A DNA stretch of 64,000 bases from Ardenticatenales bacterium. Its GTDB lineage: Bacteria > Chloroflexota > Anaerolineae > Promineifilales > Promineifilaceae. Under the pieces are notes generated by a model, which was given only the letters and a program-made list of their open reading frames with translations, searched no databases and was not told where the DNA came from. The stretch covers positions 12,389 through 76,388 of the forward strand of contig JACKBM010000027.1 in the NCBI GenBank assembly GCA_020634575.1. The letters are read 5' to 3'. The position numbers and the translations under genes are program-made. Below, one piece after another: positions 1 to 64,000 of the stretch (within the stretch, counting starts at the first letter, position 1; each line of letters starts with the position of its first letter).

Positions 1-265
1 AGCTTTACCTCATCTTTTGGCCCACAATCTGATTCTCCAGATGAGAAAACGGGACGTTTTAAAGACATTTCTCGTTTCAATAGTCGTGCAGCGTAGTACC
101 ATGGGCGCAGCGTAGTACCAAAAGGTGAGTCGTGGCTACATGCTGGCCCAGGCTGTTTGATTACACTGTATCTGTTCATCTGAGTGCATTTTTGCTGCGG
201 CAGGCTCCGCCAACGAGCTGCCGCCCGGGGATAACAAGACCAATTTGTTCGGAGCTAACTAACTA
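1..265. other. Upstream region with a short direct repeat
   Basis: No coding region is supported here. A 14-base direct repeat, GCAGCGTAGTACCA, occurs at 88-101 and again at 107-120 (19-base period). The rest shows no recognisable terminator, tRNA or strong promoter. It is presumably the upstream region of the C25 peptidase gene that follows. Confidence 0.5.
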
Positions 266-3200
266 ATGACCAAACGGACCTTTTCTCTACTTGCGGTAAC
301 CATTTTTGTCATCCTTCTCTCCCTGCCTCTGGCTGGCCTGGCCGCCCGAAGCGACACTTCCAGTTCAGATGCCACCTCGCGCATTGTGGCCTTAAGCAGC
401 AGCGACGAACAATTTTCCTTTACTTTTGCCCCCGGCGAGATGTCCCTACAGAATGGACGCATTGCGGTTGACGGGCTGACCAGCCTTCTGAGAGCTCCGG
501 GCGCCCCAGAACTGCCGTATTATCAGACCCTGATCGCTTTGCCGCCTGGCGCCATAGCCACCGCTGAGCTGGTTATTAATGGTTCAGAACAGATCGAGCA
601 GGTCGGCTATCTCAACCCGGCGCCCCAGCAAAATGAGCTTGACATGGACCTCAGCAACCTGGCTGAAGTCGACATTGATATCGATGCGCTCGCCCTGGAA
701 GACAAGGCCGATGCCGCTATCTATGAGCTCGACGCTTATTACCCTGGCGAGCGTTTTACACTCTCCGAGCCGGCTTATTTGCGGGACCTGCGCGTCGTAT
801 CCCTCAAGCTTTTCCCCCTGAGCTACAACCCGGCCACGGGCACCGCCGCGCTGATCACGGAGATGACTGTGACGGTTCATTTCCAGGGCAGTGACATGGC
901 TGTGAATGGCCCCTTAACAAACCGCGATGACGGCTATTTGCAGGGGTTCGCCGGCAGCATCCTTAATTTTGAACAGGCCGGGCAGTGGCGACATACGCCG
1001 GCACCGGCCGGTGGCGCCTCCAGCTTCCCCACCGGCATCGATACCTACCGGATTGCAGTCACCGCCGACGGCATCCATGAGATCAGCTACGCGGACCTTC
1101 AGGCAGCCGGTATGGACGTCGACAACATCGATCCGGGTACGTTGGAGATGATGTATCGGGGCAACCCGGTCGCTTACCAGTTTGTTGGTAATGGCAACAA
1201 TGTTTTTGAAAGTGGGGAAGCCGTCCGCTTCTATGGCGAAATCTTTGATTCCAGCCGCTATGAGGAACTGTACGAGGATACCAACTTCTACTGGATCTGG
1301 GCCGGCGGCACGCCAACCCTGGCTGGCAATAGCAGCAGCGACAGTGGCCAACCAGCCGCAACCAGTTTCCGCGACACCGTCATCCTGGAAGCGCAAAATT
1401 GGTACTACACATCCCAGACCAACCATTGGGACGAATTCCCCAATGATCCGGATGCCTACTTCTATGACTATGTGACCTGGTCCGTAGAAAATTTCAGCAA
1501 GGCATACCCCATTAATCTGCCGGACCCAGATACCAGCGGCGCCAATGCCTCCATCAAGGTCGAATTCTTTTCGCTGGGACAGGTATTGCTGGGCCTCGTC
1601 GAGCAAGACCATGCCGCCACGGTCACCCTCAATAACGACCCCAATGTCGGGGTGTCGCCAACACCGTGGAAAGGACGCCGCAGCGAAAATACCTATGCTT
1701 TCATTCCGGCCTCGACCCTTCTGGATGGCACAAACAACGTCAACGTCGTGTTTGCTACCAATATTGATGATGGCGTAAACAGCACCACAGACCGCCTGCT
1801 CATCAATGACATCACGGTCGAGTACAACCGCTTCTTTGTGGCGGTGGATGATCAGCTCATTTTTGATCATGCTGGCCAACATGCGTTTACGGTCAGCGAG
1901 CTGGCAACCAACGTCCCGGCCGATCTGCACATATGGGAGATAACAAACCCACTGCTGCCGGTACGCCTGGACAGCACCAGCGCGTCGATCACCGGCAGCG
2001 GCCCGTATTCTGTCAGCTTCGGTGACAGTACGACTGGCGATATTGCCTATATCGTCGCCACAGAAGCGGCCATCATTGATGTGGCACCAGCCGACCTGAC
2101 TGAGTACAACGGGCCGGATCTGGATCCGGCCGGTGGCGCTGACTGGATTGCCATCAGCCACAGCACCATGCTGACAGCGGCCAACAACCTGGCAACACAC
2201 CGTAGCAACGCCCTTTACGGCGGCATGACCACGCAAGTCGTGGATGTTCTGGACATCTACAACCAATATGGCTATGGCTTTGCCCTGCCAACTGCCATTC
2301 AAGACTACCTGAGCCATGCAATGAATGATTGGCCCAGTGCCCCAGGCTACGTCGTCCTGTTTGGCGACGCCAATATCAACCCAAACGGCCATCCGACGCT
2401 GAATGGCACATCCTGGTGGATCGCCGATGAACCAAATTTCGTCGTCACGGACTTCAAATTTGTGGATCGCTTCCTGGGGCTGGTGCCTTCGGACCACATT
2501 TATAGCACCCTGATCGGCACAGACCTGATTCCTGATATCGCGGTCGGCCGGCTGGCGGCGCAGTCGAATGCAGAAGCGCAAGCGATGGTTGATAAAATCA
2601 TCTTCTACGAGCAGAACGGCCAAAGCGTAGCCGGCCTGGATGGACATGAAGAGGTACTCTTCGTGTCCGACAATGCGGATGAAGGCGGCGACTTCTGTCA
2701 GCAGAACATCCTGACTGCCTCCTACATTCCCGGCAGCTTCACGACCCATCCGCTCTGCCTGGACAACATGACAGTCGATGCCTTGAGACAGTCCATGAAG
2801 GACCTGATCAACAGCCCGAATGGCATCTCGCTGCTCAATTATCGCGGTCACGGCGCTGTCAATGCCTGGGCATCGAATTCGCCGTCCAATGCTATTCTCC
2901 ATGTCAATTCCCCATCGTTCTGGCTAAATCCGGGGAATCCCCCTGTCATCTTCAGCCTCGATTGTCTGGATGGCAACTTCGCCCAGCCAGGCTTCCCTGG
3001 TCTGGGTGAGACGGTGCTGGGTTATGATATGAAAGGTACTGCCGGTCACTGGTCTTCAACCGGGCTGGGCTTCTGGTTTGAGCATGAACTATTATCGATA
3101 GAAGTTTATGACGCCCTCTTCGGCCAGGGCATCGTCCGCTTTGGCGACGCCATTAACTTCTCCAAAACGCAATATTGGCAGGCCAGCCAGACCTTTGGCT

Positions 3201-3685
3201 ACGATGTCTCCGAGCTATACTCTTTTGTCCTTCAGGGCGACCCGGCAATGCATCTATTCCGGTCTGAAGTCTCCCTGGACAAGCAGGTGAACGCCACCAA
3301 CTTCCTGGTTGGCGACCCGGTCACCCTGACGCTGACAATTGAGAACAACGCCCTCTACCCGGCGCATGTCGTCATCACAGACACAATGCCGGTGGGGGTT
3401 ACTTACCTGGGCTACAGCGCCACGACCACGGCTACGCTGGTTGGCCCGGAACCGACCTTCGCGCTGAGCTGGGGGGCCGACATGACAGATACAGTACATG
3501 CCGGTATTCCGGCCGGTGCCCAGGCGACGCTGGAAATCTATGGCGTCGCCGCCGTAGCCGGCGCATATGACCATACAGCCCAGCTCCAGGTCACCGGTTT
3601 TGACCTGAATATGGCCAACAACCAGGCGACGGTCAGCTATGACATCATGCAGAAGATTCTCCTGCCCATCATCGTCCGGCGATGA
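266..3685 (+). CDS. Secreted gingipain-type (C25) cysteine peptidase with C-terminal DUF11 domain
   Basis: 1139 aa. Residues 1-27 form a signal peptide (hydrophobic core LLAVTIFVILLSLPLAG). Residues ~60-230 resemble the C25 propeptide (GAPELPYYQTLIALPPGA), and the C25 catalytic domain lies roughly at 640-990. The catalytic dyad is visible: His862 in RGHGAVNAW and Cys900 in SLDCLDGNF. A DUF11-type beta domain follows (~1003-1115, DKQVNATNFLVGDPVTL). The protein ends KILLPIIVRR, a motif type that also occurs inside the CAP protein at 25606-27402 (VYIPVIR). It is therefore an exported Cys endopeptidase, probably surface-attached; the substrate is unknown. A second C25 peptidase lies at 5093-7204. 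The family call is firm; activity is inferred from the dyad only. Confidence 0.88.
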   Translation: MTKRTFSLLAVTIFVILLSLPLAGLAARSDTSSSDATSRIVALSSSDEQFSFTFAPGEMSLQNGRIAVDGLTSLLRAPGAPELPYYQTLIALPPGAIATAELVINGSEQIEQVGYLNPAPQQNELDMDLSNLAEVDIDIDALALEDKADAAIYELDAYYPGERFTLSEPAYLRDLRVVSLKLFPLSYNPATGTAALITEMTVTVHFQGSDMAVNGPLTNRDDGYLQGFAGSILNFEQAGQWRHTPAPAGGASSFPTGIDTYRIAVTADGIHEISYADLQAAGMDVDNIDPGTLEMMYRGNPVAYQFVGNGNNVFESGEAVRFYGEIFDSSRYEELYEDTNFYWIWAGGTPTLAGNSSSDSGQPAATSFRDTVILEAQNWYYTSQTNHWDEFPNDPDAYFYDYVTWSVENFSKAYPINLPDPDTSGANASIKVEFFSLGQVLLGLVEQDHAATVTLNNDPNVGVSPTPWKGRRSENTYAFIPASTLLDGTNNVNVVFATNIDDGVNSTTDRLLINDITVEYNRFFVAVDDQLIFDHAGQHAFTVSELATNVPADLHIWEITNPLLPVRLDSTSASITGSGPYSVSFGDSTTGDIAYIVATEAAIIDVAPADLTEYNGPDLDPAGGADWIAISHSTMLTAANNLATHRSNALYGGMTTQVVDVLDIYNQYGYGFALPTAIQDYLSHAMNDWPSAPGYVVLFGDANINPNGHPTLNGTSWWIADEPNFVVTDFKFVDRFLGLVPSDHIYSTLIGTDLIPDIAVGRLAAQSNAEAQAMVDKIIFYEQNGQSVAGLDGHEEVLFVSDNADEGGDFCQQNILTASYIPGSFTTHPLCLDNMTVDALRQSMKDLINSPNGISLLNYRGHGAVNAWASNSPSNAILHVNSPSFWLNPGNPPVIFSLDCLDGNFAQPGFPGLGETVLGYDMKGTAGHWSSTGLGFWFEHELLSIEVYDALFGQGIVRFGDAINFSKTQYWQASQTFGYDVSELYSFVLQGDPAMHLFRSEVSLDKQVNATNFLVGDPVTLTLTIENNALYPAHVVITDTMPVGVTYLGYSATTTATLVGPEPTFALSWGADMTDTVHAGIPAGAQATLEIYGVAAVAGAYDHTAQLQVTGFDLNMANNQATVSYDIMQKILLPIIVRR

Positions 3686-3798
3686 TGAGTGCTGGCACAC
3701 AACACTGTACAAATAGGTAACGGCACGTCATAATAGGGGTACTATTCAATGCAGCCAACGAGCCGAAACGACGTGTTACTCAGGGATCGCAAAACCAT

Positions 3799-4968
3799 AT
3801 GCTAAGCAAACGGCAGACATTTCGTCTCATCTTCAGTCTCGGCCTGCTCGGTCTCATCGGGTTGACCTGGATCTTACCGACCCAGGCCGCCCAGGGCCCC
3901 ACAGCAATCACCCTGGACTACTTTGAAGGCTTCTGGGACGGAGAGATCGTGGAGCTGGAATGGGGGACAGGCACCGAGCTTAACACCCAGGGCTTCGAGA
4001 TCATGCGCGTCGAGAGCAGCACGCAACCAGCGAACAAAGACGATGGTTTCGAACTGATCGTCGTTGAAGTTGAGGGCGAGCTTTACGGGCCAGGTTTTAT
4101 CAGCTTAGTTCCCCCGATGGGCACAGGTATCACCGGCGGCGACTACCTCGCCTTTGATGCCGATGTTGATCCTGAGACAACTTACTGGTACATCATTGTT
4201 GAGCACGAAAATTCCGGCGCGGTCAACTATCATGACGCGCCCGGCGACATGGTGCGGGTAGATACGATGGCAGGCACACCGACGCCAACACCATCTGGAC
4301 TGGGCGGTGGCAGTGGTAACAGCACGGCGACACCCACGCTCACCCCCCAGCCAAGCAACACGCCTCAACCTACCGCCACCCAATCCACGGGTGGCGGTAG
4401 CGGGCCCACTGCCACCCCGGAAAGCACCCGGCAGGGGGTAGCCACGGCGACCAGCGCTGCTCCGCAGCCCACCAGTAGTGGGGGTGATGGTGGCTTTACC
4501 GGCGCCTCGGCGCAACCGACGGCAACCCTGGCCAATAGCTCTCTGCCCGGCGGCAGCACTGGTGATAGCGGCGCCATCGCCCAGATTACCGCCACGTCCG
4601 CTCCTGGCGACTACCCGGCCCCTGACGGTGGCCCCAGCGAAGGCACGGACAATACTGAAACTTACCCGGATGGGCTGCCGACCGCGACCCCGTACCCAAT
4701 TAGCGAAATTAACGGGCAGGGCAATGGCACAGACAATGGGGCAGTTGAAGGTGAGACCGTTCCCGGCAACGGTTTTCCCGGTACGTTTAACAACACGACC
4801 GGCAACAACGTCAGCTCCAATGATTTCCTGAATGGCAGCGATGCCCAACAGGGTGAAACCCAGAGCCGAGAACGGCTTTTGTTGTGGATTGGCTTCATCG
4901 CCGCCATGCTGGTTTTTGCCGGCGGCATGTTTGGCTCGATCATCCTGTTTACTCGCCAACGCGCGTAA
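3799..4968 (+). CDS. Surface protein: signal peptide, FN3-like domain, Thr/Pro/Gly-rich stalk, C-terminal membrane anchor
   Basis: 389 aa. A signal peptide (about 1-31, LIFSLGLLGLIGLTWILP) is followed by one beta-sandwich domain (about 33-155; the pattern VELEWGTGTELNTQGFEI is FN3-like). Residues ~165-345 are low complexity, rich in T, P, S, G and N (TPTPTPSG and similar). One membrane helix, about 359-382 (LLLWIGFIAAMLVFAGG), precedes RQRA. The architecture suggests an extracellular domain held off the membrane by a flexible stalk, whose Thr residues are plausible O-glycosylation sites. It sits between two C25 peptidases and may be their substrate or scaffold (inference). No enzymatic motif is seen. 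Confidence 0.8.
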   Translation: MLSKRQTFRLIFSLGLLGLIGLTWILPTQAAQGPTAITLDYFEGFWDGEIVELEWGTGTELNTQGFEIMRVESSTQPANKDDGFELIVVEVEGELYGPGFISLVPPMGTGITGGDYLAFDADVDPETTYWYIIVEHENSGAVNYHDAPGDMVRVDTMAGTPTPTPSGLGGGSGNSTATPTLTPQPSNTPQPTATQSTGGGSGPTATPESTRQGVATATSAAPQPTSSGGDGGFTGASAQPTATLANSSLPGGSTGDSGAIAQITATSAPGDYPAPDGGPSEGTDNTETYPDGLPTATPYPISEINGQGNGTDNGAVEGETVPGNGFPGTFNNTTGNNVSSNDFLNGSDAQQGETQSRERLLLWIGFIAAMLVFAGGMFGSIILFTRQRA

Positions 4969-5092
4969 ACAGCGTTTTCAGTCGTATTCTACTGCTGGCG
5001 GTTGTATGCCGCCTGACCCGGGCAGACCGCCGCGGTTGAGTAATACCTCTCGCCGAGCAGCAGGCGCGGTTTCCCGACCAACACATATCGGT

Positions 5093-7204
5093 ATGAAACG
5101 TATTTCCACCTTCCTCATGGGTTGCCTCCTGTTGGCGGCCATATTCACTCTGGTTGCCTGCAACCGCGATGAAGAGACTGTCGATGAACCGGCCGGTGAA
5201 CTCCAGGCCGGCACCGTCAAAATCCTGGTTGACCAGGCCGGCATGTATGCTGTCGATAAGGCCGCTCTGGCCGAGGCCGGCCTCAGCCTGGAGACGTTGG
5301 CCGCCGACAATCTGGCCCTCAGCCAGGGCGATCAGCCCATCCCCTTCCTGATTGATGGCGATCAGCTTATTTTCTACGGCGCCGCCCCGGATAACCGCTA
5401 CACCGCCTACCGCCCCTACCTCCTGCGCAGCGGCGCCACGGGTACCCAGATCGCGGCAATGGCGAACAGCACAGACGCCGGTCCGCGCCTGAACCAGATC
5501 AACTACACCCTGTTGCTGGAACAGGAAAACGTCTATGTCAGCAACGCGCGCACCGAGGAAAATGAGGAAACCTGGTTCTGGCAGACAATCCGGCCGGAAT
5601 CAACCGGCGTCCTCTCAGCCACCATCCCCTTTGTGGGCAGCGGCGCCGCCACCGCCACCGTGGAACTGTACGGTGCCACCTACAATGACAGTTCGGCCAT
5701 TGATCACGATTTTGACCTGGTGATTAACGGCAACCGCGTAGGCACGATCGCCTGGGATGGGCAAACCTGGCAGCAGGGCAGTTTGGCGGTACCGGCCGGT
5801 ACTCTCCACACTGGAACCAATGAGATCATCATCGACAACAGCGTCCCTGGCGCCGTCCTGATCGACACCATGCAGCTCAACTGGCTCCGTCTCGATATCG
5901 AAGTGCCCCCCACAGCAGTAGATGATCGGCTGGAGGTCCACGGCGTAAGCGGCCTAGTCCCCATGAGTGGCTTTTCGGCCCCACCCAAAGTGTTTGACGT
6001 GAGCAACGCCAGCGAACCCATCCAAATCACGGGCTGGGATTTTGTCGGCGGCATTGCTGAGATCGGTATCGCCGACGGGCAAACGCTGCTGGCAGTTGGC
6101 CCCAACGGCTATCGCGAGCCCGCCAGCATCACCGGCTTCCGGGCCAGCGACTGGCGCGCCACCAGCAACCAGGCCGATCTGCTCATCGTCACAACCGACC
6201 CGTTCATCCCGGCATTGGAACCGCTCGTTACCCAGCGTCAGGAACAGGGGCTGACTGTCGCTGTCGTCCCCCTGGCCGAAATCTACGATGAATTTGGCTA
6301 CGGCCTGGAGAGCCCCGAAAGCATCCAGCAGTTTGTCCAATACGCCTACGAAAACTGGGCCGAGCCGGCCCCACGCTACCTCTTCCTGGTTGGCGATGCC
6401 AGCTATGATTACCAGGGCTTCCTGGGGCCGGTGCCGGCCAGCAACGTGCCCTCGCTGATTGTGCCGGTCGCCTATAGCGGTGAAACCGTCAGTGATACCC
6501 GCCTGGCCGATGTTGACGGTGACATGAAGCCGGATCTGGCTGTGGGCCGCTGGCCCGTGAACAGCGCCGGTGAGGTTGAAGATCTCGTCGCCCGCACCCT
6601 GGCCTACGAAGCGGGCCAGGCCAGCGACCAGGCCATTTTCACGGCTGACGGCACCGAAGAACAGTTTGCCGTCATCAGCGACCGCTTCCTCGCCGCCAGC
6701 AACCTCGACAATGAGCGCAGCCGCCGCCTCTATGGCGCCCCCGCTGACGAAGTCACCGACATCTGGAACGAAGGCGCCTGGCTGGTCACCTACACCGGCC
6801 ACGGTAGCCTGGACAAATGGGGCCGGGATGATGTCCTGAGCGAAGAGGCGCTTAGTGACCTGGATGAGGCTGATGTAGCCCCACCCATCGTCCTCCAGTT
6901 CACCTGCCTGACTGGCTTTTTCGCCCATCCGTCCGTGCAATCCATCTCTGAGGCACTCCTGCTCAATGATGCCGGTCCGGTCCTATTGCTCGGCGCAACC
7001 AGCCTGACGCTCTCCTCCAGCCAGGAGCCGTTGGCGCTGGGCCTGCTCAACGAGCTGCAAAACCCGGCCAACGAACGCATCGGCGACGCCCTCCAGATCG
7101 CCAAAGCCGGCCTGGACGTCAGCAACGGCGGCATTCGCGAGGTCAGCGACACCTTCGGCCTCCTGGGCGATCCCAGTGCACTGATAATCCGGCCGGGCGG
7201 CTGA
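5093..7204 (+). CDS. Lipoprotein gingipain-type (C25) cysteine peptidase
   Basis: 703 aa from the ATG at 5093. The frame is open upstream to 4832, but only this start gives a proper lipoprotein signal (MKRISTFLMGCLLLAAIF, then lipobox LVAC at residues ~17-20). The C25 catalytic domain occupies roughly residues 370-700, with His570 in TYTGHGSLDKWG and Cys605 in FTCLTGFF. The N-terminal ~330 residues are beta-rich, as in the first C25 protein of this window, but no DUF11 tail is present. It is predicted to sit on the outer face of the membrane through a lipid anchor. It shares the dyad layout and the FGYG.....IQ segment before the catalytic domain with the 266-3685 protein, so the two look like diverged paralogues. 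Confidence 0.86.
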   Translation: MKRISTFLMGCLLLAAIFTLVACNRDEETVDEPAGELQAGTVKILVDQAGMYAVDKAALAEAGLSLETLAADNLALSQGDQPIPFLIDGDQLIFYGAAPDNRYTAYRPYLLRSGATGTQIAAMANSTDAGPRLNQINYTLLLEQENVYVSNARTEENEETWFWQTIRPESTGVLSATIPFVGSGAATATVELYGATYNDSSAIDHDFDLVINGNRVGTIAWDGQTWQQGSLAVPAGTLHTGTNEIIIDNSVPGAVLIDTMQLNWLRLDIEVPPTAVDDRLEVHGVSGLVPMSGFSAPPKVFDVSNASEPIQITGWDFVGGIAEIGIADGQTLLAVGPNGYREPASITGFRASDWRATSNQADLLIVTTDPFIPALEPLVTQRQEQGLTVAVVPLAEIYDEFGYGLESPESIQQFVQYAYENWAEPAPRYLFLVGDASYDYQGFLGPVPASNVPSLIVPVAYSGETVSDTRLADVDGDMKPDLAVGRWPVNSAGEVEDLVARTLAYEAGQASDQAIFTADGTEEQFAVISDRFLAASNLDNERSRRLYGAPADEVTDIWNEGAWLVTYTGHGSLDKWGRDDVLSEEALSDLDEADVAPPIVLQFTCLTGFFAHPSVQSISEALLLNDAGPVLLLGATSLTLSSSQEPLALGLLNELQNPANERIGDALQIAKAGLDVSNGGIREVSDTFGLLGDPSALIIRPGG

Positions 7205-7230
7205 TGCTAACAGCCAGGAGGCAATGAATC

Positions 7231-7686
7231 ATGCAACTACTCGCAACAAAGCAGCGATTCAGATCCAATCTGCTTTCAGGTCTGCTTGGTGGCGCAGTTG
7301 GTGGCTTAATATTTACCATCCTGACAATGCTGATAAGCCTCGGTTGGCAACCTTCACTTCATTCAGTTTTTCTACTAATATCCATGGTGCCCATCTATCT
7401 CTTTGGCGCTGTGATCGGAGGGATGATGGGCTGTTGCGCCGGTATTTTGCTTCCCATTGGCTATCGACAGGCGGGCATCACGGCTACAGCGAAGATGATA
7501 CTCTTGACTGGGATTTGCATAGGTCTTGTTTATCCCGTTGGCCTTATTCTGATAAATCTAGTCTTGATACCCGAAAACACAGCAGAAATTAGCGACGCTC
7601 TTGCCGCTATTCCGGCGGGCATCATCGCCGGCGCGATCGGTGGTTGGGTCGCCTGGAAAATTGCGGATCGGTCAGTCTCAGTTTAG
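7231..7686 (+). CDS. Small four-helix membrane protein, unknown function
   Basis: 151 aa, about four transmembrane segments (SNLLSGLLGGAVGGLIFTI; VFLLISMVPIYLFGAVIGG; MILLTGICIGLVYPVGLI; IPAGIIAGAIGGWVAW), Gly/Ala-rich helix faces and short loops. AGGAGG at 7214-7219 precedes the start. An ATG at 7224 is better spaced from that site but opens a frame with no protein-like composition; 7231 gives the membrane protein. The sequence is visibly more AT-rich than its neighbours, so it may have a different history. I recognise no family. Confidence 0.7.
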   Translation: MQLLATKQRFRSNLLSGLLGGAVGGLIFTILTMLISLGWQPSLHSVFLLISMVPIYLFGAVIGGMMGCCAGILLPIGYRQAGITATAKMILLTGICIGLVYPVGLILINLVLIPENTAEISDALAAIPAGIIAGAIGGWVAWKIADRSVSV

Positions 7687-7795
7687 CCGCAAGTTTCTCT
7701 GCGCCAAGATTATCTAAACGGTGGCTAAACGCAGACTGAGTTAGCGATTTGAGGTTCGCCCCCCATCCCCTTTTCGCGTATTATTTGCCGCACAT

Positions 7796-8866
7796 GTGCA
7801 ACCCCTTTGCTCTCGATCAGGAATTGTCTTGCTAGCCGACCAACCCGAACAGCCAGGTACCGACCTCATCGCCCCAGCTGAAACAGAAAAGAAAAACTGG
7901 CGGCGCTGGCTACGCTGGTTGCTCAGCCTGGGCCTTACGGCGGTTACCATCTGGTACATCAGTCGGGATGTAGATCTGACCGAGGTGGGACAGTCGCTAC
8001 GCGGAGCCGCCCTGGGCTGGGTTGTGTTGGGGTTGCTGATTATCGGCGTGACCGGGCTGGCCAAGGCGTGGCGCTGGCAGCAGCTTTTTTCGCCGCGCCA
8101 GGAGGCGCCGGCTTTTCGCCATTTGTTCTGGTCACTGTTGCTGGGGCAGTTCCTAAACCTGGCTCTATGGCGCTTCGGCGATCTGGCCCGGGTTTATGAT
8201 TTGAACCAGCGGACCGGCCGGTCCAAAACCCTCATCCTCAGCACCATCGTCGTCGAAAAAAGCCTCCACCTGCTCTTTGTCCTGCTGACACTGCTGCTCT
8301 TCCTGCCCTTCATCGTCCTGCCCATGGTGCGCACGCCAGTCATAGCCACAACCTGGGTGGTAGTTCCCTTGCTGGCTGTTTTCTACTTGCTTGCCTTTCA
8401 GACCGATCTCATCATTCGGCTCAGCAAAAAGGTCGGCGCCTGGCTGCCGGCGCCGCTGGAGGAACGGCTGCTGCGTATGGCCATCTCCGGGCTGGAGGGG
8501 TTGGCTGCCCTCAGAGACCGTCGGGCCGTGCTGTTGCTGCTCGTAAGCTCAGCGCTCATCGCGCTCCTGGAAATTGCCACCCCCTATGTCATCTTCTTTG
8601 CCTTCGACTTACCCTTTGGCTTTGTCGAAGCCGCGCTTTTGAATATGGCCCTGGCCCTGGGTTTCGTTGCCCCCAGCACACCGCTCAAGATTGGCATCTT
8701 TGAATGGCTGACCATCTTTGTCCTGCGCCAGTTTGCCGATCTGCCGGATTCGCTGGGGCTGAGCTACGCCCTGGTTTTCCACGGGGTTGTCATCCTGCCG
8801 ACCGTTATCCTGGGCTTCATGGCCACGGTGCGCAGCCGCTGGCGCTGGCCCCGCTGGCCAGGTTGA
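7796..8866 (+). CDS. YbhN/LPG-synthase-TM family membrane protein (flippase-like), copy 1
   Basis: 356 aa, GTG start (the ATG at 7794 is out of frame). A cytosolic N-terminus (residues 1-35) precedes a multi-helix membrane domain of the UPF0104/lysylphosphatidylglycerol-synthetase TM type: conserved WRFGDLARVYDLNQ, the VVEKSLHLLFVL segment and the C-terminal FVAPSTPLKIGIFEW/FHGVVILPTVILG region. The soluble synthetase domain of MprF is absent, so lipid or glycolipid translocation is the likely role rather than aminoacyl transfer (family-based inference). TATTAT at 7779-7784 may be the -10 box. The next gene starts 3 bases after the stop, so it heads a glycan operon. Two more copies lie at 21852-22856 and 55151-56170. 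Confidence 0.82.
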   Translation: MQPLCSRSGIVLLADQPEQPGTDLIAPAETEKKNWRRWLRWLLSLGLTAVTIWYISRDVDLTEVGQSLRGAALGWVVLGLLIIGVTGLAKAWRWQQLFSPRQEAPAFRHLFWSLLLGQFLNLALWRFGDLARVYDLNQRTGRSKTLILSTIVVEKSLHLLFVLLTLLLFLPFIVLPMVRTPVIATTWVVVPLLAVFYLLAFQTDLIIRLSKKVGAWLPAPLEERLLRMAISGLEGLAALRDRRAVLLLLVSSALIALLEIATPYVIFFAFDLPFGFVEAALLNMALALGFVAPSTPLKIGIFEWLTIFVLRQFADLPDSLGLSYALVFHGVVILPTVILGFMATVRSRWRWPRWPG

Positions 8867-8869
8867 CCC

Positions 8870-9937
8870 ATGTACACGGTCATCATCCCTGCCTACAATG
8901 CCGCCCGCACCATCGGCGCTTGCCTGCAAGCGTTACAGCAGCAGACCCTTCCGGCCGATCAATTTGAAATCCTCGTCATTGACGATGGCTCAACCGATGA
9001 CACGGGCGCTATCGCCGCCAGCTACGGCGCCCGCGTCCTCCGCAAAGAGCGGGGTCGCCCCGCCGCCGCCCGCAACGCCGGCATCGCCGCCGCCCATGGC
9101 GACATCGTCTGCTTCACCGACGCTGACTGCGAGCCCCTGCCAGACTGGCTGGCGCAGATCGTCGCGCCCCTGTTGAGTGATAACACGATCGCCGGCAGCA
9201 AAGGGGTCTATCGCACCCGCCAGCGGGCCCCGATTGCCCGCTTTGTCCAGCTCGAGTATCAGGAGAAATATAGCCAGCTGGCCGGCCAGAGCGCCATCAA
9301 CATGGTCGACACCTATTCAGCCGCCTTCCGGCGCGATATCCTGCTGGCCCACGATGGCTTTGACACCCGTTTCCCCTACGCCGAAGATCGCGAGCTGGCC
9401 TACCGGCTGGCCGCCGCCGGCTGCAAATTTGCCTTCGCCCCGGCTGCGGCTGTCTACCATTTCCATGCCGCGACCCATTGGGCTTATCTGCGCAAAAAGA
9501 TGGTCAATGGCTACTGGGTCGCCCAGATCATGCGCCGTTTCCCGGAACAGGGGGTGGCGGACAAACATACGCCCCGGCTGCAAAAGCTCCAGATCGCTCT
9601 GGCCGGTCTTTTCCTGGGTAGCAGCCCGCTGGCGGCCCTGAGCAGCTTCTGGCTGGGCGGCTGGCCCTGGCTCCTGCCGGCGCTGCTGTTGTTGGCCTTC
9701 GCTGCCACCACACCCCGCTTCCTGCGCCACACCTGGCAGCACGACCGGCCGATGATCTTCTTCGCCCCCTATCTGCTCCTTTTTCGCTCTATCGCCCTCG
9801 GCTGCGGCTACATTTACGGCATCCTGGCGCCGCCGGACAGTCTGGAGCAGGAAACGGCCGGCGGCGCCGCCTCCCTGCTCACGTTGGGCCGCTTGCTCCT
9901 GCGAATGATCCGCTACTGGCTCAAGCCCACCCCCTGA
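8870..9937 (+). CDS. Family 2 glycosyltransferase with C-terminal membrane helices
   Basis: 355 aa. GT-A fold nucleotide-sugar binding region at the N-terminus (YTVIIPAYNAARTIG; LVIDDGSTDDTGA), DxD-like metal site TDADCEP near residue 85, an acceptor-side loop PYAEDRELAYRLAAAG near 165-180, then two or three hydrophobic segments after residue 240 (LFLGSSPLAALSSFW; WPWLLPALLLLAFAAT). It should transfer a sugar from a nucleotide donor to a lipid-linked or surface acceptor at the inner face of the membrane. Separated by 3 and 2 bases from its neighbours, so translationally linked to the flippase-like and DUF2723 genes. Confidence 0.85.
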   Translation: MYTVIIPAYNAARTIGACLQALQQQTLPADQFEILVIDDGSTDDTGAIAASYGARVLRKERGRPAAARNAGIAAAHGDIVCFTDADCEPLPDWLAQIVAPLLSDNTIAGSKGVYRTRQRAPIARFVQLEYQEKYSQLAGQSAINMVDTYSAAFRRDILLAHDGFDTRFPYAEDRELAYRLAAAGCKFAFAPAAAVYHFHAATHWAYLRKKMVNGYWVAQIMRRFPEQGVADKHTPRLQKLQIALAGLFLGSSPLAALSSFWLGGWPWLLPALLLLAFAATTPRFLRHTWQHDRPMIFFAPYLLLFRSIALGCGYIYGILAPPDSLEQETAGGAASLLTLGRLLLRMIRYWLKPTP

Positions 9938-9939
9938 CC

Positions 9940-11328
9940 ATGGCCCGCGCAGCGAAACCCTGGCTGGCGCCAGCCGCCACATTTTGCCTCGCCCTCGGCC
10001 TCTACCTGCTCACGCTGCAACCCGATATCAGCTGGGCCAACTATGGCGGCGACGGCGGTGAGCTGATAGCCGCCGCTGTCACCCTGGGGTTGCCCCACCC
10101 GCCCGGCTACCCGACCTACGTCTGGCTCGGCAAGCTGTTCAGCCTGTTGCCGCTGCTACCAATCGCCCGTCTTTTTCACCTGTTCTCAGCTTTGCTGGCG
10201 GCCGCGAGCGCGGCGACTGTCACAGCCACTATGGGCAACAGGAAAATGCATACAGCCGTGCTGGCGGGCCTTCTTGTGGCGACGGCGCCGCTCGTTTGGG
10301 GGCAGGCCGTGATCGCCGAGGTCTACACCCTTAATCTGTTGGTTGTGTCTCTCTGGTTGTACTGGTGGTGGCGACGGCCGCAGGCCGGCGGCTGGCTGGG
10401 TTTCTGGGCCGGCTTGAGCCTGACGACCCATCTGACGTCGCTACTGCTTCTGCCGCTCACCTTCTGGCGCGTGCCGCGGGCGCAATGGGGCCGGCTGGGC
10501 GGCGCCATCCTGCTGGGGCTGACACCCTATCTAACTGTGCCCTGGCTGGGCCGGCCGGAGAGTGTGATCAGTTGGGGCGAACCACAGACGATATCCGGTT
10601 TCGCCTCGCTCATCAGCGGCCGCCTCTACCAGCATCAGGTCCTTGCCCTGCCGCCGGCCGAATGGCTACTCCGGCTCGGCGCCTGGTGGCCCATTTTGCT
10701 GGCGCATGGCATCCTGCTCGGCTGGTTCTTGCTTCCCTGGGTCTGGCGGCAAACGCCACCCGAAAACCGGCCGCCAATCTTGGCCCTCAGCCTGGCCGGC
10801 CTCGCCTATCTGGGCTACGCCTTTCTCTACGACAGTGCCGATGCCATCGTCTTTGCCCTGCCGGCCATCCCGCTCCTGAGCATACCATTAACAACCGTCT
10901 GGCAGCGCTGGCCCCGCGCCGCCTGGATGTTGCCCCTTCTGGCAGTTACGCTAAACTTTAGCTACCCTCCCATAAAGGGGCAGAGTGTTGAGCCGAATAA
11001 CCTCCGCGCCGTGACCGTTCCAATTCTGGACAAGTTGCCAGCAGATACGCTTGTAACAACGCCGGGTGATCCAACGATTTTTACACTCTGGTACTTTCAA
11101 CTTGCCGAAAAACAGCGCCCGGACCTGATCATCGTCGACCAGAATCTCTTTGGTTTTGACTGGTACCGGGCCCGCTTGCAAAGACATTATCCTGAACTGA
11201 GAGGGTTGGGCGTGAACGATTGGCCCGCATTCCTGGCAGCAAACGAAACAGAGCGCGCCGTCTGCGCCATTGCCCTGGCATCTGACCAACCCCTCTTCTG
11301 CCCGAATCTATCTGATGTGGCGCCCTGA
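9940..11328 (+). CDS. DUF2723-type membrane glycosyltransferase (GT-C fold)
   Basis: 462 aa, about ten membrane helices. The N-terminal signature of the DUF2723 family is clear: LYLLTLQPDISWANYGGDGG, then ELIAAAVTLGLPHPPGYPTY, with the acidic residues of the first outer loop that serve catalysis in GT-C enzymes. Family members are thought to move sugars from polyprenyl-phosphate carriers to proteins or glycans outside the membrane. The C-terminal ~100 residues (after 355) form a small outer domain (PADTLVTTPGDPTIFTLWYF). Lies 2 bases behind the GT2 gene. Acceptor unknown; the Thr-rich stalk proteins of this window are candidates (inference). Confidence 0.83.
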   Translation: MARAAKPWLAPAATFCLALGLYLLTLQPDISWANYGGDGGELIAAAVTLGLPHPPGYPTYVWLGKLFSLLPLLPIARLFHLFSALLAAASAATVTATMGNRKMHTAVLAGLLVATAPLVWGQAVIAEVYTLNLLVVSLWLYWWWRRPQAGGWLGFWAGLSLTTHLTSLLLLPLTFWRVPRAQWGRLGGAILLGLTPYLTVPWLGRPESVISWGEPQTISGFASLISGRLYQHQVLALPPAEWLLRLGAWWPILLAHGILLGWFLLPWVWRQTPPENRPPILALSLAGLAYLGYAFLYDSADAIVFALPAIPLLSIPLTTVWQRWPRAAWMLPLLAVTLNFSYPPIKGQSVEPNNLRAVTVPILDKLPADTLVTTPGDPTIFTLWYFQLAEKQRPDLIIVDQNLFGFDWYRARLQRHYPELRGLGVNDWPAFLAANETERAVCAIALASDQPLFCPNLSDVAP

Positions 11329-11345
11329 GCCGCGCCATCTTTCCT

Positions 11346-13316
11346 ATGAGTGCCTCCACCAAACGACGCCTTCCCCAATACATTCTTCTCGGCGGCCTGC
11401 TGCTCATTATCGTGGCCCTGCTCCTCAAGGGCTGGCGCATTTACCGGCTCGTCGATTCGCTGCAGGCGCGCCAGACTGAAGCAGAAGCGCTGTTGGCCGC
11501 CGGCCCTATGAACGTTGAGCCGGCCGCGGCAGAATCACTGTTATTGGGCCTGCGCGAGGATGTGGTTGGACTGCAGGCGGAAGTCGGGCCATTCCTGCCG
11601 CTGGCCAGCCGGTTCGGCTGGCTGCCTAAGGTCGGTGGCCTGCTGGCCGTTTCGCCCCAACTCATGGAAATGGCGGATGCCGGCACGGCGGGCGCCCTCT
11701 TTGCCTTCAATGCCCTCGAACCCGCCCTGGCCATTGTTCAAAATAGCGGCGGCGGCCCGGCCAGCCTGCCTGCCCTCGTCGGCGTTGTCGCTGACGGCCA
11801 GGCCGACCTGATCCAGGCCCAACTGGCGGTGGACCGCGTGACCGCCGCCCGCGCTGAAATTGACAATCTTGACGAATTACCCTGGCGCGTCCAGCAACTC
11901 TTCAAGCAGTTGGATGACAACCTGCCCCTGGCTCAGGACGGGCTGCGCGCCATCCAGCTTCTACCCGAGTTGATGGGTCAAAACGGCCGGCGCACCTATC
12001 TCATCCTGGCCCAGAACGAGGATGAGCTGCGCCCCAGCGGTGGCTTTATCAGCGGCGCCGGCCTCCTGACCGTCGAAGCTGGCAATATTGTGAGCATGGC
12101 GTTCCAGGACGCCAACTACGTCGACGATTTTGACAATAAAGATTACGGCCCTGCCCCGGAACCGCTGCTCAACTTCATGGGGCTCTATTACCTGCTCTTC
12201 CGCGATGCCAACTGGTATGCCGATTTTCCCACTACCGCCCAATTGGCCATGGACCTCTACACCTACGGCCAGGACGTGCCGCTCGATGGCGTCATCGCCC
12301 TGGACAAACGGTTCGTTGAATTGCTCCTGACAGCTACCGGACCCGTTTTTGTGCCCGAACTGGATGCCACCATGCGCGCCAACAATGTCGTCGAGCTCAT
12401 GCGGGAAGCGTGGGGCATACAGGAAGGCGAGGATGTGTCTGAATGGATCGTTTCCCGGAAAGAGTTCATTGGCCCCCTGGCCCTGGCCATCCGGGCCCAG
12501 TTGGAAAATAGCCTGGGCGAGTTGGACCCGGTGCAATTTGCCCAGATCATGGAAACAGCCATCGCCGAAAAGCATTTGCAGCTCTATTTTCGCGACCCGG
12601 CGACAGAAGCGATTCTCACCGGCCTTGGCTGGGACAGCGCTATCGACCGGACACCGGCCGGAGATCTCCTGTTCCTCGTCGAGGCGAACCTGGGATATTC
12701 CAAGGTCAACCCGGCCATCGAGCGTCAGCTCAACTACACCGTTTTCCTGGACAACAACGGCGGCGGCAACGCCAGAACGACGGTTGAGTTCCGTCATCTC
12801 AGCCCGGAAAATGGCAACGGCTGCGAACATTACAAGACCTATGCCGGCGGCCTGGCCTATAACGAACTGCTGGATGATTGTTACTGGGTCTATTTTCAGG
12901 TGTATGCCCCGGCCGGTAGCCTCCTCCAGCAAAGCTCGGTGCACCCCGTCGCCGCGACCGACCTCATCACCAATCTGGCCTGGCCGGGCCAGGCCACTGC
13001 GGTCACCGACCCGGTTACCGGCCTGAGCCTCTTTGCCAACTTCATGCTGCTGCACCGGGCGCAGACGCAAACGGCCTTTTTCCTGTATGCTCTGCCGGCC
13101 GGCGTAAGCCAGCATCTCGGCGATGGCGTCTGGCGCTATTCGCTGTTGGTCCAGAAACAGCCTGGCCTGGCGAACCTGCCCCTGCAAATTCAGGTGGTAT
13201 TACCGGAGGGGATGGCGCCATTAGCCTTGCCAGCCGGGGCCACTCAAGATGGCGATCTCATCACGCTCACCACGATTCTTACCCGCGACGAACGCTTTGA
13301 GTTCCTTTATCAATAA
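11346..13316 (+). CDS. DUF4012 domain secreted/anchored protein
   Basis: 656 aa. One N-terminal membrane helix (YILLGGLLLIIVALLLKGW) after a short cytosolic KRR segment; the rest is outside. Residues ~195-560 carry the DUF4012 signature (YLILAQNEDELRPSGGFISG, then GLLTVEAGNI). The family is widespread in Chloroflexota, Actinomycetota and Cyanobacteria and often lies near exopolysaccharide genes; biochemical role not established. It follows the DUF2723 gene by 17 bases and precedes the SH3 anchor gene by 10, which places it in the surface-glycan operon. Confidence 0.84.
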   Translation: MSASTKRRLPQYILLGGLLLIIVALLLKGWRIYRLVDSLQARQTEAEALLAAGPMNVEPAAAESLLLGLREDVVGLQAEVGPFLPLASRFGWLPKVGGLLAVSPQLMEMADAGTAGALFAFNALEPALAIVQNSGGGPASLPALVGVVADGQADLIQAQLAVDRVTAARAEIDNLDELPWRVQQLFKQLDDNLPLAQDGLRAIQLLPELMGQNGRRTYLILAQNEDELRPSGGFISGAGLLTVEAGNIVSMAFQDANYVDDFDNKDYGPAPEPLLNFMGLYYLLFRDANWYADFPTTAQLAMDLYTYGQDVPLDGVIALDKRFVELLLTATGPVFVPELDATMRANNVVELMREAWGIQEGEDVSEWIVSRKEFIGPLALAIRAQLENSLGELDPVQFAQIMETAIAEKHLQLYFRDPATEAILTGLGWDSAIDRTPAGDLLFLVEANLGYSKVNPAIERQLNYTVFLDNNGGGNARTTVEFRHLSPENGNGCEHYKTYAGGLAYNELLDDCYWVYFQVYAPAGSLLQQSSVHPVAATDLITNLAWPGQATAVTDPVTGLSLFANFMLLHRAQTQTAFFLYALPAGVSQHLGDGVWRYSLLVQKQPGLANLPLQIQVVLPEGMAPLALPAGATQDGDLITLTTILTRDERFEFLYQ

Positions 13317-13326
13317 GAGTTGACCT

Positions 13327-14250
13327 ATGGCTAAATCTTTGCGCCTCTTTCTGATTTTTTTGATGCTCGGCCTATTGCTTGGCCTACTGGTGGTACCGGC
13401 CGGTGCCACCAACCCGCTGCAGGATTGCGGTTTCACCATCCCCTGCCCGACGGATACGCCCAGCGGCGGCGGCGGTGGTGGCGGCACCAACCCAACCGAG
13501 ACGCCGGTCGCCGGTGCAGCCACCGCTACCTCAGCCGTACCGACCGACGGGCCGCCCGCGCCAACCCCGCCCGGTGGCTATTTGCCGACGGCTGAGCCTT
13601 GCAGCCTGGCGCCCACGGTCACCTCGTTCACCAGCAACCTGAACGTCCGCGGCGGCCCCGGCACGGATTACCCATCGGTCTACCAGATGATTTATTTCGA
13701 GGTCCGCCCGATTGTGGGTCGTTACCAATACGGTGACTGGTGGCAGATCCAGCTATTCGACGGCAACACCGGCTGGGTCAAAGACAGTGTCGTTCTGGTC
13801 AGCGGCTATACCGCCGCCGTCCCCATTGTGCCCGTTCCCGAACTCAATGGCGCCACACCAACCCCGGGCCCGGTCTGGGAACCAACACCCATCGTCGCCT
13901 GCAGCGACGTCGTCTTGCCCACGGCCACCAACACCCCGGCGCCAGACAGCACCGCGGTAACACCGACCAACACCGCCACCGCCACGGCATCTCCGGTCGC
14001 AGAAGAAGCTGATGAAGAAGTCGCGGCGGCCGACACCGCCGTGCCGGCCACAGACACTCCCACCAGCGTCGCCCCGACGGCAACTGCGACGCCAGTCGCT
14101 ACAGCGGCCCTACCACCGGGCGAAGATGATTCCAGTGCCGGCGGGAGCAGCAATGGTCTGCTCATGGGCGGGGCGCTGATGATTGGCCTCGGTGTGGTGG
14201 GTTTCTTCCTGCTGGGCCGGCGCCGCTCAGAAAATTCGGCTGAAGCCTGA
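13327..14250 (+). CDS. SH3b-domain surface protein with Thr/Pro-rich linkers and C-terminal membrane anchor
   Basis: 307 aa. Signal peptide ~1-28 (LFLIFLMLGLLLGLLVVPAGA). First Gly/Thr/Pro-rich linker ~40-90, then a bacterial SH3 domain ~97-160 (NLNVRGGPGTDYPSVYQM; YGDWWQIQLFDGNTGWVK). Second linker ~165-275 (repeated TATP-type units), one membrane helix ~279-298 (LLMGGALMIGLGVVGFFLLG) and a short RRR tail. SH3b domains bind peptidoglycan or surface polymers. It closes the 7796-14250 operon and resembles the stalk proteins at 3799-4968 and 30460-31302 in overall plan. Confidence 0.84.
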   Translation: MAKSLRLFLIFLMLGLLLGLLVVPAGATNPLQDCGFTIPCPTDTPSGGGGGGGTNPTETPVAGAATATSAVPTDGPPAPTPPGGYLPTAEPCSLAPTVTSFTSNLNVRGGPGTDYPSVYQMIYFEVRPIVGRYQYGDWWQIQLFDGNTGWVKDSVVLVSGYTAAVPIVPVPELNGATPTPGPVWEPTPIVACSDVVLPTATNTPAPDSTAVTPTNTATATASPVAEEADEEVAAADTAVPATDTPTSVAPTATATPVATAALPPGEDDSSAGGSSNGLLMGGALMIGLGVVGFFLLGRRRSENSAEA

Positions 14251-14351
14251 TACTGATTTGGCCGCTTCCAGCAGACTCTTACTTTTGTCTAACATTGCTT
14301 CCCTATTATGGGCAGGTCAAAATTGTGAAATCTGTTTCTTGAGAGGGGACA

Positions 14352-16232
14352 ATGACCACAGCAGAAACAAACGCTTATCAATACAAAGCTGAGATCAAGC
14401 AGCTTCTGGAGATCCTGGTTCATTCCTTGTACAAAGAGCCAGAGATCTTCCTGCGTGAGATGATCTCCAACGCTTCGGATGCCCTGACCCGGCTCCATTT
14501 TGAAACGCTGACCAACGAAAACATCCACGACGCCGGCGCGCCGCTGGAAATCCGCCTCACGGTCGAAAAGCCGGAGGAGGACGAAGAAGGTCCCAGCAAA
14601 ATTATCATCAAAGACACCGGCATCGGCATGACCGAGCAGGAGTTGATCACCAACCTGGGCACCATCGCCCAATCCGGCGCCCGTGAGTTCCTGGCTGAGC
14701 TCAAAAAAGGCGAAAGTGATATCGCCGACATGATCGGCCAGTTTGGTGTTGGTTTTTATTCGGTGTTTATGGTGGCTGACGAGGTGCGCGTGGTTTCGCG
14801 CAGCTACCGGCCGGATGCAGAACCCGCCGCCTGGGTCTCCACCGGCGATGACAGCTTCCGCATCGAACCGGCTGACAAGAGCGACCGCGGTACCGAAATC
14901 CACATCACGCTCAAAGAAAGCGCCAACGAATTCGCGACCGAGTGGAAGCTGAAACAGGTCATCAAGACCCATTCTGATTACATCAGCTACCCCATCTACG
15001 TCGGCGATGAGCAGGCCAACCAGCAAACGTCATTGTGGCGCCAATCCGCCTCCGAGGTCGAGGAAGAAGCTTACAAACAGTTCTACCAGACGTTGACGAT
15101 GGATTTTGAGGAGCCCCTGGCTCACATCCATTTTGCCTCCGACGCGCCCGTTCACATCCGCAGCTTGCTGTTTGTGCCACCCAAACGCGAGAAGAGCATG
15201 TTCGCCGCCCGCAAGGAACCCGGCGTCAAGCTTTACACCAACAACGTCCTCATTCAGGAATATTGCACCGATCTGTTACCCAAATGGCTGGACTTTGTCG
15301 ATGGCGTTGTGGACTCCGAAGACCTGCCGCTGAATGTCAGCCGGGAAACGGTACAGAACAACCGCCTCATGCGCCAGCTGGCCCGCATGGTCAAGGGCCG
15401 CGTCCTGCGTACCCTGCGCGATATGGCCAAGGATGAGCCGGAAAAGTACGAACAGTTCTGGAAACAGTACAGCCGCGTCCTCAAGGAAGGTTTGGCGACT
15501 GATTTTGCCGCTAAAGAAGATATCCTGCCGCTCTACCGCGTCCATTCCTCCAAAAGCGACGGCAAACTGATCTCGCTGGAGGATTATATTGGGCGCATGC
15601 CTGAGGAGCAGGAGCACATTTACTACGTGCTCGGCGATGATTTACGCTCGGTTACCCACAGCCCGCACATGGACCCGTTTAAGGCCCGTGACATTGAGGT
15701 GCTCTACTGGGTCGATCCGCTGGATGTCTTCGTCGCCCCCATGTTGAACGAATACGAAGGCAAGCAGCTGAAGAACATTAGCGACGCCGACATCGATCTG
15801 CCCGAAGCGGCAGAGGATGCGGACGCTGAGTCAGAGAGCAAGCTTGAGGATAAGGCGTTTAACCTGCTTGTGAGTCGCGCCGTCAAGCTGTTGGGCGAGA
15901 AGGTGACTGAAGTCCGCGCCAGCAAGGTGCTCAAGGACAGCCCCATCCGCCTGGTCGCGCCTGAAGACGCGCCCAACCGAGAGATGGAACGCATACAGCG
16001 CTACATGGATCAGGCGTATGAGGTTCCGGCCCGCATTATGGAGATCAACCGTAGCCACGAGTTGATTATGAATCTGGCCCACAAGTTGGAAGCCAACGAG
16101 AATGATCCGGTTGTAGACCTGGTTATCGAGCAGCTGTACAACAGCGCCCTGATTCAGGAAGGGCTCCATCCCAACCCGGCCGAGATGTTGCCGCGGATTC
16201 AGGAGCTGATGCGCGTCGCCGTCGGCGAATAG
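14352..16232 (+). CDS. htpG: Molecular chaperone HtpG (bacterial Hsp90)
   Basis: 626 aa, normal length. The GHKL ATPase domain is intact: EMISNASDALTRLHFETLT (N box), DTGIGMTEQELITNLG and GQFGVGFYSVFMV (G boxes). The middle domain (~220-480, including LPLNVSRETVQNNRLMRQL) and the C-terminal dimerisation domain (~500-626) follow. Cytosolic ATP-dependent chaperone. A purine-rich ribosome site (GAGAGGGG) precedes the ATG. I find no CIRCE element (TTAGCACTC-N9-GAGTGCTAA) upstream. Transcribed convergently with the PBP-like gene, with 12 bases between the stops. Confidence 0.96.
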   Translation: MTTAETNAYQYKAEIKQLLEILVHSLYKEPEIFLREMISNASDALTRLHFETLTNENIHDAGAPLEIRLTVEKPEEDEEGPSKIIIKDTGIGMTEQELITNLGTIAQSGAREFLAELKKGESDIADMIGQFGVGFYSVFMVADEVRVVSRSYRPDAEPAAWVSTGDDSFRIEPADKSDRGTEIHITLKESANEFATEWKLKQVIKTHSDYISYPIYVGDEQANQQTSLWRQSASEVEEEAYKQFYQTLTMDFEEPLAHIHFASDAPVHIRSLLFVPPKREKSMFAARKEPGVKLYTNNVLIQEYCTDLLPKWLDFVDGVVDSEDLPLNVSRETVQNNRLMRQLARMVKGRVLRTLRDMAKDEPEKYEQFWKQYSRVLKEGLATDFAAKEDILPLYRVHSSKSDGKLISLEDYIGRMPEEQEHIYYVLGDDLRSVTHSPHMDPFKARDIEVLYWVDPLDVFVAPMLNEYEGKQLKNISDADIDLPEAAEDADAESESKLEDKAFNLLVSRAVKLLGEKVTEVRASKVLKDSPIRLVAPEDAPNREMERIQRYMDQAYEVPARIMEINRSHELIMNLAHKLEANENDPVVDLVIEQLYNSALIQEGLHPNPAEMLPRIQELMRVAVGE

Positions 16233-16244
16233 AGCATTCGCGTC

Positions 16245-17603
16245 CTAAGGGCGCCCGCCGAATAGAATTTCCCGCAAGAGCGCTCGTCCAATTTCCTGGG
16301 CGAGCGCTTCGTTTTGCACATCTTCAACCACGACGACGGCGACGAGCTGGGGCGCACCGGCCGGTGCCAGCGCCAAATACCAGCCATTCTCACTCTCCGC
16401 CGGTCCGGCCAAAGTGAGCACATGATGCTCAATGATCCCTTCTTGCCGGGGTAGCGCCGCCAAAACTTCCTGGGCCGCCAGCGCCGACACGGCGGTCAAA
16501 CCGGGTTGAAAATTCTCGGTCGCTAACTGCCAGGCGCCATTCTCATCCATGATCGAAGCAACGAGCTGAGGCCGCAACAACCGCCCTTCATTCGCCAGCG
16601 CACCAAACGCCAGCGCCATCTGCAACGGCGAAACCGTCAGCTCGCCCTGGCCCAGCAAAGAGCGCTCCATATCGGTGATCGTCAGCGGCCCGGCTGATTC
16701 CGTAGCCAGTGGTAAATCCGGCGGTGTGGTCAGCCCAAAGCCATCCAGGATCGCGACCAGCTCTTCGGGCCGCCAGCTACTCGCCAGCGTCAACAGCGGC
16801 GCCGGGCAACGGGCCTGCAAGCTCATGGTCCAGCTTTCGTCACCGGCCGGATCGCCCTCACAGGTCAAAACCTGGTCGCTCAGCTCGACCGGATCGCTCA
16901 TGTGGGGCAGCGCGTTGGCCAGGTTGATAATGCGTCTCTGCTCTACCGCCGCCGCATACAGCAGCGGCTGTAACACCAGACCTGGCTGGTAAAGTCCTTG
17001 CGTGGACCGGTTCAACAGCGGTGCCTCAGCATCCACTGCCAGGTCCTCAAACGCTGCATCCAGCTCATTCGGGTCAAAACCAGGGTGGCTCACCATCACC
17101 CGTACAGCCCCATCAGGCACCGACAGCAACAGAACAGCGCCACGCTGGTCACCCAACAACGCTTCGGCCAACAGCTGCCACTCGCTATCCAATGTCAGCC
17201 GCACATCCCGGCCCACCTGCGGCAAATGCAGCGCCTGCCGCCACAGCCGGTCCAGCTCGCTCTCATCGCTGCCCTCCAGGACGGCCGCCATACCCGACTC
17301 AATACCAGCGGCGCCATGGCGGAAACTATAATAGCCAACCGCCGGGCCAATATCGGCCAACGGGTAGCTGCGCTCAGTCCGGTCTGACGGCCCAATCGTT
17401 TCCGCCAGGATCACATTCTGGACATCAAAAATGGTACCCCGCTGGATACGCAGGGCAGCTTCCACAACGCGCGGGTTGTCATCGCGGACCGCAAGCTCCT
17501 CACGGCGCCAGACACCCCAGTAGAGCGATGTCACCGCCACCAGAAAAAAGAGCACCCAGAGTGCGCCGGCCAATTGGCGCAGCTGCTTGCCTTGCGGGTT
17601 CAC
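16245..17603 (-). CDS. Penicillin-binding-protein homologue lacking all transpeptidase active-site motifs (pseudo-PBP)
   Basis: 452 aa from the GTG at 17603, which overlaps the ftsW stop (GTGA). One N-terminal helix (LAGALWVLFFLVAVTSLYWG), a short dimerisation region with the family's RGTIFD segment and YYSFRHGAAGIE, then a transpeptidase-fold domain (about 140-452) still clearly related to FtsI/PbpA (LNRSTQGLYQPG; LLGQGELTVSPLQMALAFG). The catalytic motifs are gone: SxxK reads L209-V-L-Q212, SxN reads R265-C-P267 and KTG falls at AGPA (399-402). The reading frame is long and uninterrupted, so it looks like a retained non-catalytic protein rather than a decayed gene. It likely regulates or scaffolds the SEDS polymerase encoded just upstream (inference). 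Confidence 0.86.
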   Translation of the reverse strand: MNPQGKQLRQLAGALWVLFFLVAVTSLYWGVWRREELAVRDDNPRVVEAALRIQRGTIFDVQNVILAETIGPSDRTERSYPLADIGPAVGYYSFRHGAAGIESGMAAVLEGSDESELDRLWRQALHLPQVGRDVRLTLDSEWQLLAEALLGDQRGAVLLLSVPDGAVRVMVSHPGFDPNELDAAFEDLAVDAEAPLLNRSTQGLYQPGLVLQPLLYAAAVEQRRIINLANALPHMSDPVELSDQVLTCEGDPAGDESWTMSLQARCPAPLLTLASSWRPEELVAILDGFGLTTPPDLPLATESAGPLTITDMERSLLGQGELTVSPLQMALAFGALANEGRLLRPQLVASIMDENGAWQLATENFQPGLTAVSALAAQEVLAALPRQEGIIEHHVLTLAGPAESENGWYLALAPAGAPQLVAVVVVEDVQNEALAQEIGRALLREILFGGRP

Positions 17604-18925
17604 GAGTTGCTCCAGGGACCGGCCGATCCCTGCCCCTGATCGGTCGAAATATGCAGTACCAGCCCCGCCATCACGCCAGTCATCATCAGCGAGCTGCCCC
17701 CGTAGCTCACAAAGGGCAACGTGACCCCCGTCAGCGGCAACAGCTTGGTCACGCCGGCTGTGATCAACAACGTCTGCGCGCTCAGCAAGACGACAATGCC
17801 CGTCACCAGATACATACGGAATGGCCGGCGCGATTGAATGGCTATGCGCAGGCCCCGGTGGGCCAGGATGGCGAAACAGAGCAGGACGACCAGAGCCCCG
17901 ATCATCCCCCATTCCTCGGCGATAGCGGCGAAGGCAAAATCAGAATGGACTACGGGGATGTAATCGGGAAAGCCCTGTCCCACGCCGCTGCCGCTGATGC
18001 CCCCGGCACCCAGCGCATAAAGCGACTGCACGATCTGGAAAGATGCGCCGCTCGCCGCCGGCCAGGGGTTCAGCCAGCTATCCACACGCAGCGCGACCAC
18101 GGAAAAGGCCAGGTAGCCAATAACACTGGCCAGCAGCAGCAAACCAAAACCTCCGACCAGAAAGCGCCAATCGCCAGAAGCGACATATAACAAAGCCAGG
18201 AAAACAAAAAAGAAAAGCGTGGCCGCGCCCAGGTCCTGTTGCCAGATCAGCAAGACGATACAAAAACCCCACATCAGGAAAATTGGCGCCAGATAAGGGA
18301 TCACAGCGATAGCGCCTCGCTCCGGCCGGAACAACATCCCCCGCTCTTCAAAATAGCTCGCCAGGAAAATCAGCAACAGGAGCTTCAAGAGCTCGGATGG
18401 CTGGAAATAGACGCTGATCTGCGGCAGCAGCGGCAGCCAGAGTTCCGCGCCAAAGCGGGTTGGGTTGACCCCCAGCCACAGCGTCGCCGCCAGCAGGATC
18501 AGCCCCAAAAACAACCAGGTGTATCGGTAACGCCGCAGCAAGCGGAGATTGCGGGGCAAAATTGCCAGCGCCAGCATGATGGCAAAGCTCAGGGCCAGCC
18601 AGAGCAGCTGCCGCCAGAGAAAATTGACGGCCAGGCGGGCGATAAGCACCAGCCCCCAGCCGGTCAACAACCCGATGATGGGCAGCCAATAGGGGTCGTG
18701 ATAGTGGAGAAAACGGTTGAGGAGATAATGGGCGGCGAAGATGAGGAGGGTCCAACCGGCCGGTGCCCACAAAATGGACCAACCAATCGTCCCATCTGTC
18801 GCCAGCACCAGCGCCAGCGCATTGAGCCAGACAAAAAGGAGCGCCGGTACCAGGAGCTGGCGCTCACGCCGGCCCGCCTCATACCCCTGCTCGACAGACT
18901 CCCCCGGGAGCCGCTCCAGACTCAT
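17600..18925 (-). CDS. ftsW: FtsW/RodA/SpoVE (SEDS) peptidoglycan polymerase
   Basis: 441 aa, about ten membrane helices. SEDS landmarks: VYFQPSELLKLLLLIFLASY, the outer-loop HSDFAFAAIAEEWG with the essential catalytic Asp of the HxDF motif retained, and PLTGVTLPFVSYGGSSLMM near the C-terminus. It polymerises glycan strands from lipid II at the outer membrane face and normally acts with a class B PBP. Here the partner gene, overlapping by 4 bases, encodes a PBP homologue without active site. Whether it is the division (FtsW) or elongation (RodA) type cannot be decided from sequence alone; the symbol follows the family. Starts 3 bases after the mtnP stop. Confidence 0.9.
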   Translation of the reverse strand: MSLERLPGESVEQGYEAGRRERQLLVPALLFVWLNALALVLATDGTIGWSILWAPAGWTLLIFAAHYLLNRFLHYHDPYWLPIIGLLTGWGLVLIARLAVNFLWRQLLWLALSFAIMLALAILPRNLRLLRRYRYTWLFLGLILLAATLWLGVNPTRFGAELWLPLLPQISVYFQPSELLKLLLLIFLASYFEERGMLFRPERGAIAVIPYLAPIFLMWGFCIVLLIWQQDLGAATLFFFVFLALLYVASGDWRFLVGGFGLLLLASVIGYLAFSVVALRVDSWLNPWPAASGASFQIVQSLYALGAGGISGSGVGQGFPDYIPVVHSDFAFAAIAEEWGMIGALVVLLCFAILAHRGLRIAIQSRRPFRMYLVTGIVVLLSAQTLLITAGVTKLLPLTGVTLPFVSYGGSSLMMTGVMAGLVLHISTDQGQGSAGPWSNS

Positions 18926-18928
18926 AAA

Positions 18929-19798
18929 CTATTGGAGATATTTCTGCACCAGCAGCGCCACCTGTTGGCGCTTCTCCAGCTGGATACGAGCCCGGTCGGT
19001 GATAAGCGCGTCACGCAGGCCAGAGTGCGCCGGGAACTCACCCGCCCACGACGCCATCGTCGCCGCCATATGGCTGATGGCCGCCTGCGCGACGGCCGTG
19101 TTGGCCAGCAGCGTGCGCACAACCATTTCAACCGTTACCGGCGCCTCGCTTTCGTGCCAGACATCGTAATCGGTGACGTGCGCCATGCAGGCATAAGCGA
19201 TCTCCGCCTCGGCCGCCAGGTACGCTTCCGGGCTGGTGGTCATGCCAATCAGGCTCATCCCCCATTGGCGAAAAGTATGGGATTCTCCCTTGGTGCTGAA
19301 ACGCGGCCCTTCGATGGTGATAAAGGTACCCCCTTCGTGGACCGTCCCACCGGCAGTAGCCACAGCCTCTGCCACGACACGACTCAGTTCCGGCGAAAAC
19401 GGGTCCGCCACCGAGATATGGGCTACTAGCCCCTCACCAAAAAAGGAGCGGGCCCGGCCGCCCTTGGTGAAATCAAAAAGCTGGTCCGGCACGACGATGT
19501 GGCCTGGCGCATAATCCTCACGCAACGAACCACAGGCGCTCACCGCCACCAGGTAGCGTACGCCCAGGCTCTTCATGGCATAAATATTAGCCCGGTACGG
19601 CACCTCCGATGGTGTCAGGACATGCCCGCGTCCATGCCGCGGCAGAAAAGCCACCCGGCGCCCATGCAGGGTGCCAATCGTAACAGTGTCAGACGGCGCC
19701 CCAAAAGGCGTTTCTACCTGACGTTCTTCCACATCGGACAGACCGGTCATGTTATAAAGACCAGAGCCACCGATAATTCCCAGCTCGATTTCTGACAT
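18929..19798 (-). CDS. mtnP: S-methyl-5'-thioadenosine phosphorylase
   Basis: 289 aa, usual size. Family II nucleoside phosphorylase features: phosphate-binding GIIGGSGLYN, PRHGRGHVLTPSEVPYRANI, SACGSLREDYAPG and the purine-site DYDVWH near residue 220. It splits methylthioadenosine, from polyamine synthesis, into adenine and methylthioribose-1-phosphate in the cytosol. Position is odd: it lies inside a tight minus-strand operon (2 bases from the bactofilin fusion, 3 from ftsW), although it has no known link to cell shape. Confidence 0.93.
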   Translation of the reverse strand: MSEIELGIIGGSGLYNMTGLSDVEERQVETPFGAPSDTVTIGTLHGRRVAFLPRHGRGHVLTPSEVPYRANIYAMKSLGVRYLVAVSACGSLREDYAPGHIVVPDQLFDFTKGGRARSFFGEGLVAHISVADPFSPELSRVVAEAVATAGGTVHEGGTFITIEGPRFSTKGESHTFRQWGMSLIGMTTSPEAYLAAEAEIAYACMAHVTDYDVWHESEAPVTVEMVVRTLLANTAVAQAAISHMAATMASWAGEFPAHSGLRDALITDRARIQLEKRQQVALLVQKYLQ

Positions 19799-19800
19799 AA

Positions 19801-21696
19801 CTATTCCTGACGTCGGCGCCGCTCCATCCAGGCGGCTATTTCCTTCAACTGCTGTCGGTTTTTACTCAGTTCCGCATTCAACTGTTTGATCCGCTCGCCG
19901 GCGGCCTGCTTGACTCGCCCGAGCTCACCATTCACTTTCTCGTGCGCCTGGCGCAGCTCTTCGTAGGCCATTTCTCGCTCGACCAGATTGGTGTGCAGAT
20001 TAGCCAACTTCTGCCCCTGCGCCGCCAGATCTGCCGCGTAACGGCTGATCTCTTCTTCTTTGGCCTCCAGCAAGGAGCGGTTCAGCTTGAGTTCTTCCTC
20101 GCGCTCCCGCTGTCGCGCGACAATCTCACGATCAGCCGTCCGCTTTTCACGGAGTGATTGCACCTCCGCCTCTGCTACACTGAGCCGCTGTAAGGAGCGG
20201 CCCACGTTCTCTTTCCAGCTCTCAGCCGCTTCCCGGATCTTGTCCCGCTCCGCTTCCAGCGCAGCGATACGCTCCTCGCGCTGCCGGACAATCTTCTGAA
20301 TTTCTTCCAGCTCACTGCTGGTGTTCTGCCGCGTCGCTTCAGCCCACAAAAGACGCTCATGGAAATGCTGTGCCTTGTCCTGGGCCTCCAGCAATTCTGC
20401 TTCCAGCGCTTTTATCTGGGCCGAGCTCTCACTCAAAGCTGCCCGCAGAGTCACCAACTCCTGGGGCTGCTGCCGCATGGTCAGGCGCAGTTGCTCCAGC
20501 TCATCCACCACCTGCTCATGCACAGAGCGCAATGTTAGTAATTCGGCCTCGGCATGTTGGAGCCGGTTCAACTCACTCTGCGCGCTTTCCAGTCCGGCCG
20601 TCGCTGTATCTAGCTCCGCCTGCAACTGGTCGCGCTGTGCCTGTGTTTCCGTCAGCGTGGGCAAATATTGCGACAGCTCCATCTGTAATTTGCTGTGATC
20701 CGCCTCCAGCAACTCGATCTGACTGTTGGACTCTTCCGCCAGCTCCTGCCAGCGAATCAAAGCCTCATCCAGCTCTGACACGCGTTGCAGGCTGCCTTGC
20801 AAAGCCGTTTCCAGATTGGCCGTCCGCTCTGCCATGTTGCCGCTCTTTTCCATTTCGGCAGCGAGTTGCAAATTTAGCTCGCTCACCCCTTGGTTAGCTT
20901 CGCGCAGCAACGTCGTCTTCTCCGACAGCTCTTTCTCCAGACGCTCTACGTCAGCCTGACGCGCCTCCAAATCAACCAGTTGCTGCTTTAGCTGCTGCGC
21001 CTGGGCAGCCAGGGCCTCTTCCTGCTCTTCCAGGATGCTGTTGGCATCGTCCAGCTGCGTGCGGCTGGTCATGAGCTCGGCGCGGACAACCAGCAGCTCT
21101 TCCCGCAAGGCCACTGCCGTGGTCATTTCATCACCGGCCGCTTCCGCCAGACGCTCTTCAAAGGTCAGTTCCAGCTCGCGACGCGCAATCGCCGCGGCGG
21201 CGGCCTCTGCCTGCAGACGGCGCATAATGCCCAATCGGCCACTTTGCGTCTGCTCCAGGTCGCTCTCGGCAAACACGGCCGGCAACGCCACAGATTCCAT
21301 AAACTCAGGGATTTGTTCCTGGCTTTCGGCCGTCACTTCCTTGAGAGAGGCCGAGCCACTGTTCAACAGCTGATAGCCTTCCTCGCCAATGGTACTGAAC
21401 CAGCCATGCAGCTTACCCCCCGGTTCGATGGCCAGAGTCGTGGCATACACATCGCCCCAGACCTGACCGCTCGCCTTGATTTCTGTGGTTTGCGCGGCGA
21501 TGAGCCCCTTAAGCAGACCCGCCACGATCACTTCCGGCGCGTAAATGTTGCCGGCCACAGCGCCGGAATCCGCCACCAGAACATGTTGGTCGGTGCGAAT
21601 ATCACCCACATGATAGCCGGTGATTTCCAGCCCCCGCCGGCGGCGAAACAGCCCCGAGATCCGGCTCTCTTTTTTCTTTTTACCTGTACCAGTCAT
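19801..21696 (-). CDS. Bactofilin domain fused to a ~450-residue coiled coil
   Basis: 631 aa. A basic N-terminus (KKKKESRISGLFRRRRGLE) is followed by a bactofilin/polymer-forming beta-helix domain at ~18-105 (GYHVGDIRTDQHVLVADSG; VAGNIYAPEVIVAGLLKG; GQVWGDVYATTLAIEPGG). From ~165 to ~610 nearly every residue fits a long heptad coiled coil rich in E, Q, L, A and R; the tail ends WMERRRRQE. Typical bactofilins are 100-200 aa and lack this extension. Expected to form cytosolic filaments or membrane-associated scaffolds, with the coiled coil recruiting partners. It heads the operon that continues into mtnP, ftsW and the pseudo-PBP, which points to a role in shape or septum placement (inference). 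Confidence 0.85.
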   Translation of the reverse strand: MTGTGKKKKESRISGLFRRRRGLEITGYHVGDIRTDQHVLVADSGAVAGNIYAPEVIVAGLLKGLIAAQTTEIKASGQVWGDVYATTLAIEPGGKLHGWFSTIGEEGYQLLNSGSASLKEVTAESQEQIPEFMESVALPAVFAESDLEQTQSGRLGIMRRLQAEAAAAAIARRELELTFEERLAEAAGDEMTTAVALREELLVVRAELMTSRTQLDDANSILEEQEEALAAQAQQLKQQLVDLEARQADVERLEKELSEKTTLLREANQGVSELNLQLAAEMEKSGNMAERTANLETALQGSLQRVSELDEALIRWQELAEESNSQIELLEADHSKLQMELSQYLPTLTETQAQRDQLQAELDTATAGLESAQSELNRLQHAEAELLTLRSVHEQVVDELEQLRLTMRQQPQELVTLRAALSESSAQIKALEAELLEAQDKAQHFHERLLWAEATRQNTSSELEEIQKIVRQREERIAALEAERDKIREAAESWKENVGRSLQRLSVAEAEVQSLREKRTADREIVARQREREEELKLNRSLLEAKEEEISRYAADLAAQGQKLANLHTNLVEREMAYEELRQAHEKVNGELGRVKQAAGERIKQLNAELSKNRQQLKEIAAWMERRRRQE

Positions 21697-21851
21697 AATT
21701 CCCCTGATCCGTCAGATGCCAGCCACAACGCCCTTTACGGGTGGGACAGCAACCAGCCCCATCATTATGCCCCAACCAGCCACAAATTGCAGATGAAAGC
21801 CGTGAAAAATTGGCTTTTCACACTGGTTTCTTTGCCACCAGTGCGACCACT

Positions 21852-22856
21852 CTATTGGGAATTGCGCGAAGAGGGTGTCAGGCTGTCCGGGGCGGCACCG
21901 GCCGGTCGCCCCAATGTCAGGGCCAGCAATATCGCCACTCCGCCCCAAAACAGATTAATGACGGTGACATAAATCCGCTGAGCCACCGCAAAATACTCGG
22001 CGCCGCTGACCACCGCCAGGCTCAATAGCCCCAGCCAGCTCAAGTCAAAAACGCCCAGGCCGCCGGGCGCCAGGGCGATAATCAGGCTGAGCTGGGCCAT
22101 CGGATAGAGGGCCAGGAACAGCGTCGCCGTCGTGACCAGCCCCAGCGCCAGGGCGATGAAATAAAAGCGCAGCGCCAAAAACCCATTCAACAGCACTGTC
22201 AGCAACAGCAACCGCCGGCCCGCCGCCGCCGGCGGCCAGACAATCAGCAAGCGCGCCAACAGCATGTGCATCCGGCTACCCAGCCAGGGCAAGCGCTCCA
22301 GATAGGCCAGCCGGGGCAGCCAGACTGCTTCAGCCGGTCGCCACGAAAGCAGCGGCAGCAGCAACAACAAAATCACCCCATAACCAGCGTAAAGCCCAAA
22401 AACATTGAGTATGCCCGTCGCAAAAAGAAAACCTGGCGCCATCAACGGCGCCATCACCAGGATGTCAAAGATGTTGTCCAGCAAAACGGCCGGGACACTT
22501 TCCCGCAAATCGGTTTGATACGCTTTTAAGGCCGCGGCTTTGCCGCCAAATGTGCTGAGCAATCTAGGCACCACCATGCCCATCAGTTGAGCCGTCAACG
22601 TCACATGGTAGGTCGCCCGCCAGGGCCAGCGGCGTCGCGCTGCCACGTCGTCCAGACCGGTCACCGCAGCCAGAGCGACCTGCAAACGCCAACCCGAAAT
22701 CATTTGGGCCAGGCCGGTGGCCAGCAGCGCCAGCAACAGATAACGCCAGTCGCCCGCCAGGACCGCGGCCACCCCATCCGGGCCACTCTGCCACAAAATG
22801 TAGATAAAAATGGCGATGCCGAGCAAAATCAGAACAACCTGGACCCAGCGTTTCAT
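21852..22856 (-). CDS. YbhN/LPG-synthase-TM family membrane protein (flippase-like), copy 2
   Basis: 334 aa, eight or so membrane helices. Family hallmarks: an early GWRLQVALAAV segment after helix 2, MGMVVPRLLSTFGGKAAALK (the motif that holds the conserved glycine/arginine region), AVLLDNIFDILVMAPL and the C-terminal ALAPGGLGVFDLSWLGLL. No soluble C-terminal domain. Its start overlaps the stop of the GT87-like gene by 4 bases. Probably helps move or position a lipid-linked sugar for the GT-C enzyme next door (inference from context). Confidence 0.82.
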   Translation of the reverse strand: MKRWVQVVLILLGIAIFIYILWQSGPDGVAAVLAGDWRYLLLALLATGLAQMISGWRLQVALAAVTGLDDVAARRRWPWRATYHVTLTAQLMGMVVPRLLSTFGGKAAALKAYQTDLRESVPAVLLDNIFDILVMAPLMAPGFLFATGILNVFGLYAGYGVILLLLLPLLSWRPAEAVWLPRLAYLERLPWLGSRMHMLLARLLIVWPPAAAGRRLLLLTVLLNGFLALRFYFIALALGLVTTATLFLALYPMAQLSLIIALAPGGLGVFDLSWLGLLSLAVVSGAEYFAVAQRIYVTVINLFWGGVAILLALTLGRPAGAAPDSLTPSSRNSQ

Positions 22857-24094
22857 CGAGCTACCGTCCGTTGCCAGAACACCAGGCCAGCCGCCGCCAG
22901 CAGCGGCAGCGGCAGGAACATCAGCTCGCTTTCAGCCGCACCGCGCAACGTAACCCGGAATAACAGCCAGAGGCCAACGGCCAGGCCGAAACTCGCAAGC
23001 CAGAACAGGTAACCTTTGCCCGCCCGAACCAGCGCCCCGCCCCACATCATAAAAGGGATGAGCAACAGCGTCTGGTTGGTTGTCCCGGTCTGAAACGGCA
23101 CCAGGGCCGTCACCACAATCGCCCAGAAAATACCTTGCCAGAAAAGTTGCTCTGGCTCAGTGGCTGCTGGCGGTTCGCGCCGCAGCAGGGCCAGAGCGGG
23201 CTGGCGAATCTGGTAGAGGAAGAGCAGCAGGAGCAGCAGGCTGGCGAGGGTGACGGTGGGGGATTGGAGACCGGCCGGTAACCAACCCAGCAAAATTTGT
23301 AGCAAATTGCGCCCGCCCGCCCGGTCGGCATATTCGCCCAGGCCACGCACAAAATCCAGCGGCCAGCTGGGCAGCAATAGCAGGCTCAGCAACAATTGAA
23401 CCACGCCGCCCCCAAGCAGCCCGGCCAGCGTTCGCCATTCGCGCCGGTAGAGAAACCACAGGCCCAGCCAGGGCAATAGCAGCACCAGCAGTTGCGGCTT
23501 GAGTATTGCCAGTGACAGCGTTATGCCAGCCGCCAGTTGATACCCCTGCCGCCGCAGCCACAGGCCCAGAACGAGGAAAAAGAGTACATGGACTGTAAAT
23601 TGGCCGAGGAAAATGGTGCGCGTGATCGGGTAAAAAACCAGCGTCAACAGCAGAACTGCGAGCACCGTGCCCGGCGTCAGGCGCCATCGAGCCAGTGACA
23701 GCAGCATAAGCTGCGCCGCACAGGCCAGCCAGATGATAATGACGATCCAGAGCGCCTGGGCCCAGGCATAGCTCAGCCAGGCCAATGGGAAGAAGCTGAA
23801 AATGACAGGCAGGGGAAAGGCGAAGTTAAAACTGTTGGTCCGCTGGTTCAAAGGGTCGAGGACGGCTTCGATCTCGCGCGTCACCGACTGATCATACGGG
23901 TTACGCCCTTCCAGCAAGAGTTGCTGCGCCCCATACCAGCGCGGGTAAAAATCATTGCCGCCCGGCAACTGAGTCGTGAAATAGGTATAGGTCACCCAGA
24001 CCTGAGCCGCAAAAAGCAACAACCCCAGCAACACCAGGGCCACAACCAGCCAGCGCCGGTTGGCCGCCGCAGGAAGCTCAGCCGCTGAACTCAT
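22853..24094 (-). CDS. GT87/DUF2029-type polyprenol-phosphate-sugar transferase
   Basis: 413 aa, about eleven membrane helices. First outer loop contains LPGGNDFYPRWYGAQQLLLE and GRNPYDQ, the acidic-loop signature of DUF2029/GT87 (PimE-like) GT-C enzymes; the Asp of GNDF is the expected catalytic base. The rest is hydrophobic with the usual family Trp-rich helices. It would use a polyprenyl-phosphate sugar made by the GT2 enzyme encoded just upstream (24091-24963), with which it overlaps by 4 bases, and act on the outer face of the membrane. Confidence 0.8.
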   Translation of the reverse strand: MSSAAELPAAANRRWLVVALVLLGLLLFAAQVWVTYTYFTTQLPGGNDFYPRWYGAQQLLLEGRNPYDQSVTREIEAVLDPLNQRTNSFNFAFPLPVIFSFFPLAWLSYAWAQALWIVIIIWLACAAQLMLLSLARWRLTPGTVLAVLLLTLVFYPITRTIFLGQFTVHVLFFLVLGLWLRRQGYQLAAGITLSLAILKPQLLVLLLPWLGLWFLYRREWRTLAGLLGGGVVQLLLSLLLLPSWPLDFVRGLGEYADRAGGRNLLQILLGWLPAGLQSPTVTLASLLLLLLFLYQIRQPALALLRREPPAATEPEQLFWQGIFWAIVVTALVPFQTGTTNQTLLLIPFMMWGGALVRAGKGYLFWLASFGLAVGLWLLFRVTLRGAAESELMFLPLPLLAAAGLVFWQRTVAR

Positions 24095-24963
24095 TCGCCT
24101 TTATGCAGGGCCACAACCAGGTCGGCGATCAGCCCCAACACGATCCATTGGAAGGTCAGAGTGATAAAGACGACGGTGGAGGTGGCAATATGCCAGTCGT
24201 AGGCATTGATGTCGTAAATGACTTTGACGGCGCCGATCAGGAGGAGCAGCAAGGCGACAGGGACAAAGACCCTGAGCGGCCGGTAAGACAAAATCACCCG
24301 CACTACGAGGGAAAAGAAGTTGATCGTGTCTTTGATGGGATTGATTTTGGATTTGCCGGTCCGCGCAAAATAATTGATCGGCACGTATTTGACGTTGAAG
24401 TCGTTCGTCAACAGCGCCAGCGTGCTGGAGGTCGTGAAGGAGAAGCCCGAAGGCAGCATGCGGAAGAACCGAGTGACGACGTCACGCTTAAAGACACGCA
24501 AACCGGAGTTCAAATCCGGGATCTCAACGCCACTGAGGTAATTGGCCAATGTACGCAGCGCCCATTTGGCCGGTTTACGCACCAACGGCACCGCCACGCT
24601 ATCACCAGTACGCGCTCCCACCACCATATCAAACGGCCCGATGTAGGTCACCAGCGTCGGGATCATGTCGTTGGGATAGGTGCCATCAGCGTCCGTAATG
24701 ACGATGGTGTCGAAGTTTGCCTGACGGATGCCCGTTTTGAGCGAGGCGCCGTACCCTTTATTAAAAGCGTGGCAGATCAGGCGAATGCCTGGTATCTGAT
24801 GCACTGCGGCGGCGGTGTTGTCCCGCGAGCCATCATCCACCACGATGATTTCATAGGTCAGGCCAGAAGCTGAAAGGACGTCGATGAGCCCTTTGAGCGT
24901 CGGTCCGATGCCATTTTCTTCGTTATAAGCTGGAATAACGACTGAAATACCCTGCACAGTCAT
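24091..24963 (-). CDS. DPM1-like family 2 glycosyltransferase (polyprenyl-phosphate sugar synthase)
   Basis: 290 aa. The N-terminal GT-A domain has SVVIPAYNEENGIGPTL, EIIVVDDGSRDNT and the metal site TDADGTYPND, spaced as in dolichol/polyprenyl-phosphate mannosyl or glucosyl synthases. Two C-terminal helices (~230-285) anchor it (VFVPVALLLLLIGAVKVIYD). It should load a sugar onto polyprenyl phosphate at the inner membrane face. First gene of a three-gene minus-strand operon with a GT87-like enzyme and a flippase-like protein, a coherent lipid-linked sugar set. Confidence 0.87.
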   Translation of the reverse strand: MTVQGISVVIPAYNEENGIGPTLKGLIDVLSASGLTYEIIVVDDGSRDNTAAAVHQIPGIRLICHAFNKGYGASLKTGIRQANFDTIVITDADGTYPNDMIPTLVTYIGPFDMVVGARTGDSVAVPLVRKPAKWALRTLANYLSGVEIPDLNSGLRVFKRDVVTRFFRMLPSGFSFTTSSTLALLTNDFNVKYVPINYFARTGKSKINPIKDTINFFSLVVRVILSYRPLRVFVPVALLLLLIGAVKVIYDINAYDWHIATSTVVFITLTFQWIVLGLIADLVVALHKGE

Positions 24964-25077
24964 GAGGTCTCACCTGCGGCTGGCTTGCTAATTGCCGGCA
25001 GCACCATACCGCCGGCCAAAGCTGACCGCACGCCCCTAATGTCCCCGTTCGCGCGGGTCACGTCGATAGGAGTTTGG

Positions 25078-25410
25078 TCATGGTCCCCGGGATACCCACC
25101 AGTTAACCCCGGTCGCCTCCTGGCTGATCATCTTGTTAGCTGCCTTGAGCATGCCACTCTGGCTCGCCTTGCGCCATTTTGACGACCGCTTCTTGCCTTG
25201 CTGCTCGGCGGGTGTTTGTTGCGCCCTGATCAATACGACATCGTCGCCCAATAGCACAATCTGATTCTGTTTGACAAAATGGTCCCGGCCATAGGCAATC
25301 TTCACCAGATCTTGGCCGTTTTCCTCCAGATAGATTCGTGTCACCGTACCTAAAATCTTGCCATCACTCAGCCGCACGACACGGTTTCCCAAAAGCTTTT
25401 CTCGCAGCAT
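25078..25410 (-). CDS. Small PRC-barrel-like protein
   Basis: 110 aa from the ATG at 25410, preceded by AAGGAG about 14 bases upstream; an upstream extension in the same frame to 25503 looks non-coding. Residues 1-70 form a small beta barrel of the PRC type (LLGNRVVRLSDGKILGTVTR; VLLGDDVVLIR). The C-terminal 40 residues are basic (GKKRSSKWRKASQS) and could contact RNA, DNA or membrane. PRC barrels occur in RimM and as stand-alone adaptor modules; the partner here is unknown. Divergent from the CAP protein gene. Confidence 0.66.
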   Translation of the reverse strand: MLREKLLGNRVVRLSDGKILGTVTRIYLEENGQDLVKIAYGRDHFVKQNQIVLLGDDVVLIRAQQTPAEQQGKKRSSKWRKASQSGMLKAANKMISQEATGVNWWVSRGP

Positions 25411-25569
25411 ATTTGAATCAAAGGCTCCTTTCCGGCGACAGAGGGACACGCCGAAGACAAAACTGATTGCAGGGTGCAACACAATGGGGTTATGCGAACT
25501 CATTATAGGGATGATGAACGAAGCCGCAACCGGACATGCCAGACACCTATGCTCTATTCATCTTCTATC

Positions 25570-25598
25570 TTGTTGCCGCCCGCGTTCTCTGCTACACT
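25570..25598 (+). promoter_or_regulatory. Predicted leaderless promoter of the PKD-CAP gene
   Basis: TTGTTG at 25570-25575, a 17-base spacer and TACACT at 25593-25598; only 7 bases separate the -10 box from the ATG at 25606, so transcription would begin at or next to the start codon. No ribosome site is visible, which fits a leaderless message. Confidence 0.55.
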
Positions 25599-25605
25599 GC
25601 CGCCC

Positions 25606-27402
25606 ATGGAGCAACGTGCTCGCCTTCTTCTGGTGCTATTCGTCATAATCGGCCTCCTGGCCCTGCCCTTTATCGGTCAACCTGTTTTTGCCCAGGAAGA
25701 TACAGGGAATGGCGCTGCGCCAGAAGCGGCGCCTGACCCGCTCAGTCTGAACCTGACGGTAGACCCGCCCGTGGGCGCCCCAGGCACCCTATTTCGGGTA
25801 ACCGCCGCCATCAGCAACAACACCGACGAGACCATTGCCCCTGAAATTATCCTGGCTTTCCCGCCCCAGATGCTGGTAGACCCGGCCCAGTTACCGGCCG
25901 GTACCACCCTTAACTTCGGCGCCAACCAGGTGGATTGGTACCCGGTGCTGGCACCGGCCGGTCTTAACCAGATCCAGTTTGAGTTCCAGCTCACCGCGGC
26001 GGACTTCACCCATCCCAGCCAGGCCATTCTCGCCAGCGTCACGCATAACGGCCTCACTCGTCAATATCAGGCTGACTACTGGCTTGGCGTGATGCCCAGC
26101 GCCACGATTTCACTCAATCCAGCAACCGTTTCCGTCGGCCAACCCGTTCAGCTCAACGCTGCCGTGGTTGGCCCCGGCCCAATCGTGCAGACCTGGCAGC
26201 TGGGTGACGGCCGCGTCATCGAAGTGAACAATCCCACTGTGGTCTACCCGGCCAGTGGTACCTACACCGTCACCCTTAGAGTTGCCAACCCGCTGGGCGC
26301 GACCGAAGTCACCGGTCTTGTAACCGTTGGGCCGGAGACGGTGGCCGGCTTCAGTATTACCGATGACACGGTGGCTGCCGGCGAACCCGTCGTCTTCCAT
26401 AATTTGAGCGGTGGCGAAGCGCCCCTGACCTATCTCTGGGATTTTGGCGACGGCCAGACCAGCTCAGAAGCCAATCCGACTCATGTTTACAACATCACCG
26501 GCAATTTGCTGGTCACCCTGCAAACAGAAAATGCCTTTGGCAGCTCCGTGGCCAGCGGCATGATCTTCGTCGGCCGGGCGCCAACGGCAGATATGGTTTT
26601 GCTCGCCCCCGCCAGCGCCAATATCCCCGCCCAGTTTCAGGCCTTTGGCGATGAAAGTGTCACGGAGTATGCCTGGGAGATGGGCGATGGCACCCAACTC
26701 AGCGGTGAATCCATCAGCCACACCTATCGGGCTAGCGGCGAATTTGCTGTGACCTTGCACGCCAGCAACGCGTACGGCACCACCAGCGTTACCCAACTTG
26801 TCAGCGTAGCGCCCGGCATCTGGACGGTTTACATACCTGTTATCCGCACCCCGGGGACCTCTGGGCAGCCAACTCAACCAACAGAAGTGGCCCCTGAACA
26901 ACCCCTGACTGACGCTGGCCCAGGCGCCAGCATTCCCGAGCAATTATTCTGGTATGTGAATGAAGCCCGGCGCCTCCACGGCTTGCCTCCAGTCAGCTAC
27001 AACTACGAGTTGACGATTGCCGCTCAGCAACATACTGATGATATGGCGATACACGGTTATACCGGTCACACCGGGGTCGATGGCTCCTCACCGGCCGATC
27101 GCCTGCAGCGCTTCGGCTACACAGGCGCCTACGCCGGTGAAGCGACAGCCTGGGGTTATGACAGCCCCGTGCCTGTTGTCGAATTCTGGGTCAACAGCCC
27201 CAGCCATCGCGGCATGATCCTGAATCCGGCCGCTAACGAAATTGGCCTGGGCTATACCTACAATCCCAACGCGCCCAACATCTGGTACTGGACAGTTGAA
27301 TTTGGCACCCGCAATGACAACGCAGCCGCGCCCGCCGCGTCCGAGTTACTGGTCGCCCTGCGGCCGGCCCTTTTGCCTGCCAATCGACCCGAAATGGCCT
27401 GA
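25606..27402 (+). CDS. Secreted PKD-repeat protein with C-terminal CAP (SCP/PR-1) domain
   Basis: 598 aa. The chosen ATG gives a clean signal peptide (LLLVLFVIIGLLALPFIG, cleavage after VFAQ). Next come a DUF11-like beta domain (~45-150), then two or three PKD domains (~155-405; YLWDFGDGQTSSEANPTHVY and YAWEMGDGTQLS are textbook PKD cores), a linker with GIWTVYIPVIR and a CAP domain (~445-575). The CAP domain keeps LFWYVNEARRLHG, its HTDDM and HTG histidines, the E of AGEATAWG and NSPSHRGMILNP. Bacterial CAP proteins are extracellular; proposed roles include peptidase or adhesive functions, not settled. The open frame continues upstream to 25474, but that part lacks a signal sequence. Confidence 0.86.
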   Translation: MEQRARLLLVLFVIIGLLALPFIGQPVFAQEDTGNGAAPEAAPDPLSLNLTVDPPVGAPGTLFRVTAAISNNTDETIAPEIILAFPPQMLVDPAQLPAGTTLNFGANQVDWYPVLAPAGLNQIQFEFQLTAADFTHPSQAILASVTHNGLTRQYQADYWLGVMPSATISLNPATVSVGQPVQLNAAVVGPGPIVQTWQLGDGRVIEVNNPTVVYPASGTYTVTLRVANPLGATEVTGLVTVGPETVAGFSITDDTVAAGEPVVFHNLSGGEAPLTYLWDFGDGQTSSEANPTHVYNITGNLLVTLQTENAFGSSVASGMIFVGRAPTADMVLLAPASANIPAQFQAFGDESVTEYAWEMGDGTQLSGESISHTYRASGEFAVTLHASNAYGTTSVTQLVSVAPGIWTVYIPVIRTPGTSGQPTQPTEVAPEQPLTDAGPGASIPEQLFWYVNEARRLHGLPPVSYNYELTIAAQQHTDDMAIHGYTGHTGVDGSSPADRLQRFGYTGAYAGEATAWGYDSPVPVVEFWVNSPSHRGMILNPAANEIGLGYTYNPNAPNIWYWTVEFGTRNDNAAAPAASELLVALRPALLPANRPEMA

Positions 27403-27520
27403 TCCGGCACCCATCTCCATTTTTTCACTCAATCTTCACAGACAGCTTTCCGGCCCAATTATGGCTGGACCATGCTGCCATTTCGATAGATAATCCCACG
27501 ACGACAACAGGAGCAGCAAC

Positions 27521-28351
27521 ATGTACACAACCATTATCGATGTCCCTACCTTGCAAGCCAATCTGGGCCGGCCGGACTGGCTGGTCATCGACTGCCGTTT
27601 TTCCCTGGCAGACACGGCGGCCGGCGAACGCGCCTATGCCGCAGCGCACATTCCCGGCGCCGTTTATGCGCATCTGGACCGGGATCTGAGCAGTGAGCCC
27701 GTCACTGACAGCGGACGTCACCCCCTGCCTGCGCCTGACGCCATCAACGCTGCCCTGCAGCGATTGGGCGTCAATCCGGACAGCCAGGTGATCGTCTACG
27801 ACGATGCCGGCGGTATGGTGGCCGGCCGGCTCTGGTGGATGCTGGGCTACATGGGCCACGAGGCGGTAGCCGTGCTTTCCGGCGGCTGGCAAGGCTGGCT
27901 GGCTGCTGGTGGCGAGACGCGGAGCGGGGTTGAGAGTGTACCGGCCGGTACCTTCAACGGTACGCCTGACCCGAGCCGGTTTATCCAGATGGATGAGGTC
28001 CCCCAGGCCAAACTGCTCATCGATTCGCGGGCGATGCCCCGCTATCTGGGCGAGATGGAACACCTCGATCCCATCGCCGGTCACATCCCCGGCGCCCGCA
28101 ATTTCCACTTTGAGCGGAACCTGGCCGACAAATATTTCCGGCCAGCTGCTGAGCTGCGCGAGCAGTTCATAGCCCTGCTCGGCGATACCGACCCGGCCGA
28201 CGCCGTCTTCTACTGCGGCTCCGGCGTCTCCGCCTGCGTGAACCTTGTGGCCCTCAAATACGCCGGCCTGGGTGATGCCAAACTCTATGTTGGCTCCTGG
28301 AGCGAATGGAGCCGGGCCGGCGATCAACCCATCGCCACAGGCCCAGAATAG
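27521..28351 (+). CDS. Two-domain rhodanese-type sulfurtransferase
   Basis: 276 aa, the usual length. N-terminal inactive rhodanese domain (1-140; WLVIDCRFSLADTAAGERAY) and C-terminal active domain with Cys232 in FYCGSGVSACVN. The CGSGV(S/T)A loop matches thiosulfate or 3-mercaptopyruvate sulfurtransferases (SseA/TST group); the loop alone does not settle which donor. Cytosolic. A purine-rich ribosome site (AGGAGCA) lies upstream. Followed by a strong terminator, so it is probably transcribed alone. Confidence 0.9.
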   Translation: MYTTIIDVPTLQANLGRPDWLVIDCRFSLADTAAGERAYAAAHIPGAVYAHLDRDLSSEPVTDSGRHPLPAPDAINAALQRLGVNPDSQVIVYDDAGGMVAGRLWWMLGYMGHEAVAVLSGGWQGWLAAGGETRSGVESVPAGTFNGTPDPSRFIQMDEVPQAKLLIDSRAMPRYLGEMEHLDPIAGHIPGARNFHFERNLADKYFRPAAELREQFIALLGDTDPADAVFYCGSGVSACVNLVALKYAGLGDAKLYVGSWSEWSRAGDQPIATGPE

Positions 28352-28391
28352 ACCTGTTTTTTGTCAAAACAACACAATTGTTAAGGGTATA

Positions 28392-28416
28392 ACGGGCGGC
28401 TTTCCGCCCGTTTTTA
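28392..28416 (+). terminator. Rho-independent terminator after the sulfurtransferase
   Basis: Perfect 8-base stem ACGGGCGG (28392-28399) and CCGCCCGT (28404-28411) with loop CTTT, followed by a run of T. It lies 40 bases after the sulfurtransferase stop and isolates it from the recombinase gene. Confidence 0.88.
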
Positions 28417-28463
28417 TGTCGATAAAACAGGACCTTTTGACTCAATTTATGTTTACAATCCGG

Positions 28464-28491
28464 TTGATTTTATGGAAAGTATTGCTATAAT
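28464..28491 (+). promoter_or_regulatory. Predicted sigma-70-type promoter and operator-like repeat for the recombinase
   Basis: TTGATT (28464-28469), 16-base spacer, perfect TATAAT (28486-28491), in an AT-rich block that contrasts with the surrounding GC-rich DNA. Downstream, an 8-base inverted repeat GCTAACGA (28519-28526) / TCGTTAGC (28556-28563) lies between this promoter and the ATG at 28587 and could be an operator or leader hairpin. Confidence 0.6.
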
Positions 28492-28586
28492 GTTTTTTGA
28501 CGGGAAATAACATAATATGCTAACGATAATGGTCGACGTGAACTCCCCATCCATGTCGTTAGCGCTAGTATCAAGAGAGGTCGAGG

Positions 28587-29450
28587 ATGGATGTGCAGTT
28601 AGCCACATTTCTCAAATCGTTACGGCGCGAGCACAATTATTCACATAACACGATAGCCGCCTACCGAAATGATCTTGGCCAATTCCTTCGGTTTTTGGCA
28701 CAGAAACCTGAGCTAACTGAGTGGGCTGACGTTACTGAAGATGTCGTGGCGGAATATGTCACCATGATGGGCACCCGTTCCTACGCCCCTTCGTCGGTAG
28801 CCCGCAAGGTGGCCGCCCTGAAATCATTTTTCCATTATCTTTTTGCCAGAGGATTCATTTCTGCGGACCCTACCGAGGGGATCGATTCGCCTAAGGTGGA
28901 AAAACGTCTTCCGCAAACGCTGACAACTGAAGATGTCAATCTCTTGCTCTCAGCGCCGACGAAGAAAAGCACCGCCAAGGGAATGCGTGACAGCGCCCTG
29001 CTCGCCCTGTTGTATGCTACCGGCATGCGCGTCACGGAATTGGTCACCCTGCAGGTGGATGACCTCGATATTGAGGCCAATATGCTCCGCTGCCCGGGCA
29101 AAGATGGTAGCGAAACCCGCGAACTGCCGTTTGACGATCACACCCGGGACATCCTGGGCGCTTATGTGAATCGGGGCCGGCCTCATCTGCTGAAAAATCG
29201 CAATGAGACAGCACTGTTTCTCAATCATCGCGGTCAGCGGCTGACCCGTCAGGGTCTCTGGCTCATCATCAAGACGTATGCCCGCCAGGCACGCCTGAGT
29301 ACACCAGTTACGCCGCATACACTGCGCCACAGTTTTGCGGCCCATAAGCTGGAGAATGGCACGAATCTGCAGGAAATCCAGGAGCTGTTGGGTCATGCCA
29401 ATATCTCCACGACGCAGATTTACACGCAGATTTCGGGGCACGAAAACTAG
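28587..29450 (+). CDS. XerC/XerD-type tyrosine recombinase
   Basis: 287 aa. N-terminal SAM-like core-binding domain (1-85; LRREHNYSHNTIAAYRNDLG) and C-terminal catalytic domain. Catalytic residues visible: Arg in ATGMRVTELVTL, the beta-hairpin Lys region CPGKDGSETRELPF, HTLRHSFAAHKL (HxxR), GHANISTTQ and the nucleophile Tyr in TTQIYTQI. Length and layout match chromosome-dimer resolvases rather than phage integrases. No attachment site, integron array or phage genes adjoin it, which supports a housekeeping role. Whether it is XerC or XerD cannot be told from this alone. Own promoter and terminator. Confidence 0.92.
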   Translation: MDVQLATFLKSLRREHNYSHNTIAAYRNDLGQFLRFLAQKPELTEWADVTEDVVAEYVTMMGTRSYAPSSVARKVAALKSFFHYLFARGFISADPTEGIDSPKVEKRLPQTLTTEDVNLLLSAPTKKSTAKGMRDSALLALLYATGMRVTELVTLQVDDLDIEANMLRCPGKDGSETRELPFDDHTRDILGAYVNRGRPHLLKNRNETALFLNHRGQRLTRQGLWLIIKTYARQARLSTPVTPHTLRHSFAAHKLENGTNLQEIQELLGHANISTTQIYTQISGHEN

Positions 29451-29477
29451 CTCCTTTTGCGCAAAGCAGACGGAAAA

Positions 29478-29511
29478 AGCGGTGGCCTTACAGAGAAGCC
29501 ACCGCTTTTTT
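29478..29511 (+). terminator. Rho-independent terminator after the recombinase
   Basis: Stem AGCGGTGGC (29478-29486) pairs with GCCACCGCT (29498-29506), flanked by A-run and T-run (TTTTTT). The symmetric A and T runs would let it act in both directions. Confidence 0.85.
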
Positions 29512-29531
29512 GTTCATTGATAGGTCGTCCC

Positions 29532-30374
29532 ATGAGCAATTCGCTTCAATTTTCCGACTATTTAGCGGCAGCCGATGCCATTCGCGCCCGCAGCGCCCAG
29601 CACCCCAAAATAGGGCTGGTGCTGGGTTCTGGCCTGGGGTCACTGGCTGATGCCGTTGAGAACCCCGACATCATCCCCTACGGAGATATTCCCAACTGGC
29701 CTGTTGGCACCGTGGCTGGCCATTCCGGCCGGTTGCTTATCGGCACCCTGGAAGGCAAAACAGTCCTGGTCATGCAAGGTCGCGCCCATTTCTACGAGGG
29801 GTTCACACCACAGCAAATCACCTTCCCCGTGCGCGTTATGAAGCTGCTGGGCATTGATACCTACCTGGTCACCAATGCCGCCGGCGGCATGAACCCGTCT
29901 TTCAAGGCGGGCGACCTGATGTTGATCCGGGACCACATCAACATCCCCGGCATGGCCGGCAATAACCCGCTGCGTGGACCCAATGTGGATGATTTTGGCC
30001 CTCGCTTCCCCGACATGACCGAAGCGTATACGCCGGCCCTGCGTCAGCTGGCGCACCAGGTTGCCGCCGCCGAGGGCATGACCCTGCAAGAAGGGGTTTA
30101 TGTCTTTGTTTCCGGGCCGAACTACGAGTCGCCAGCTGAGCTGCGCTACCTGACCGGCATTGGCGCTGACGCTGTGGGGATGTCAACGGTGCCCTCCGTC
30201 CTGGTGGCGCGCCATGCCGGCATGCGCATCCTGGGGATTTCAACTATCACCAACCTCGCTCTGCCAGACCCGCCCCCCGGGCAGGAAACAACGCATGAAG
30301 AGGTGATGGAAACCGGCCGGATCGTCATTCCCAAACTGACCGCCCTGCTGCGCGGTGTCCTGGCCGGCCTCTAG
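29532..30374 (+). CDS. Purine nucleoside phosphorylase (trimeric, family I)
   Basis: 280 aa from the ATG at 29532; the frame is open to 29457 but that stretch overlaps the terminator hairpin. Motifs: phosphate loop IGLVLGSGLGSLAD, the AGHSGRL segment, MQGRAHFYEGF, LVTNAAGGMNPSF, and ADAVGMSTVPSV with the conserved substrate-site Met and Thr. Size and motifs match the trimeric inosine/guanosine phosphorylase group (PunA/DeoD2 type). It cleaves purine nucleosides to base and ribose-1-phosphate in the cytosol. Second nucleoside phosphorylase of the window, with mtnP. Confidence 0.92.
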   Translation: MSNSLQFSDYLAAADAIRARSAQHPKIGLVLGSGLGSLADAVENPDIIPYGDIPNWPVGTVAGHSGRLLIGTLEGKTVLVMQGRAHFYEGFTPQQITFPVRVMKLLGIDTYLVTNAAGGMNPSFKAGDLMLIRDHINIPGMAGNNPLRGPNVDDFGPRFPDMTEAYTPALRQLAHQVAAAEGMTLQEGVYVFVSGPNYESPAELRYLTGIGADAVGMSTVPSVLVARHAGMRILGISTITNLALPDPPPGQETTHEEVMETGRIVIPKLTALLRGVLAGL

Positions 30375-30422
30375 CCCGCCTCGCCAGCAAATGAGCGCCC
30401 GCTGTATAGACCAGATTGAAAG

Positions 30423-30451
30423 TTGCATCGACGATTCGCTTTCGTCAAAAT
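30423..30451 (+). promoter_or_regulatory. Possible leaderless promoter
   Basis: TTGCAT (30423-30428), 17-base spacer, CAAAAT (30446-30451) and 8 bases to the ATG at 30460. The -10 box deviates from consensus at its first base, so this is a weaker example of the pattern seen at 25570, 42856 and 61372. Confidence 0.4.
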
Positions 30452-30459
30452 AGGCGCCG

Positions 30460-31302
30460 ATGGATCGTCTTTATCTTTTCCTGATCCGCAATGATATCTG
30501 GATCTACATCATCTGCGGTTTGGGGCTTTTCTGGTATATCAGCGAATTTATTCGGGCCCGCCAGCTATTGCGACGGGCCTCTTTTGGGCTTGAACGGGAA
30601 ACAGGTGGTCGCGTGCAGGGCAATGCGCTCCTGTTCATTCTGTTGTTGCTCTCGGTTGTCGCCGGCGTGGTCTATGTCAATACCCGCATCCAGCCCAACT
30701 TGCCAGCCGAACTGCTGCGCCCGCCCACGCCAACACCCGATATATTCCGTACACCACTACGTTCGCCCACACCGCTAACAGACTTTCTGGACGATCTCAA
30801 CGCCACGCCGACCTCGCCTCTGGCCCCCACCGTCACCTTGCCCGGCACCAATGACGTCGCCAGCACCAACCCCAATGCCGGCGTCACCACACCCGGAGCC
30901 CCCGGCAGCGGCGGGACCACCCCGGTGACTGATTCGGAAGGTACCGTGGTTACACAGGAGTCTGCAACCGCAGCGCCGGCCACAACAGCCGGCTGTTCAC
31001 CGCTGGTCAACATCAGCCAGCCGGCCAACGGCAGCACAGTTTTCGGCTCTGTCGCCTTCCTGGGCACAGCTACGGGTGATGGTTTTGCCTTCTATAAGCT
31101 GGAAATCAATGGCCCTCAGACCGGCAATCAATGGGCATCGCTCGTTGGGCAGGTGGTCAGCAACCAGGTCATCAATGGTCTGCTTGGCAGTGCTAATTTC
31201 AATGGCTGGGCAGACGGTCGCTACACGATCAAGCTCACCATCGTCGACGGCACCAGCAACGAGATCGCCAGCTGCTCCATCCAGATCAACCTGGACAGCT
31301 AA
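30460..31302 (+). CDS. Membrane protein with Thr/Pro-rich stalk and Ig-like C-terminal domain
   Basis: 280 aa. Two helices near the N-terminus (~8-27 IWIYIICGLGLFWYISEF; ~51-68 ALLFILLLLSVVAGVVY) separated by a short basic loop (RARQLLRRASFGLERE). The stalk (~85-180) is rich in T, P and S, and a small beta domain (~185-278) begins CSPLVNISQPANGSTVFG and contains YTIKLTIVDGTSNE, similar to bacterial Ig-like folds. The topology puts stalk and domain outside the cell. No catalytic motif. Resembles other Thr-rich surface proteins of the window but is anchored at the N-terminal end instead. Confidence 0.75.
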   Translation: MDRLYLFLIRNDIWIYIICGLGLFWYISEFIRARQLLRRASFGLERETGGRVQGNALLFILLLLSVVAGVVYVNTRIQPNLPAELLRPPTPTPDIFRTPLRSPTPLTDFLDDLNATPTSPLAPTVTLPGTNDVASTNPNAGVTTPGAPGSGGTTPVTDSEGTVVTQESATAAPATTAGCSPLVNISQPANGSTVFGSVAFLGTATGDGFAFYKLEINGPQTGNQWASLVGQVVSNQVINGLLGSANFNGWADGRYTIKLTIVDGTSNEIASCSIQINLDS

Positions 31303-31313
31303 CCCCGCCCTCA

Positions 31314-31485
31314 CGTCATTTCGAGCGCCCTGGAACTCACCAGGACACCGGTCGTTACGAAGCGAGAAATCTCTACCTCCGCTCGTGACCGGCCCCACCC
31401 GTCCGCGCTGTACCGGGCCAGCGTAGAGATGTCTCGCTTTGCCGCGATTGGCATTCTGGTTATGTCGACAGCGCTCGACATGACG
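31314..31485. repeat. MITE-like long imperfect hairpin
   Basis: A ~170-base element between two convergent genes. Terminal arms CGTCATTTCGAGCGCC (31314-31329) and AGCGCTCGACATGACG (31470-31485) pair at 14 of 16 positions. Inner arms AAGCGAGAAATCTCTAC (31360-31376) and GTAGAGATGTCTCGCTT (31423-31439) pair at 16 of 17. It codes for nothing. The CGTCATTTCGAGCG...GCGAGAAATCTC pattern looks like a dispersed repeat, which one window cannot prove. Confidence 0.7.
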
Positions 31486-31500
31486 GTGGCAGGGGGTGGG

Positions 31501-32070
31501 TCAGTCAGAAGTGTCAGCAGAAGGCTGCTCGTAAAAGCAGAGCATCGTCGTGCCGTAGGTGCGCTGGTCGTAGAGGATCAGGTTCTGCAGCGTTTGGGCT
31601 TCGTATTCACGGGGATCGATCTGGACAACCACAAGGCCATCGCCCAGGAGGATGGTGGGGACAGCTTCATCCAACAGTAGCAGCGCGTCACGCCAGAGCG
31701 ATTTGTACTGCGGCGGCGCCACGTAGATGAGGTCGAACGGCTCACCCTGGTATTCGCGCACAAACTGGAACGCGTCAATCTGGCGCACAATGGCGTGATC
31801 ATCCAGCCGGGTATGCTTGAGGTTGTCGATGATGGTGAGGATAGCGGCGCGCGTGTTGTCCGTGAAGGTGACCTGTGCCGCCCCCCGGCTCAACGCCTCG
31901 ATGCCCACGGCGCCGGTGCCGCCAAACATGTCGTACCAGCGTGCCTCACCCGTCCATTCCCGAACAATATTGAAAAGGCTTTCCTTGACCCGATCCATAA
32001 TGGGCCGGGTTGAATCGCCGGGAACCCTTTTCAGTTTACGGCCTTTGGCCGTGCCGCTAATCACACGCAT
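31501..32070 (-). CDS. rsmD: 16S rRNA (guanine-N2-)-methyltransferase RsmD
   Basis: 189 aa, full length. RsmD N-terminus MRVISGTAKGRKLKRVPG, RPIMDRVKESLFNIV, the SAM-binding loop YDMFGGTGAVGIEALSRGA and TFTDNTRAA. The catalytic motif IV, usually (D/N)PP(F/Y), reads VAPPQYKSLW. It methylates G966 of 16S rRNA during ribosome assembly. The start lies 1 base after the stop codon (32074-32072) of the decayed membrane-protein gene upstream, a sign that the two were once translationally linked. Confidence 0.92.
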   Translation of the reverse strand: MRVISGTAKGRKLKRVPGDSTRPIMDRVKESLFNIVREWTGEARWYDMFGGTGAVGIEALSRGAAQVTFTDNTRAAILTIIDNLKHTRLDDHAIVRQIDAFQFVREYQGEPFDLIYVAPPQYKSLWRDALLLLDEAVPTILLGDGLVVVQIDPREYEAQTLQNLILYDQRTYGTTMLCFYEQPSADTSD

Positions 32071-32071
32071 C

Positions 32072-34336
32072 TTACTGTGCCAACTCCAGAATGGTCAGTT
32101 CGATACCATCATCTATGACGGCGCCGTTCTCGTCAAGACGGGGCAAGCGCCAACCCGAAGCTTGATTCCAGATGCCGGCCCGCAGGATGAGCCGGCCGGG
32201 GCCAGATCGGCGGGATCAGCAATTCGTGATGATCGCGTACGTAGCGGTCAGCGGCCAGCGCCTCGTGGGGAAATTCACCCGGATTGATCTTGTCAGATTG
32301 GGCTACAAGGTGGGGCTCACCACCACCGGCAGTTCCCAAAACAGATGCACGTAAACCTGGTGATTCTCCTCAAGCGGTTGTAAGCGCGCCAGTAGAGGGT
32401 GAGGTCTATCGTCTCGCCCGGGGCTGGGCTGGCATCACTCAGGTCGTACCCGAGGAGTGCAATCTGATCGGCTAGGTTGGCATAGAGATCATTTTCGGCC
32501 GGCTCGGCCACGTTGCCTGCCGAACTCAAGTGCAGCCAACTTTGCGGAACCAGGAAAATGAGCACGAACATGAGTCCGACTGGCAGCCAACCTAGCCAGC
32601 CAGCCACAGGTTCCGTTACCGGAAGAGGCTGAACGGCATTGTGCCGGCGCAACCAGTATGCACCGCCGGCCAGCGCCAGCAGCGCCGCCGCCGTCAGCAG
32701 CCAGGCCGCCTGGCGCGCCGGTGTGTCGTGAAAGGCCACATCGACCACATGGTCACCGGCCGGTAACGGCACAATAAGGAAACCCTCCGGCCGGCCCAAC
32801 TCGGTCTCAACCAGCTCACCATCCACTCGGGTCTCCCAGCCGGGAAAGTCAAACAGGAAAAGGCGCAGCACAAATGGTTTCGCCCCGGATACTTCATAGC
32901 GAAAATGCAGGGCGTTGATCTCGGTACTTTCGATCTGCGTGCCTTGTGGAACCGTCGCCCAGTTCACTCTGTCAACCGGGCCGCCCACGTTCAGGCTGAC
33001 ATTGACGGAGGGCTGCGAGGCCGGGACCTGTTCGACCGTGATCGGCACGAAGTCGGCCGTCGAGGTTGTACCCAACCAGACCCCCTGCCGTTCCCGCGCC
33101 AAAACAGTTTGTGTGTCCGTTGGCCCGAAGTCGGCCGGCCAGGGTGGGAGCTGGCTCAGCGGCCAGGCGAGAATGAGAATAGAGCCAACAGCAGGCCCGG
33201 CAATGGCCGCCACAACAGCCAATCCTGCAGAAGTCGCGTTGCCGCCGCCGCCAACACGGCGAGCATAAAGGCCACCGGCCCCAATAGACGCCAGGGAAAT
33301 TGCAGATACTCAACAAACGGTATCGCCGACCACAATGGTTCTGACAGTGGCAACATCATGAAGATAAGGCCAACGGCGGCGAGCGCGAAATAACCCAGTT
33401 GCCGCCCTGTCCGCTCTTTGCCTGCCAGCAGGCCAACAATGGCCACAATTGCCAGCCCCCATTGCATGATGCCCAGGTTAAAGAGGAATTCCGGCTCACT
33501 CGCCCCCCAGTCCAGCCGGGCCGAGGGCGCCAATAGCTCTCGCCAGCCCAGAAAGTGATTACGGAAATCAAAATTATCTTGCTCGCCAGAACCTAATAAG
33601 GTACTGAGATTGATCTCGTTTTGCTCCAGGGCGACCGGCAGCCAGAAGAAGGCAGCCCACGCCCAGCCAACGCACCTAACAGCCAGAGTTGCGCTGCCTC
33701 TCACCAAGCGAAAGCAAATTGCCAAGAGCCAGGCCAACAGAGCAAAAAAGACGAGGGGCCAGGAGGTTGTGGCTGGTGATAACCGCCGCCGTGAGCAATG
33801 GTACCGTCGCTCCCCAGGAAAGCCAACCACCACCACGCAGGACCGGTCACCGGCCAGAACACTCAGGGCCAAAGCCAGAACCTCAGCCAGGTCGCCACGG
33901 GCATGGGGATCGACAAACTGGATGTAAGGAGCATAGGTGTGGGCGGCGGCGGCGACGAGACCAGCCGGTGCCCCCAATGGGGGCGCATAAACAAACGTGC
34001 CCACGGCTCCGGCCAGGTAAGCAATAGCACAAATTTGACCCCAGCAACCGCATCCGGGCCCGGCATGAGTTCGACCGTGAAGGCCCAGGGTAGTAGCTCA
34101 GCGGCGTAATAGTTAAAAGATGGGGTAGCCATAGCCGAAGTAAAATGCGGCGCGCGCGGATAAACGCCGGTGCAGTACCCGCTTAACTCCAGCCAGGCGG
34201 AAGATATGCAGCTCAGCGTCGGTATTCTGCGGCAAGTCGCTCCGGCTGGGAGCGGCCACACATAACCAACAAAGGCCACTGCCAGGACAGCCAACCAGCT
34301 TTTATCCCACTGACGCCACCAGGCGCGAACTTTCAT
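32072..34336 (-). pseudogene. Frameshifted gene for a PTPS-related/YfhO-like multi-pass membrane protein
   Basis: Homology to the 6-pyruvoyl-tetrahydropterin-synthase-related membrane family runs through the whole interval but jumps between reading frames. The N-terminus is MKVRAWWRQWDKSWLAVLAV; then YPRAPHF...SFNYYAAELL in the first frame, AAHTYAPYIQFVDPHARGDL and VEYLQFPWRLLGPVAFML in the second, FDFPGWETRVDG in the third. A fourth frame gives VAQSDKINPGEFPHEAL, and the true C-terminus (DDGIELTILELAQ) ends at TAA 32074-32072. At least four frame changes are needed, probably six. A long intact gene would have given about 740 aa. Neighbouring genes read cleanly, so wholesale sequencing error is unlikely, but a low-quality assembly patch cannot be excluded. 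Confidence 0.82.
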
Positions 34337-34368
34337 CCTACCCGTTCCTCTACATTTCCCAGACAGAA

Positions 34369-34408
34369 AAAACGTGAAACGTGCCCAGTTTAGCGCGTTT
34401 CACGTTTT
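34369..34408 (-). terminator. Terminator-like hairpin
   Basis: Perfect 13-base arms AAAACGTGAAACG (34369-34381) and CGTTTCACGTTTT (34396-34408), 14-base loop, with a T run on the minus-strand side. It may be the original terminator of the sucCD transcript, left in place after the 3' part of sucD was lost (inference). Confidence 0.6.
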
Positions 34409-34444
34409 GATTTCAGACGACATGCCGGTGATTGGCCGACGGTA

Positions 34445-34533
34445 GAGACGCACCGCTGGCGCGTCTCAGGCAGCGCGACACATGGTCCTGTGGGAGACAC
34501 GGCAGACGTAGAGACGCGCCAGCGGCGCGTCTC
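34445..34533. repeat. Two copies of a palindromic GAGACGCGCC repeat
   Basis: Palindromes at 34445-34467 and 34511-34533, each with two 10-base arms around a 3-base centre: GAGACGCACC-GCT-GGCGCGTCTC and GAGACGCGCC-AGC-GGCGCGTCTC. Both are preceded by GTA. The second is a perfect palindrome; the first has one mismatch. They flank the end of the transposase remnant and look like REP-type dispersed palindromes. Confidence 0.75.
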
Positions 34534-34545
34534 ATAGGTATCAAG

Positions 34546-35415
34546 CTAAGCAAAGTCATCACCACAAGCGAGCAAGAGAGCGAAGGTTCGCTGCTGCTTA
34601 CGACTTCTATTGATGCGGCAGCCTCGACTGAGAATCCGCCGTAGGTCTTCCAGGACCCGCCGGCAGGCCGCAGCGTCCTGGAGGGCGGTGGCTAGTCGAA
34701 TGACATGCCGACGGATAGTTCGACAGGCTTTGACCCAACTGCGGTCAGCATAATCCCAAATGGTGGCGGCCAACAGCCACTGCTGCAGAAGCATGGCAAT
34801 GAGCTTGGCATAGAATTCACAGAGGCGGCGCCAGACGTTGTCGCTGCGCGACTTGTCGATTTGCCCTCGGACTTCCACAGCTTGAATAACAACTCAATCT
34901 GCCAGCGGAGGCGCATGAGGACAAAGGCTTCCTCATAGGCAATCAGGTCTGGCGTTGCGTTGGTCACCAGCAGGGTCCAGGCACAGAGTTGCAGCCGTGC
35001 CTGGTGAGGGTTGAGCCCCGTTTCTGGGCAGCCCGTTTGAGTTTACGTCGCCGTTCAGCGGCAACATCTGGTGGCACTCGCTGCCCCAGTAGCCGGGCTG
35101 GCAGCCGATGATGCTTGCCCAGTTCGATGACCACATCAAATGTGTCCCCCTGTTGTTGCCGGCACCAATGGTCGGCTGTCCAGAGTCTCCCGGCACCGGA
35201 CATCTGGATGGATTGATCTCCAGTTCCGTATCTTTGGCTGGTTTTGGTTGATGTTATCATAGTTCCGACCCATTGGCCGGGTGTCATCAAACCCAGGGGC
35301 AATTAGGACCCGATAGGGCGGACGCCATGAATCCACGATCTGGCGCGCCTTAATGTATCCTGGACGGGATAGCCGAACAGTCAGGCCAGACAATAACAGA
35401 GCGGCACTTTGGCTG
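34546..35415 (-). pseudogene. IS4-family transposase remnant (C-terminal part, frameshifted)
   Basis: Pieces in different frames reconstruct the back half of an IS4-type DDE transposase: MITSTKTSQRYGTGDQSIQM, TFDVVIELGKHHRLPARLLG, QRVPPDVAAERRRKLK, then ALVLMRLRWQIELLFKLWKS-like (here LMRLRWQIELLFKLWKSEGK, holding the conserved Glu) and the tail LCEFYAKLIAMLLQQWLL. The N-terminal ~200 residues with the first catalytic Asp are missing: the sequence goes straight from sucD into the middle of the transposase. No terminal inverted repeats of a complete IS could be identified. It is inactive. Confidence 0.8.
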
Positions 35416-35670
35416 CGCCGCTACGATAGCAGCAGCGGCAGAGGGAGCCGGTACGCTGATAATGGAGCAGTTGGCGCCAGTTTCGGCAACCGCTTCGGCG
35501 ACCGTGGCAAAAACGGGGACACCGTGGACCTCTTCACCGGCCCGCTTCGGGTTAGTGCCGGCGACGACCTTGGTGCCGTAGGCGAGCATCCGGCCGGTGT
35601 GGAACGTGCCCTGACGGCCCGTGATGCCCTGAACCACCACGCGGGTGTTGTTGTCAATGAGAATCGTCAT
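35350..35670 (-). pseudogene. sucD: Truncated succinyl-CoA ligase alpha subunit
   Basis: Only about 85 of the usual ~290 codons remain. The start is authentic ([36 protein letters not shown], the CoA-binding Rossmann motif; [14 protein letters not shown]). Near 35415 the similarity stops and the frame runs into transposase-remnant DNA until a stop at 35350. The phospho-histidine and subunit-contact regions are absent, so no active enzyme can form from this copy. It follows sucC by 2 bases. The missing 3' part is not found on the far side of the IS remnant, so this is a deletion, not a simple insertion. Confidence 0.88.
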
Positions 35671-35672
35671 GG

Positions 35673-36818
35673 CTAGGCCTCCCCTCGCGCTGCGGCGACC
35701 ACTTTTTGGGCCGCGTCCGTCAATGTCTCCGCTGTGATCATGTCAGCTTCCGCCAGGATTTTGCGCCCTTCTTCAGCGTTGGTACCCAGTAGACGCACAA
35801 CCATAGGCACATCAGTATCGATCTGCTTAAGCGCCCCGATGATGCCACGGGCCACTTCATCGCCGCGGACGATACCACCAAAGATATTGAACAGAACCGC
35901 CTTGACTCGTGTATCCGAGAGGATCAACTTGAGCGCTGCCGTCACCCCTTCCTCGCTGGCGCCGCCACCGATGTCCAGGAAGTTGGCTGGCTCGCCGCCG
36001 AACAGCTTGATGATGTCCATCGTAGCCATAGCCAGACCGGCGCCATTCACCATACAGCCAATCTCGCCATCCAGCTGGATGTAAGTGAGCCCATTGAGAC
36101 GGGCCTGCATCTCCGCCGGTGTCTCGTCGTCATCGTCGCGCATTTCCGCAATTTCCGGCTGGCGGAACAGGCCGTTGTCGTCAATCGACATCTTGCCGTC
36201 CAGAGCCATCAGATGGCCTTCGCCGGTGATAATGAGCGGATTGATCTCAGTCAGGGAAGCATCGCTGCTGATGAAGCAGTCATAGAGGCTGGAGAGGATA
36301 CCGTGGAACTCAGAGTGGGGACCGGCCGGTAATTCCAGACGATCTGCCACTTCCTGGGAAATCGCCTCAGTTATACCCTCGGTCGGATCAATATGGACCC
36401 GGATTATTTTCTCCGGCGTGGAGGCGGCCACGGCCTCAATGTCCATACCGCCGGCGGCTGACGCCATGACCATGTTGCGGCGCGCGGAGCGGTCAACAAG
36501 GATGGCCAGGTAGATTTCCTGCTCAATACCGGGCGCCAGTTCATCAACCAGGACTTTCTTCACCGTCAGCCCTTTGATATCCATGCCGAGAATAGCCGCC
36601 GCATTGGCCTCTGCTTCGGCCGGTGATTTGGCAAGTTTGACGCCGCCGGCCTTGCCGCGACCGCCAGTGTGGACCTGGGCTTTGACGACAACGCCATTGC
36701 CCCCGAGTTTTTCGGCGATAGCCCGAGCTTCGGCCGGTGTTGTGGCGACCTCGCCCTGGGGAATGGGCACGCCATATTTGGCAAACAGGCGTTTGGCCTG
36801 AAATTCATGCAGATTCAC
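35673..36818 (-). CDS. sucC: Succinyl-CoA ligase (ADP/GDP-forming) beta subunit
   Basis: 381 aa, full length. ATP-grasp domain start [40 protein letters not shown], the [14 protein letters not shown] segment and the C-terminal ligase domain [38 protein letters not shown]. Cytosolic TCA-cycle enzyme that needs the SucD subunit, whose gene here is truncated. AAGGAG precedes the ATG and TACAAT at 36850-36855 is a candidate -10 box. With sucD broken, the intact reading frame suggests recent damage, another sucD copy elsewhere, or an assembly junction. Confidence 0.95.
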
Positions 36819-37101
36819 TTATCGCTCCTTGGATCTGGAATTGGTAAAAATTGTAGCGCTAAAAGGCAAACCGCAGGTGCTTTCGGACTAAAATCGGGCG
36901 CACGGGCTGCGTTTCCTCAAGGAATCGGCAACGCCATGCGTGATCATCAATTTGAAAGCATTTGCCGATTACCAATAAGTTCAATCTAGCGGCTGGATTA
37001 TAACATGCGGGCGGGCGAATCGCATCCGCTCCCGCCAATCCTGCAGGTTAGGTTAATATGATATGATGGAGCTGTTTTATGCAGGGAAATTGCGACTCGG
37101 G

Positions 37102-37107
37102 TAAAAT
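37102..37107 (+). promoter_or_regulatory. Predicted -10 box, leaderless start for tatA/B
   Basis: TAAAAT at 37102-37107 followed by 6 bases and the ATG at 37114; no ribosome site is present. It ends a 295-base region (36819-37113) between the divergent sucC and tatA/B genes, which otherwise shows only the possible sucC promoter and no RNA gene. Confidence 0.45.
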
Positions 37108-37113
37108 CACTTT

Positions 37114-37569
37114 ATGGATAGCTTCTTTGGCATTGGCCTGTCTGAATTCGCTATTATTCTCATCCTCGCCATCGTTGTCATGGGGCCGCAGCGGATGCGC
37201 AGCGTTGCCCGGACATTAGGGCGTTGGACAGCTCAATTGCAGCAGATCACGCGCGGCTTTACGCAGCAGCTCAATGCCGAACTGGACGCGGCCGAGTTAG
37301 ATGACCTGCGCGGCGCCATGCAGGAAGTCCAGGAGTTGCGCCGGCAGGTCGCCGACATGCGCTCCGAACTGCTGGGCGTTACGCGTTCAGCCATGCAGGA
37401 GGGCAACCAGGCTGTCAGCTCCACACGCAATGCGCTGGCGCCACAGCGCACGCCCTTACCGGAAAATGGCAATACCATCGGCCAGCCGGAACAGCTAAGC
37501 CATGGTGACGCAGCCGGGCCATCCACCTTACCCAAAGCCATGGACGTACCGGACGATCCCGAATCATGA
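37114..37569 (+). CDS. Twin-arginine translocase TatA/TatB-type subunit
   Basis: 151 aa. N-terminal short helix (LSEFAIILILAIVVMGPQRM) with the Gly-Pro hinge, then an amphipathic helix (RSVARTLGRWTAQLQQITRG) and a charged, partly coiled-coil tail. The tail length and E at residue 11 are closer to TatB than TatA, but Gram-positive-type systems use one bifunctional protein. It gathers at the membrane with TatC to export folded proteins. The stop overlaps the tatC start (ATGA). Confidence 0.87.
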   Translation: MDSFFGIGLSEFAIILILAIVVMGPQRMRSVARTLGRWTAQLQQITRGFTQQLNAELDAAELDDLRGAMQEVQELRRQVADMRSELLGVTRSAMQEGNQAVSSTRNALAPQRTPLPENGNTIGQPEQLSHGDAAGPSTLPKAMDVPDDPES

Positions 37570-38366
37570 GTACTATCAAGCAGGGCCAACCGGCCAAAAA
37601 CAGTGAGACCGACGATCTGACCATCCTCGGCCATCTTAATGAGCTGCGTATTCGGCTCACCTGGGGCTTCGCTGGTCTGGCGATCACGACGATTGCCAGT
37701 TTCTTCTGGGTGCGATCGTTGCTCCTGTGGATGATTGGCCTGGCCCGCGGTCTCAGCCTTGTCAATGCTTCCGTCCTCAGCAACGAACTGAATGAGCTGG
37801 TGGTCTTGGGGCCAACCGAAGGCATTCAGGTCTATTTCAAGGTCGCCCTGCTTTCCGGCGCTGTCCTGGCCATGCCGTGGCTTATCTTGCAGCTCTGGCT
37901 GTTCATTGCCCCGGGCCTGACCAAGAAAGAAAGGCGTCATGTCTATGTTTTTGTGCTAAGCGCCAGTGTCTTGTTTGCTCTTGGCGTCTTGTTCACCGTG
38001 GGTGTGCTGATGCCGACGGCGCTCAGTTTTCTGGGCAGCTTTGAGGCTGATATTTTCCGGCCGGAGTGGACCGCCAACGAATATATCCGCTTTGTAACCA
38101 ACTTCATCTTCTGGATTGGGGTCAGCTTCGAACTGCCCATTCTCATTTACTTCATGGCTCTGTTTGGCCTTGTCAATAGCAAGCAGCTGCTGGAACATTG
38201 GCGCGTCGCCGTCGTGGCCATCGCCGTTGTGGCAGCCATGATCACACCTACGGTTGATCCGGTGACGATGACGCTGACGATGGCGCCGTTGCTTGTCCTG
38301 TATTTTCTGAGCATTGGCCTGGCCAAAGTAGGCTATCGCAAATTTGAAAAATCGGTAGAATTCTAA
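37566..38366 (+). CDS. tatC: Twin-arginine translocase subunit TatC
   Basis: 266 aa, six membrane helices. The family start (LTILGHLNELRIRLTWGFAG) has the conserved Glu for signal-peptide binding; APGLTKKERRHVYVF is the cytoplasmic-loop signature; FVTNFIFWIGVSFELPIL and VAAMITPTVDPVTMTLTMAP follow. It binds twin-arginine signal peptides and forms the translocase with the TatA/B protein encoded just upstream. Confidence 0.95.
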   Translation: MSTIKQGQPAKNSETDDLTILGHLNELRIRLTWGFAGLAITTIASFFWVRSLLLWMIGLARGLSLVNASVLSNELNELVVLGPTEGIQVYFKVALLSGAVLAMPWLILQLWLFIAPGLTKKERRHVYVFVLSASVLFALGVLFTVGVLMPTALSFLGSFEADIFRPEWTANEYIRFVTNFIFWIGVSFELPILIYFMALFGLVNSKQLLEHWRVAVVAIAVVAAMITPTVDPVTMTLTMAPLLVLYFLSIGLAKVGYRKFEKSVEF

Positions 38367-38427
38367 CTCTGGATCATCCGGCCATTTGTCGGCGGGACGA
38401 AATTTTAGTTCACCTACCTTGTCGCTC

Positions 38428-39084
38428 ATGTCACGCCTGATTTTTCAACCCAATGAAACAATTCTATTTGTCGGCGACAGCATCACCGATTGTGGCCGGC
38501 GTGGGGCTCACGCGCCGTACGGCAACGGCTACGTCCGGATTATCTTTGATTGGCTGGAAGCTGGTTATGCTGACCACAACCTCAAAATCATCAACCGGGG
38601 CATCGCCGGCGATACTTCCCGCAACCTGGTCACCCGCTGGGACAAAGATGTGGCCCGGGAGAAACCAGACTGGCTGATCATCAAAATCGGCATTAATGAT
38701 GTCTGGCGTTTTCTGGACAAGCATCACACTGAAGCGGTATCAGTCGGCGAATTTGAGCAGAATTATCGAACGATGCTGAATTGGATGCGGCCGCGACCGG
38801 CCGGTCCCAACCAGCGCAAAACCGGCCTCATCCTCGTCGAACCCTTCCTGATCGAACCAGACAGCAACGATATCTTCCGCAAAATGGTGGAACGGTATCA
38901 GGAGGTTGTCCAGGAGCTGGCCGCTGAATACGAAACGCGCCTCGTCTGCCTGCAAGGGCTTTTCGACCAGGCCATGGACGCCCGCCCACCCAAATATTGG
39001 GCTGAGGATCGGGTTCACCCCACCCACATCGGCCACACCTTGATCGCGCGCGAAATCCTGAATGTGTGTGGCTACGGTTTATGA
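38428..39084 (+). CDS. SGNH/GDSL-type hydrolase
   Basis: 218 aa from the ATG at 38428 (TACCTT lies 7 bases before it; the frame is open to 38386). All four SGNH blocks are present: Ser in FVGDSITDCGRR, Gly in NRGIAGDTSRNL, Asn in KIGINDVWRFL, and Asp/His in DRVHPTHIGHTLIA. No signal peptide, so a cytosolic esterase, lipase or acyl hydrolase; the closest match in layout is the GDSL carbohydrate/acetyl esterase group. Substrate unknown. Its stop overlaps the next start by 4 bases. Confidence 0.9.
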   Translation: MSRLIFQPNETILFVGDSITDCGRRGAHAPYGNGYVRIIFDWLEAGYADHNLKIINRGIAGDTSRNLVTRWDKDVAREKPDWLIIKIGINDVWRFLDKHHTEAVSVGEFEQNYRTMLNWMRPRPAGPNQRKTGLILVEPFLIEPDSNDIFRKMVERYQEVVQELAAEYETRLVCLQGLFDQAMDARPPKYWAEDRVHPTHIGHTLIAREILNVCGYGL

Positions 39085-39551
39085 GCAAAGCAGAATCAAC
39101 TCCCCAACCTGTTGCCAACGACGAGATGCCGGGCTGGCTCTATGCCGCCGGCGTCATCCTGGCCATCTGTTATCCAGTGTTATCGTTCTCGATTGGCTTC
39201 CGGGCTGTGTACCAGCTTGGTTTTAAGGAAGGGGTCACCAACTACCTGGCCCCCAGCCTCAGTTTGCTGACGGCGATCTTTTACCTGGTCGCTACCATTG
39301 GCTTCGCCAAAAAGGCGAAATGGGCCTGGTGGGTCTCCATCATCTCGTTGGGCCTGGAAACGCTCTGCACCTTCATCGTGGGCGGACTGAGTCTGACGCC
39401 CGCTTTCGCGGATGTGATAGGCCGGACCGCCTGGCGCGCTTTCGGCGCTGACTACGGCTATCTACCGCTGGTCCAACCCCTGATTGGCCTGGTTTGGCTC
39501 ATTCACCCGACCACACGCCGGGCCTATGGGGTGTTGCGCGACCGGGGCTAA
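39081..39551 (+). CDS. Four-helix membrane protein, unknown function
   Basis: 156 aa. The start at 39081 overlaps the stop of the hydrolase gene (ATGA). Four hydrophobic segments: LYAAGVILAICYPVLSFSIG, APSLSLLTAIFYLVATIGF, WAWWVSIISLGLETLCTF and LVQPLIGLVWLIHPTTRRA. N-terminus polar and cytosolic. No motif recognised. Translational coupling suggests it works with the SGNH hydrolase. Confidence 0.72.
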   Translation: MSKAESTPQPVANDEMPGWLYAAGVILAICYPVLSFSIGFRAVYQLGFKEGVTNYLAPSLSLLTAIFYLVATIGFAKKAKWAWWVSIISLGLETLCTFIVGGLSLTPAFADVIGRTAWRAFGADYGYLPLVQPLIGLVWLIHPTTRRAYGVLRDRG

Positions 39552-39561
39552 GCCCGGCTTG

Positions 39562-41826
39562 CTACTGGCCGCCGCGGCGAAAGATGATGCTGAGCCACTC
39601 GTAGGCTTCGATAGGCCGTTGATATTGGCCCAGAAAGTGGCCAGCCAGCCATAGCTCGACGTGTAAATGCGCATCTTCAGCCGGGCTAACCAGCGCGCCC
39701 GGCGAGCCGGTATTGCCCACCCGGCCGATAAACTGGCCCGCGCTCACCTGATTCCCCACAACCAGCCCGCCATCGACCTCGCTCAGGTGCGCGTAACGGG
39801 AGATCAAGCCATCGCCATGATCCAGCCAGACCTGACGCCCCCGGTAAAAATCCTCACCGGCATCTGAGGTGTAGCCCAGGCGCTGCGACTCCGACCGCCA
39901 GACAGCATAAGTGGCCTCATCACCCGCCACGTACTCACTGTCTATACGAAGAACGGTGCCGCCGGCAACCGCTTGCACAGCTGTACCAGCCGACCAATAC
40001 AGATCCATCCCTTCATGGATGCCCAGCCGATAATGGCGCGGCGCCCCCGGCAGGCGTAACAGCCGATCCGGGATGGGTGAGCCAGGAATTGGCAAACGTA
40101 GCCCACGCAGCGGATTAAGGGTCAGCTGATCAGCAGCCGGCGCTTCGGCCCACTCAACGTTGTGGTTCGCCAGCTCTGGCTGGCCCACAAAGTGGAAGCC
40201 ACTGGCCGTTGCCAGCACCAGCGTCTCGTTGTCCGCCCCGACTGCAATCGCCTGGATATGCTGGCCGCTGGCGAGGCGATAAATAGCCCGTAACGCACCG
40301 GTTTGCGGGTCATAGCCGAGAAGCCGATAACCGGCCTGATCCAGGACATAAAGGGTGTCCGCACTGAGCGCCAGCTGGCGTGGCCGCCAGGGCAGAAACG
40401 TCGGCTGGAAATCAGCCACTAGCGCCGTTTCCTGGTAAAGACGTAGTTGTCCCGTCAAACCGGTGGCGGTGAGAAGAAAACTACTGGTGGCATCGGCGGC
40501 ATGATCGACGGCGAATTCGTCCGGGGTGAGCCAGAGCAGTTGGGAACCGGCCGGTTCATACGCCTGCACAAAATGGTAGCTTCCCTCCAACAGTTGCCGG
40601 ACCGGGCCGCTACTGGTCAGCGCGAGATAGTATTGGGAGGAGATATCGCGGACCGGCCGGTCATACCATTCCACCGTCCAGGCTCCATCGAGCCCCAGAC
40701 GATAGACATCACCAGCCCGATCCAGCACCAGCAACCCAGCCTCAGCCAGCTGAATATCCAACGGCTCCAGCACCGTCACGTCCCCCACCCGATCACCCGG
40801 CCGCAAAACCGGCGTCATCAGGAGCTGGTTTTCCCTGGGCAGACGATAGACAATGCCTTGTTGCAGAAAGTAAATAGCCTCTGTACCCACGGCCAGGGCC
40901 ACCACATTGGTCAAGTCTGGTTGTTCAGGCGCCACAAGCCACGAAGCCATCCCGGCCGGCTCAAGCGCGTAAAGCTCGGCCCCGACCGCCAGCGCCTCGG
41001 CTTGCCGCAGATTCATCCCATCCACCGCCAAACTGCTCACCAGACTCGCCAGATCCGGCACCTCGCCATAAATAGATGCGGTTGCGGTACCGTAACTCGC
41101 CAGCAAATCAGGCAGAAAACCAGACGTCTGCTCAGCCACGATGGGGCGCCCCGTTGCCGCCGTTAACCAGGCAACCAACGCCGCGCTCGCCGGGCCGGCC
41201 TCACAGGGCGGTTGGATGGCGGCCGCGCCCGGCTCCAGGAAAAGCACAACCGGCAGGCCGCGCACGAGGTCATACAGCGTCAGCAAAGCGGGATCCTGAA
41301 ACGGATATTGGCCGCTGGCTGGATCAGGTCCCCAATCGTTGCCTGGGCAGGCATCCAGCGCCGTATCCGCATTGCGGCGCCGGTCAATGCCGCTCTGCTC
41401 AGGCGGCAGCGCCAGCAGCCAGACCGTCAGCGACGCCGGCCATTCCTGCGTGACCAATCGCTGCGCTGTCTGTTCTCCCCAGGTGGGATCGGCACTGCCG
41501 GCCAACCCGTTGACCAGCGCCAGCACCTGGGGCCCCTCGCCCAGACGCCAGCCGTGGACGGCCGTGCCATCGCTCAGGGGCCAGCTAAAGCGTGTGTAGG
41601 GTTCAGGCGTGGGGGTAGGTGATTGGGTTGGGCTGGGTAAGGGCCGGGGTGTGGGCGGCAGGGTAGCTAATGGGGCAAACGGCTCAGTAGCCGGGACGAC
41701 GATCGTCTGCGTCGCGACCGGCGCCGCGGTAGCTATTGCTGGGCTGGCGGCGGGGAGGGTTGGCCGCGGTTGCTGGCATGCTACCAGCAGCAGAACCAGC
41801 CCTAACCAGCAGCGAGTTCTAGACAT
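39562..41826 (-). CDS. Lipoprotein with degenerate carboxypeptidase-like region, propeller-like middle and M23 endopeptidase domain
   Basis: 754 aa. Lipobox LVAC follows MSRTRCWLGLVLLLVAC (start at 41826; the frame allows 41841). Residues ~55-250 recall an M14/DUF2817 zinc-carboxypeptidase scaffold (VLALVNGLAGSADPTWGEQT; RRNADTALDACPGNDWG), but the metal ligands are not evident. Residues ~290-590 contain repeated short beta units (ALSADTLYVLDQAGYRLLGY) that could be a propeller. The M23 domain (~610-750) keeps its zinc ligands: HEGMD and HLHVE, with YAHLSEVDGGLVVG between. Likely a surface peptidoglycan endopeptidase. Overlaps the GyrA-CTD gene by 8 bases. Confidence 0.83.
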   Translation of the reverse strand: MSRTRCWLGLVLLLVACQQPRPTLPAASPAIATAAPVATQTIVVPATEPFAPLATLPPTPRPLPSPTQSPTPTPEPYTRFSWPLSDGTAVHGWRLGEGPQVLALVNGLAGSADPTWGEQTAQRLVTQEWPASLTVWLLALPPEQSGIDRRRNADTALDACPGNDWGPDPASGQYPFQDPALLTLYDLVRGLPVVLFLEPGAAAIQPPCEAGPASAALVAWLTAATGRPIVAEQTSGFLPDLLASYGTATASIYGEVPDLASLVSSLAVDGMNLRQAEALAVGAELYALEPAGMASWLVAPEQPDLTNVVALAVGTEAIYFLQQGIVYRLPRENQLLMTPVLRPGDRVGDVTVLEPLDIQLAEAGLLVLDRAGDVYRLGLDGAWTVEWYDRPVRDISSQYYLALTSSGPVRQLLEGSYHFVQAYEPAGSQLLWLTPDEFAVDHAADATSSFLLTATGLTGQLRLYQETALVADFQPTFLPWRPRQLALSADTLYVLDQAGYRLLGYDPQTGALRAIYRLASGQHIQAIAVGADNETLVLATASGFHFVGQPELANHNVEWAEAPAADQLTLNPLRGLRLPIPGSPIPDRLLRLPGAPRHYRLGIHEGMDLYWSAGTAVQAVAGGTVLRIDSEYVAGDEATYAVWRSESQRLGYTSDAGEDFYRGRQVWLDHGDGLISRYAHLSEVDGGLVVGNQVSAGQFIGRVGNTGSPGALVSPAEDAHLHVELWLAGHFLGQYQRPIEAYEWLSIIFRRGGQ

Positions 41827-42847
41827 CAGCCGGCATGGCACAAACAGTCAGCGCCGTCACTTCATCGTGACGCAACGCCATACAGTTTACGCCCTGTACG
41901 ACCCCCTCCTTGGCTGGTATCTCGGCTGCCGCAAAGCGAATGATTTTGCTCTGCTCGGAAATGATGAAGACATCATCGTTCTGGTCAACGGCAACTGCGC
42001 CCACCAGCCGGTCGGTTTTCAGCGCCACCTTGCCACCGGCGCCAGGCGCCTTGTTCTGGCGGAAGCCGGCCATCAGACGGATGGTGCCCTTGCCGTCGGC
42101 GCCCAGGAGCAGCACACCGCCAGACTCACGGGTGGCGGCAATGGCCAGCACCTGATCGCCCTGGTCCACGCGCAGCCCCAGACGACCGCGCCGGCCCCCC
42201 AGTTGATGGGCGCTGAAGCGAATCGCCAATGCCTGTTTGGAGACCACAAACAGGTCGTCACCCTGTTTCAGCCAGCAAGCGGCGACCAACTCGCCACCTT
42301 CATTGGGATCGTGAAAGCCCATCCCCTGCATGAGCGAACTGCCCAGAAAGCTGGCCCGAATGGTGCGTACCCAGCCTCGTTCGCTGGCCAGGGCCACTTC
42401 CTCGCCGCCATTCTCCGGCAGCACGGCGACGATGCGCTCATTATTCAGCATCTTGAGCCGCTCACAGATATCCGTGCCCTTGCCGCGCACATCGGTTGCT
42501 GGCAGCTGAGCCACCGGCAAGCGATACACCCGGCCCCGATTACTCCAGACCAACAGCGCCGCTGACTCATCGGCGACAACCAGGAAACGGGGCGGATCCT
42601 CCGGCGAAGTCTCCATATCAAACACACCCATGCCGCCGCGCCGTTGCCGGCTGTAGAAATGCCGGGCCGTCCGCTTGGCGACACCCGCAGCGCTGATGGT
42701 GATGAGCTGCATGGTGGTGGGCGGTTCGCTGGGATCGGGGGCGGCTATGACCGGCCGGTCGGCCACCCCGGCCAGCAGCTGCTCCTCCAGAAACTCAATG
42801 TAAGCGATTACATCCGGGTCGATATCAGTTAAATCAGGACGTTCCAT
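41819..42847 (-). CDS. Freestanding DNA gyrase A C-terminal beta-pinwheel protein
   Basis: 342 aa. Residues ~45-335 consist of six GyrA-type blades (for example LVVADESAALLVWSNRGRVY; ALASERGWVRTIRASFLG; VLLLGADGKGTIRLMAGF). The GyrA box is present at residues 68-74 as QRRGGMG (consensus QRRGGKG or QRRGGRG). The breakage-reunion domain and catalytic Tyr are absent, and the N-terminal 40 residues (DPDVIAYIEFLEEQLL) are short and helical. It starts with its own promoter and is in frame throughout, so it is not a broken gyrA. Such domains wrap DNA; a role in DNA topology or as a gyrase/topo IV partner is inferred. Confidence 0.88.
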   Translation of the reverse strand: MERPDLTDIDPDVIAYIEFLEEQLLAGVADRPVIAAPDPSEPPTTMQLITISAAGVAKRTARHFYSRQRRGGMGVFDMETSPEDPPRFLVVADESAALLVWSNRGRVYRLPVAQLPATDVRGKGTDICERLKMLNNERIVAVLPENGGEEVALASERGWVRTIRASFLGSSLMQGMGFHDPNEGGELVAACWLKQGDDLFVVSKQALAIRFSAHQLGGRRGRLGLRVDQGDQVLAIAATRESGGVLLLGADGKGTIRLMAGFRQNKAPGAGGKVALKTDRLVGAVAVDQNDDVFIISEQSKIIRFAAAEIPAKEGVVQGVNCMALRHDEVTALTVCAMPADV

Positions 42848-42855
42848 AGCAGCAC

Positions 42856-42883
42856 AGTTTAACGGAATTCAGCGCGCTGGCAA
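42856..42883 (-). promoter_or_regulatory. Predicted leaderless promoter of the GyrA-CTD gene
   Basis: On the minus strand: TTGCCA (42883-42878), 16-base spacer, TAAACT (42861-42856), then 8 bases to the ATG at 42847. The G-rich tandem repeat begins 12 bases upstream of the -35 box. Confidence 0.55.
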
Positions 42884-42894
42884 TGGGTTCGCCA

Positions 42895-43085
42895 ACCTGT
42901 CAGGTTGGGGGGACCTGTCAGGTTGGGGGGACCTGTCAGGTTGGGGGGACCTGTCAGGTTGGGGACCTGTCAGGTGGGGGGGACCTGTCAGGTTGGGGAC
43001 CTGTCAGGTTGGGGGGACCTGTCAGGTTGGGGGGGACCTGTCAGGTTGGGGGACCTGTCAGGTTGGGGGACCTGTCAGGTTGGGG
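42895..43085. repeat. Tandem array: 11 copies of CCTGTCAGGT with G-runs
   Basis: Copies start at 42896, 42914, 42932, 42950, 42966, 42984, 43000, 43018, 43037, 43054 and 43071. The constant core ACCTGTCAGGT is an odd-centred palindrome (ACCTG-T-CAGGT); the variable part is a run of 4-7 G, giving periods of 16-19 bases. One copy lacks a T. It fills most of the 302-base gap between the GyrA-CTD gene and the next gene. There are no unique spacers, so it is not CRISPR. Confidence 0.95.
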
Positions 43086-43149
43086 AAACAGGCTGGCGGC
43101 GGCCAACCGCCGCGCTAACCTGACTCGCCGTCTGGCAACAGCGAAGGGC

Positions 43150-43512
43150 TCATTCCGGCCCCCTGCTCTTCCCACGGATCGGGCTGACGTCATCATGGTC
43201 CAGCACACGCTGACCGCTCCGGTCGATGCGCATGATGAGCCGGCAGGCCGGATCCGGGCAGACAATGCGGGCATCTGTCTCCATCCAATCGGCCGGATGA
43301 TTCAGCCGTTGCTTGGCTGGCAACAACGGGATCGCCGCCTGCAGCGCATACAGGCAAAAATCCTGACCGGCCGGTAACGAAACCTTGCCCCCCTTCATAA
43401 AAAAGCAGTCGCCAACCTGCATCGCGCAGGTGCAGTTGCCCTCAATCGCTTCGACAATCACAGTCAAGTCATACAGTTGAAACTGGTCAGCTCGTAATGA
43501 ATCGTCACTCAT
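43150..43512 (-). CDS. TIGR04076-like small protein
   Basis: 120 aa from the ATG at 43512, which lies inside the end of the upstream LLM gene (8-base overlap). The order of features matches the TIGR04076 family: YDLTVIVEAIEGNCTCAMQV, GDCFFMKGGKVSLPAGQDF (binding or fold core), CLYALQAAIPLLPAKQ and ARIVCPDPACRLIMRI. Several conserved Cys residues (CTCAMQVGDCF; CPDPAC) could hold a metal or be redox-active. Function not known for the family. Probably co-expressed with the flavoprotein. Confidence 0.7.
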   Translation of the reverse strand: MSDDSLRADQFQLYDLTVIVEAIEGNCTCAMQVGDCFFMKGGKVSLPAGQDFCLYALQAAIPLLPAKQRLNHPADWMETDARIVCPDPACRLIMRIDRSGQRVLDHDDVSPIRGKSRGPE

Positions 43513-44485
43513 GTGTGCCTGTCTCCCGCCGGATAGCCGGCAACACCTTCTCACCCAGCAGCCGCAGCCCCTCCGCCGATGTCAACCCATGCGGCGTGCC
43601 AAACTCCAGCCGGTCCAGCCCGGCTTCATGAAGCCTCAGGGCATGGTCAATGAGTTGGGCCGGCGTACCGGCAAAGGCAAATTGGGCCAGGATTTCGTCG
43701 GAAATATCAGCGGCAGCAGCCTCAAAATCAAACCGATCAGCCGCCGCCTTGATTCTGGCCAGCCGATCCGGTTCGATGGCCACTGTCGGGTCCAGGGACG
43801 CAACCACCGGTAGATACAACGCCACTTCGCGGCGCACCAGCGCGCGTGCCCTGGCGCCATCCTCGGCCACCACGGTCACCGCACCCAACACCACGGCTGG
43901 CGGATCAGATAGCTGCCCTTTAAGCCAGGGCACCACAGCCGGATTGGCGCTGCCGCCCAGTTTTACCTCAGTCACGTACGGCTGTGCCTGCCGGATGGTG
44001 CGCAGGCCCCAGCTGCCCAGCAACATCGGGATCTCTTCCTCCGGCAGCGCCCAGCGCAGGCTGTCGCCGCCAGCCAGCGGAAAATGGTCGCCGGCCAGCG
44101 GCCTTTTGTCACCACGCAGCAAGTGGCGGACACAGGCGAACGCTTCGATGAGGGCGGCAACCGGCCGGTCCACCTGCACCCCCACATAATCCAGCCACGC
44201 CCCGCGCGCCAGCCCCAGATAACTACGCCCCGGCGCCGCCTCAGCCAGCAGCGCCGCCTGACCGGCAATGTTGATCGGGTGCGAGGTAAAGGGGTTCACC
44301 GCCGCCGGCCCCAGCCTGATCCGCGACGTCGCCTGAGCCATAGCAAAAAGCGCCGGCCAGGCGGGCTGGTACAACATGTCGTTGTACACCGTCACTCCAT
44401 CAAAGCCATACCCCTCCACCAACGCCGCCAACGGCCCATACGCCGCCAGCCGCTTATCCGTCTGCAAAGCAATCGTCACCTGCAT
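43505..44485 (-). CDS. LLM-class (luciferase-like) flavin/F420-dependent oxidoreductase
   Basis: 326 aa TIM-barrel protein: FDGVTVYNDMLYQPAWPALF, TSRIRLGPAAVNPFTSHPI, RSYLGLARGAWLDYVG and PMLLGSWGLRTIRQAQPY. Short loops and the SHPINIAGQAALLAE stretch resemble F420-dependent methylenetetrahydromethanopterin-reductase-like members more than FMN alkanal monooxygenases, but cofactor choice is not certain. Substrate unknown. Gene pair with the TIGR04076-like protein. Confidence 0.85.
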   Translation of the reverse strand: MQVTIALQTDKRLAAYGPLAALVEGYGFDGVTVYNDMLYQPAWPALFAMAQATSRIRLGPAAVNPFTSHPINIAGQAALLAEAAPGRSYLGLARGAWLDYVGVQVDRPVAALIEAFACVRHLLRGDKRPLAGDHFPLAGGDSLRWALPEEEIPMLLGSWGLRTIRQAQPYVTEVKLGGSANPAVVPWLKGQLSDPPAVVLGAVTVVAEDGARARALVRREVALYLPVVASLDPTVAIEPDRLARIKAAADRFDFEAAAADISDEILAQFAFAGTPAQLIDHALRLHEAGLDRLEFGTPHGLTSAEGLRLLGEKVLPAIRRETGTHE

Positions 44486-44500
44486 GAGAAACCTTTTTTG

Positions 44501-44573
44501 CCACAGATTAACACGGATTTGGCAGGATTTTTTTCATTCAAAGAATCCGTGCCAAATCCGTGTTAATCCGTGG
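44501..44573. repeat. Long inverted repeat between genes
   Basis: 24-base arms at 44501-44524 and 44550-44573, one mismatch, 25-base loop. The core reads TAACACGGATTTGGCA. It sits between the phosphoesterase stop and the LLM gene start and could act as a terminator or be a dispersed repeat. Similar wording (CCGCAGATTTACACAGATTT) recurs at 49866-49975. Confidence 0.8.
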
Positions 44574-44581
44574 CCACTCTT

Positions 44582-45430
44582 CTAAACATCGGTTATGCCA
44601 AGTTCCTGGAGGTAGCGGTTAACAGAGGCGCGCATGCTGATCTCGCCGGCCTGGACCGCCGGTTCGTAAGCCCGGTACCAGCCCGGGATCAACGGTGTGG
44701 CCCGGCGGTGCTCAGCCAGGATCAACCGGGCGAAATCGCCGCTCTCTGCCAAATAACCTGACTCAAAAAACAGCCGGTCAGTCAGGGCGCGATCATAGGC
44801 CAGCCGGACAATCTCGGCCTGCCATTCATCGTCTCGTAGCGTTAACCGGGCGTAAGCCGAGCGCGGGTCGTCGTCAAACGGCTGCCCCACCGAACCGACG
44901 TTGATAACCAGGGTGCCATCCAACTGGCGCAGCAGCGGCCGGTGGGTGTGGCCGGCCAGGAACACGTCTGGCGCCGGCGCGATTTTCTCACGCAGTTCCT
45001 CGTCGCTGGTTTTGGGGAAGATGCCGTTGCGGTTGCCCAGCATGGAGGCATGGACCAGGCGGAGCTGGGTACCGGCCGGTTCCGCCAACACCAGCTCATC
45101 CGGGAAGGCCGCCAGCGCTGCCGCATACGGCTCAATCCGGGCAAATGTCCAGCGGGCGTGGCCCATCAGTTCATACGGCGGGCCACTTGTGGGCCAATCC
45201 CCTGCCTGGTAACTCAACACATAATCTTCATGATTGCCGCGAATGACCTGCCACTCTTCCCGGGCCACCATTTCCAATACCCGGGCGACACATTCACCCG
45301 GCTGCGGCCCCCGGTTGATGATATCACCGCCGACCCAGACCAGGTCCGGCCGCCAGCGGGCAATATCCGCCAGCACCACCTCCAGCGCCGCCAGGTTACT
45401 GTGAATATCCGCCATCACGGCAATTTTCAT
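44582..45430 (-). CDS. Calcineurin-like metallophosphoesterase
   Basis: 282 aa from the ATG at 45430 (GGGAAGG ribosome site; the frame is open to 45484). Metal-binding motifs in order: ADIHSNLAALE, GGDIINRGPQP, RGNHEDYV and AGHTHRPLLRQ, as in YfcE/MJ0936-type phosphodiesterases. Cytosolic. Substrate not predictable; relatives act on cyclic or model phosphodiesters. Single gene flanked by two hairpin repeats. Confidence 0.88.
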   Translation of the reverse strand: MKIAVMADIHSNLAALEVVLADIARWRPDLVWVGGDIINRGPQPGECVARVLEMVAREEWQVIRGNHEDYVLSYQAGDWPTSGPPYELMGHARWTFARIEPYAAALAAFPDELVLAEPAGTQLRLVHASMLGNRNGIFPKTSDEELREKIAPAPDVFLAGHTHRPLLRQLDGTLVINVGSVGQPFDDDPRSAYARLTLRDDEWQAEIVRLAYDRALTDRLFFESGYLAESGDFARLILAEHRRATPLIPGWYRAYEPAVQAGEISMRASVNRYLQELGITDV

Positions 45431-45538
45431 ACGACCACCTTCCCAAAAGCCGTCTTTATAACACGAGGTGGGAGGACTGCCCATAGCTGAGGCCCGCTTC
45501 GTTGGCCTCGAACCTGGGCGCGCCAGCGCGCCGGCGGA

Positions 45539-45587
45539 GTGGGCGGCAACCCAACGGGAGAATCACTACCCGTCGGGTTGCGCCCAC
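45539..45587. repeat. Imperfect hairpin in the divergent intergenic region
   Basis: Arms at 45539-45558 (GTGGGCGGCAACCCAACGGG) and 45569-45587 (CCCGTCGGGTTGCGCCCAC) pair with one bulge and one mismatch. It lies in the 237-base gap between the divergent phosphoesterase and sulfatase genes. GCGCGCCAGCGCGCC just upstream is a second small palindrome. Confidence 0.65.
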
Positions 45588-45667
45588 CCCGCCTATGCCC
45601 TGCCAGGTTATTGCCCCCAGCCACAGGTGACTGCATAATCAGATCTGTATTGCTCAAGAGGAACCCC

Positions 45668-47221
45668 ATGCCCAACCCTGACCAATCAGTTTCACAACCT
45701 AACATTCTCATGATCATGGTCGATCAGCTGGCCGCGCCGGCGCTGGCCTGTTACGGCCACCCATTGACCAAAACGCCTAACCTGGACCGGTTGGCGGCGT
45801 CCGGTGTCGTCTTTGAGAACGCCTATTGCAATAGTCCCCTCTGCTCCCCCTCGCGGGCCAGCATGATGACCGGCCAATTGCCGAGTCAGATAGGTACCTA
45901 CGACAACGCGGCTCATTTTTCGGCCGACATCCCCACCCTGGCCCATTACCTGCGCGCCGCCGGCTACCAGACCTGTTTGTCTGGCAAGATGCATTTTGTC
46001 GGGCCGGACCAACTCCATGGCTTTGAAGAACGGTTGACCACCGACATCTATCCGGCCGATTATGGCTGGACCCCCGACTGGGAACAGCCCGAGGTCCGCC
46101 CCAGCTGGTATCACAACATGCTCAGCGTCGTCCAGGCCGGCACCTGCGTCAGCAGCAATCAGCTCGATTTTGATGAGGAAGTCGCCTACCACAGCGTCCG
46201 CCACCTGAGCCAGTTGGCCCGCCGCGATGACACGCGCCCCTGGTTCCTGCTGGCCTCCTTCACCCATCCTCACGACCCCTTCGCTATCCCGCAAGCGTAT
46301 TGGGACCGCTACGACCATGCAGCCATCGACATGCCAGCTGTCCCCCAGCTCCCCTACGATGAGTTGGACCCGCACAGCCAGCGGCTGCACCATGTCTGCG
46401 CGATGGCCGAATACGAGCAGACGCCTGAGCGCGTCCGCAACGCCCGCCACGCCTATTACGGCGCCATCAGCTACATCGACGACAAGGTCGGCCAGCTCCT
46501 GGCGGGGCTGGAAGCAACGGGTCAGGCGGACAACACCATCATCCTCTTCGTGAGTGACCATGGCGAGATGCTGGGTGAGCGGGGCCTGTGGTACAAGATG
46601 TCGTTTTTTGAATGGTCGGCGCGCGTGCCCATCATCCTGCATGCGCCAAGGCGCTGGGCGGCCCGGCGGGTGGCAACACCCGTTTCACTGGTCGACATCC
46701 TGCCCACGTTGAGCGAGCTGGCGGGCCACCCGGCCACCGCGCCGGAACTGGCCGGCCAAAGTCTCGTTCCCCTGGCCGAGGGAGCAGCCGAGGAACGGAC
46801 CGTCTACGGCGAGATGCTGGCCGAAGGCGCCGTCGCGCCGCTGCTGCTGATCCGGCGGGGCAACTACAAATACATCTACAGCGAACCGGACCCCGAACAG
46901 CTCTATGATCTGGCCAACGATCCCCTGGAAATGGATAACCTGGCCGGGAAGCCCGAATTCCAGACGCTTTGCAGCGAGTTCCGGGCCGAAATGAACCAGA
47001 AATGGGCAGTCGCCGCACTCCATCAGCAGATCCTGGCCAGCCAGCGCCGTCGTCGCCTGGTGGACGCAGCGTTACGCCAGGGTGAGCATTCCCCGTGGGA
47101 GTTCCAACCGTTCGAAGATGCGGCCCAAAAATATATGCGTAATCATATGGACCTGAATGTGCTGGAAAAAACTGCTCGCTTCCCGTCCCCGGACGTGCCA
47201 CCGCCTGATCACCCGCTCTAG
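45668..47221 (+). CDS. betC: Choline-sulfatase-type sulfatase
   Basis: 517 aa from the ATG at 45668 (AGAGGA ribosome site; the frame is open to 45539). Sulfatase signature with Cys59, the residue converted to formylglycine, in PLCSPSRASMMTGQLPS. Metal-site segments are NILMIMVDQLAAPALACYGH and FVSDHGEMLGERGLWYK. The C-terminal extension typical of choline sulfatases is present (SQRRRRLVDAALRQG, then WEFQPFEDAAQKYMRNHMD). It hydrolyses choline-O-sulfate or a close sulfate ester; no signal peptide, so cytosolic. No choline transporter or bet dehydrogenase genes adjoin it, so the substrate remains probable rather than certain. Confidence 0.86.
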   Translation: MPNPDQSVSQPNILMIMVDQLAAPALACYGHPLTKTPNLDRLAASGVVFENAYCNSPLCSPSRASMMTGQLPSQIGTYDNAAHFSADIPTLAHYLRAAGYQTCLSGKMHFVGPDQLHGFEERLTTDIYPADYGWTPDWEQPEVRPSWYHNMLSVVQAGTCVSSNQLDFDEEVAYHSVRHLSQLARRDDTRPWFLLASFTHPHDPFAIPQAYWDRYDHAAIDMPAVPQLPYDELDPHSQRLHHVCAMAEYEQTPERVRNARHAYYGAISYIDDKVGQLLAGLEATGQADNTIILFVSDHGEMLGERGLWYKMSFFEWSARVPIILHAPRRWAARRVATPVSLVDILPTLSELAGHPATAPELAGQSLVPLAEGAAEERTVYGEMLAEGAVAPLLLIRRGNYKYIYSEPDPEQLYDLANDPLEMDNLAGKPEFQTLCSEFRAEMNQKWAVAALHQQILASQRRRRLVDAALRQGEHSPWEFQPFEDAAQKYMRNHMDLNVLEKTARFPSPDVPPPDHPL

Positions 47222-47324
47222 TAGGGAAGCGCAATAAGGATGGTCACGAATGAGCGCAAAGTCTACTCTGGGCATTCGCGCTCATCCGCGACCAATCTTC
47301 CCGCTCACGCTGCTCCAAATCGTT

Positions 47325-47330
47325 TATACT
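47325..47330 (+). promoter_or_regulatory. Predicted -10 box, leaderless start of the acylase gene
   Basis: TATACT at 47325-47330 ends 6 bases before the ATG at 47337. No -35 box at the usual distance and no ribosome site. Upstream, ATGAGCGC (47249-47256) and GCGCTCAT (47278-47285) form an inverted repeat. Confidence 0.4.
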
Positions 47331-47336
47331 AGGACC

Positions 47337-49766
47337 ATGAAAAACACCTGGAAATTCCTCGGCCCGACGCTGGCAGCCACGGCGGCGGCGCTGGGTGCTG
47401 GTTATTATTGGCTGTTCCGCCGGCCGCTGCCGCAGACCAATGGCACCATCAGCCTGCATGGGCTGGACCGGCCGGTCACCATCTACCGCGACGCCTGGGG
47501 CATCCCCCACATCTACGCCGACAACATTCCCGACCTTTACTTCGCCCAGGGCTACGTCCACGCTCAGGACCGGCTCTGGCAAATGGACTTTTACCGCCGC
47601 CTGGCCGCCGGCCGCCTGGCCGAAATCCTTGGCCCGCGCGCCCTCGACCTCGACCGTTGGGTACGGACTCTCAGCCTGCGCCACGTCGCTGAGCAGGAAG
47701 TGCGCATGCTCAGCGACGAGACCCACAATCAGCTGGCTGCCTATGCCGCCGGCGTCAACGCCCGCATCGCGCAGGGGCGCCGGCCGGCTGAGTGCAAAAT
47801 TCTGGGCTACATTCCCGAACCCTGGCAAGCAGCCGACACCGTAGCCTGGAGCAAGATGATGGCCTGGAATCTCTCCGTCAACTGGGAGACGGAGCTGTTG
47901 CGGGCCCAGCTCATCGCCCGGCTCGGCCCGGAATTGGCGGCTGAGCTGGAACCGGGCCAATTTGACCGTTGGCCAACGGCGATACCGGCCGGTACCGACT
48001 TCAGCCACCTCGGTCAGGCCGCCCTCGACAAGGCCGAATCGGCCCGCCGCTGGCTGGGGCCGTCGCCTCACCAGGGGCTCGGCAGCAACAATTGGGCCGT
48101 CGCCCCCGAACGCACCGTCAGCGGCGACGCCATCTTCGCCAATGACATGCACCTGGGCATGAACGCCCCCGGCATCTGGTATGAAAACCACCTGGTTGCG
48201 CCCGATTACCAGGTCACCGGCGTCACCTTCCCCGGCCAGCCCGGCATCATCTCCGGTCACAACGGCCGCGTCGCCTGGGGCTACACCAACGGCTTTTCCG
48301 ATGTGCAGGACCTCTACCTCGAGGATCTGCGCCAGGTTGGCGAGAAACAGTTTCAATACCGGTTCAAGGATGAATGGCTGGATGCTGCCTGCCGCGAAGA
48401 ATGGATTCGCGTCAAGGGCGCCGACCCGGTCCGTGAGCTGGTCGTCGCCACCCACCACGGCCCCATCATCAACAAGCTCGTGAGCAATGAACTTCAGCGC
48501 GAGCCGTTCCATGACCAGCCCCTGGCGCTGCAATGGACGGCGCTAACGCCGGACCCGGCCATGCAGGAAACCTTGCTGGCAATGAACAGTGCTCGCAGCT
48601 GCGCCGCCATGTATGAAGCGCTGCGCGGCTGGGTTGTGCCGACACAAAACGTTGTCTACGCCGACGTCGAAGGCAACATCGCCCACACCCACGCCGGCCG
48701 CATCCCGGTGCGTGACGGTGAACCGGCCCTGGTGCCGGTGCCCGGCTGGGCAGGTGAGCATGAATGGATCGGCTACATCCCCTTTGACGAGCTGCCCCAT
48801 CAGCACAACCCGGAGAGCGGCTTCATCGGCACCGCCAACAACGCCGTCGCCGATGAGTATTACCCCTATTTTGTCAGTAAGGATTTCTCAACAGGCGACC
48901 GGGCCCAGCGTATTGCCGCCTGGCTAACAGGCCCCTACAAAGTCGATCTGATCACGATGCAGCAGATGCAGTATGACACCGTCTCCCAGACTGCGCTTGA
49001 GGTGGCGGCCCGGCTGGCAGTCCTGCCCACGGCAGACCCGTTTATCGGCTCGCTGCTGGCGGAGATGACCCTGTGGGATGGGGATTTACGCAAAGAAAGC
49101 CGGCCCGCGGCGGTCTACGAGGTGTTTATGCACCAGATGGCCCGTCTCGTCCTGGCGCCGAAGCTGGGCGACCTGCTGGACCGGGCCATGGGCCAGGGAC
49201 CAACCCCGATTCTGGCCTCAGATACGCTGTTCTCGGCCCGGGTGCGTGAATGGTTGGAGAATTTACTGGATAAGCCAGAATCGGTCTGGTTTGATCTGGG
49301 CCATGGCGAGAAACGGGATGATTGTATGCGGCTGGCCATGCAGGCGACGGTTGCGTATTTGCGCCAGGAGTTGGGCGAGGATCCGGCCGGTTGGCAATGG
49401 GGCGCCCTGCACAAGCTCCATTTTGCCCATTCCCTGGGCACCCAACCGCCGCTCGACCGCATCTTCAACCGCGGCCCCTATCCCTATCCCGGCGACGCGA
49501 CCACCCTACACGCATCCGGCGGCAGTTCCAGCGACCTGCGCGCGACCGGCCGGATCTCAGCGCCTTTCCGCTTCATCGTCGATATGGGGCGGGTCGAGCG
49601 GGCCTGGGGCCAGCTCGTGCCTGGCCAATCCGGCCACCCGGCCAGCCGCCACTACGCCGACCAGATCAAGGACCACCTCACCGGCTTCTACCACCCGATG
49701 TGGTTCACCCTGGCCGACGTCGAGAGCAACGCCGTCGACATCCTGCAGCTACAACCCCGCTTTTAG
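47337..49766 (+). CDS. Penicillin-acylase family (S45) Ntn-hydrolase
   Basis: 809 aa from the ATG at 47337. An N-terminal helix (GPTLAATAAALGAGYYWLF) acts as signal or anchor. Alpha-chain region: YRDAWGIPHIYADNIPDLYF and GYVHAQDRLWQMDFYRRLAA. The nucleophile is Ser250 in GLGSNNWAVAP, where autocleavage would release the beta chain; later family motifs are NDMHLGMNAPGIWYENHL, ISGHNGRVAWGYTNGFSDVQ and the C-terminal ASGGSSSDLRATG. Members cleave amide bonds of beta-lactams, acyl-homoserine lactones or other acyl amides; the true substrate is unknown. Acts outside the membrane. Confidence 0.9.
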   Translation: MKNTWKFLGPTLAATAAALGAGYYWLFRRPLPQTNGTISLHGLDRPVTIYRDAWGIPHIYADNIPDLYFAQGYVHAQDRLWQMDFYRRLAAGRLAEILGPRALDLDRWVRTLSLRHVAEQEVRMLSDETHNQLAAYAAGVNARIAQGRRPAECKILGYIPEPWQAADTVAWSKMMAWNLSVNWETELLRAQLIARLGPELAAELEPGQFDRWPTAIPAGTDFSHLGQAALDKAESARRWLGPSPHQGLGSNNWAVAPERTVSGDAIFANDMHLGMNAPGIWYENHLVAPDYQVTGVTFPGQPGIISGHNGRVAWGYTNGFSDVQDLYLEDLRQVGEKQFQYRFKDEWLDAACREEWIRVKGADPVRELVVATHHGPIINKLVSNELQREPFHDQPLALQWTALTPDPAMQETLLAMNSARSCAAMYEALRGWVVPTQNVVYADVEGNIAHTHAGRIPVRDGEPALVPVPGWAGEHEWIGYIPFDELPHQHNPESGFIGTANNAVADEYYPYFVSKDFSTGDRAQRIAAWLTGPYKVDLITMQQMQYDTVSQTALEVAARLAVLPTADPFIGSLLAEMTLWDGDLRKESRPAAVYEVFMHQMARLVLAPKLGDLLDRAMGQGPTPILASDTLFSARVREWLENLLDKPESVWFDLGHGEKRDDCMRLAMQATVAYLRQELGEDPAGWQWGALHKLHFAHSLGTQPPLDRIFNRGPYPYPGDATTLHASGGSSSDLRATGRISAPFRFIVDMGRVERAWGQLVPGQSGHPASRHYADQIKDHLTGFYHPMWFTLADVESNAVDILQLQPRF

Positions 49767-49773
49767 AAATCAA

Positions 49774-49803
49774 AAAGGGCGCAGCCAATTGGCCGCGCCC
49801 TTT
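49774..49803 (+). terminator. Terminator after the acylase gene
   Basis: AAAGGGCGC (49774-49782) pairs with GCGCCCTTT (49795-49803); the inner sequence AGCCAATTGGCC extends the stem. A T/C-rich run follows. It begins 8 bases after the stop codon. Confidence 0.82.
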
Positions 49804-49865
49804 CCTTCTTCTCTTCCTCATAAAAACGGTCGTTAGGAAAACCGAGAAAGCTTTTCGGAATTCTT

Positions 49866-49975
49866 TAGCCGCAGATGCCGCAGATTTACACAGATTTTTT
49901 TCTCTAATCAATCCCAAAAATCTGCGGCAACTTGTGCTGAGCACAGCGAAGTATCTGCGGCAAACTTTCTTTGAA
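49866..49975. repeat. Dispersed-type repeat with inverted CCGCAGAT blocks
   Basis: GCCGCAGAT occurs at the left side, with ACACAGATTTTTTT and an opposing AAAAATCTGCGGC, then TATCTGCGGCAAA at the right. It fills the gap between the acylase terminator and the LysM gene. The word CAGATTTACACAGATT is close to the arms of the repeat at 44501-44573, so both may belong to one repeat family. Confidence 0.6.
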
Positions 49976-49992
49976 AGCTTGTTGCGGTTTAC

Positions 49993-51012
49993 CTAATCCA
50001 GCTTGGGGATCTTGAAGGTCTGGCCGACCCGGATCAGGCTGGGATTCGCGCCGATAATCTCTTTGTTGGCCTCGTAGATCGCCATCCATTTATCACGGGC
50101 GGCGGAGCCATAAAATTTCAGGGCGATGCCGCTGAGGGTGTCGCCGGACACGACGGTGTGCTCACCAACCCATTTGGCTGCTTCCGCTTCGGCAGCGGCT
50201 GCCTGGGCGGCGGCTTCGTCAGCCGCCTGCTTGGCTGCATCGGCCTTAGCCTTGCGCTCGGCCATCATTTCGTCATGACGCTCTTTGGCGGCGGCCGCCG
50301 CCTGTTCCTTGCGCGTCTCCTCGATCCGCTGCTGGGCAACTTCGCGGCGGTGCGCTGCTTCTTCAGCCAGCTGGCGCTCTTTGGCCTGCCGCTCACGGGC
50401 CGCTTTCATTTTCGCCTGCAGCTCAGCCTGTTTTTCCCGCGCCTCGCGCTCAGCCTGCGCCTTCTGAGCGGCTTCGTCGCGCCGCGCTTTGGCCTGGGCC
50501 CGAACCTTGGCCTGGGCTGCGGCATCAGCCGCCCGGGCGGCAGCGGCCCGCTCCGCTTTGTCGGATGCCGAGGCCTGCAGGGCGTTGGTCACCGCCTCAA
50601 GCGCTTCCTTTTCATCGTCACTGGTCTTGTCGCCCAAGCCAAAGGCGCCCTCGCCAGCCGCATTCGCTACTGCCTTGCCGATGCCAAGCAAAAAGTCGTT
50701 GTAGGCATCCATGTCGGCAGCATCAGCTTTGTCTTCCAGCAAATCCCCAATTTTGTTCAGGGCGTTGATGGCATCGGTGAACTTAGCCCGATTCAGCTCC
50801 TTGGGCGTATCTTCCGGCACGTCAGCCAGGACCGCGCGCACAAAGGCGTTGCTGGATTTGCTTTCCAACGCGTCATCCATCGCCTTGGATTCCTTGCGCC
50901 GCGTCAGGATCGCCTGCCGGCCATCAACCGTCGCCACGGCCGCATAGACCCAGTAAGGTGCGCTGGTAAGTTGCGCCCATTCGGCAGCCGAAAATGAGGA
51001 TTTGCTGGTCAT
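49993..51012 (-). CDS. LysM protein with Ala/Glu-rich coiled coil and no signal peptide
   Basis: 339 aa from the ATG at 51012 (GGAG ribosome site 9 bases upstream). The N-terminal ~140 residues form an acidic helical domain (FSAAEWAQLTSAPYWVYAAV; DALESKSSNAFVRAVLAD). A long Ala/Arg/Glu/Lys coiled coil follows (~155-280), then one LysM domain at ~289-339 (HTVVSGDTLSGIALKFYG; IIGANPSLIRVGQTFKIP). No signal peptide or helix is present, which is unusual because LysM normally binds cell-wall glycan outside the cell; an intracellular LysM is known in the BON-LysM protein YgaU/Kbp, a potassium-binding protein. The final 55 residues resemble that type. Confidence 0.85.
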   Translation of the reverse strand: MTSKSSFSAAEWAQLTSAPYWVYAAVATVDGRQAILTRRKESKAMDDALESKSSNAFVRAVLADVPEDTPKELNRAKFTDAINALNKIGDLLEDKADAADMDAYNDFLLGIGKAVANAAGEGAFGLGDKTSDDEKEALEAVTNALQASASDKAERAAAARAADAAAQAKVRAQAKARRDEAAQKAQAEREAREKQAELQAKMKAARERQAKERQLAEEAAHRREVAQQRIEETRKEQAAAAAKERHDEMMAERKAKADAAKQAADEAAAQAAAAEAEAAKWVGEHTVVSGDTLSGIALKFYGSAARDKWMAIYEANKEIIGANPSLIRVGQTFKIPKLD

Positions 51013-51075
51013 ATTTTCTATCTCCACAACTAATCAAGTAATTGACAAAGCACAGTAGATTGGACGTTTTAAGGC

Positions 51076-51131
51076 GAGGAAAACAGCCAGGACCAGAGCC
51101 TCCCCAGGTTTGGCCGACGGCTGTTTTCCTC
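51076..51131. repeat. Inverted repeat between LysM and nucleotidyltransferase genes
   Basis: Perfect 13-base arms GAGGAAAACAGCC (51076-51088) and GGCTGTTTTCCTC (51119-51131) around a 30-base loop, in the 180-base gap between two genes of the same strand. It may be a terminator for the nucleotidyltransferase operon, although no T-run follows. Confidence 0.6.
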
Positions 51132-51192
51132 CTATGCCGTCCTTATAGACACTATCTTAGCAAGACGGTCACTTATTGCCTATCAACTAGAT

Positions 51193-52095
51193 CTAAAATA
51201 TGACCTTGTCCTGCAGGCGGGCACCGGCCGGTACCTCACCCCCCGGCAGCACGACCACATTCTGCAAAAACGCCCCCGGCCCCACCTGGCAGTCCGCCTC
51301 CAAAATGACACCGGTTGTCAGCACCGCCCCCTCACCTACCTGGGCCGATGGCGCCACGAAATTCGGCTGCCCGGCCCGGTCCAAAAGGTGCTGGCCAATC
51401 AACAACAGGTCTTCGGGCGCCGTCAGCGTATAGCGCCGCGCAAACAGATGGCCGTAAACGCCTGGCTCGCGGGCCATCAGCCGCCGAATCGGCTCCTGAA
51501 TCTCCAGTTCGCCACGGGGCGACAACGGGATCTCGTCCAGCTCGGCCAAAAAATCATGGGCCAGGCAATACAGCGGCAGCGAGATAATGTCCGATGGCGC
51601 TTCGTCTAGCGACGGTTTCTCGATAATCTCGGTCACCCGCGCCCCATCCCAGACCACCACCCCGGAGCGGCTCAACAGCTCACGCTTCTGCGGCATCAAC
51701 GCCAGTAGCCCCAACTCGCCCATGCGCCCCTGCCAGCGGCGCAGATAGTCTTGCAGCGCCGCCGCATCCACCAGATTGTCACAGGCCGAAATCACCACAT
51801 CACCCTGCACAAACGGCGCCGCCCGGCGCAGGGCGTCACCAGAACCACGCGGCTCAGTCTGAAAGGCAAAGTCGACCTTGCCGCGAAAACGTTCATCCTG
51901 ACTAAAATAGGCCTGGCAGGCGTCATCATCCGGCCGGATCACCAGCACAAAGGCGTCCACACCCGCCGCCAGCATGTCAGCCATGATCCAGGCCATAAAT
52001 GGCTGGCCCATGATCGGCACCATCCCCTTGCTGTAACGGTCGCTGAGAGGGCGCAAACGGCTGCCGCGACCAGCCGCCAGAATAATCCCTTGCAT
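51193..52095 (-). CDS. Sugar-1-phosphate nucleotidyltransferase with left-handed beta-helix tail
   Basis: 300 aa. NTP-transferase start MQGIILAAGRGSRLRPLSDR, YSKGMVPIMGQPFMAWIM, metal-site SACDNLVDAA and IIEKPSLDEAPSDIISLPLY. Residues ~245-300 are hexapeptide-like (VGEGAVLTTGVILEADCQVG). It activates a sugar phosphate to an NDP-sugar; which sugar is not clear. The stop of the GHMP kinase gene lies directly before its start, which pairs a sugar-1-kinase with the matching nucleotidyltransferase, a salvage arrangement (inference). Confidence 0.87.
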   Translation of the reverse strand: MQGIILAAGRGSRLRPLSDRYSKGMVPIMGQPFMAWIMADMLAAGVDAFVLVIRPDDDACQAYFSQDERFRGKVDFAFQTEPRGSGDALRRAAPFVQGDVVISACDNLVDAAALQDYLRRWQGRMGELGLLALMPQKRELLSRSGVVVWDGARVTEIIEKPSLDEAPSDIISLPLYCLAHDFLAELDEIPLSPRGELEIQEPIRRLMAREPGVYGHLFARRYTLTAPEDLLLIGQHLLDRAGQPNFVAPSAQVGEGAVLTTGVILEADCQVGPGAFLQNVVVLPGGEVPAGARLQDKVIF

Positions 52096-53226
52096 CTAAC
52101 TCACCTGCTCCACGATCAATCCCTTTTGAGCCAGTTCCGGCACAAAAAAGCGCGCCTCGCCCAGCCCGGCCTCAGCCGCGACCTGGCGCCAGCCAGTCAG
52201 AAACTCAGCCTGCTGCTCCGGCGGCACCAGGGCAAACACCGAACCGCCGCCGCCGGCCCCGGTCAGTTTGGCGCCCAGCGCCCCCAACGCCAGGGCAGAT
52301 TGGATAAGATGGTTGTTCGCCCAGCCGGCGCCATCGCTAAAGCCGCAGTAATTCATCATCTCGTCGACGATGGCGTGGTTCCGATTCATCAGCTGGCCAA
52401 AAGTAGGCCAATCATGGGTCAACAAGGCATATTTGCCGCGCCAGGCCGTCTCCCAGGCAGATTGCATAAAACGGACCATGGGCGGAGGCGGTCCGCCCGT
52501 TTGCTCCCAGCCGGCGTGTTCCTCAAGATATCTGGGGCGCATCCGGCCATGGACATCACCAGAATCATGTTGGATGCCCGAGGTGCAGATCACCAGGGGC
52601 ACAGCGGGCGCGTATTGGTCCAGCCGTTCGTAGGTAACCAGCGGTTCCTCACCCAGCGGCTGGTGAATGAGCTTGCCCCGATAATCCAGGTATGCCAGGC
52701 CGCCCAGCAGCGGCGCATAACGGTCAGCGTAGCCACAGGCGATACCCAGGCCAAGTTCTTCGGTCCGCTGGGTCAGTTCAGCCAGCAGATAATCATGATG
52801 TTGGCGGGGCGACAACCCATAGAGCGTACGCATGGCGGCCAGCGTCAGCATCACCAGCAGGGAGGAGCCCCCCAGGCCGCTTTGCCGGGGCACGTCGGTC
52901 CAAAAGCTGAGCTGAAAGCCATGGTGGCTGACCTTTTGCTGCCATTCAGGGCTATGCTGCCACAGTTGCGCCAGGGAGGCCGCTTGCAGGAAGAAACGGG
53001 TCGGCGGCATCTCATTGAGCGTGTTCAGCGTGACCGATTCCTGGACGGGCCCAGATTCGGCGGCCAACCAATCGAACTGGTAATGACCGGCCGGTGCCCG
53101 CCGGGCCAAAACCCCGGCCCGCAGCTCCACGGCTGCTGTCAGCGTCGCAAAATCACCTTCGTTGCCATCACTGGGATTACCTAGAATGTTGATGCGGGCC
53201 GGTACGGTCAGGCGAAAAAGGCTCAT
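52096..53226 (-). CDS. GHMP-family sugar kinase (glucuronokinase-like)
   Basis: 376 aa. The N-terminal VPARINILGNPSDGNEGDFA resembles the NPSDG motif of glucuronokinase-like GHMP enzymes, the ATP loop is VPRQSGLGGSSLLVMLTL, and the C-terminal motif is AKLTGAGGGGSVFALVP. It phosphorylates an anomeric sugar hydroxyl to give a sugar-1-phosphate, which the nucleotidyltransferase encoded immediately downstream could use. Galactose, glucuronate, fucose and heptose-type substrates remain possible. The start overlaps the peptidase stop by 4 bases. Confidence 0.84.
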   Translation of the reverse strand: MSLFRLTVPARINILGNPSDGNEGDFATLTAAVELRAGVLARRAPAGHYQFDWLAAESGPVQESVTLNTLNEMPPTRFFLQAASLAQLWQHSPEWQQKVSHHGFQLSFWTDVPRQSGLGGSSLLVMLTLAAMRTLYGLSPRQHHDYLLAELTQRTEELGLGIACGYADRYAPLLGGLAYLDYRGKLIHQPLGEEPLVTYERLDQYAPAVPLVICTSGIQHDSGDVHGRMRPRYLEEHAGWEQTGGPPPPMVRFMQSAWETAWRGKYALLTHDWPTFGQLMNRNHAIVDEMMNYCGFSDGAGWANNHLIQSALALGALGAKLTGAGGGGSVFALVPPEQQAEFLTGWRQVAAEAGLGEARFFVPELAQKGLIVEQVS

Positions 53227-54923
53227 AGTTCAGCAATGGTTGTTTCGATGAGGTCGACGAGCTCCGTCATCAATTCAGTATCAAAACCGAAGCGCGCGCC
53301 GGCGGCGCTGAAAAGGGCCGGGATGGGCTGCGTGCCCCCCAGAGCCAGCGCTTGCTTGTATTGCCGCACCGCCCCGGCCTGATCAGTCAGCGAATTGCGC
53401 CACACCTGCAATGCGCCCATCTGGGCCAGGCCGTATTCAACGTAATAAAATGGCAGCCGGAAAATGTGCAGTTTGCGGTGCCAGCCGGTCTGCTTCCAAT
53501 CTTCATAACCGGAAAAGTCGATACCCGGCATGAAACGGTCCCACAGTTCGGCCCATTTGGCGTCACAGGCCATCGGATCAACGGCCTGATCCATGCTCGT
53601 GTAGACCCAATGCTGAAACGCATCAACCACGGCCATGTAGGGCCAGAACAGAATGATTTTTTCCAGATGGCTGCGGCGATAACGGGCCGCCTCTTCGACG
53701 GCAAAAAAGCCGCCGCGCTCCTCTTCAATGTAGGGTGACGCCAGCAGCTCCATCGCCATCGAGGCCACCTCATTAAACTCCGATGTGGTGCGCCGCTGGT
53801 GGATAAACGGCAAACGGCTGTTCTGAAAGACGTGAAATGCGTGGCCGCACTCATGCAGCATCGTGCGCACATCGCCGCCGGTGCCCACGGCGTTCATGAA
53901 AATAAAGGGGCGCTTGGCGTTGGCAAAGGTGGTACAGAAACCACCCGGCCCTTTACCCGGCCGGTTGGGCAGATCCAGCAGCCCCTCCTGGCGCATCGTG
54001 CTGAAGTAGCCGCCAAGCTGGGGATCAACCTGGCTGAAAATCACCTCAGAGCGCGCTTCCAGCTCAGCCACATCCTCAAAAGGCGCGTAGGCAGGAAAAT
54101 CAAAGGTGTAGACGTCGCCGCGCACATCCCAGGGGCGCAGGCTGTCCAGCGCTTCGGCCTCACGGGCCCGGGCGTAGATACGGCTGGCGGCCGGCACCAC
54201 AGCCTCTTCAATGGCTCGATGGAACGTCTCACAATCCTCGGGCGTGTACTCAAAACGACGCAACATCCGCCAGCGCAGGGCCCGGTAATTTTCCAGGCCG
54301 ACGTTGGCCCCCTGTTGCCGCCGGTTTTCGATGAGCTGCTGCCAGAGGGCGTTGAGCGATTCGCGATCCTGCATGACGCGACCAGCCATTTTCTGCCAAA
54401 GTTCCTGGCGGACCGGCCGGTCCGGCGTCTCAAACAACGGCCCCAGCTGCGGCAACGTTTTGGTTTCACCGTGCCATTCAATGGTCTGGTTGCCCACGAT
54501 TTTGTTGTATTCCGAACCCAGTTTTTGCTCGGCGACGCGCAGGGGTAAATTTTCCTCGCGGAAGAGGGCTGCATCGGAACGCATGTTACGCAGGGGGATT
54601 TCAAAACCGGCCGGTTCCAGACCAGAGGCCAGCAAACGCTCATCCAATTGATGGGATGCCTTCTGCGCCTTCGGTTGGATATCACTCAGAAAGGCGTGGA
54701 AGCGCGCCTCAGCCGCCTCATCGCGTGTATCTTGCGTGTTGGCCAGAGACAATCGCGCAAACCGTTCCTGGACAAGCTCCGCCAGCCGCGTCCAGTCGGA
54801 TAACCAGCTCTCCACCGACGCTTCGTCCAGTTTGCGAGCCAGGAGATCGGCAAAATAGGGTTCGATATCTGCCCAGGTCCAGGCCATAAAATCAGTGGCA
54901 GTATCCGGTAAAGTCTCAAACAT
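53223..54923 (-). CDS. pepF: M3-family oligoendopeptidase (PepF type)
   Basis: 566 aa from the ATG at 54923, which has GAGGA 5 bases upstream; a TTG start at 54935 is also open. The zinc motif HExGH reads His357-Glu-Cys-Gly-His361 (MLHECGHAFH), with the third ligand region SEFNEVASMAMELLASP. Pre-domain features match the PepF/M3B group: GPGGFCTTFANAKRPFIFM and YYVEYGLAQMGALQVWRNSL. Cytosolic peptidase for short peptides. It is first in the operon with the GHMP kinase and nucleotidyltransferase. Confidence 0.93.
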   Translation of the reverse strand: MFETLPDTATDFMAWTWADIEPYFADLLARKLDEASVESWLSDWTRLAELVQERFARLSLANTQDTRDEAAEARFHAFLSDIQPKAQKASHQLDERLLASGLEPAGFEIPLRNMRSDAALFREENLPLRVAEQKLGSEYNKIVGNQTIEWHGETKTLPQLGPLFETPDRPVRQELWQKMAGRVMQDRESLNALWQQLIENRRQQGANVGLENYRALRWRMLRRFEYTPEDCETFHRAIEEAVVPAASRIYARAREAEALDSLRPWDVRGDVYTFDFPAYAPFEDVAELEARSEVIFSQVDPQLGGYFSTMRQEGLLDLPNRPGKGPGGFCTTFANAKRPFIFMNAVGTGGDVRTMLHECGHAFHVFQNSRLPFIHQRRTTSEFNEVASMAMELLASPYIEEERGGFFAVEEAARYRRSHLEKIILFWPYMAVVDAFQHWVYTSMDQAVDPMACDAKWAELWDRFMPGIDFSGYEDWKQTGWHRKLHIFRLPFYYVEYGLAQMGALQVWRNSLTDQAGAVRQYKQALALGGTQPIPALFSAAGARFGFDTELMTELVDLIETTIAEL

Positions 54924-55138
54924 AACGTTCCTCAATGCTCGACAACGTGCGCCCCGCCCCGCATGATAACATCCGCTCCCGGTTCAGCACACAGAAAACA
55001 CCGTTCAAACGGCGCCTAGAATATCATAACTCGCCCGATCGGGACTATCATCCGAAACACCCGCTGCCCAGCGGCCCGCGCAAAACAGGCGCACGGCGCC
55101 TCGCTGCATTCGGCGAACCCTATTTGGCCACAACAGCA

Positions 55139-55144
55139 TATAAT
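55139..55144 (+). promoter_or_regulatory. Predicted -10 box, leaderless start of flippase copy 3
   Basis: Perfect TATAAT at 55139-55144, 6 bases (AGCGCC) before the ATG at 55151, with no ribosome site. No clear -35 box at 16-18 bases. This supports the start at 55151 over the open frame reaching back to 54935. Confidence 0.5.
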
Positions 55145-55150
55145 AGCGCC

Positions 55151-56170
55151 ATGGAGAACTCCTCAATCTGGCGCCGGCCCCAATTCTGGATCGGCATGAT
55201 TATCAGTTTACTTTGCCTGGGCGCGATCTTCTGGATCATTGATCCGGCCGAAATCTGGTCCGCCCTGCAAACGGCCAACTATGCTTTTCTGCTGCTGAGC
55301 GCGCTGGGCCTCTTCGTCGCCCAGATCCTGCGCGGCTATCGCTGGCGCTTTATGCTGGGCAACAAGATCTCCTTTGGCAACACCTTCCACATCATCAACA
55401 TCGGCTTCATGTTCAACTACTTGCTGCCGCTGCGCCTGGGCGAAGCGATCCGCGCCGTCCTGATTGGCAACGTGCCCCCGTTGACCGTCGCCCAGGGCCT
55501 CTCCACGATGATTGTGGAACGGCTTTTTGACCTGCTATTTATCGTAACCCTGCTGCCTTTCACGCTGGCCAATGCCGCCAGCCTGCCCGACAATCTGCGC
55601 CTGGCGGCCCGCACCAGTGGCGTGCTGGCTATTATCGGCGTCATTATCCTCATTGTGGCCGCCAACCAACGGCCGCTGGCCTCCCGCATTGCCCGGGCCA
55701 TCCTGGACCGGTTGCCCCTGATCGATGGGGCCATCTGGGGCCAGCGCTTTGACGAGCTGATGCAAGGGCTGGACAGTTTGACACGGCTGGGCGATGCCGC
55801 CCGACTGATCGGTTTCACCCTGCTTGTCTGGCTGCCCATTATCGCGGCTTATTATTGGGGACTCCTGGCTGTAGGCATCACGCCAACCTGGTCGATGGCC
55901 GCCTTCACCGTCTGCGCTGCCGCTCTGAGCATCGCCGCCCCCTCCTCGCCGGGCCAGGTGGGCGTCTACCACGGTGGCGTCATCTTCGCGCTGACCCAGA
56001 TCATGGGCCAGCCCGAGGGGCCGGCCGCCGCCTTCGCCTTTCTCTACCACGCCATCAACTTCCTGCTGGTCCTCATCCTGGGCGTTATCGGCATCTTCGC
56101 CACTGGCGCCACCTTCGGCCGCGTCCTCGCCGTGGCGACCGCCTGGGCCAACCGCGACAAATCGGTGTGA
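55151..56170 (+). CDS. YbhN/LPG-synthase-TM family membrane protein (flippase-like), copy 3
   Basis: 339 aa. Family signature is clearest here: LRGYRWRFMLGNKISFGNTF, then MFNYLLPLRLGEAIRAVLIG, MIVERLFDLLFIVTLLPF and SIAAPSSPGQVGVYHGGVIF. Eight helices, no soluble domain. It precedes a GT4 glycosyltransferase and the methyltransferase-GT39 fusion on the same strand, the third time in this window that this family sits beside glycosyltransferases. Confidence 0.86.
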   Translation: MENSSIWRRPQFWIGMIISLLCLGAIFWIIDPAEIWSALQTANYAFLLLSALGLFVAQILRGYRWRFMLGNKISFGNTFHIINIGFMFNYLLPLRLGEAIRAVLIGNVPPLTVAQGLSTMIVERLFDLLFIVTLLPFTLANAASLPDNLRLAARTSGVLAIIGVIILIVAANQRPLASRIARAILDRLPLIDGAIWGQRFDELMQGLDSLTRLGDAARLIGFTLLVWLPIIAAYYWGLLAVGITPTWSMAAFTVCAAALSIAAPSSPGQVGVYHGGVIFALTQIMGQPEGPAAAFAFLYHAINFLLVLILGVIGIFATGATFGRVLAVATAWANRDKSV

Positions 56171-56264
56171 GCCATTTACCTCGTGCGGCTGTATTTAAGG
56201 CAACTACCTCCACCAACGGTTTTGGGGTAAACTCGCAAGGATCAAGCCAAAGGCCCCCTTTTTC

Positions 56265-57491
56265 ATGAAGATATTACAAGTTCTGACTTACTACCGGCCG
56301 CATGTCAGCGGCCTGACCATCTACGTGGAACGGCTCTGCCGGGCCCTCGTCCGGCAAGGGCATGAGGTCACTGTATTGACCTCACAATACGAGAACGACT
56401 TGCCCCGTGAAGAGATAATGGATGGCGTTCGGATTGTGCGTGTGCCGGTTGCCTTTCGCGTCAGCAAAGGGGTGATCATGCCCACCTTCGGCCACCACGC
56501 CACCAAACTGGCGCTCTGGGCCGACATCATGCATCTGCACCTGCCCCAATTTGACGCGCCCGGCCTGGCTCTGCGCGGCCGGTTGATGCGCCGGCCGGTT
56601 GTCCTCACCTACCATTGCGACCTGCAACTGCCCCAGGGCGGCTTTAACAAGATCGTCAATCGGGTCGTCCTGACCATGAACGACATTGCCGGCGGGCTGG
56701 CCAATGCCGTGGTCACCTACACGCGCGATTACGGCATGCACTCCTTCTTCCTCAGCCGCTACCTCGGCCGCAAACTGCAAATCATCCCGCCGCCCGTGGA
56801 GCTGGCGCCCTGCAGCGACGAAGAAGCCGCTGCCTTCCGGGAGAAAAACAAGCTGGCTGGCCACCAGGTTATCGGCATCTCGGCCCGGCTGGCATCAGAA
56901 AAAGGGGTGGAAGTGCTGTTGCGCGCCCTGCCCCAGGTGCGTGAAAGGTTTCCCGAGGCCATCGTCCTCCATGCGGGCCCGTACCAGAACATCATGGGCG
57001 AGGAAGAGTACTACGAACGGCTCCAACCCTTGTTAGCCGAACAGGGCGACCATTATCGTTTCCTGGGCACTTTACACGGCAGCGAGTTGACGGCGTTTTA
57101 CAAGAACCTCGACGTCCTGACCATACCCAGCCTGAACAGCACCGAGAGCTTCGGTCTCGTACAGATTGAGGCGATGAGCCATGGGGTGCCGGTCGTGGCC
57201 AGCAATTTGCCCGGCGTGCGCCAGCCGGTGACGATGACCGGTATGGGCGAAGTCACCCCCATTGGCGACCATGCCGCCCTGGCCCGTGGCCTCATCCAGG
57301 TCCTGAGCCACAAAGATAATTATCTGCGCCCGGCTGAACCCATCGCCGCTACCTTTGCGCCGGACAACACGGCCCAGGAATACGCCACCCTATACGAAAA
57401 ACTGCGCCGCGGTGAGCTGGAACGTGAAGCAACGGAACCGGCCGGTTATAATCAACTCCGGCAGCTCAATAGCGAACATCAGCCAACCTAA
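56265..57491 (+). CDS. Family 4 glycosyltransferase
   Basis: 408 aa GT-B fold. N-terminal acceptor domain MKILQVLTYYRPHVSGLTIY, ERLCRALVRQGHEVTVLTSQ; donor domain with GISARLASEKGVEVLLRALP and the C-terminal E-x7-E type motif SLNSTESFGLVQIEAMSHGV. Cytosolic or membrane-peripheral retaining transferase, probably in surface glycan or glycolipid synthesis. The last codons contain one copy of the ACCGGCCGGT palindrome. The next gene starts 4 bases after its stop. Confidence 0.9.
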   Translation: MKILQVLTYYRPHVSGLTIYVERLCRALVRQGHEVTVLTSQYENDLPREEIMDGVRIVRVPVAFRVSKGVIMPTFGHHATKLALWADIMHLHLPQFDAPGLALRGRLMRRPVVLTYHCDLQLPQGGFNKIVNRVVLTMNDIAGGLANAVVTYTRDYGMHSFFLSRYLGRKLQIIPPPVELAPCSDEEAAAFREKNKLAGHQVIGISARLASEKGVEVLLRALPQVRERFPEAIVLHAGPYQNIMGEEEYYERLQPLLAEQGDHYRFLGTLHGSELTAFYKNLDVLTIPSLNSTESFGLVQIEAMSHGVPVVASNLPGVRQPVTMTGMGEVTPIGDHAALARGLIQVLSHKDNYLRPAEPIAATFAPDNTAQEYATLYEKLRRGELEREATEPAGYNQLRQLNSEHQPT

Positions 57492-57495
57492 TTTC

Positions 57496-60400
57496 ATGTC
57501 CGAACCGACCCTGACCGAGGCGCAAGAGGTCGATGATCTCCTCTGGCGTCAACTAAAAAGCCTTCCCGCCTTCCGCGCCCTACTGCGCGCCGTCGAGGCC
57601 CGCTTTTACTACCAGCTCCCCATGACCGAGCCGGTCATGGACCTCGGCTGCGGCGACGGCCATTTTGCCACCATGATTAACGACCAGCCCTTCACGGCCG
57701 GCTTTGATCCCTGGTGGGGGCCGCTGCGCAAATCCCTGCGCGGCAACGTCTACCGCACCCTGGCCCAGGCGTTGGGTGACCGGATGCCCTATCCGGACGA
57801 CCATTTTGCCACCGTCTTTAGCAACTCGGTCCTGGAACACATCCCGGATCTGCAGCCGGTCCTGGACGAAACCAACCGGGTCATGCAGGCTGGTGGCCTG
57901 TTCATCATCACGACCCCCAGCCATTTCTTTACCCAGAATCTCGCCGGAGCCCGTTTCCTGGAGCGACTGGGTCTGACGGGGCTGGCTGGGCGCTATCGCC
58001 ACTTCTTCAACTTCATTTCTCGGCACGAACACACCGATTCACCTCGTGTCTGGGCGGCCCGCCTGGCCCGCGCCGGCTTCACCATCGAGCGCTGGCAATA
58101 TTATTATTCGAAAGAAGCGCTGCGGGCCCACGAATGGGGTCATGTGCAGGGATTGCCGGCCGCCATCCTCCATTTTTTGCTCGGCTGGTGGATCATCGCC
58201 CCCTGGAAAAGCAGCCTGGCCGGGACCGACCGCTGGCTACGCCCGTTCTACAACGAACCGCCGCCGGCCGAGGGTGCCTATATGCTCCTGCTGGCCCGCA
58301 AAACCGGCCGGCCCAATCCTGATATTGCTGAGTTACAGGTGGCCCTGCCCGCGCCGCGCCCCTTCAGCATCCCCGAATTGCAGGCGCGTGAACCACTGTT
58401 TCACGGCGACGAACGCATCACCTTTGACGAACCCCTGCCCGCCGCACCGGCTCCGGCCAACGATGGCCCGTCCGAACCAGCCGCAACCCTGGTCAATGTC
58501 GCCGAATCCCTGGCCGATGGCGCCGAGTCGGGCCAAGCAGCCGTCCCGGCCCTGAATCTCTCGCCGTATCTGAATGGTGGTCTGCTACTACTGGCCGCCC
58601 TTTCTGCTCTGCTGGGACAGGCCATCCTGAACAGCCATCCGCCTTCGCCAAACAGCGGTCTGAGCTGGTATGGCCTGAGCCTGGCCAGTCTCGCCTTCCT
58701 GGGTTTGCGGCTGCGCGGCACCCGCTTTCCAGAACTTGATCTGCCAGGCTTTCGTGACATCCCCTGGCAACGCTGGCTTATCCTGGCCGGCTTCCTCTTC
58801 AGCATCATCGCCTATCGCTTTGCCAATGCGCCCGGCGGCGTACCCCGTGTCTCGCTCGCCTTCATCAGCTGGTTTCTGGCGATAGGCGTCGCCTTCTACG
58901 CCCTCTGGCCCGTGCCGGCCCTAGCCCCACCGCGCGCGCCGCCGGTGGACCGGGACAATTTCCGCTGGGATTGGCTGCTGGCACTGGGGCTTTTCCTTGT
59001 CGCGTTTAGCGTGCGTTTCTTACAGCTAACGTCGCTGCCAGCCTTCATCAATGGCGATGAGGCCAACATCGGCCTGGATGCGTTGCGGGTTGTGTCCGGC
59101 CAGCCGGTCAGCCCCTTTGCCACCGGCTGGCTCACCAATCCAACCCTGCCGCTTTATTTTGTGGCTCTGCCCTTGCGGTTGTTCGGCAATACGGCTTTTG
59201 CCTTACGAATCTGGTCACCCCTGATTGGGGCGCTGACAGTGGTGGCGCTGTTTTTGTATGGCAAATGGTTGTGGAACCGGCCGGTTGGCCTCAGCGCCGC
59301 CATCCTCTTGCTCGGCTCCCACTTCCATCTCCACTACAGCCGCCTGGGCATCACCAACATCTGGGACCCATTCCTGCTTTTGCTAACCTTCGGCACCCTG
59401 GCCCTTGCCTGGCGCGATGGTGAAGAAAAGCCCTGGCTCTGGCCGCTGGCCGGTTTTTTTGCCGGCCTCAGCATGTATTGGTACACGAGCAGCCACCTCC
59501 TGCCGCTGCTGCTGGCTGGCGTCCTGTTAAGCTATTTGGTCTGGGGGCGGCGGGCGCTCTGGGCGCGGCGGCGGGGCTTGCTGGCCGCAACGCTGCTGGC
59601 GCTGGTCGTCGCCTGGCCGCAGCTGCTGCATTACAACAGCAACCCGACCGCCTTTATGGAACGGGCCAACATCCTCGGCATCTTCAGCAGCGGCTGGCTG
59701 CGTACGGAAGCCATCAACAGCGGCAGCTCGGAGCTGGCCATCCTCTGGGCCCAACTCAAGACAGCCTTTCTGGCATTTAATTACAGTCTGGACCAGAGCA
59801 CCGTCTACAATCCAGGCACCCCCTTGCTGCGCTTCTGGCCCGCCTTGCTTTTCATGGTTGGATTGGGCCTGGCGCTGGCGCAAAGCCGGGCGTTAGCCTA
59901 CCGGCTGCTCGTGCTCTGGGTCGGCGCCACCATGATTTTTGGCGCGGCGCTGCTGCAGGGCAATCCGAGCAGCCAGCGGCTGCTGGTCGCGGCGCCGGCG
60001 CTGGCTTTACTGGCGGCGCTACCGCTAAACTTGTTCGTAGAACGCGTGCTGGCGCCCCTGCTCCCAAACGAAAACTACAAGCTCGGGCTACTCACCCTGA
60101 TGGTCCTGGTCATGGCCGGGCTGGATATCAGCTATTACTACGGGACGTATGCGGCCGAGCCGCGCTTTGGCGACCGCAACACCGAAATCGCCTACGAAAT
60201 GGCCAGCTACATGACAACCCTGGAGGGGGACAACACCGTCTACTTCTTCGGGGCGCCTACCATGTTTGCCAGCTTCCCCACGATCAGCTTCCTCGCTGAT
60301 GAGTATGAGCTCGGCCAAAACCTGTTCGACGTCGAACGGACCCTGGACGTACTGCCACCCCCAACGACGGGCCAGCTCGTCTTCATCTTCCTGCCCGAAC

Positions 60401-60510
60401 GCTACGGCGAACTCACTGACGTCAGCCAGCGCTACCCCGGCGGCACCAGCCAGGAGTTCCCCGGCCGCTTCGCCAACCCGCTCTACTACACCTACCAGGT
60501 ATCACCCTAA
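57496..60510 (+). CDS. Fusion of a SAM methyltransferase and a GT39/PMT-type membrane glycosyltransferase
   Basis: 1004 aa from the ATG at 57496. Residues ~1-240 are a class I methyltransferase: SAM loop VMDLGCGDGHFATMI, MPYPDDHFATVFSNSVLEHI, RVMQAGGLFIITTPSHFF. A Pro/Ala-rich linker (~275-355) follows, then about twelve helices from ~360. The GT39-like loop is LQLTSLPAFINGDEANIGLD (with the conserved acidic pair), followed by TNPTLPLYFVALPLRLFG and HYSRLGITNIWDPFLLLLTF. The C-terminal ~90 residues form an outer domain. It combines a cytosolic methyl transfer with a membrane sugar transfer; linkage of both on one substrate is an inference. Confidence 0.85.
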   Translation: MSEPTLTEAQEVDDLLWRQLKSLPAFRALLRAVEARFYYQLPMTEPVMDLGCGDGHFATMINDQPFTAGFDPWWGPLRKSLRGNVYRTLAQALGDRMPYPDDHFATVFSNSVLEHIPDLQPVLDETNRVMQAGGLFIITTPSHFFTQNLAGARFLERLGLTGLAGRYRHFFNFISRHEHTDSPRVWAARLARAGFTIERWQYYYSKEALRAHEWGHVQGLPAAILHFLLGWWIIAPWKSSLAGTDRWLRPFYNEPPPAEGAYMLLLARKTGRPNPDIAELQVALPAPRPFSIPELQAREPLFHGDERITFDEPLPAAPAPANDGPSEPAATLVNVAESLADGAESGQAAVPALNLSPYLNGGLLLLAALSALLGQAILNSHPPSPNSGLSWYGLSLASLAFLGLRLRGTRFPELDLPGFRDIPWQRWLILAGFLFSIIAYRFANAPGGVPRVSLAFISWFLAIGVAFYALWPVPALAPPRAPPVDRDNFRWDWLLALGLFLVAFSVRFLQLTSLPAFINGDEANIGLDALRVVSGQPVSPFATGWLTNPTLPLYFVALPLRLFGNTAFALRIWSPLIGALTVVALFLYGKWLWNRPVGLSAAILLLGSHFHLHYSRLGITNIWDPFLLLLTFGTLALAWRDGEEKPWLWPLAGFFAGLSMYWYTSSHLLPLLLAGVLLSYLVWGRRALWARRRGLLAATLLALVVAWPQLLHYNSNPTAFMERANILGIFSSGWLRTEAINSGSSELAILWAQLKTAFLAFNYSLDQSTVYNPGTPLLRFWPALLFMVGLGLALAQSRALAYRLLVLWVGATMIFGAALLQGNPSSQRLLVAAPALALLAALPLNLFVERVLAPLLPNENYKLGLLTLMVLVMAGLDISYYYGTYAAEPRFGDRNTEIAYEMASYMTTLEGDNTVYFFGAPTMFASFPTISFLADEYELGQNLFDVERTLDVLPPPTTGQLVFIFLPERYGELTDVSQRYPGGTSQEFPGRFANPLYYTYQVSP

Positions 60511-60630
60511 CCCTGTCACCCCGAGCCACCCCTCAACCATCACACCCGCGCACCCGAGCGAGGGGAAGTAACACACCAACCCTGCTATCACAACACCCAG
60601 GCTCGACTCCCCATGAAGAGCCTACCATGG

Positions 60631-60650
60631 ATTCCCGCCTTCGCGGGAAT
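60631..60650. repeat. Small palindrome ATTCCCGC-CTTC-GCGGGAAT
   Basis: Perfect 8-base arms, 4-base loop, in the 170-base gap between convergent genes. This word is widely found as a dispersed repeat in bacterial genomes; here it may also end transcription of the fusion gene. Confidence 0.6.
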
Positions 60651-60680
60651 GACTACGCGAATGCAATGCCAGGACCCGAC

Positions 60681-61364
60681 CTACAGCTCCCAACTCTCCT
60701 TGATATCGCGCAACAGCGTTAAGGCTTGCTCCAAATACGGTTTGTTCTGGGGCAAATTGGGCCACACGCTGGCGCCGGAGGGATGCGGCAGCGGAATGAC
60801 CCACCGGCCGGTCCGATACCCATACTCCACATACCGCTCATGCAACGTCGCCTGTTTCAGCTTAAAATTCACCGGCCGGGCCAACGCGGCTGGGGCAAAA
60901 TAGGCCCCTTTGCCGATCGTCTCTGTCAGCTTCAGCCGCGCCGGAAACAGCAGCTGGCTCGACAATTTACCCACCAGAATGATCAGCACCGGGTTGACCA
61001 GCGCTATCTCCCGCTCCAGGTAGCCCCGGCACAGCGCCTGCTCCGCCGGCGTCGGCACCCGGTCGCCGCGCCCATTCTCCGGCTTGCCCGGATAACATTT
61101 GGTCACTGACGTCATGTAATGCGTCGCCCGAAACGACGCCTCCTCCCAACCAACCTCGCCTAGCCAGCTGAACAGCTTACGTCCACTGCCAGCATTAAAC
61201 GGCCGCTTCGCTGCCACCTCCGTCACCCCCGGCGCCTGCCCAATCAGCAGTACCCGCGCCGATGCCTGGCCCTGCATCACCGCCCCCGGCACAATCTGGT
61301 AACCTGCCTCCAGACACAGCCGGCAGGCGCGCATCTCCGCATGCAATTGTTCCAACTCATTCAT
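60681..61364 (-). CDS. Uracil-DNA glycosylase, iron-sulfur (family 4/5-like)
   Basis: 227 aa from the ATG at 61364. Four Cys for a 4Fe-4S cluster: CRLC at residues 12-15 region (MRACRLCLEAG), then TKCYPGKPENGRG and ALCRGYLEREI. The uracil-site loop reads GQAPGVTEVAAKRPFNAGSG (family 4 usually GEAPG), and the distal motif is PLPHPSGASVWP. It removes uracil from DNA in base-excision repair. The Gln in GQAPG and the HPSG motif are closer to the divergent UDG-like group than to classic family 4, so substrate range may differ. Confidence 0.85.
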   Translation of the reverse strand: MNELEQLHAEMRACRLCLEAGYQIVPGAVMQGQASARVLLIGQAPGVTEVAAKRPFNAGSGRKLFSWLGEVGWEEASFRATHYMTSVTKCYPGKPENGRGDRVPTPAEQALCRGYLEREIALVNPVLIILVGKLSSQLLFPARLKLTETIGKGAYFAPAALARPVNFKLKQATLHERYVEYGYRTGRWVIPLPHPSGASVWPNLPQNKPYLEQALTLLRDIKESWEL

Positions 61365-61371
61365 AGGGCCA

Positions 61372-61399
61372 AGTGTAGGGGAATGTGGTTGATAGGCAA
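61372..61399 (-). promoter_or_regulatory. Predicted leaderless promoter of the UDG gene
   Basis: On the minus strand: TTGCCT (61399-61394), 16-base spacer, TACACT (61377-61372), then 7 bases to the ATG at 61364. No ribosome site. Confidence 0.55.
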
Positions 61400-61460
61400 C
61401 CGGCCCCACAAACAGCAAAACTCGCGGCGGAAAAACAGGTCGAACAGCGTTGAGTGTAGT

Positions 61461-61520
61461 ACCTCCGGGAGGTCCTTTAGACGCTGCTCATGCCAGCTCC
61501 TTCTAGGACCTCCCGGAGGT
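61461..61520. repeat. Inverted repeat between the EEP operon and UDG gene
   Basis: Perfect 16-base arms ACCTCCGGGAGGTCCT (61461-61476) and AGGACCTCCCGGAGGT (61505-61520) with a 28-base loop. It begins right after the EEP gene stop, so it may terminate that transcript; no T-run is evident. Confidence 0.7.
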
Positions 61521-61531
61521 TAGGCGGGGGG

Positions 61532-62533
61532 TTAGCGCCAGACCAGTTCAGCCAGGAGCGGCCGGTGGTCGCTGCCCAGTGCCGGCAACGCCCGCAAGGA
61601 CAGGGCTGCCAGGTCTGGGGTCATCAGGATCTGGTCGATGGGGACGCCAAGAGGGCCGGCAAAGGCGGGCCAGGTGGGCAAAACGCCCTGCCCGGCCCTG
61701 GCCTGAACGAGGCCGCCGTCAACCAGCAAGTCGGCAAAGGCCGGCGACCAGACGGTGACGTTCAGATCGCCGGCGATAACCAGCGGGCCGGACTGCGCCG
61801 CGGCAAAGTCAGCCAGGGCGGCCAGCTCAATGTTGCGGTAGGACCAGGAGCGCGGGCCAGACGGCGACAGGGTGTGGGCGCCCAGGAACTGGATGGGACC
61901 GGCCGGTGTCGCCACCTCCGCCCATACATACGACCGCAGCGTCTCCGCCAGCACCGGATCCTCACGCAGCGTCAGCGGCCAGCGGCTTAGCAGAATAAGT
62001 CCCTCTTCCCAGATATTGGCCTCATGATAACTGTAGGGATAATCCACAAAGGGGCTTAGCCCGGCGAAGAAATCGGGATCAGTTTCCACCAGCAGAACAA
62101 TGTCGGCGTCGCTCTCAGCCAGCTGTTCGGCTATGGCCGCGTACTGATCGTTGTAAAGAAACAGGTTGGCCGTGTAAACCCGGACGCCATCAGGCGCTGG
62201 ATCAACCGGCGCCTGGCCCAGCCAGAAGGGGAAAAATGGCAGCAGGTTGAGCAGGAAAACGCCGCCCAGCAGCAGCCCGACCTTGCGGTAACCAAGCAGC
62301 CAGGTCATGACGGTCGTGCCGGCCAACACCAGCGCCAGCAGGGTGTGCAGACTGGCCAGGGTATCAAAGAGCCAGCCGTAGCGAGCCAGCAAGGTCAGCA
62401 ACCAGAAAAAGAAGACCCCCAGCACAGACAGTTCCAATAGACGCCGGCTGCCCCAGCGCAACCAGCCGCCAGGACCAGCATCAGCCGCTGGCCAGTCGAT
62501 AAATTTCGTCAATTTCAGCGCGGCCGATCTCAT
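61532..62533 (-). CDS. Membrane-tethered endonuclease/exonuclease/phosphatase (EEP) protein, copy A
   Basis: 333 aa. Three N-terminal helices (ELSVLGVFFFWLLTLLARYG; LHTLLALVLAGTTVMTWL; VGLLLGGVFLLNLLPFFP), then an EEP domain (~95-333) with the active-site series VRVYTANLFLYN, ADIVLLVETDPDF, IAGDLNVTVWSPAF, PIDQILM and GSDHRPLLAELVW. All catalytic residues (Asn, Glu, Asp-x-Asn, Asp-His) are present. The topology suggests the catalytic domain lies outside. Could act on phosphodiesters, phospholipid head groups or nucleic acid. The start overlaps copy B's stop (ATGA). Confidence 0.86.
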   Translation of the reverse strand: MRSAALKLTKFIDWPAADAGPGGWLRWGSRRLLELSVLGVFFFWLLTLLARYGWLFDTLASLHTLLALVLAGTTVMTWLLGYRKVGLLLGGVFLLNLLPFFPFWLGQAPVDPAPDGVRVYTANLFLYNDQYAAIAEQLAESDADIVLLVETDPDFFAGLSPFVDYPYSYHEANIWEEGLILLSRWPLTLREDPVLAETLRSYVWAEVATPAGPIQFLGAHTLSPSGPRSWSYRNIELAALADFAAAQSGPLVIAGDLNVTVWSPAFADLLVDGGLVQARAGQGVLPTWPAFAGPLGVPIDQILMTPDLAALSLRALPALGSDHRPLLAELVWR

Positions 62534-63528
62534 GAGAAGTGCAACCCCGCCAAAAGGGGCCGATGATCAGAACCGGCCGGTGCCAACGTCTCCAGCTCAC
62601 GCACCGTCACGCCACCGCGCGTCAATACATGGTCAATCGGCACCGCCAGGCGGCCAGCCGCGGCCGGCCAGCTCGGCAACAAGCCCTGACCAGACCGGCC
62701 GTCCTGCAACGCCCCGGTCGCCAACATCTCCTGAAAATGTGGCGAGGAGCTGGCCACGTTCAGATCACCAGCAATTACAAGCGGCCCCGTCTGGGCCGAC
62801 GCAAACGCCGCCAGGACTGGCAACTCATCGTTGCGCAGCGCCCAGGCGTATGGGCGCACCGGGGCGAAGGTATGGGTGCCCAGGAGTCGGAAGGGACCGG
62901 CCGGTCCCGCAACTTCCGCCAGAAAATATGAGCGCAAATTGGCCGTTAGAAAGGGGTCGTCGGTCAGAGAAAAGGGGTAACGGCTCAACAGGATCAGGCC
63001 CGACGATGAATAATCAGTCCGCTCCGCCCGATAGGGGTAATCGGCCAGTTCGGCCAGGAATTGCCCCAGTTCTGGCGTTGCTTCCATCAGCAGCACCAAA
63101 TCGGCATCAGCTGCCTCAATCTCGGCCCGGATGGCGGCGAAATCCCGGTTGCCGATGTAGACATTGTGGGAAAGGATGGTGACATCAGGGGAACCGGCCG
63201 GTCCCCCTGAAGCCGCCCCCATATACGGCCAGTAAACGGCTCCGGCCGAGAGAAACAGGATCGTCGCTAAACCCGCCGTCCCGTACAGGCGGCGGCCCAG
63301 GGCCAGCATCAACCCGCCGGCCAGCAGGATCAGCTGTTGTGAACGAAAGCTGGCGGCCAGATCCGCCAGCCAACTGTAACGGGCGAGCTGGCTGAACAAC
63401 AAAGCTCCCGCCAGCAGCCAGACAAACAGGATAATGATTTGATTAAACAATACGTTGAGTAGTTCGAGCAATGATGGCCAGCTCCAGCGCATTCGTGCGG
63501 CCGGTCTGGCAAGCGTAATAGTTCCCAT
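62530..63528 (-). CDS. Membrane-tethered EEP protein, copy B
   Basis: 332 aa, same plan as copy A: membrane helices (NQIIILFVWLLAGALLFSQL; QQLILLAGGLMLALG; TAGLATILFLSAGAVYWPYM), then an EEP domain with VTILSHNVYIGN, ADLVLLMEATPEL, IAGDLNVASSSPHF, PIDHVLTRGG and GSDHRPLLAGLHF. Active-site residues retained. Clear tandem duplicate of copy A with considerable divergence outside the motifs. TAAACT 6 bases before the ATG is the likely -10 box. Confidence 0.86.
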   Translation of the reverse strand: MGTITLARPAARMRWSWPSLLELLNVLFNQIIILFVWLLAGALLFSQLARYSWLADLAASFRSQQLILLAGGLMLALGRRLYGTAGLATILFLSAGAVYWPYMGAASGGPAGSPDVTILSHNVYIGNRDFAAIRAEIEAADADLVLLMEATPELGQFLAELADYPYRAERTDYSSSGLILLSRYPFSLTDDPFLTANLRSYFLAEVAGPAGPFRLLGTHTFAPVRPYAWALRNDELPVLAAFASAQTGPLVIAGDLNVASSSPHFQEMLATGALQDGRSGQGLLPSWPAAAGRLAVPIDHVLTRGGVTVRELETLAPAGSDHRPLLAGLHFS

Positions 63529-63534
63529 GCTGCC

Positions 63535-63540
63535 AGTTTA
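63535..63540 (-). promoter_or_regulatory. Predicted -10 box, leaderless start of EEP copy B
   Basis: TAAACT on the minus strand (63540-63535), 6 bases before the ATG at 63528. No clear -35 box or ribosome site. Confidence 0.4.
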
Positions 63541-63589
63541 GGCAACATGGGCTGGCGCCTCCACCGCTTGCGGCGCCGTCTCAATGCAC

Positions 63590-63952
63590 TCAGGTGCTTG
63601 CGAGCGAACGGAGGTTGGATTGCACGATGGCGCCAGCCGGGTCCAACGTCATTAACCAATCGGCCAGGTATTGGATGGCGACGTGGGTGCCCAGCGTCGG
63701 CCGCGGGAAGCCGAAATCGGCCAGGCCCAGGATGAGCTCGCCGGGCGTCCGCTGCCTGATGGACAGCCCCAGATGCTGGGTCACGGCGACCTCGCCCACA
63801 TGGGTTTCCACCAACAGGCTTTGATCACGCACATTCTCAAATAGCTGCATGAAGCGAATGTGGCCTTCCGGTCCGGCCGGTTGATGAAAGGGGCTGAACT
63901 GTGCCTTGACCTGCGGCAATGTCAGCGTGGTCTGCAAAATGATGTGCGGCAT
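63590..63952 (-). CDS. Hypothetical protein near the window edge
   Basis: 120 aa if the ATG at 63952 is used; GAGGAG lies 7 bases upstream of it, which supports this start. The frame stays open to the end of the window, so a longer protein cannot be excluded. It contains PHIILQTTLTLPQVKAQFSP, HIRFMQLFENVRDQSLLVET and GELILGLADFGFPRPTLG. Composition is that of a soluble mixed alpha/beta protein. I recognise no family and no motif. Confidence 0.6.
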   Translation of the reverse strand: MPHIILQTTLTLPQVKAQFSPFHQPAGPEGHIRFMQLFENVRDQSLLVETHVGEVAVTQHLGLSIRQRTPGELILGLADFGFPRPTLGTHVAIQYLADWLMTLDPAGAIVQSNLRSLAST

Positions 63953-64000
63953 CTCATACTCCTCGGGAATCGCGAACTCGGCCACTGGTGGGCTGGCCAC

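Follow-up and report, generated by a model that had tools for sequence, protein, structure and literature searches.

A class B PBP homologue overlaps a SEDS polymerase gene

The window, by which we mean the whole 64,000-nucleotide stretch of DNA analysed here, contains a run of closely spaced genes on its minus strand. Among these are a SEDS-family polymerase and a class B PBP homologue that has lost its catalytic motifs, which we will hereafter refer to as the pseudo-PBP. The features of this run are as follows.

16245 to 17603, minus strand: pseudo-PBP (452 aa, starting at a GTG), a PbpA-like homologue of class B PBPs that lacks the catalytic motifs
17600 to 17603, minus strand: 4-bp GTGA overlap of the SEDS stop (TGA) and the pseudo-PBP start (GTG)
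17600 to 18925, minus strand: SEDS-family glycosyltransferase (441 aa, HSDF with Asp329 kept)
18929 to 19798, minus strand: phosphorylase-superfamily gene (PNP_UDP_1); the SEDS gene follows 3 bp downstream
19801 to 21696, minus strand: bactofilin domain plus a long C-terminal extension; the phosphorylase gene follows 2 bp downstream

A preliminary description of this DNA had reported a full-length class B PBP homologue overlapping the polymerase gene, and this was borne out by the length of the protein, the 4-bp overlap and Pfam matches above their cut-offs. The mechanical list of open reading frames begins the pseudo-PBP frame at an ATG at position 17912, which falls within the SEDS gene; a start at the GTG at position 17603 gives the length of a near-identical database protein from an Anaerolineales bacterium (P0002). 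The GTGA overlap suggests that the two genes may be translationally coupled. From their spacing and common strand, the bactofilin, phosphorylase-superfamily, SEDS and pseudo-PBP genes (16245 to 21696) probably form one operon, which, if real, would join a cytoskeletal protein, the bactofilin, to a wall synthase. Elsewhere in the window we observed a large protein with C25-family peptidase, C25 propeptide and DUF11 domains (266 to 3685), a protein with an M23 peptidase domain (39562 to 41841) and a penicillin-amidase family protein (47250 to 49766).

The polymerase matches PF01098 at 241.5 bits (cut-off 26.4). It had been named ftsW in the preliminary description, a name that proved premature: the protein scores below the NCBI cut-offs for both FtsW (250.8, with 337.5 needed) and RodA (204, with 336.7 needed), and we therefore use no name more specific than SEDS protein. 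The aspartate of its HxDF motif is kept, as had been described, in an HSDF sequence with Asp329, which we take to be the catalytic aspartate of the SEDS protein. HSDF with a counterpart of Asp329 is found in all 120 listed SEDS homologues (the best 120 of 5781).

The pseudo-PBP keeps a PbpA-like predicted fold and lacks the transpeptidation motifs

The pseudo-PBP matches the transpeptidase domain PF00905 at 75.1 bits (cut-off 22.1) and the PbpA dimerisation domain PF21922, the PBP_dimer_2 pedestal, at 33 bits (cut-off 27). Its predicted model has a pLDDT of 94 and an N-terminal transmembrane helix at residues 3-32, and among solved structures crystallised PbpA ranks first as a match to this model, followed closely by structures of PBP2 and PBP3. 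By domain content and predicted fold (one transmembrane helix, a pedestal and a transpeptidase domain), the pseudo-PBP is a class B PBP of the PbpA branch. The earlier statement that the frame is open and the fold signature kept agrees with the open translation, the Pfam domains, the predicted model and the PbpA structure matches. The parts of the protein that are discussed below lie at these positions.

16404 to 16412, minus strand: KTG position, residues 398-400, reading LAG (LAGPAE at 398-403), placed by the HMMER alignment
16803 to 16811, minus strand: SxN position, residues 265-267, reading RCP, placed by the HMMER and MAFFT alignments
16806 to 16808: pseudo-PBP residue Cys266, within the old SxN motif
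16860 to 16862: pseudo-PBP residue Cys248
16968 to 16979, minus strand: SxxK position, residues 209-212, reading LVLQ (Ser to Leu, Lys to Gln), placed by the HMMER and MAFFT alignments
17214 to 17504, minus strand: linker and pedestal (residues 34-130), where conservation is highest among the three regions compared

In a HMMER alignment to solved PbpA chains, L209 and Q212 stand at the Ser and Lys of SxxK, R265 and P267 at the Ser and Asn of SxN, and L398-A399-G400 at KTG. Re-translation of the minus strand from 16245 to 17603 and this alignment both gave the readings already reported for the first two motifs, LVLQ at 209-212 and RCP at 265-267. The loss of KTG was likewise upheld, with LAG in its place, but the motif had been placed at AGPA, residues 399-402, one residue late by the HMMER alignment, which puts residues 398-400 there. 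A joint MAFFT alignment with control PbpA proteins (described below) agrees on SxxK and SxN and sets residues 398-400 opposite the three residues that precede KTG. In neither register does the pseudo-PBP have a KTG, and of the signatures of an active D,D-transpeptidase (SxxK, SxN and KTG) it carries none.

Motif loss is common to a family of proteins known mainly from Chloroflexota

A search of 5.8 billion proteins found 494 homologues, of which the best 120 were taken in. A second search with an early-branching member of this set (P0058) found 293 proteins; 120 of the 293 were listed and 51 of these were new, giving a set of 171 homologues among the matches listed. P0058 branches first in a quick tree, in which the remaining members group together with a support of only 0.50. 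We had sought active relatives or transitional forms with this query, and among the 120 listed of the 293 we found only dead members.

The old motifs have a common replacement consensus in the 171 listed homologues, PG-[LM]xLQP ... CP ... L[SA]GP. No homologue has Ser at position 209 or Lys at position 212, and chance is for this reason a poor account of the motif loss. Position 212 is Gln in 156 of the 171 proteins and otherwise Glu, Ala, His, Gly, Leu or Tyr, and position 213 is always Pro. Positions 248 and 266 are Cys in every homologue. At the old SxN motif, position 267 is Pro in 167 homologues and Asn in none, and position 265 varies freely (entropy 2.56), with Ser left in 5. At the old KTG motif, position 398 is Leu in 160 and never Lys, position 399 is Ser, Ala or Thr in all 171 (Thr in 4), position 400 is Gly in 170 and position 401 is Pro in 167. 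Within the last 90 residues of the 171 homologues, K[TS]G occurs only in P0270 (residue 369), upstream of the KTG position and in another context. The preliminary description had proposed looking for the same substitutions in related genomes; these data point to a family that is conserved and not decaying.

The named homologues come from Chloroflexi, Anaerolineae, Anaerolineales, Anaerolineaceae, Ardenticatenaceae, Promineifilaceae and Leptofilum, all of them Chloroflexota, with one exception, an assembly whose name begins Candidatus Sulfomarinibac. NCBI taxonomy places Leptofilum and Promineifilaceae in the class Ardenticatenia. Database names on the homologues, such as "peptidoglycan glycosyltransferase", were set aside as evidence. 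We regard these proteins as a probable pseudoenzyme branch of the PbpA-like class B PBPs.

Searches of other sequence collections returned little. A scan of genome contigs gave 3 loci only, all from uncultured Lachnospiraceae, and the one that was translated (L001) has intact motifs. In IMG/VR there was one short match, on a contig resembling an unrelated phage (L006), and none with the alignment as query. Among plasmid records, 472 carry distant PBPs, none of which covers 80% of the query.

Conservation is stronger in the pedestal than in the transpeptidase domain

As controls we used PbpA proteins from 100 searched genomes of the family to which the L001 genome belongs (G001, an uncultured Lachnospiraceae bacterium). 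The 30 best loci were kept and one of them, the query's own gene (L007), was dropped, so that the control alignment contains the query and 29 proteins. All 30 have SxxK, SCN and KTG, and all have counterparts of both cysteines (positions 260 and 279 of the L001 protein in the MAFFT alignment). Because these counterparts are present in all of the controls, Cys248 and Cys266 look like an inherited structural pair, possibly a disulfide.

In the dead family (120 proteins), mean pairwise identity was 0.580 for the linker and pedestal and 0.485 for the transpeptidase domain, a ratio of 1.20 (bootstrap 95% interval 1.18-1.21). The order is reversed in the 30 controls (0.465 and 0.540; ratio 0.86, bootstrap 95% interval 0.83-0.90), which were chosen for similarity to one query, are less diverse, belong to another family and are assumed to be active from their motifs. 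Identity in the transmembrane helix was lower in both sets (0.369 in 60 of the 120 dead proteins, 0.307 in the controls). In the dead family, entropy was below 0.3 bits at 29% of pedestal positions, compared with 12% of those in the transpeptidase domain.

The pseudo-PBP and SEDS genes appear to be co-inherited

When we matched homologues by longest contigs of identical length, 28 of the 171 pseudo-PBP matches paired with one of the 120 listed SEDS matches, compared with a mean of 1.09 and at most 5 when the lengths were shifted as a control. One of these pairs, whose members match at 2458 bases and come from two different sources, leaves no room for both genes and was discarded. The remaining 27 have a common source collection in every case, making shared contigs plausible. 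Across these 27 pairs, pairwise PBP and SEDS distances were correlated (r 0.77; best of 1000 permutations 0.36), which indicates that the two proteins are co-inherited, though common descent of the organisms would by itself be expected to produce part of this correlation. The genes are adjacent by direct observation in the window and, judging from the plausible shared contigs and the correlated distances, appear to be adjacent and co-inherited in the homologues. In one database match (P0257), the C-terminal part of a SEDS protein with HSDF and a pseudo-PBP lie in a single open reading frame, which may reflect a true gene fusion or a mistake in assembly.

Discussion

The motifs are lost in every listed homologue, the predicted fold is kept, the polymerase is intact, the genes are linked and constraint is stronger on the pedestal. 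From these observations we consider it likely that the pseudo-PBP has been conserved as a pseudoenzyme whose role is to activate or scaffold the SEDS polymerase, while other enzymes provide the cross-linking. The protein would be a membrane-anchored PbpA-type homologue whose transpeptidase domain folds normally without the residues for an acyl-enzyme. It would most likely bind the polymerase through its transmembrane helix and pedestal and would switch on or position glycan polymerisation, the activating or scaffolding half of the class B PBP job. The new glycan would be cross-linked by another class B PBP, a class A PBP or an L,D-transpeptidase. The interpretation first offered for this locus, that only activation or scaffolding could remain, stands in so far as a motif-less class B PBP lies beside an intact SEDS polymerase and the pedestal is constrained as expected of an activator or scaffold. 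Counting against it are the remnants of the motifs, Gly400 in 170, Thr399 in 4 and Ser265 in 5 of the 171 homologues.

Earlier studies contain support for such a division of labour and evidence against its being general. SEDS proteins are reported to need cognate class B PBPs for peptidoglycan synthesis (PMC8078798). In B. subtilis, catalytically inactive PBP2B is reported to support division given PBP3 (PMC5656894), and in C. difficile inactive SpoVD is described as depending on SpoVE, with asymmetric division still partly needing SpoVD catalysis (PMC12713402). Against a general rule, transpeptidase activity is reported as essential for S. aureus PBP1 (PMC9426605) and for pneumococcal PBP2X (as cited in PMC5656894). 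Of 244 archaellated Chloroflexota, 235 are reported to have peptidoglycan genes, and a layer resembling peptidoglycan has been described at the poles of Litorilinea aerophila (PMC13319060); from these data, which are at the level of the phylum and concern other members, a wall in many Chloroflexota is likely.

The closest known relatives of the pseudo-PBP are the PbpA proteins (M. tuberculosis PBPA, 3un7, 3lo7 and 3upo; Eggerthella lenta, 4mnr; Atopobium parvulum, 4jbf and 4n1x). Active PbpA has SxxK, SxN and KTG, and its PDB titles name beta-lactam acyl-enzymes, whereas the pseudo-PBP has lost all three motifs. In lacking transpeptidation residues it resembles B. subtilis PBP2B S309A and C. 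difficile SpoVD S311A, which have no transpeptidase activity and still support the SEDS machine fully or partly. Both were made by engineering one change in a single species, whereas the pseudo-PBP is the natural state of a family with a new consensus. The RodA-PBP2 complex of Thermus thermophilus and E. coli likewise unites a SEDS polymerase with a class B PBP, and opening of PBP2 is reported to activate the polymerase and so control polymerisation there (PMC10257715). PBP2 is, however, also an active transpeptidase, with polymerisation and cross-linking coupled, unlike the pseudo-PBP with its missing motifs.

We weighed the proposed role as activator or scaffold against four other accounts. 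If the pseudo-PBP were in decay, or a neutral leftover that travels with the SEDS gene, the disappearance of all three motifs and the weaker conservation of the transpeptidase domain relative to the pedestal would follow naturally, but a loss common to all 171 listed homologues with a common replacement consensus, invariant Cys248 and Cys266, an open frame in the window and a predicted fold with a pLDDT of 94 make this account scarcely credible. It is also highly improbable that the protein is still an enzyme that uses the same cleft with another nucleophile or mechanism. Such an enzyme could draw on Cys248, Cys266, Ser93 or Ser172, each conserved in more than 80% of homologues; yet Lys never exceeds 16% of the homologues in any alignment column, position 212 tolerates seven different residues, and both cysteines, with counterparts in every control, look structural.

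The transpeptidase domain may instead have a new function, its old cleft holding stem peptides or another ligand non-covalently, or docking a wall enzyme, and so sensing or guiding synthesis. This is compatible with the activator reading and does not exclude it. The seven old catalytic positions have a mean entropy of 0.84 bits, compared with 1.75 for the whole transpeptidase domain, and random sets of seven domain positions were equally conserved in 1.1% of draws. Flanking residues Y205, Q206, P207, G208, P213, G318, Q319, P326, Q328 and W408 are at or near zero entropy or invariant. These residues may, however, serve folding alone; Gly400, one of the seven, is an inherited KTG residue, position 265 is an exception to the conservation, and the pedestal is more conserved than the domain. 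We regard a function of the cleft as a serious possibility while leaning against it. Lastly, an active class B PBP encoded elsewhere in the genome could be a further partner of the SEDS protein, with the pseudo-PBP as a competing inhibitor or place-holder. B. subtilis and C. difficile are reported to use more than one class B PBP per division apparatus, but the gene overlap, the co-inheritance and the fused reading frame of P0257 favour the pseudo-PBP as the main partner, and we think this arrangement unlikely.

In the literature covered, which comprised the titles and opening lines of abstracts of mostly open-access papers, we found no natural, lineage-wide dead class B PBP; engineered ones are known. 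As far as these sources go, the role of a class B PBP as cross-linker and its role as switch of a SEDS protein have so far been separated by engineered mutants and antibiotics. In a natural family without the transpeptidation motifs, any effect on the polymerase should be non-catalytic, which makes the family a clean subject. A broader proposal, plausible although we put it forward only tentatively, is that in a broad lineage of Chloroflexota (Promineifilaceae, Ardenticatenaceae and relatives) the cognate PBP of a SEDS synthase lost transpeptidation in a common ancestor and was then kept as a pure regulatory subunit, its old active site rebuilt as a non-covalent sensor or docking site. In normal growth, polymerisation would then proceed uncoupled from cross-linking by the class B PBP, and beta-lactams could not acylate the partner. 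Should the pseudoenzyme reading be borne out, the family would be a warning about database names that call such proteins transpeptidases or peptidoglycan glycosyltransferases, and it would mean that evolution can dispense with a coupling that wall synthesis has widely retained.
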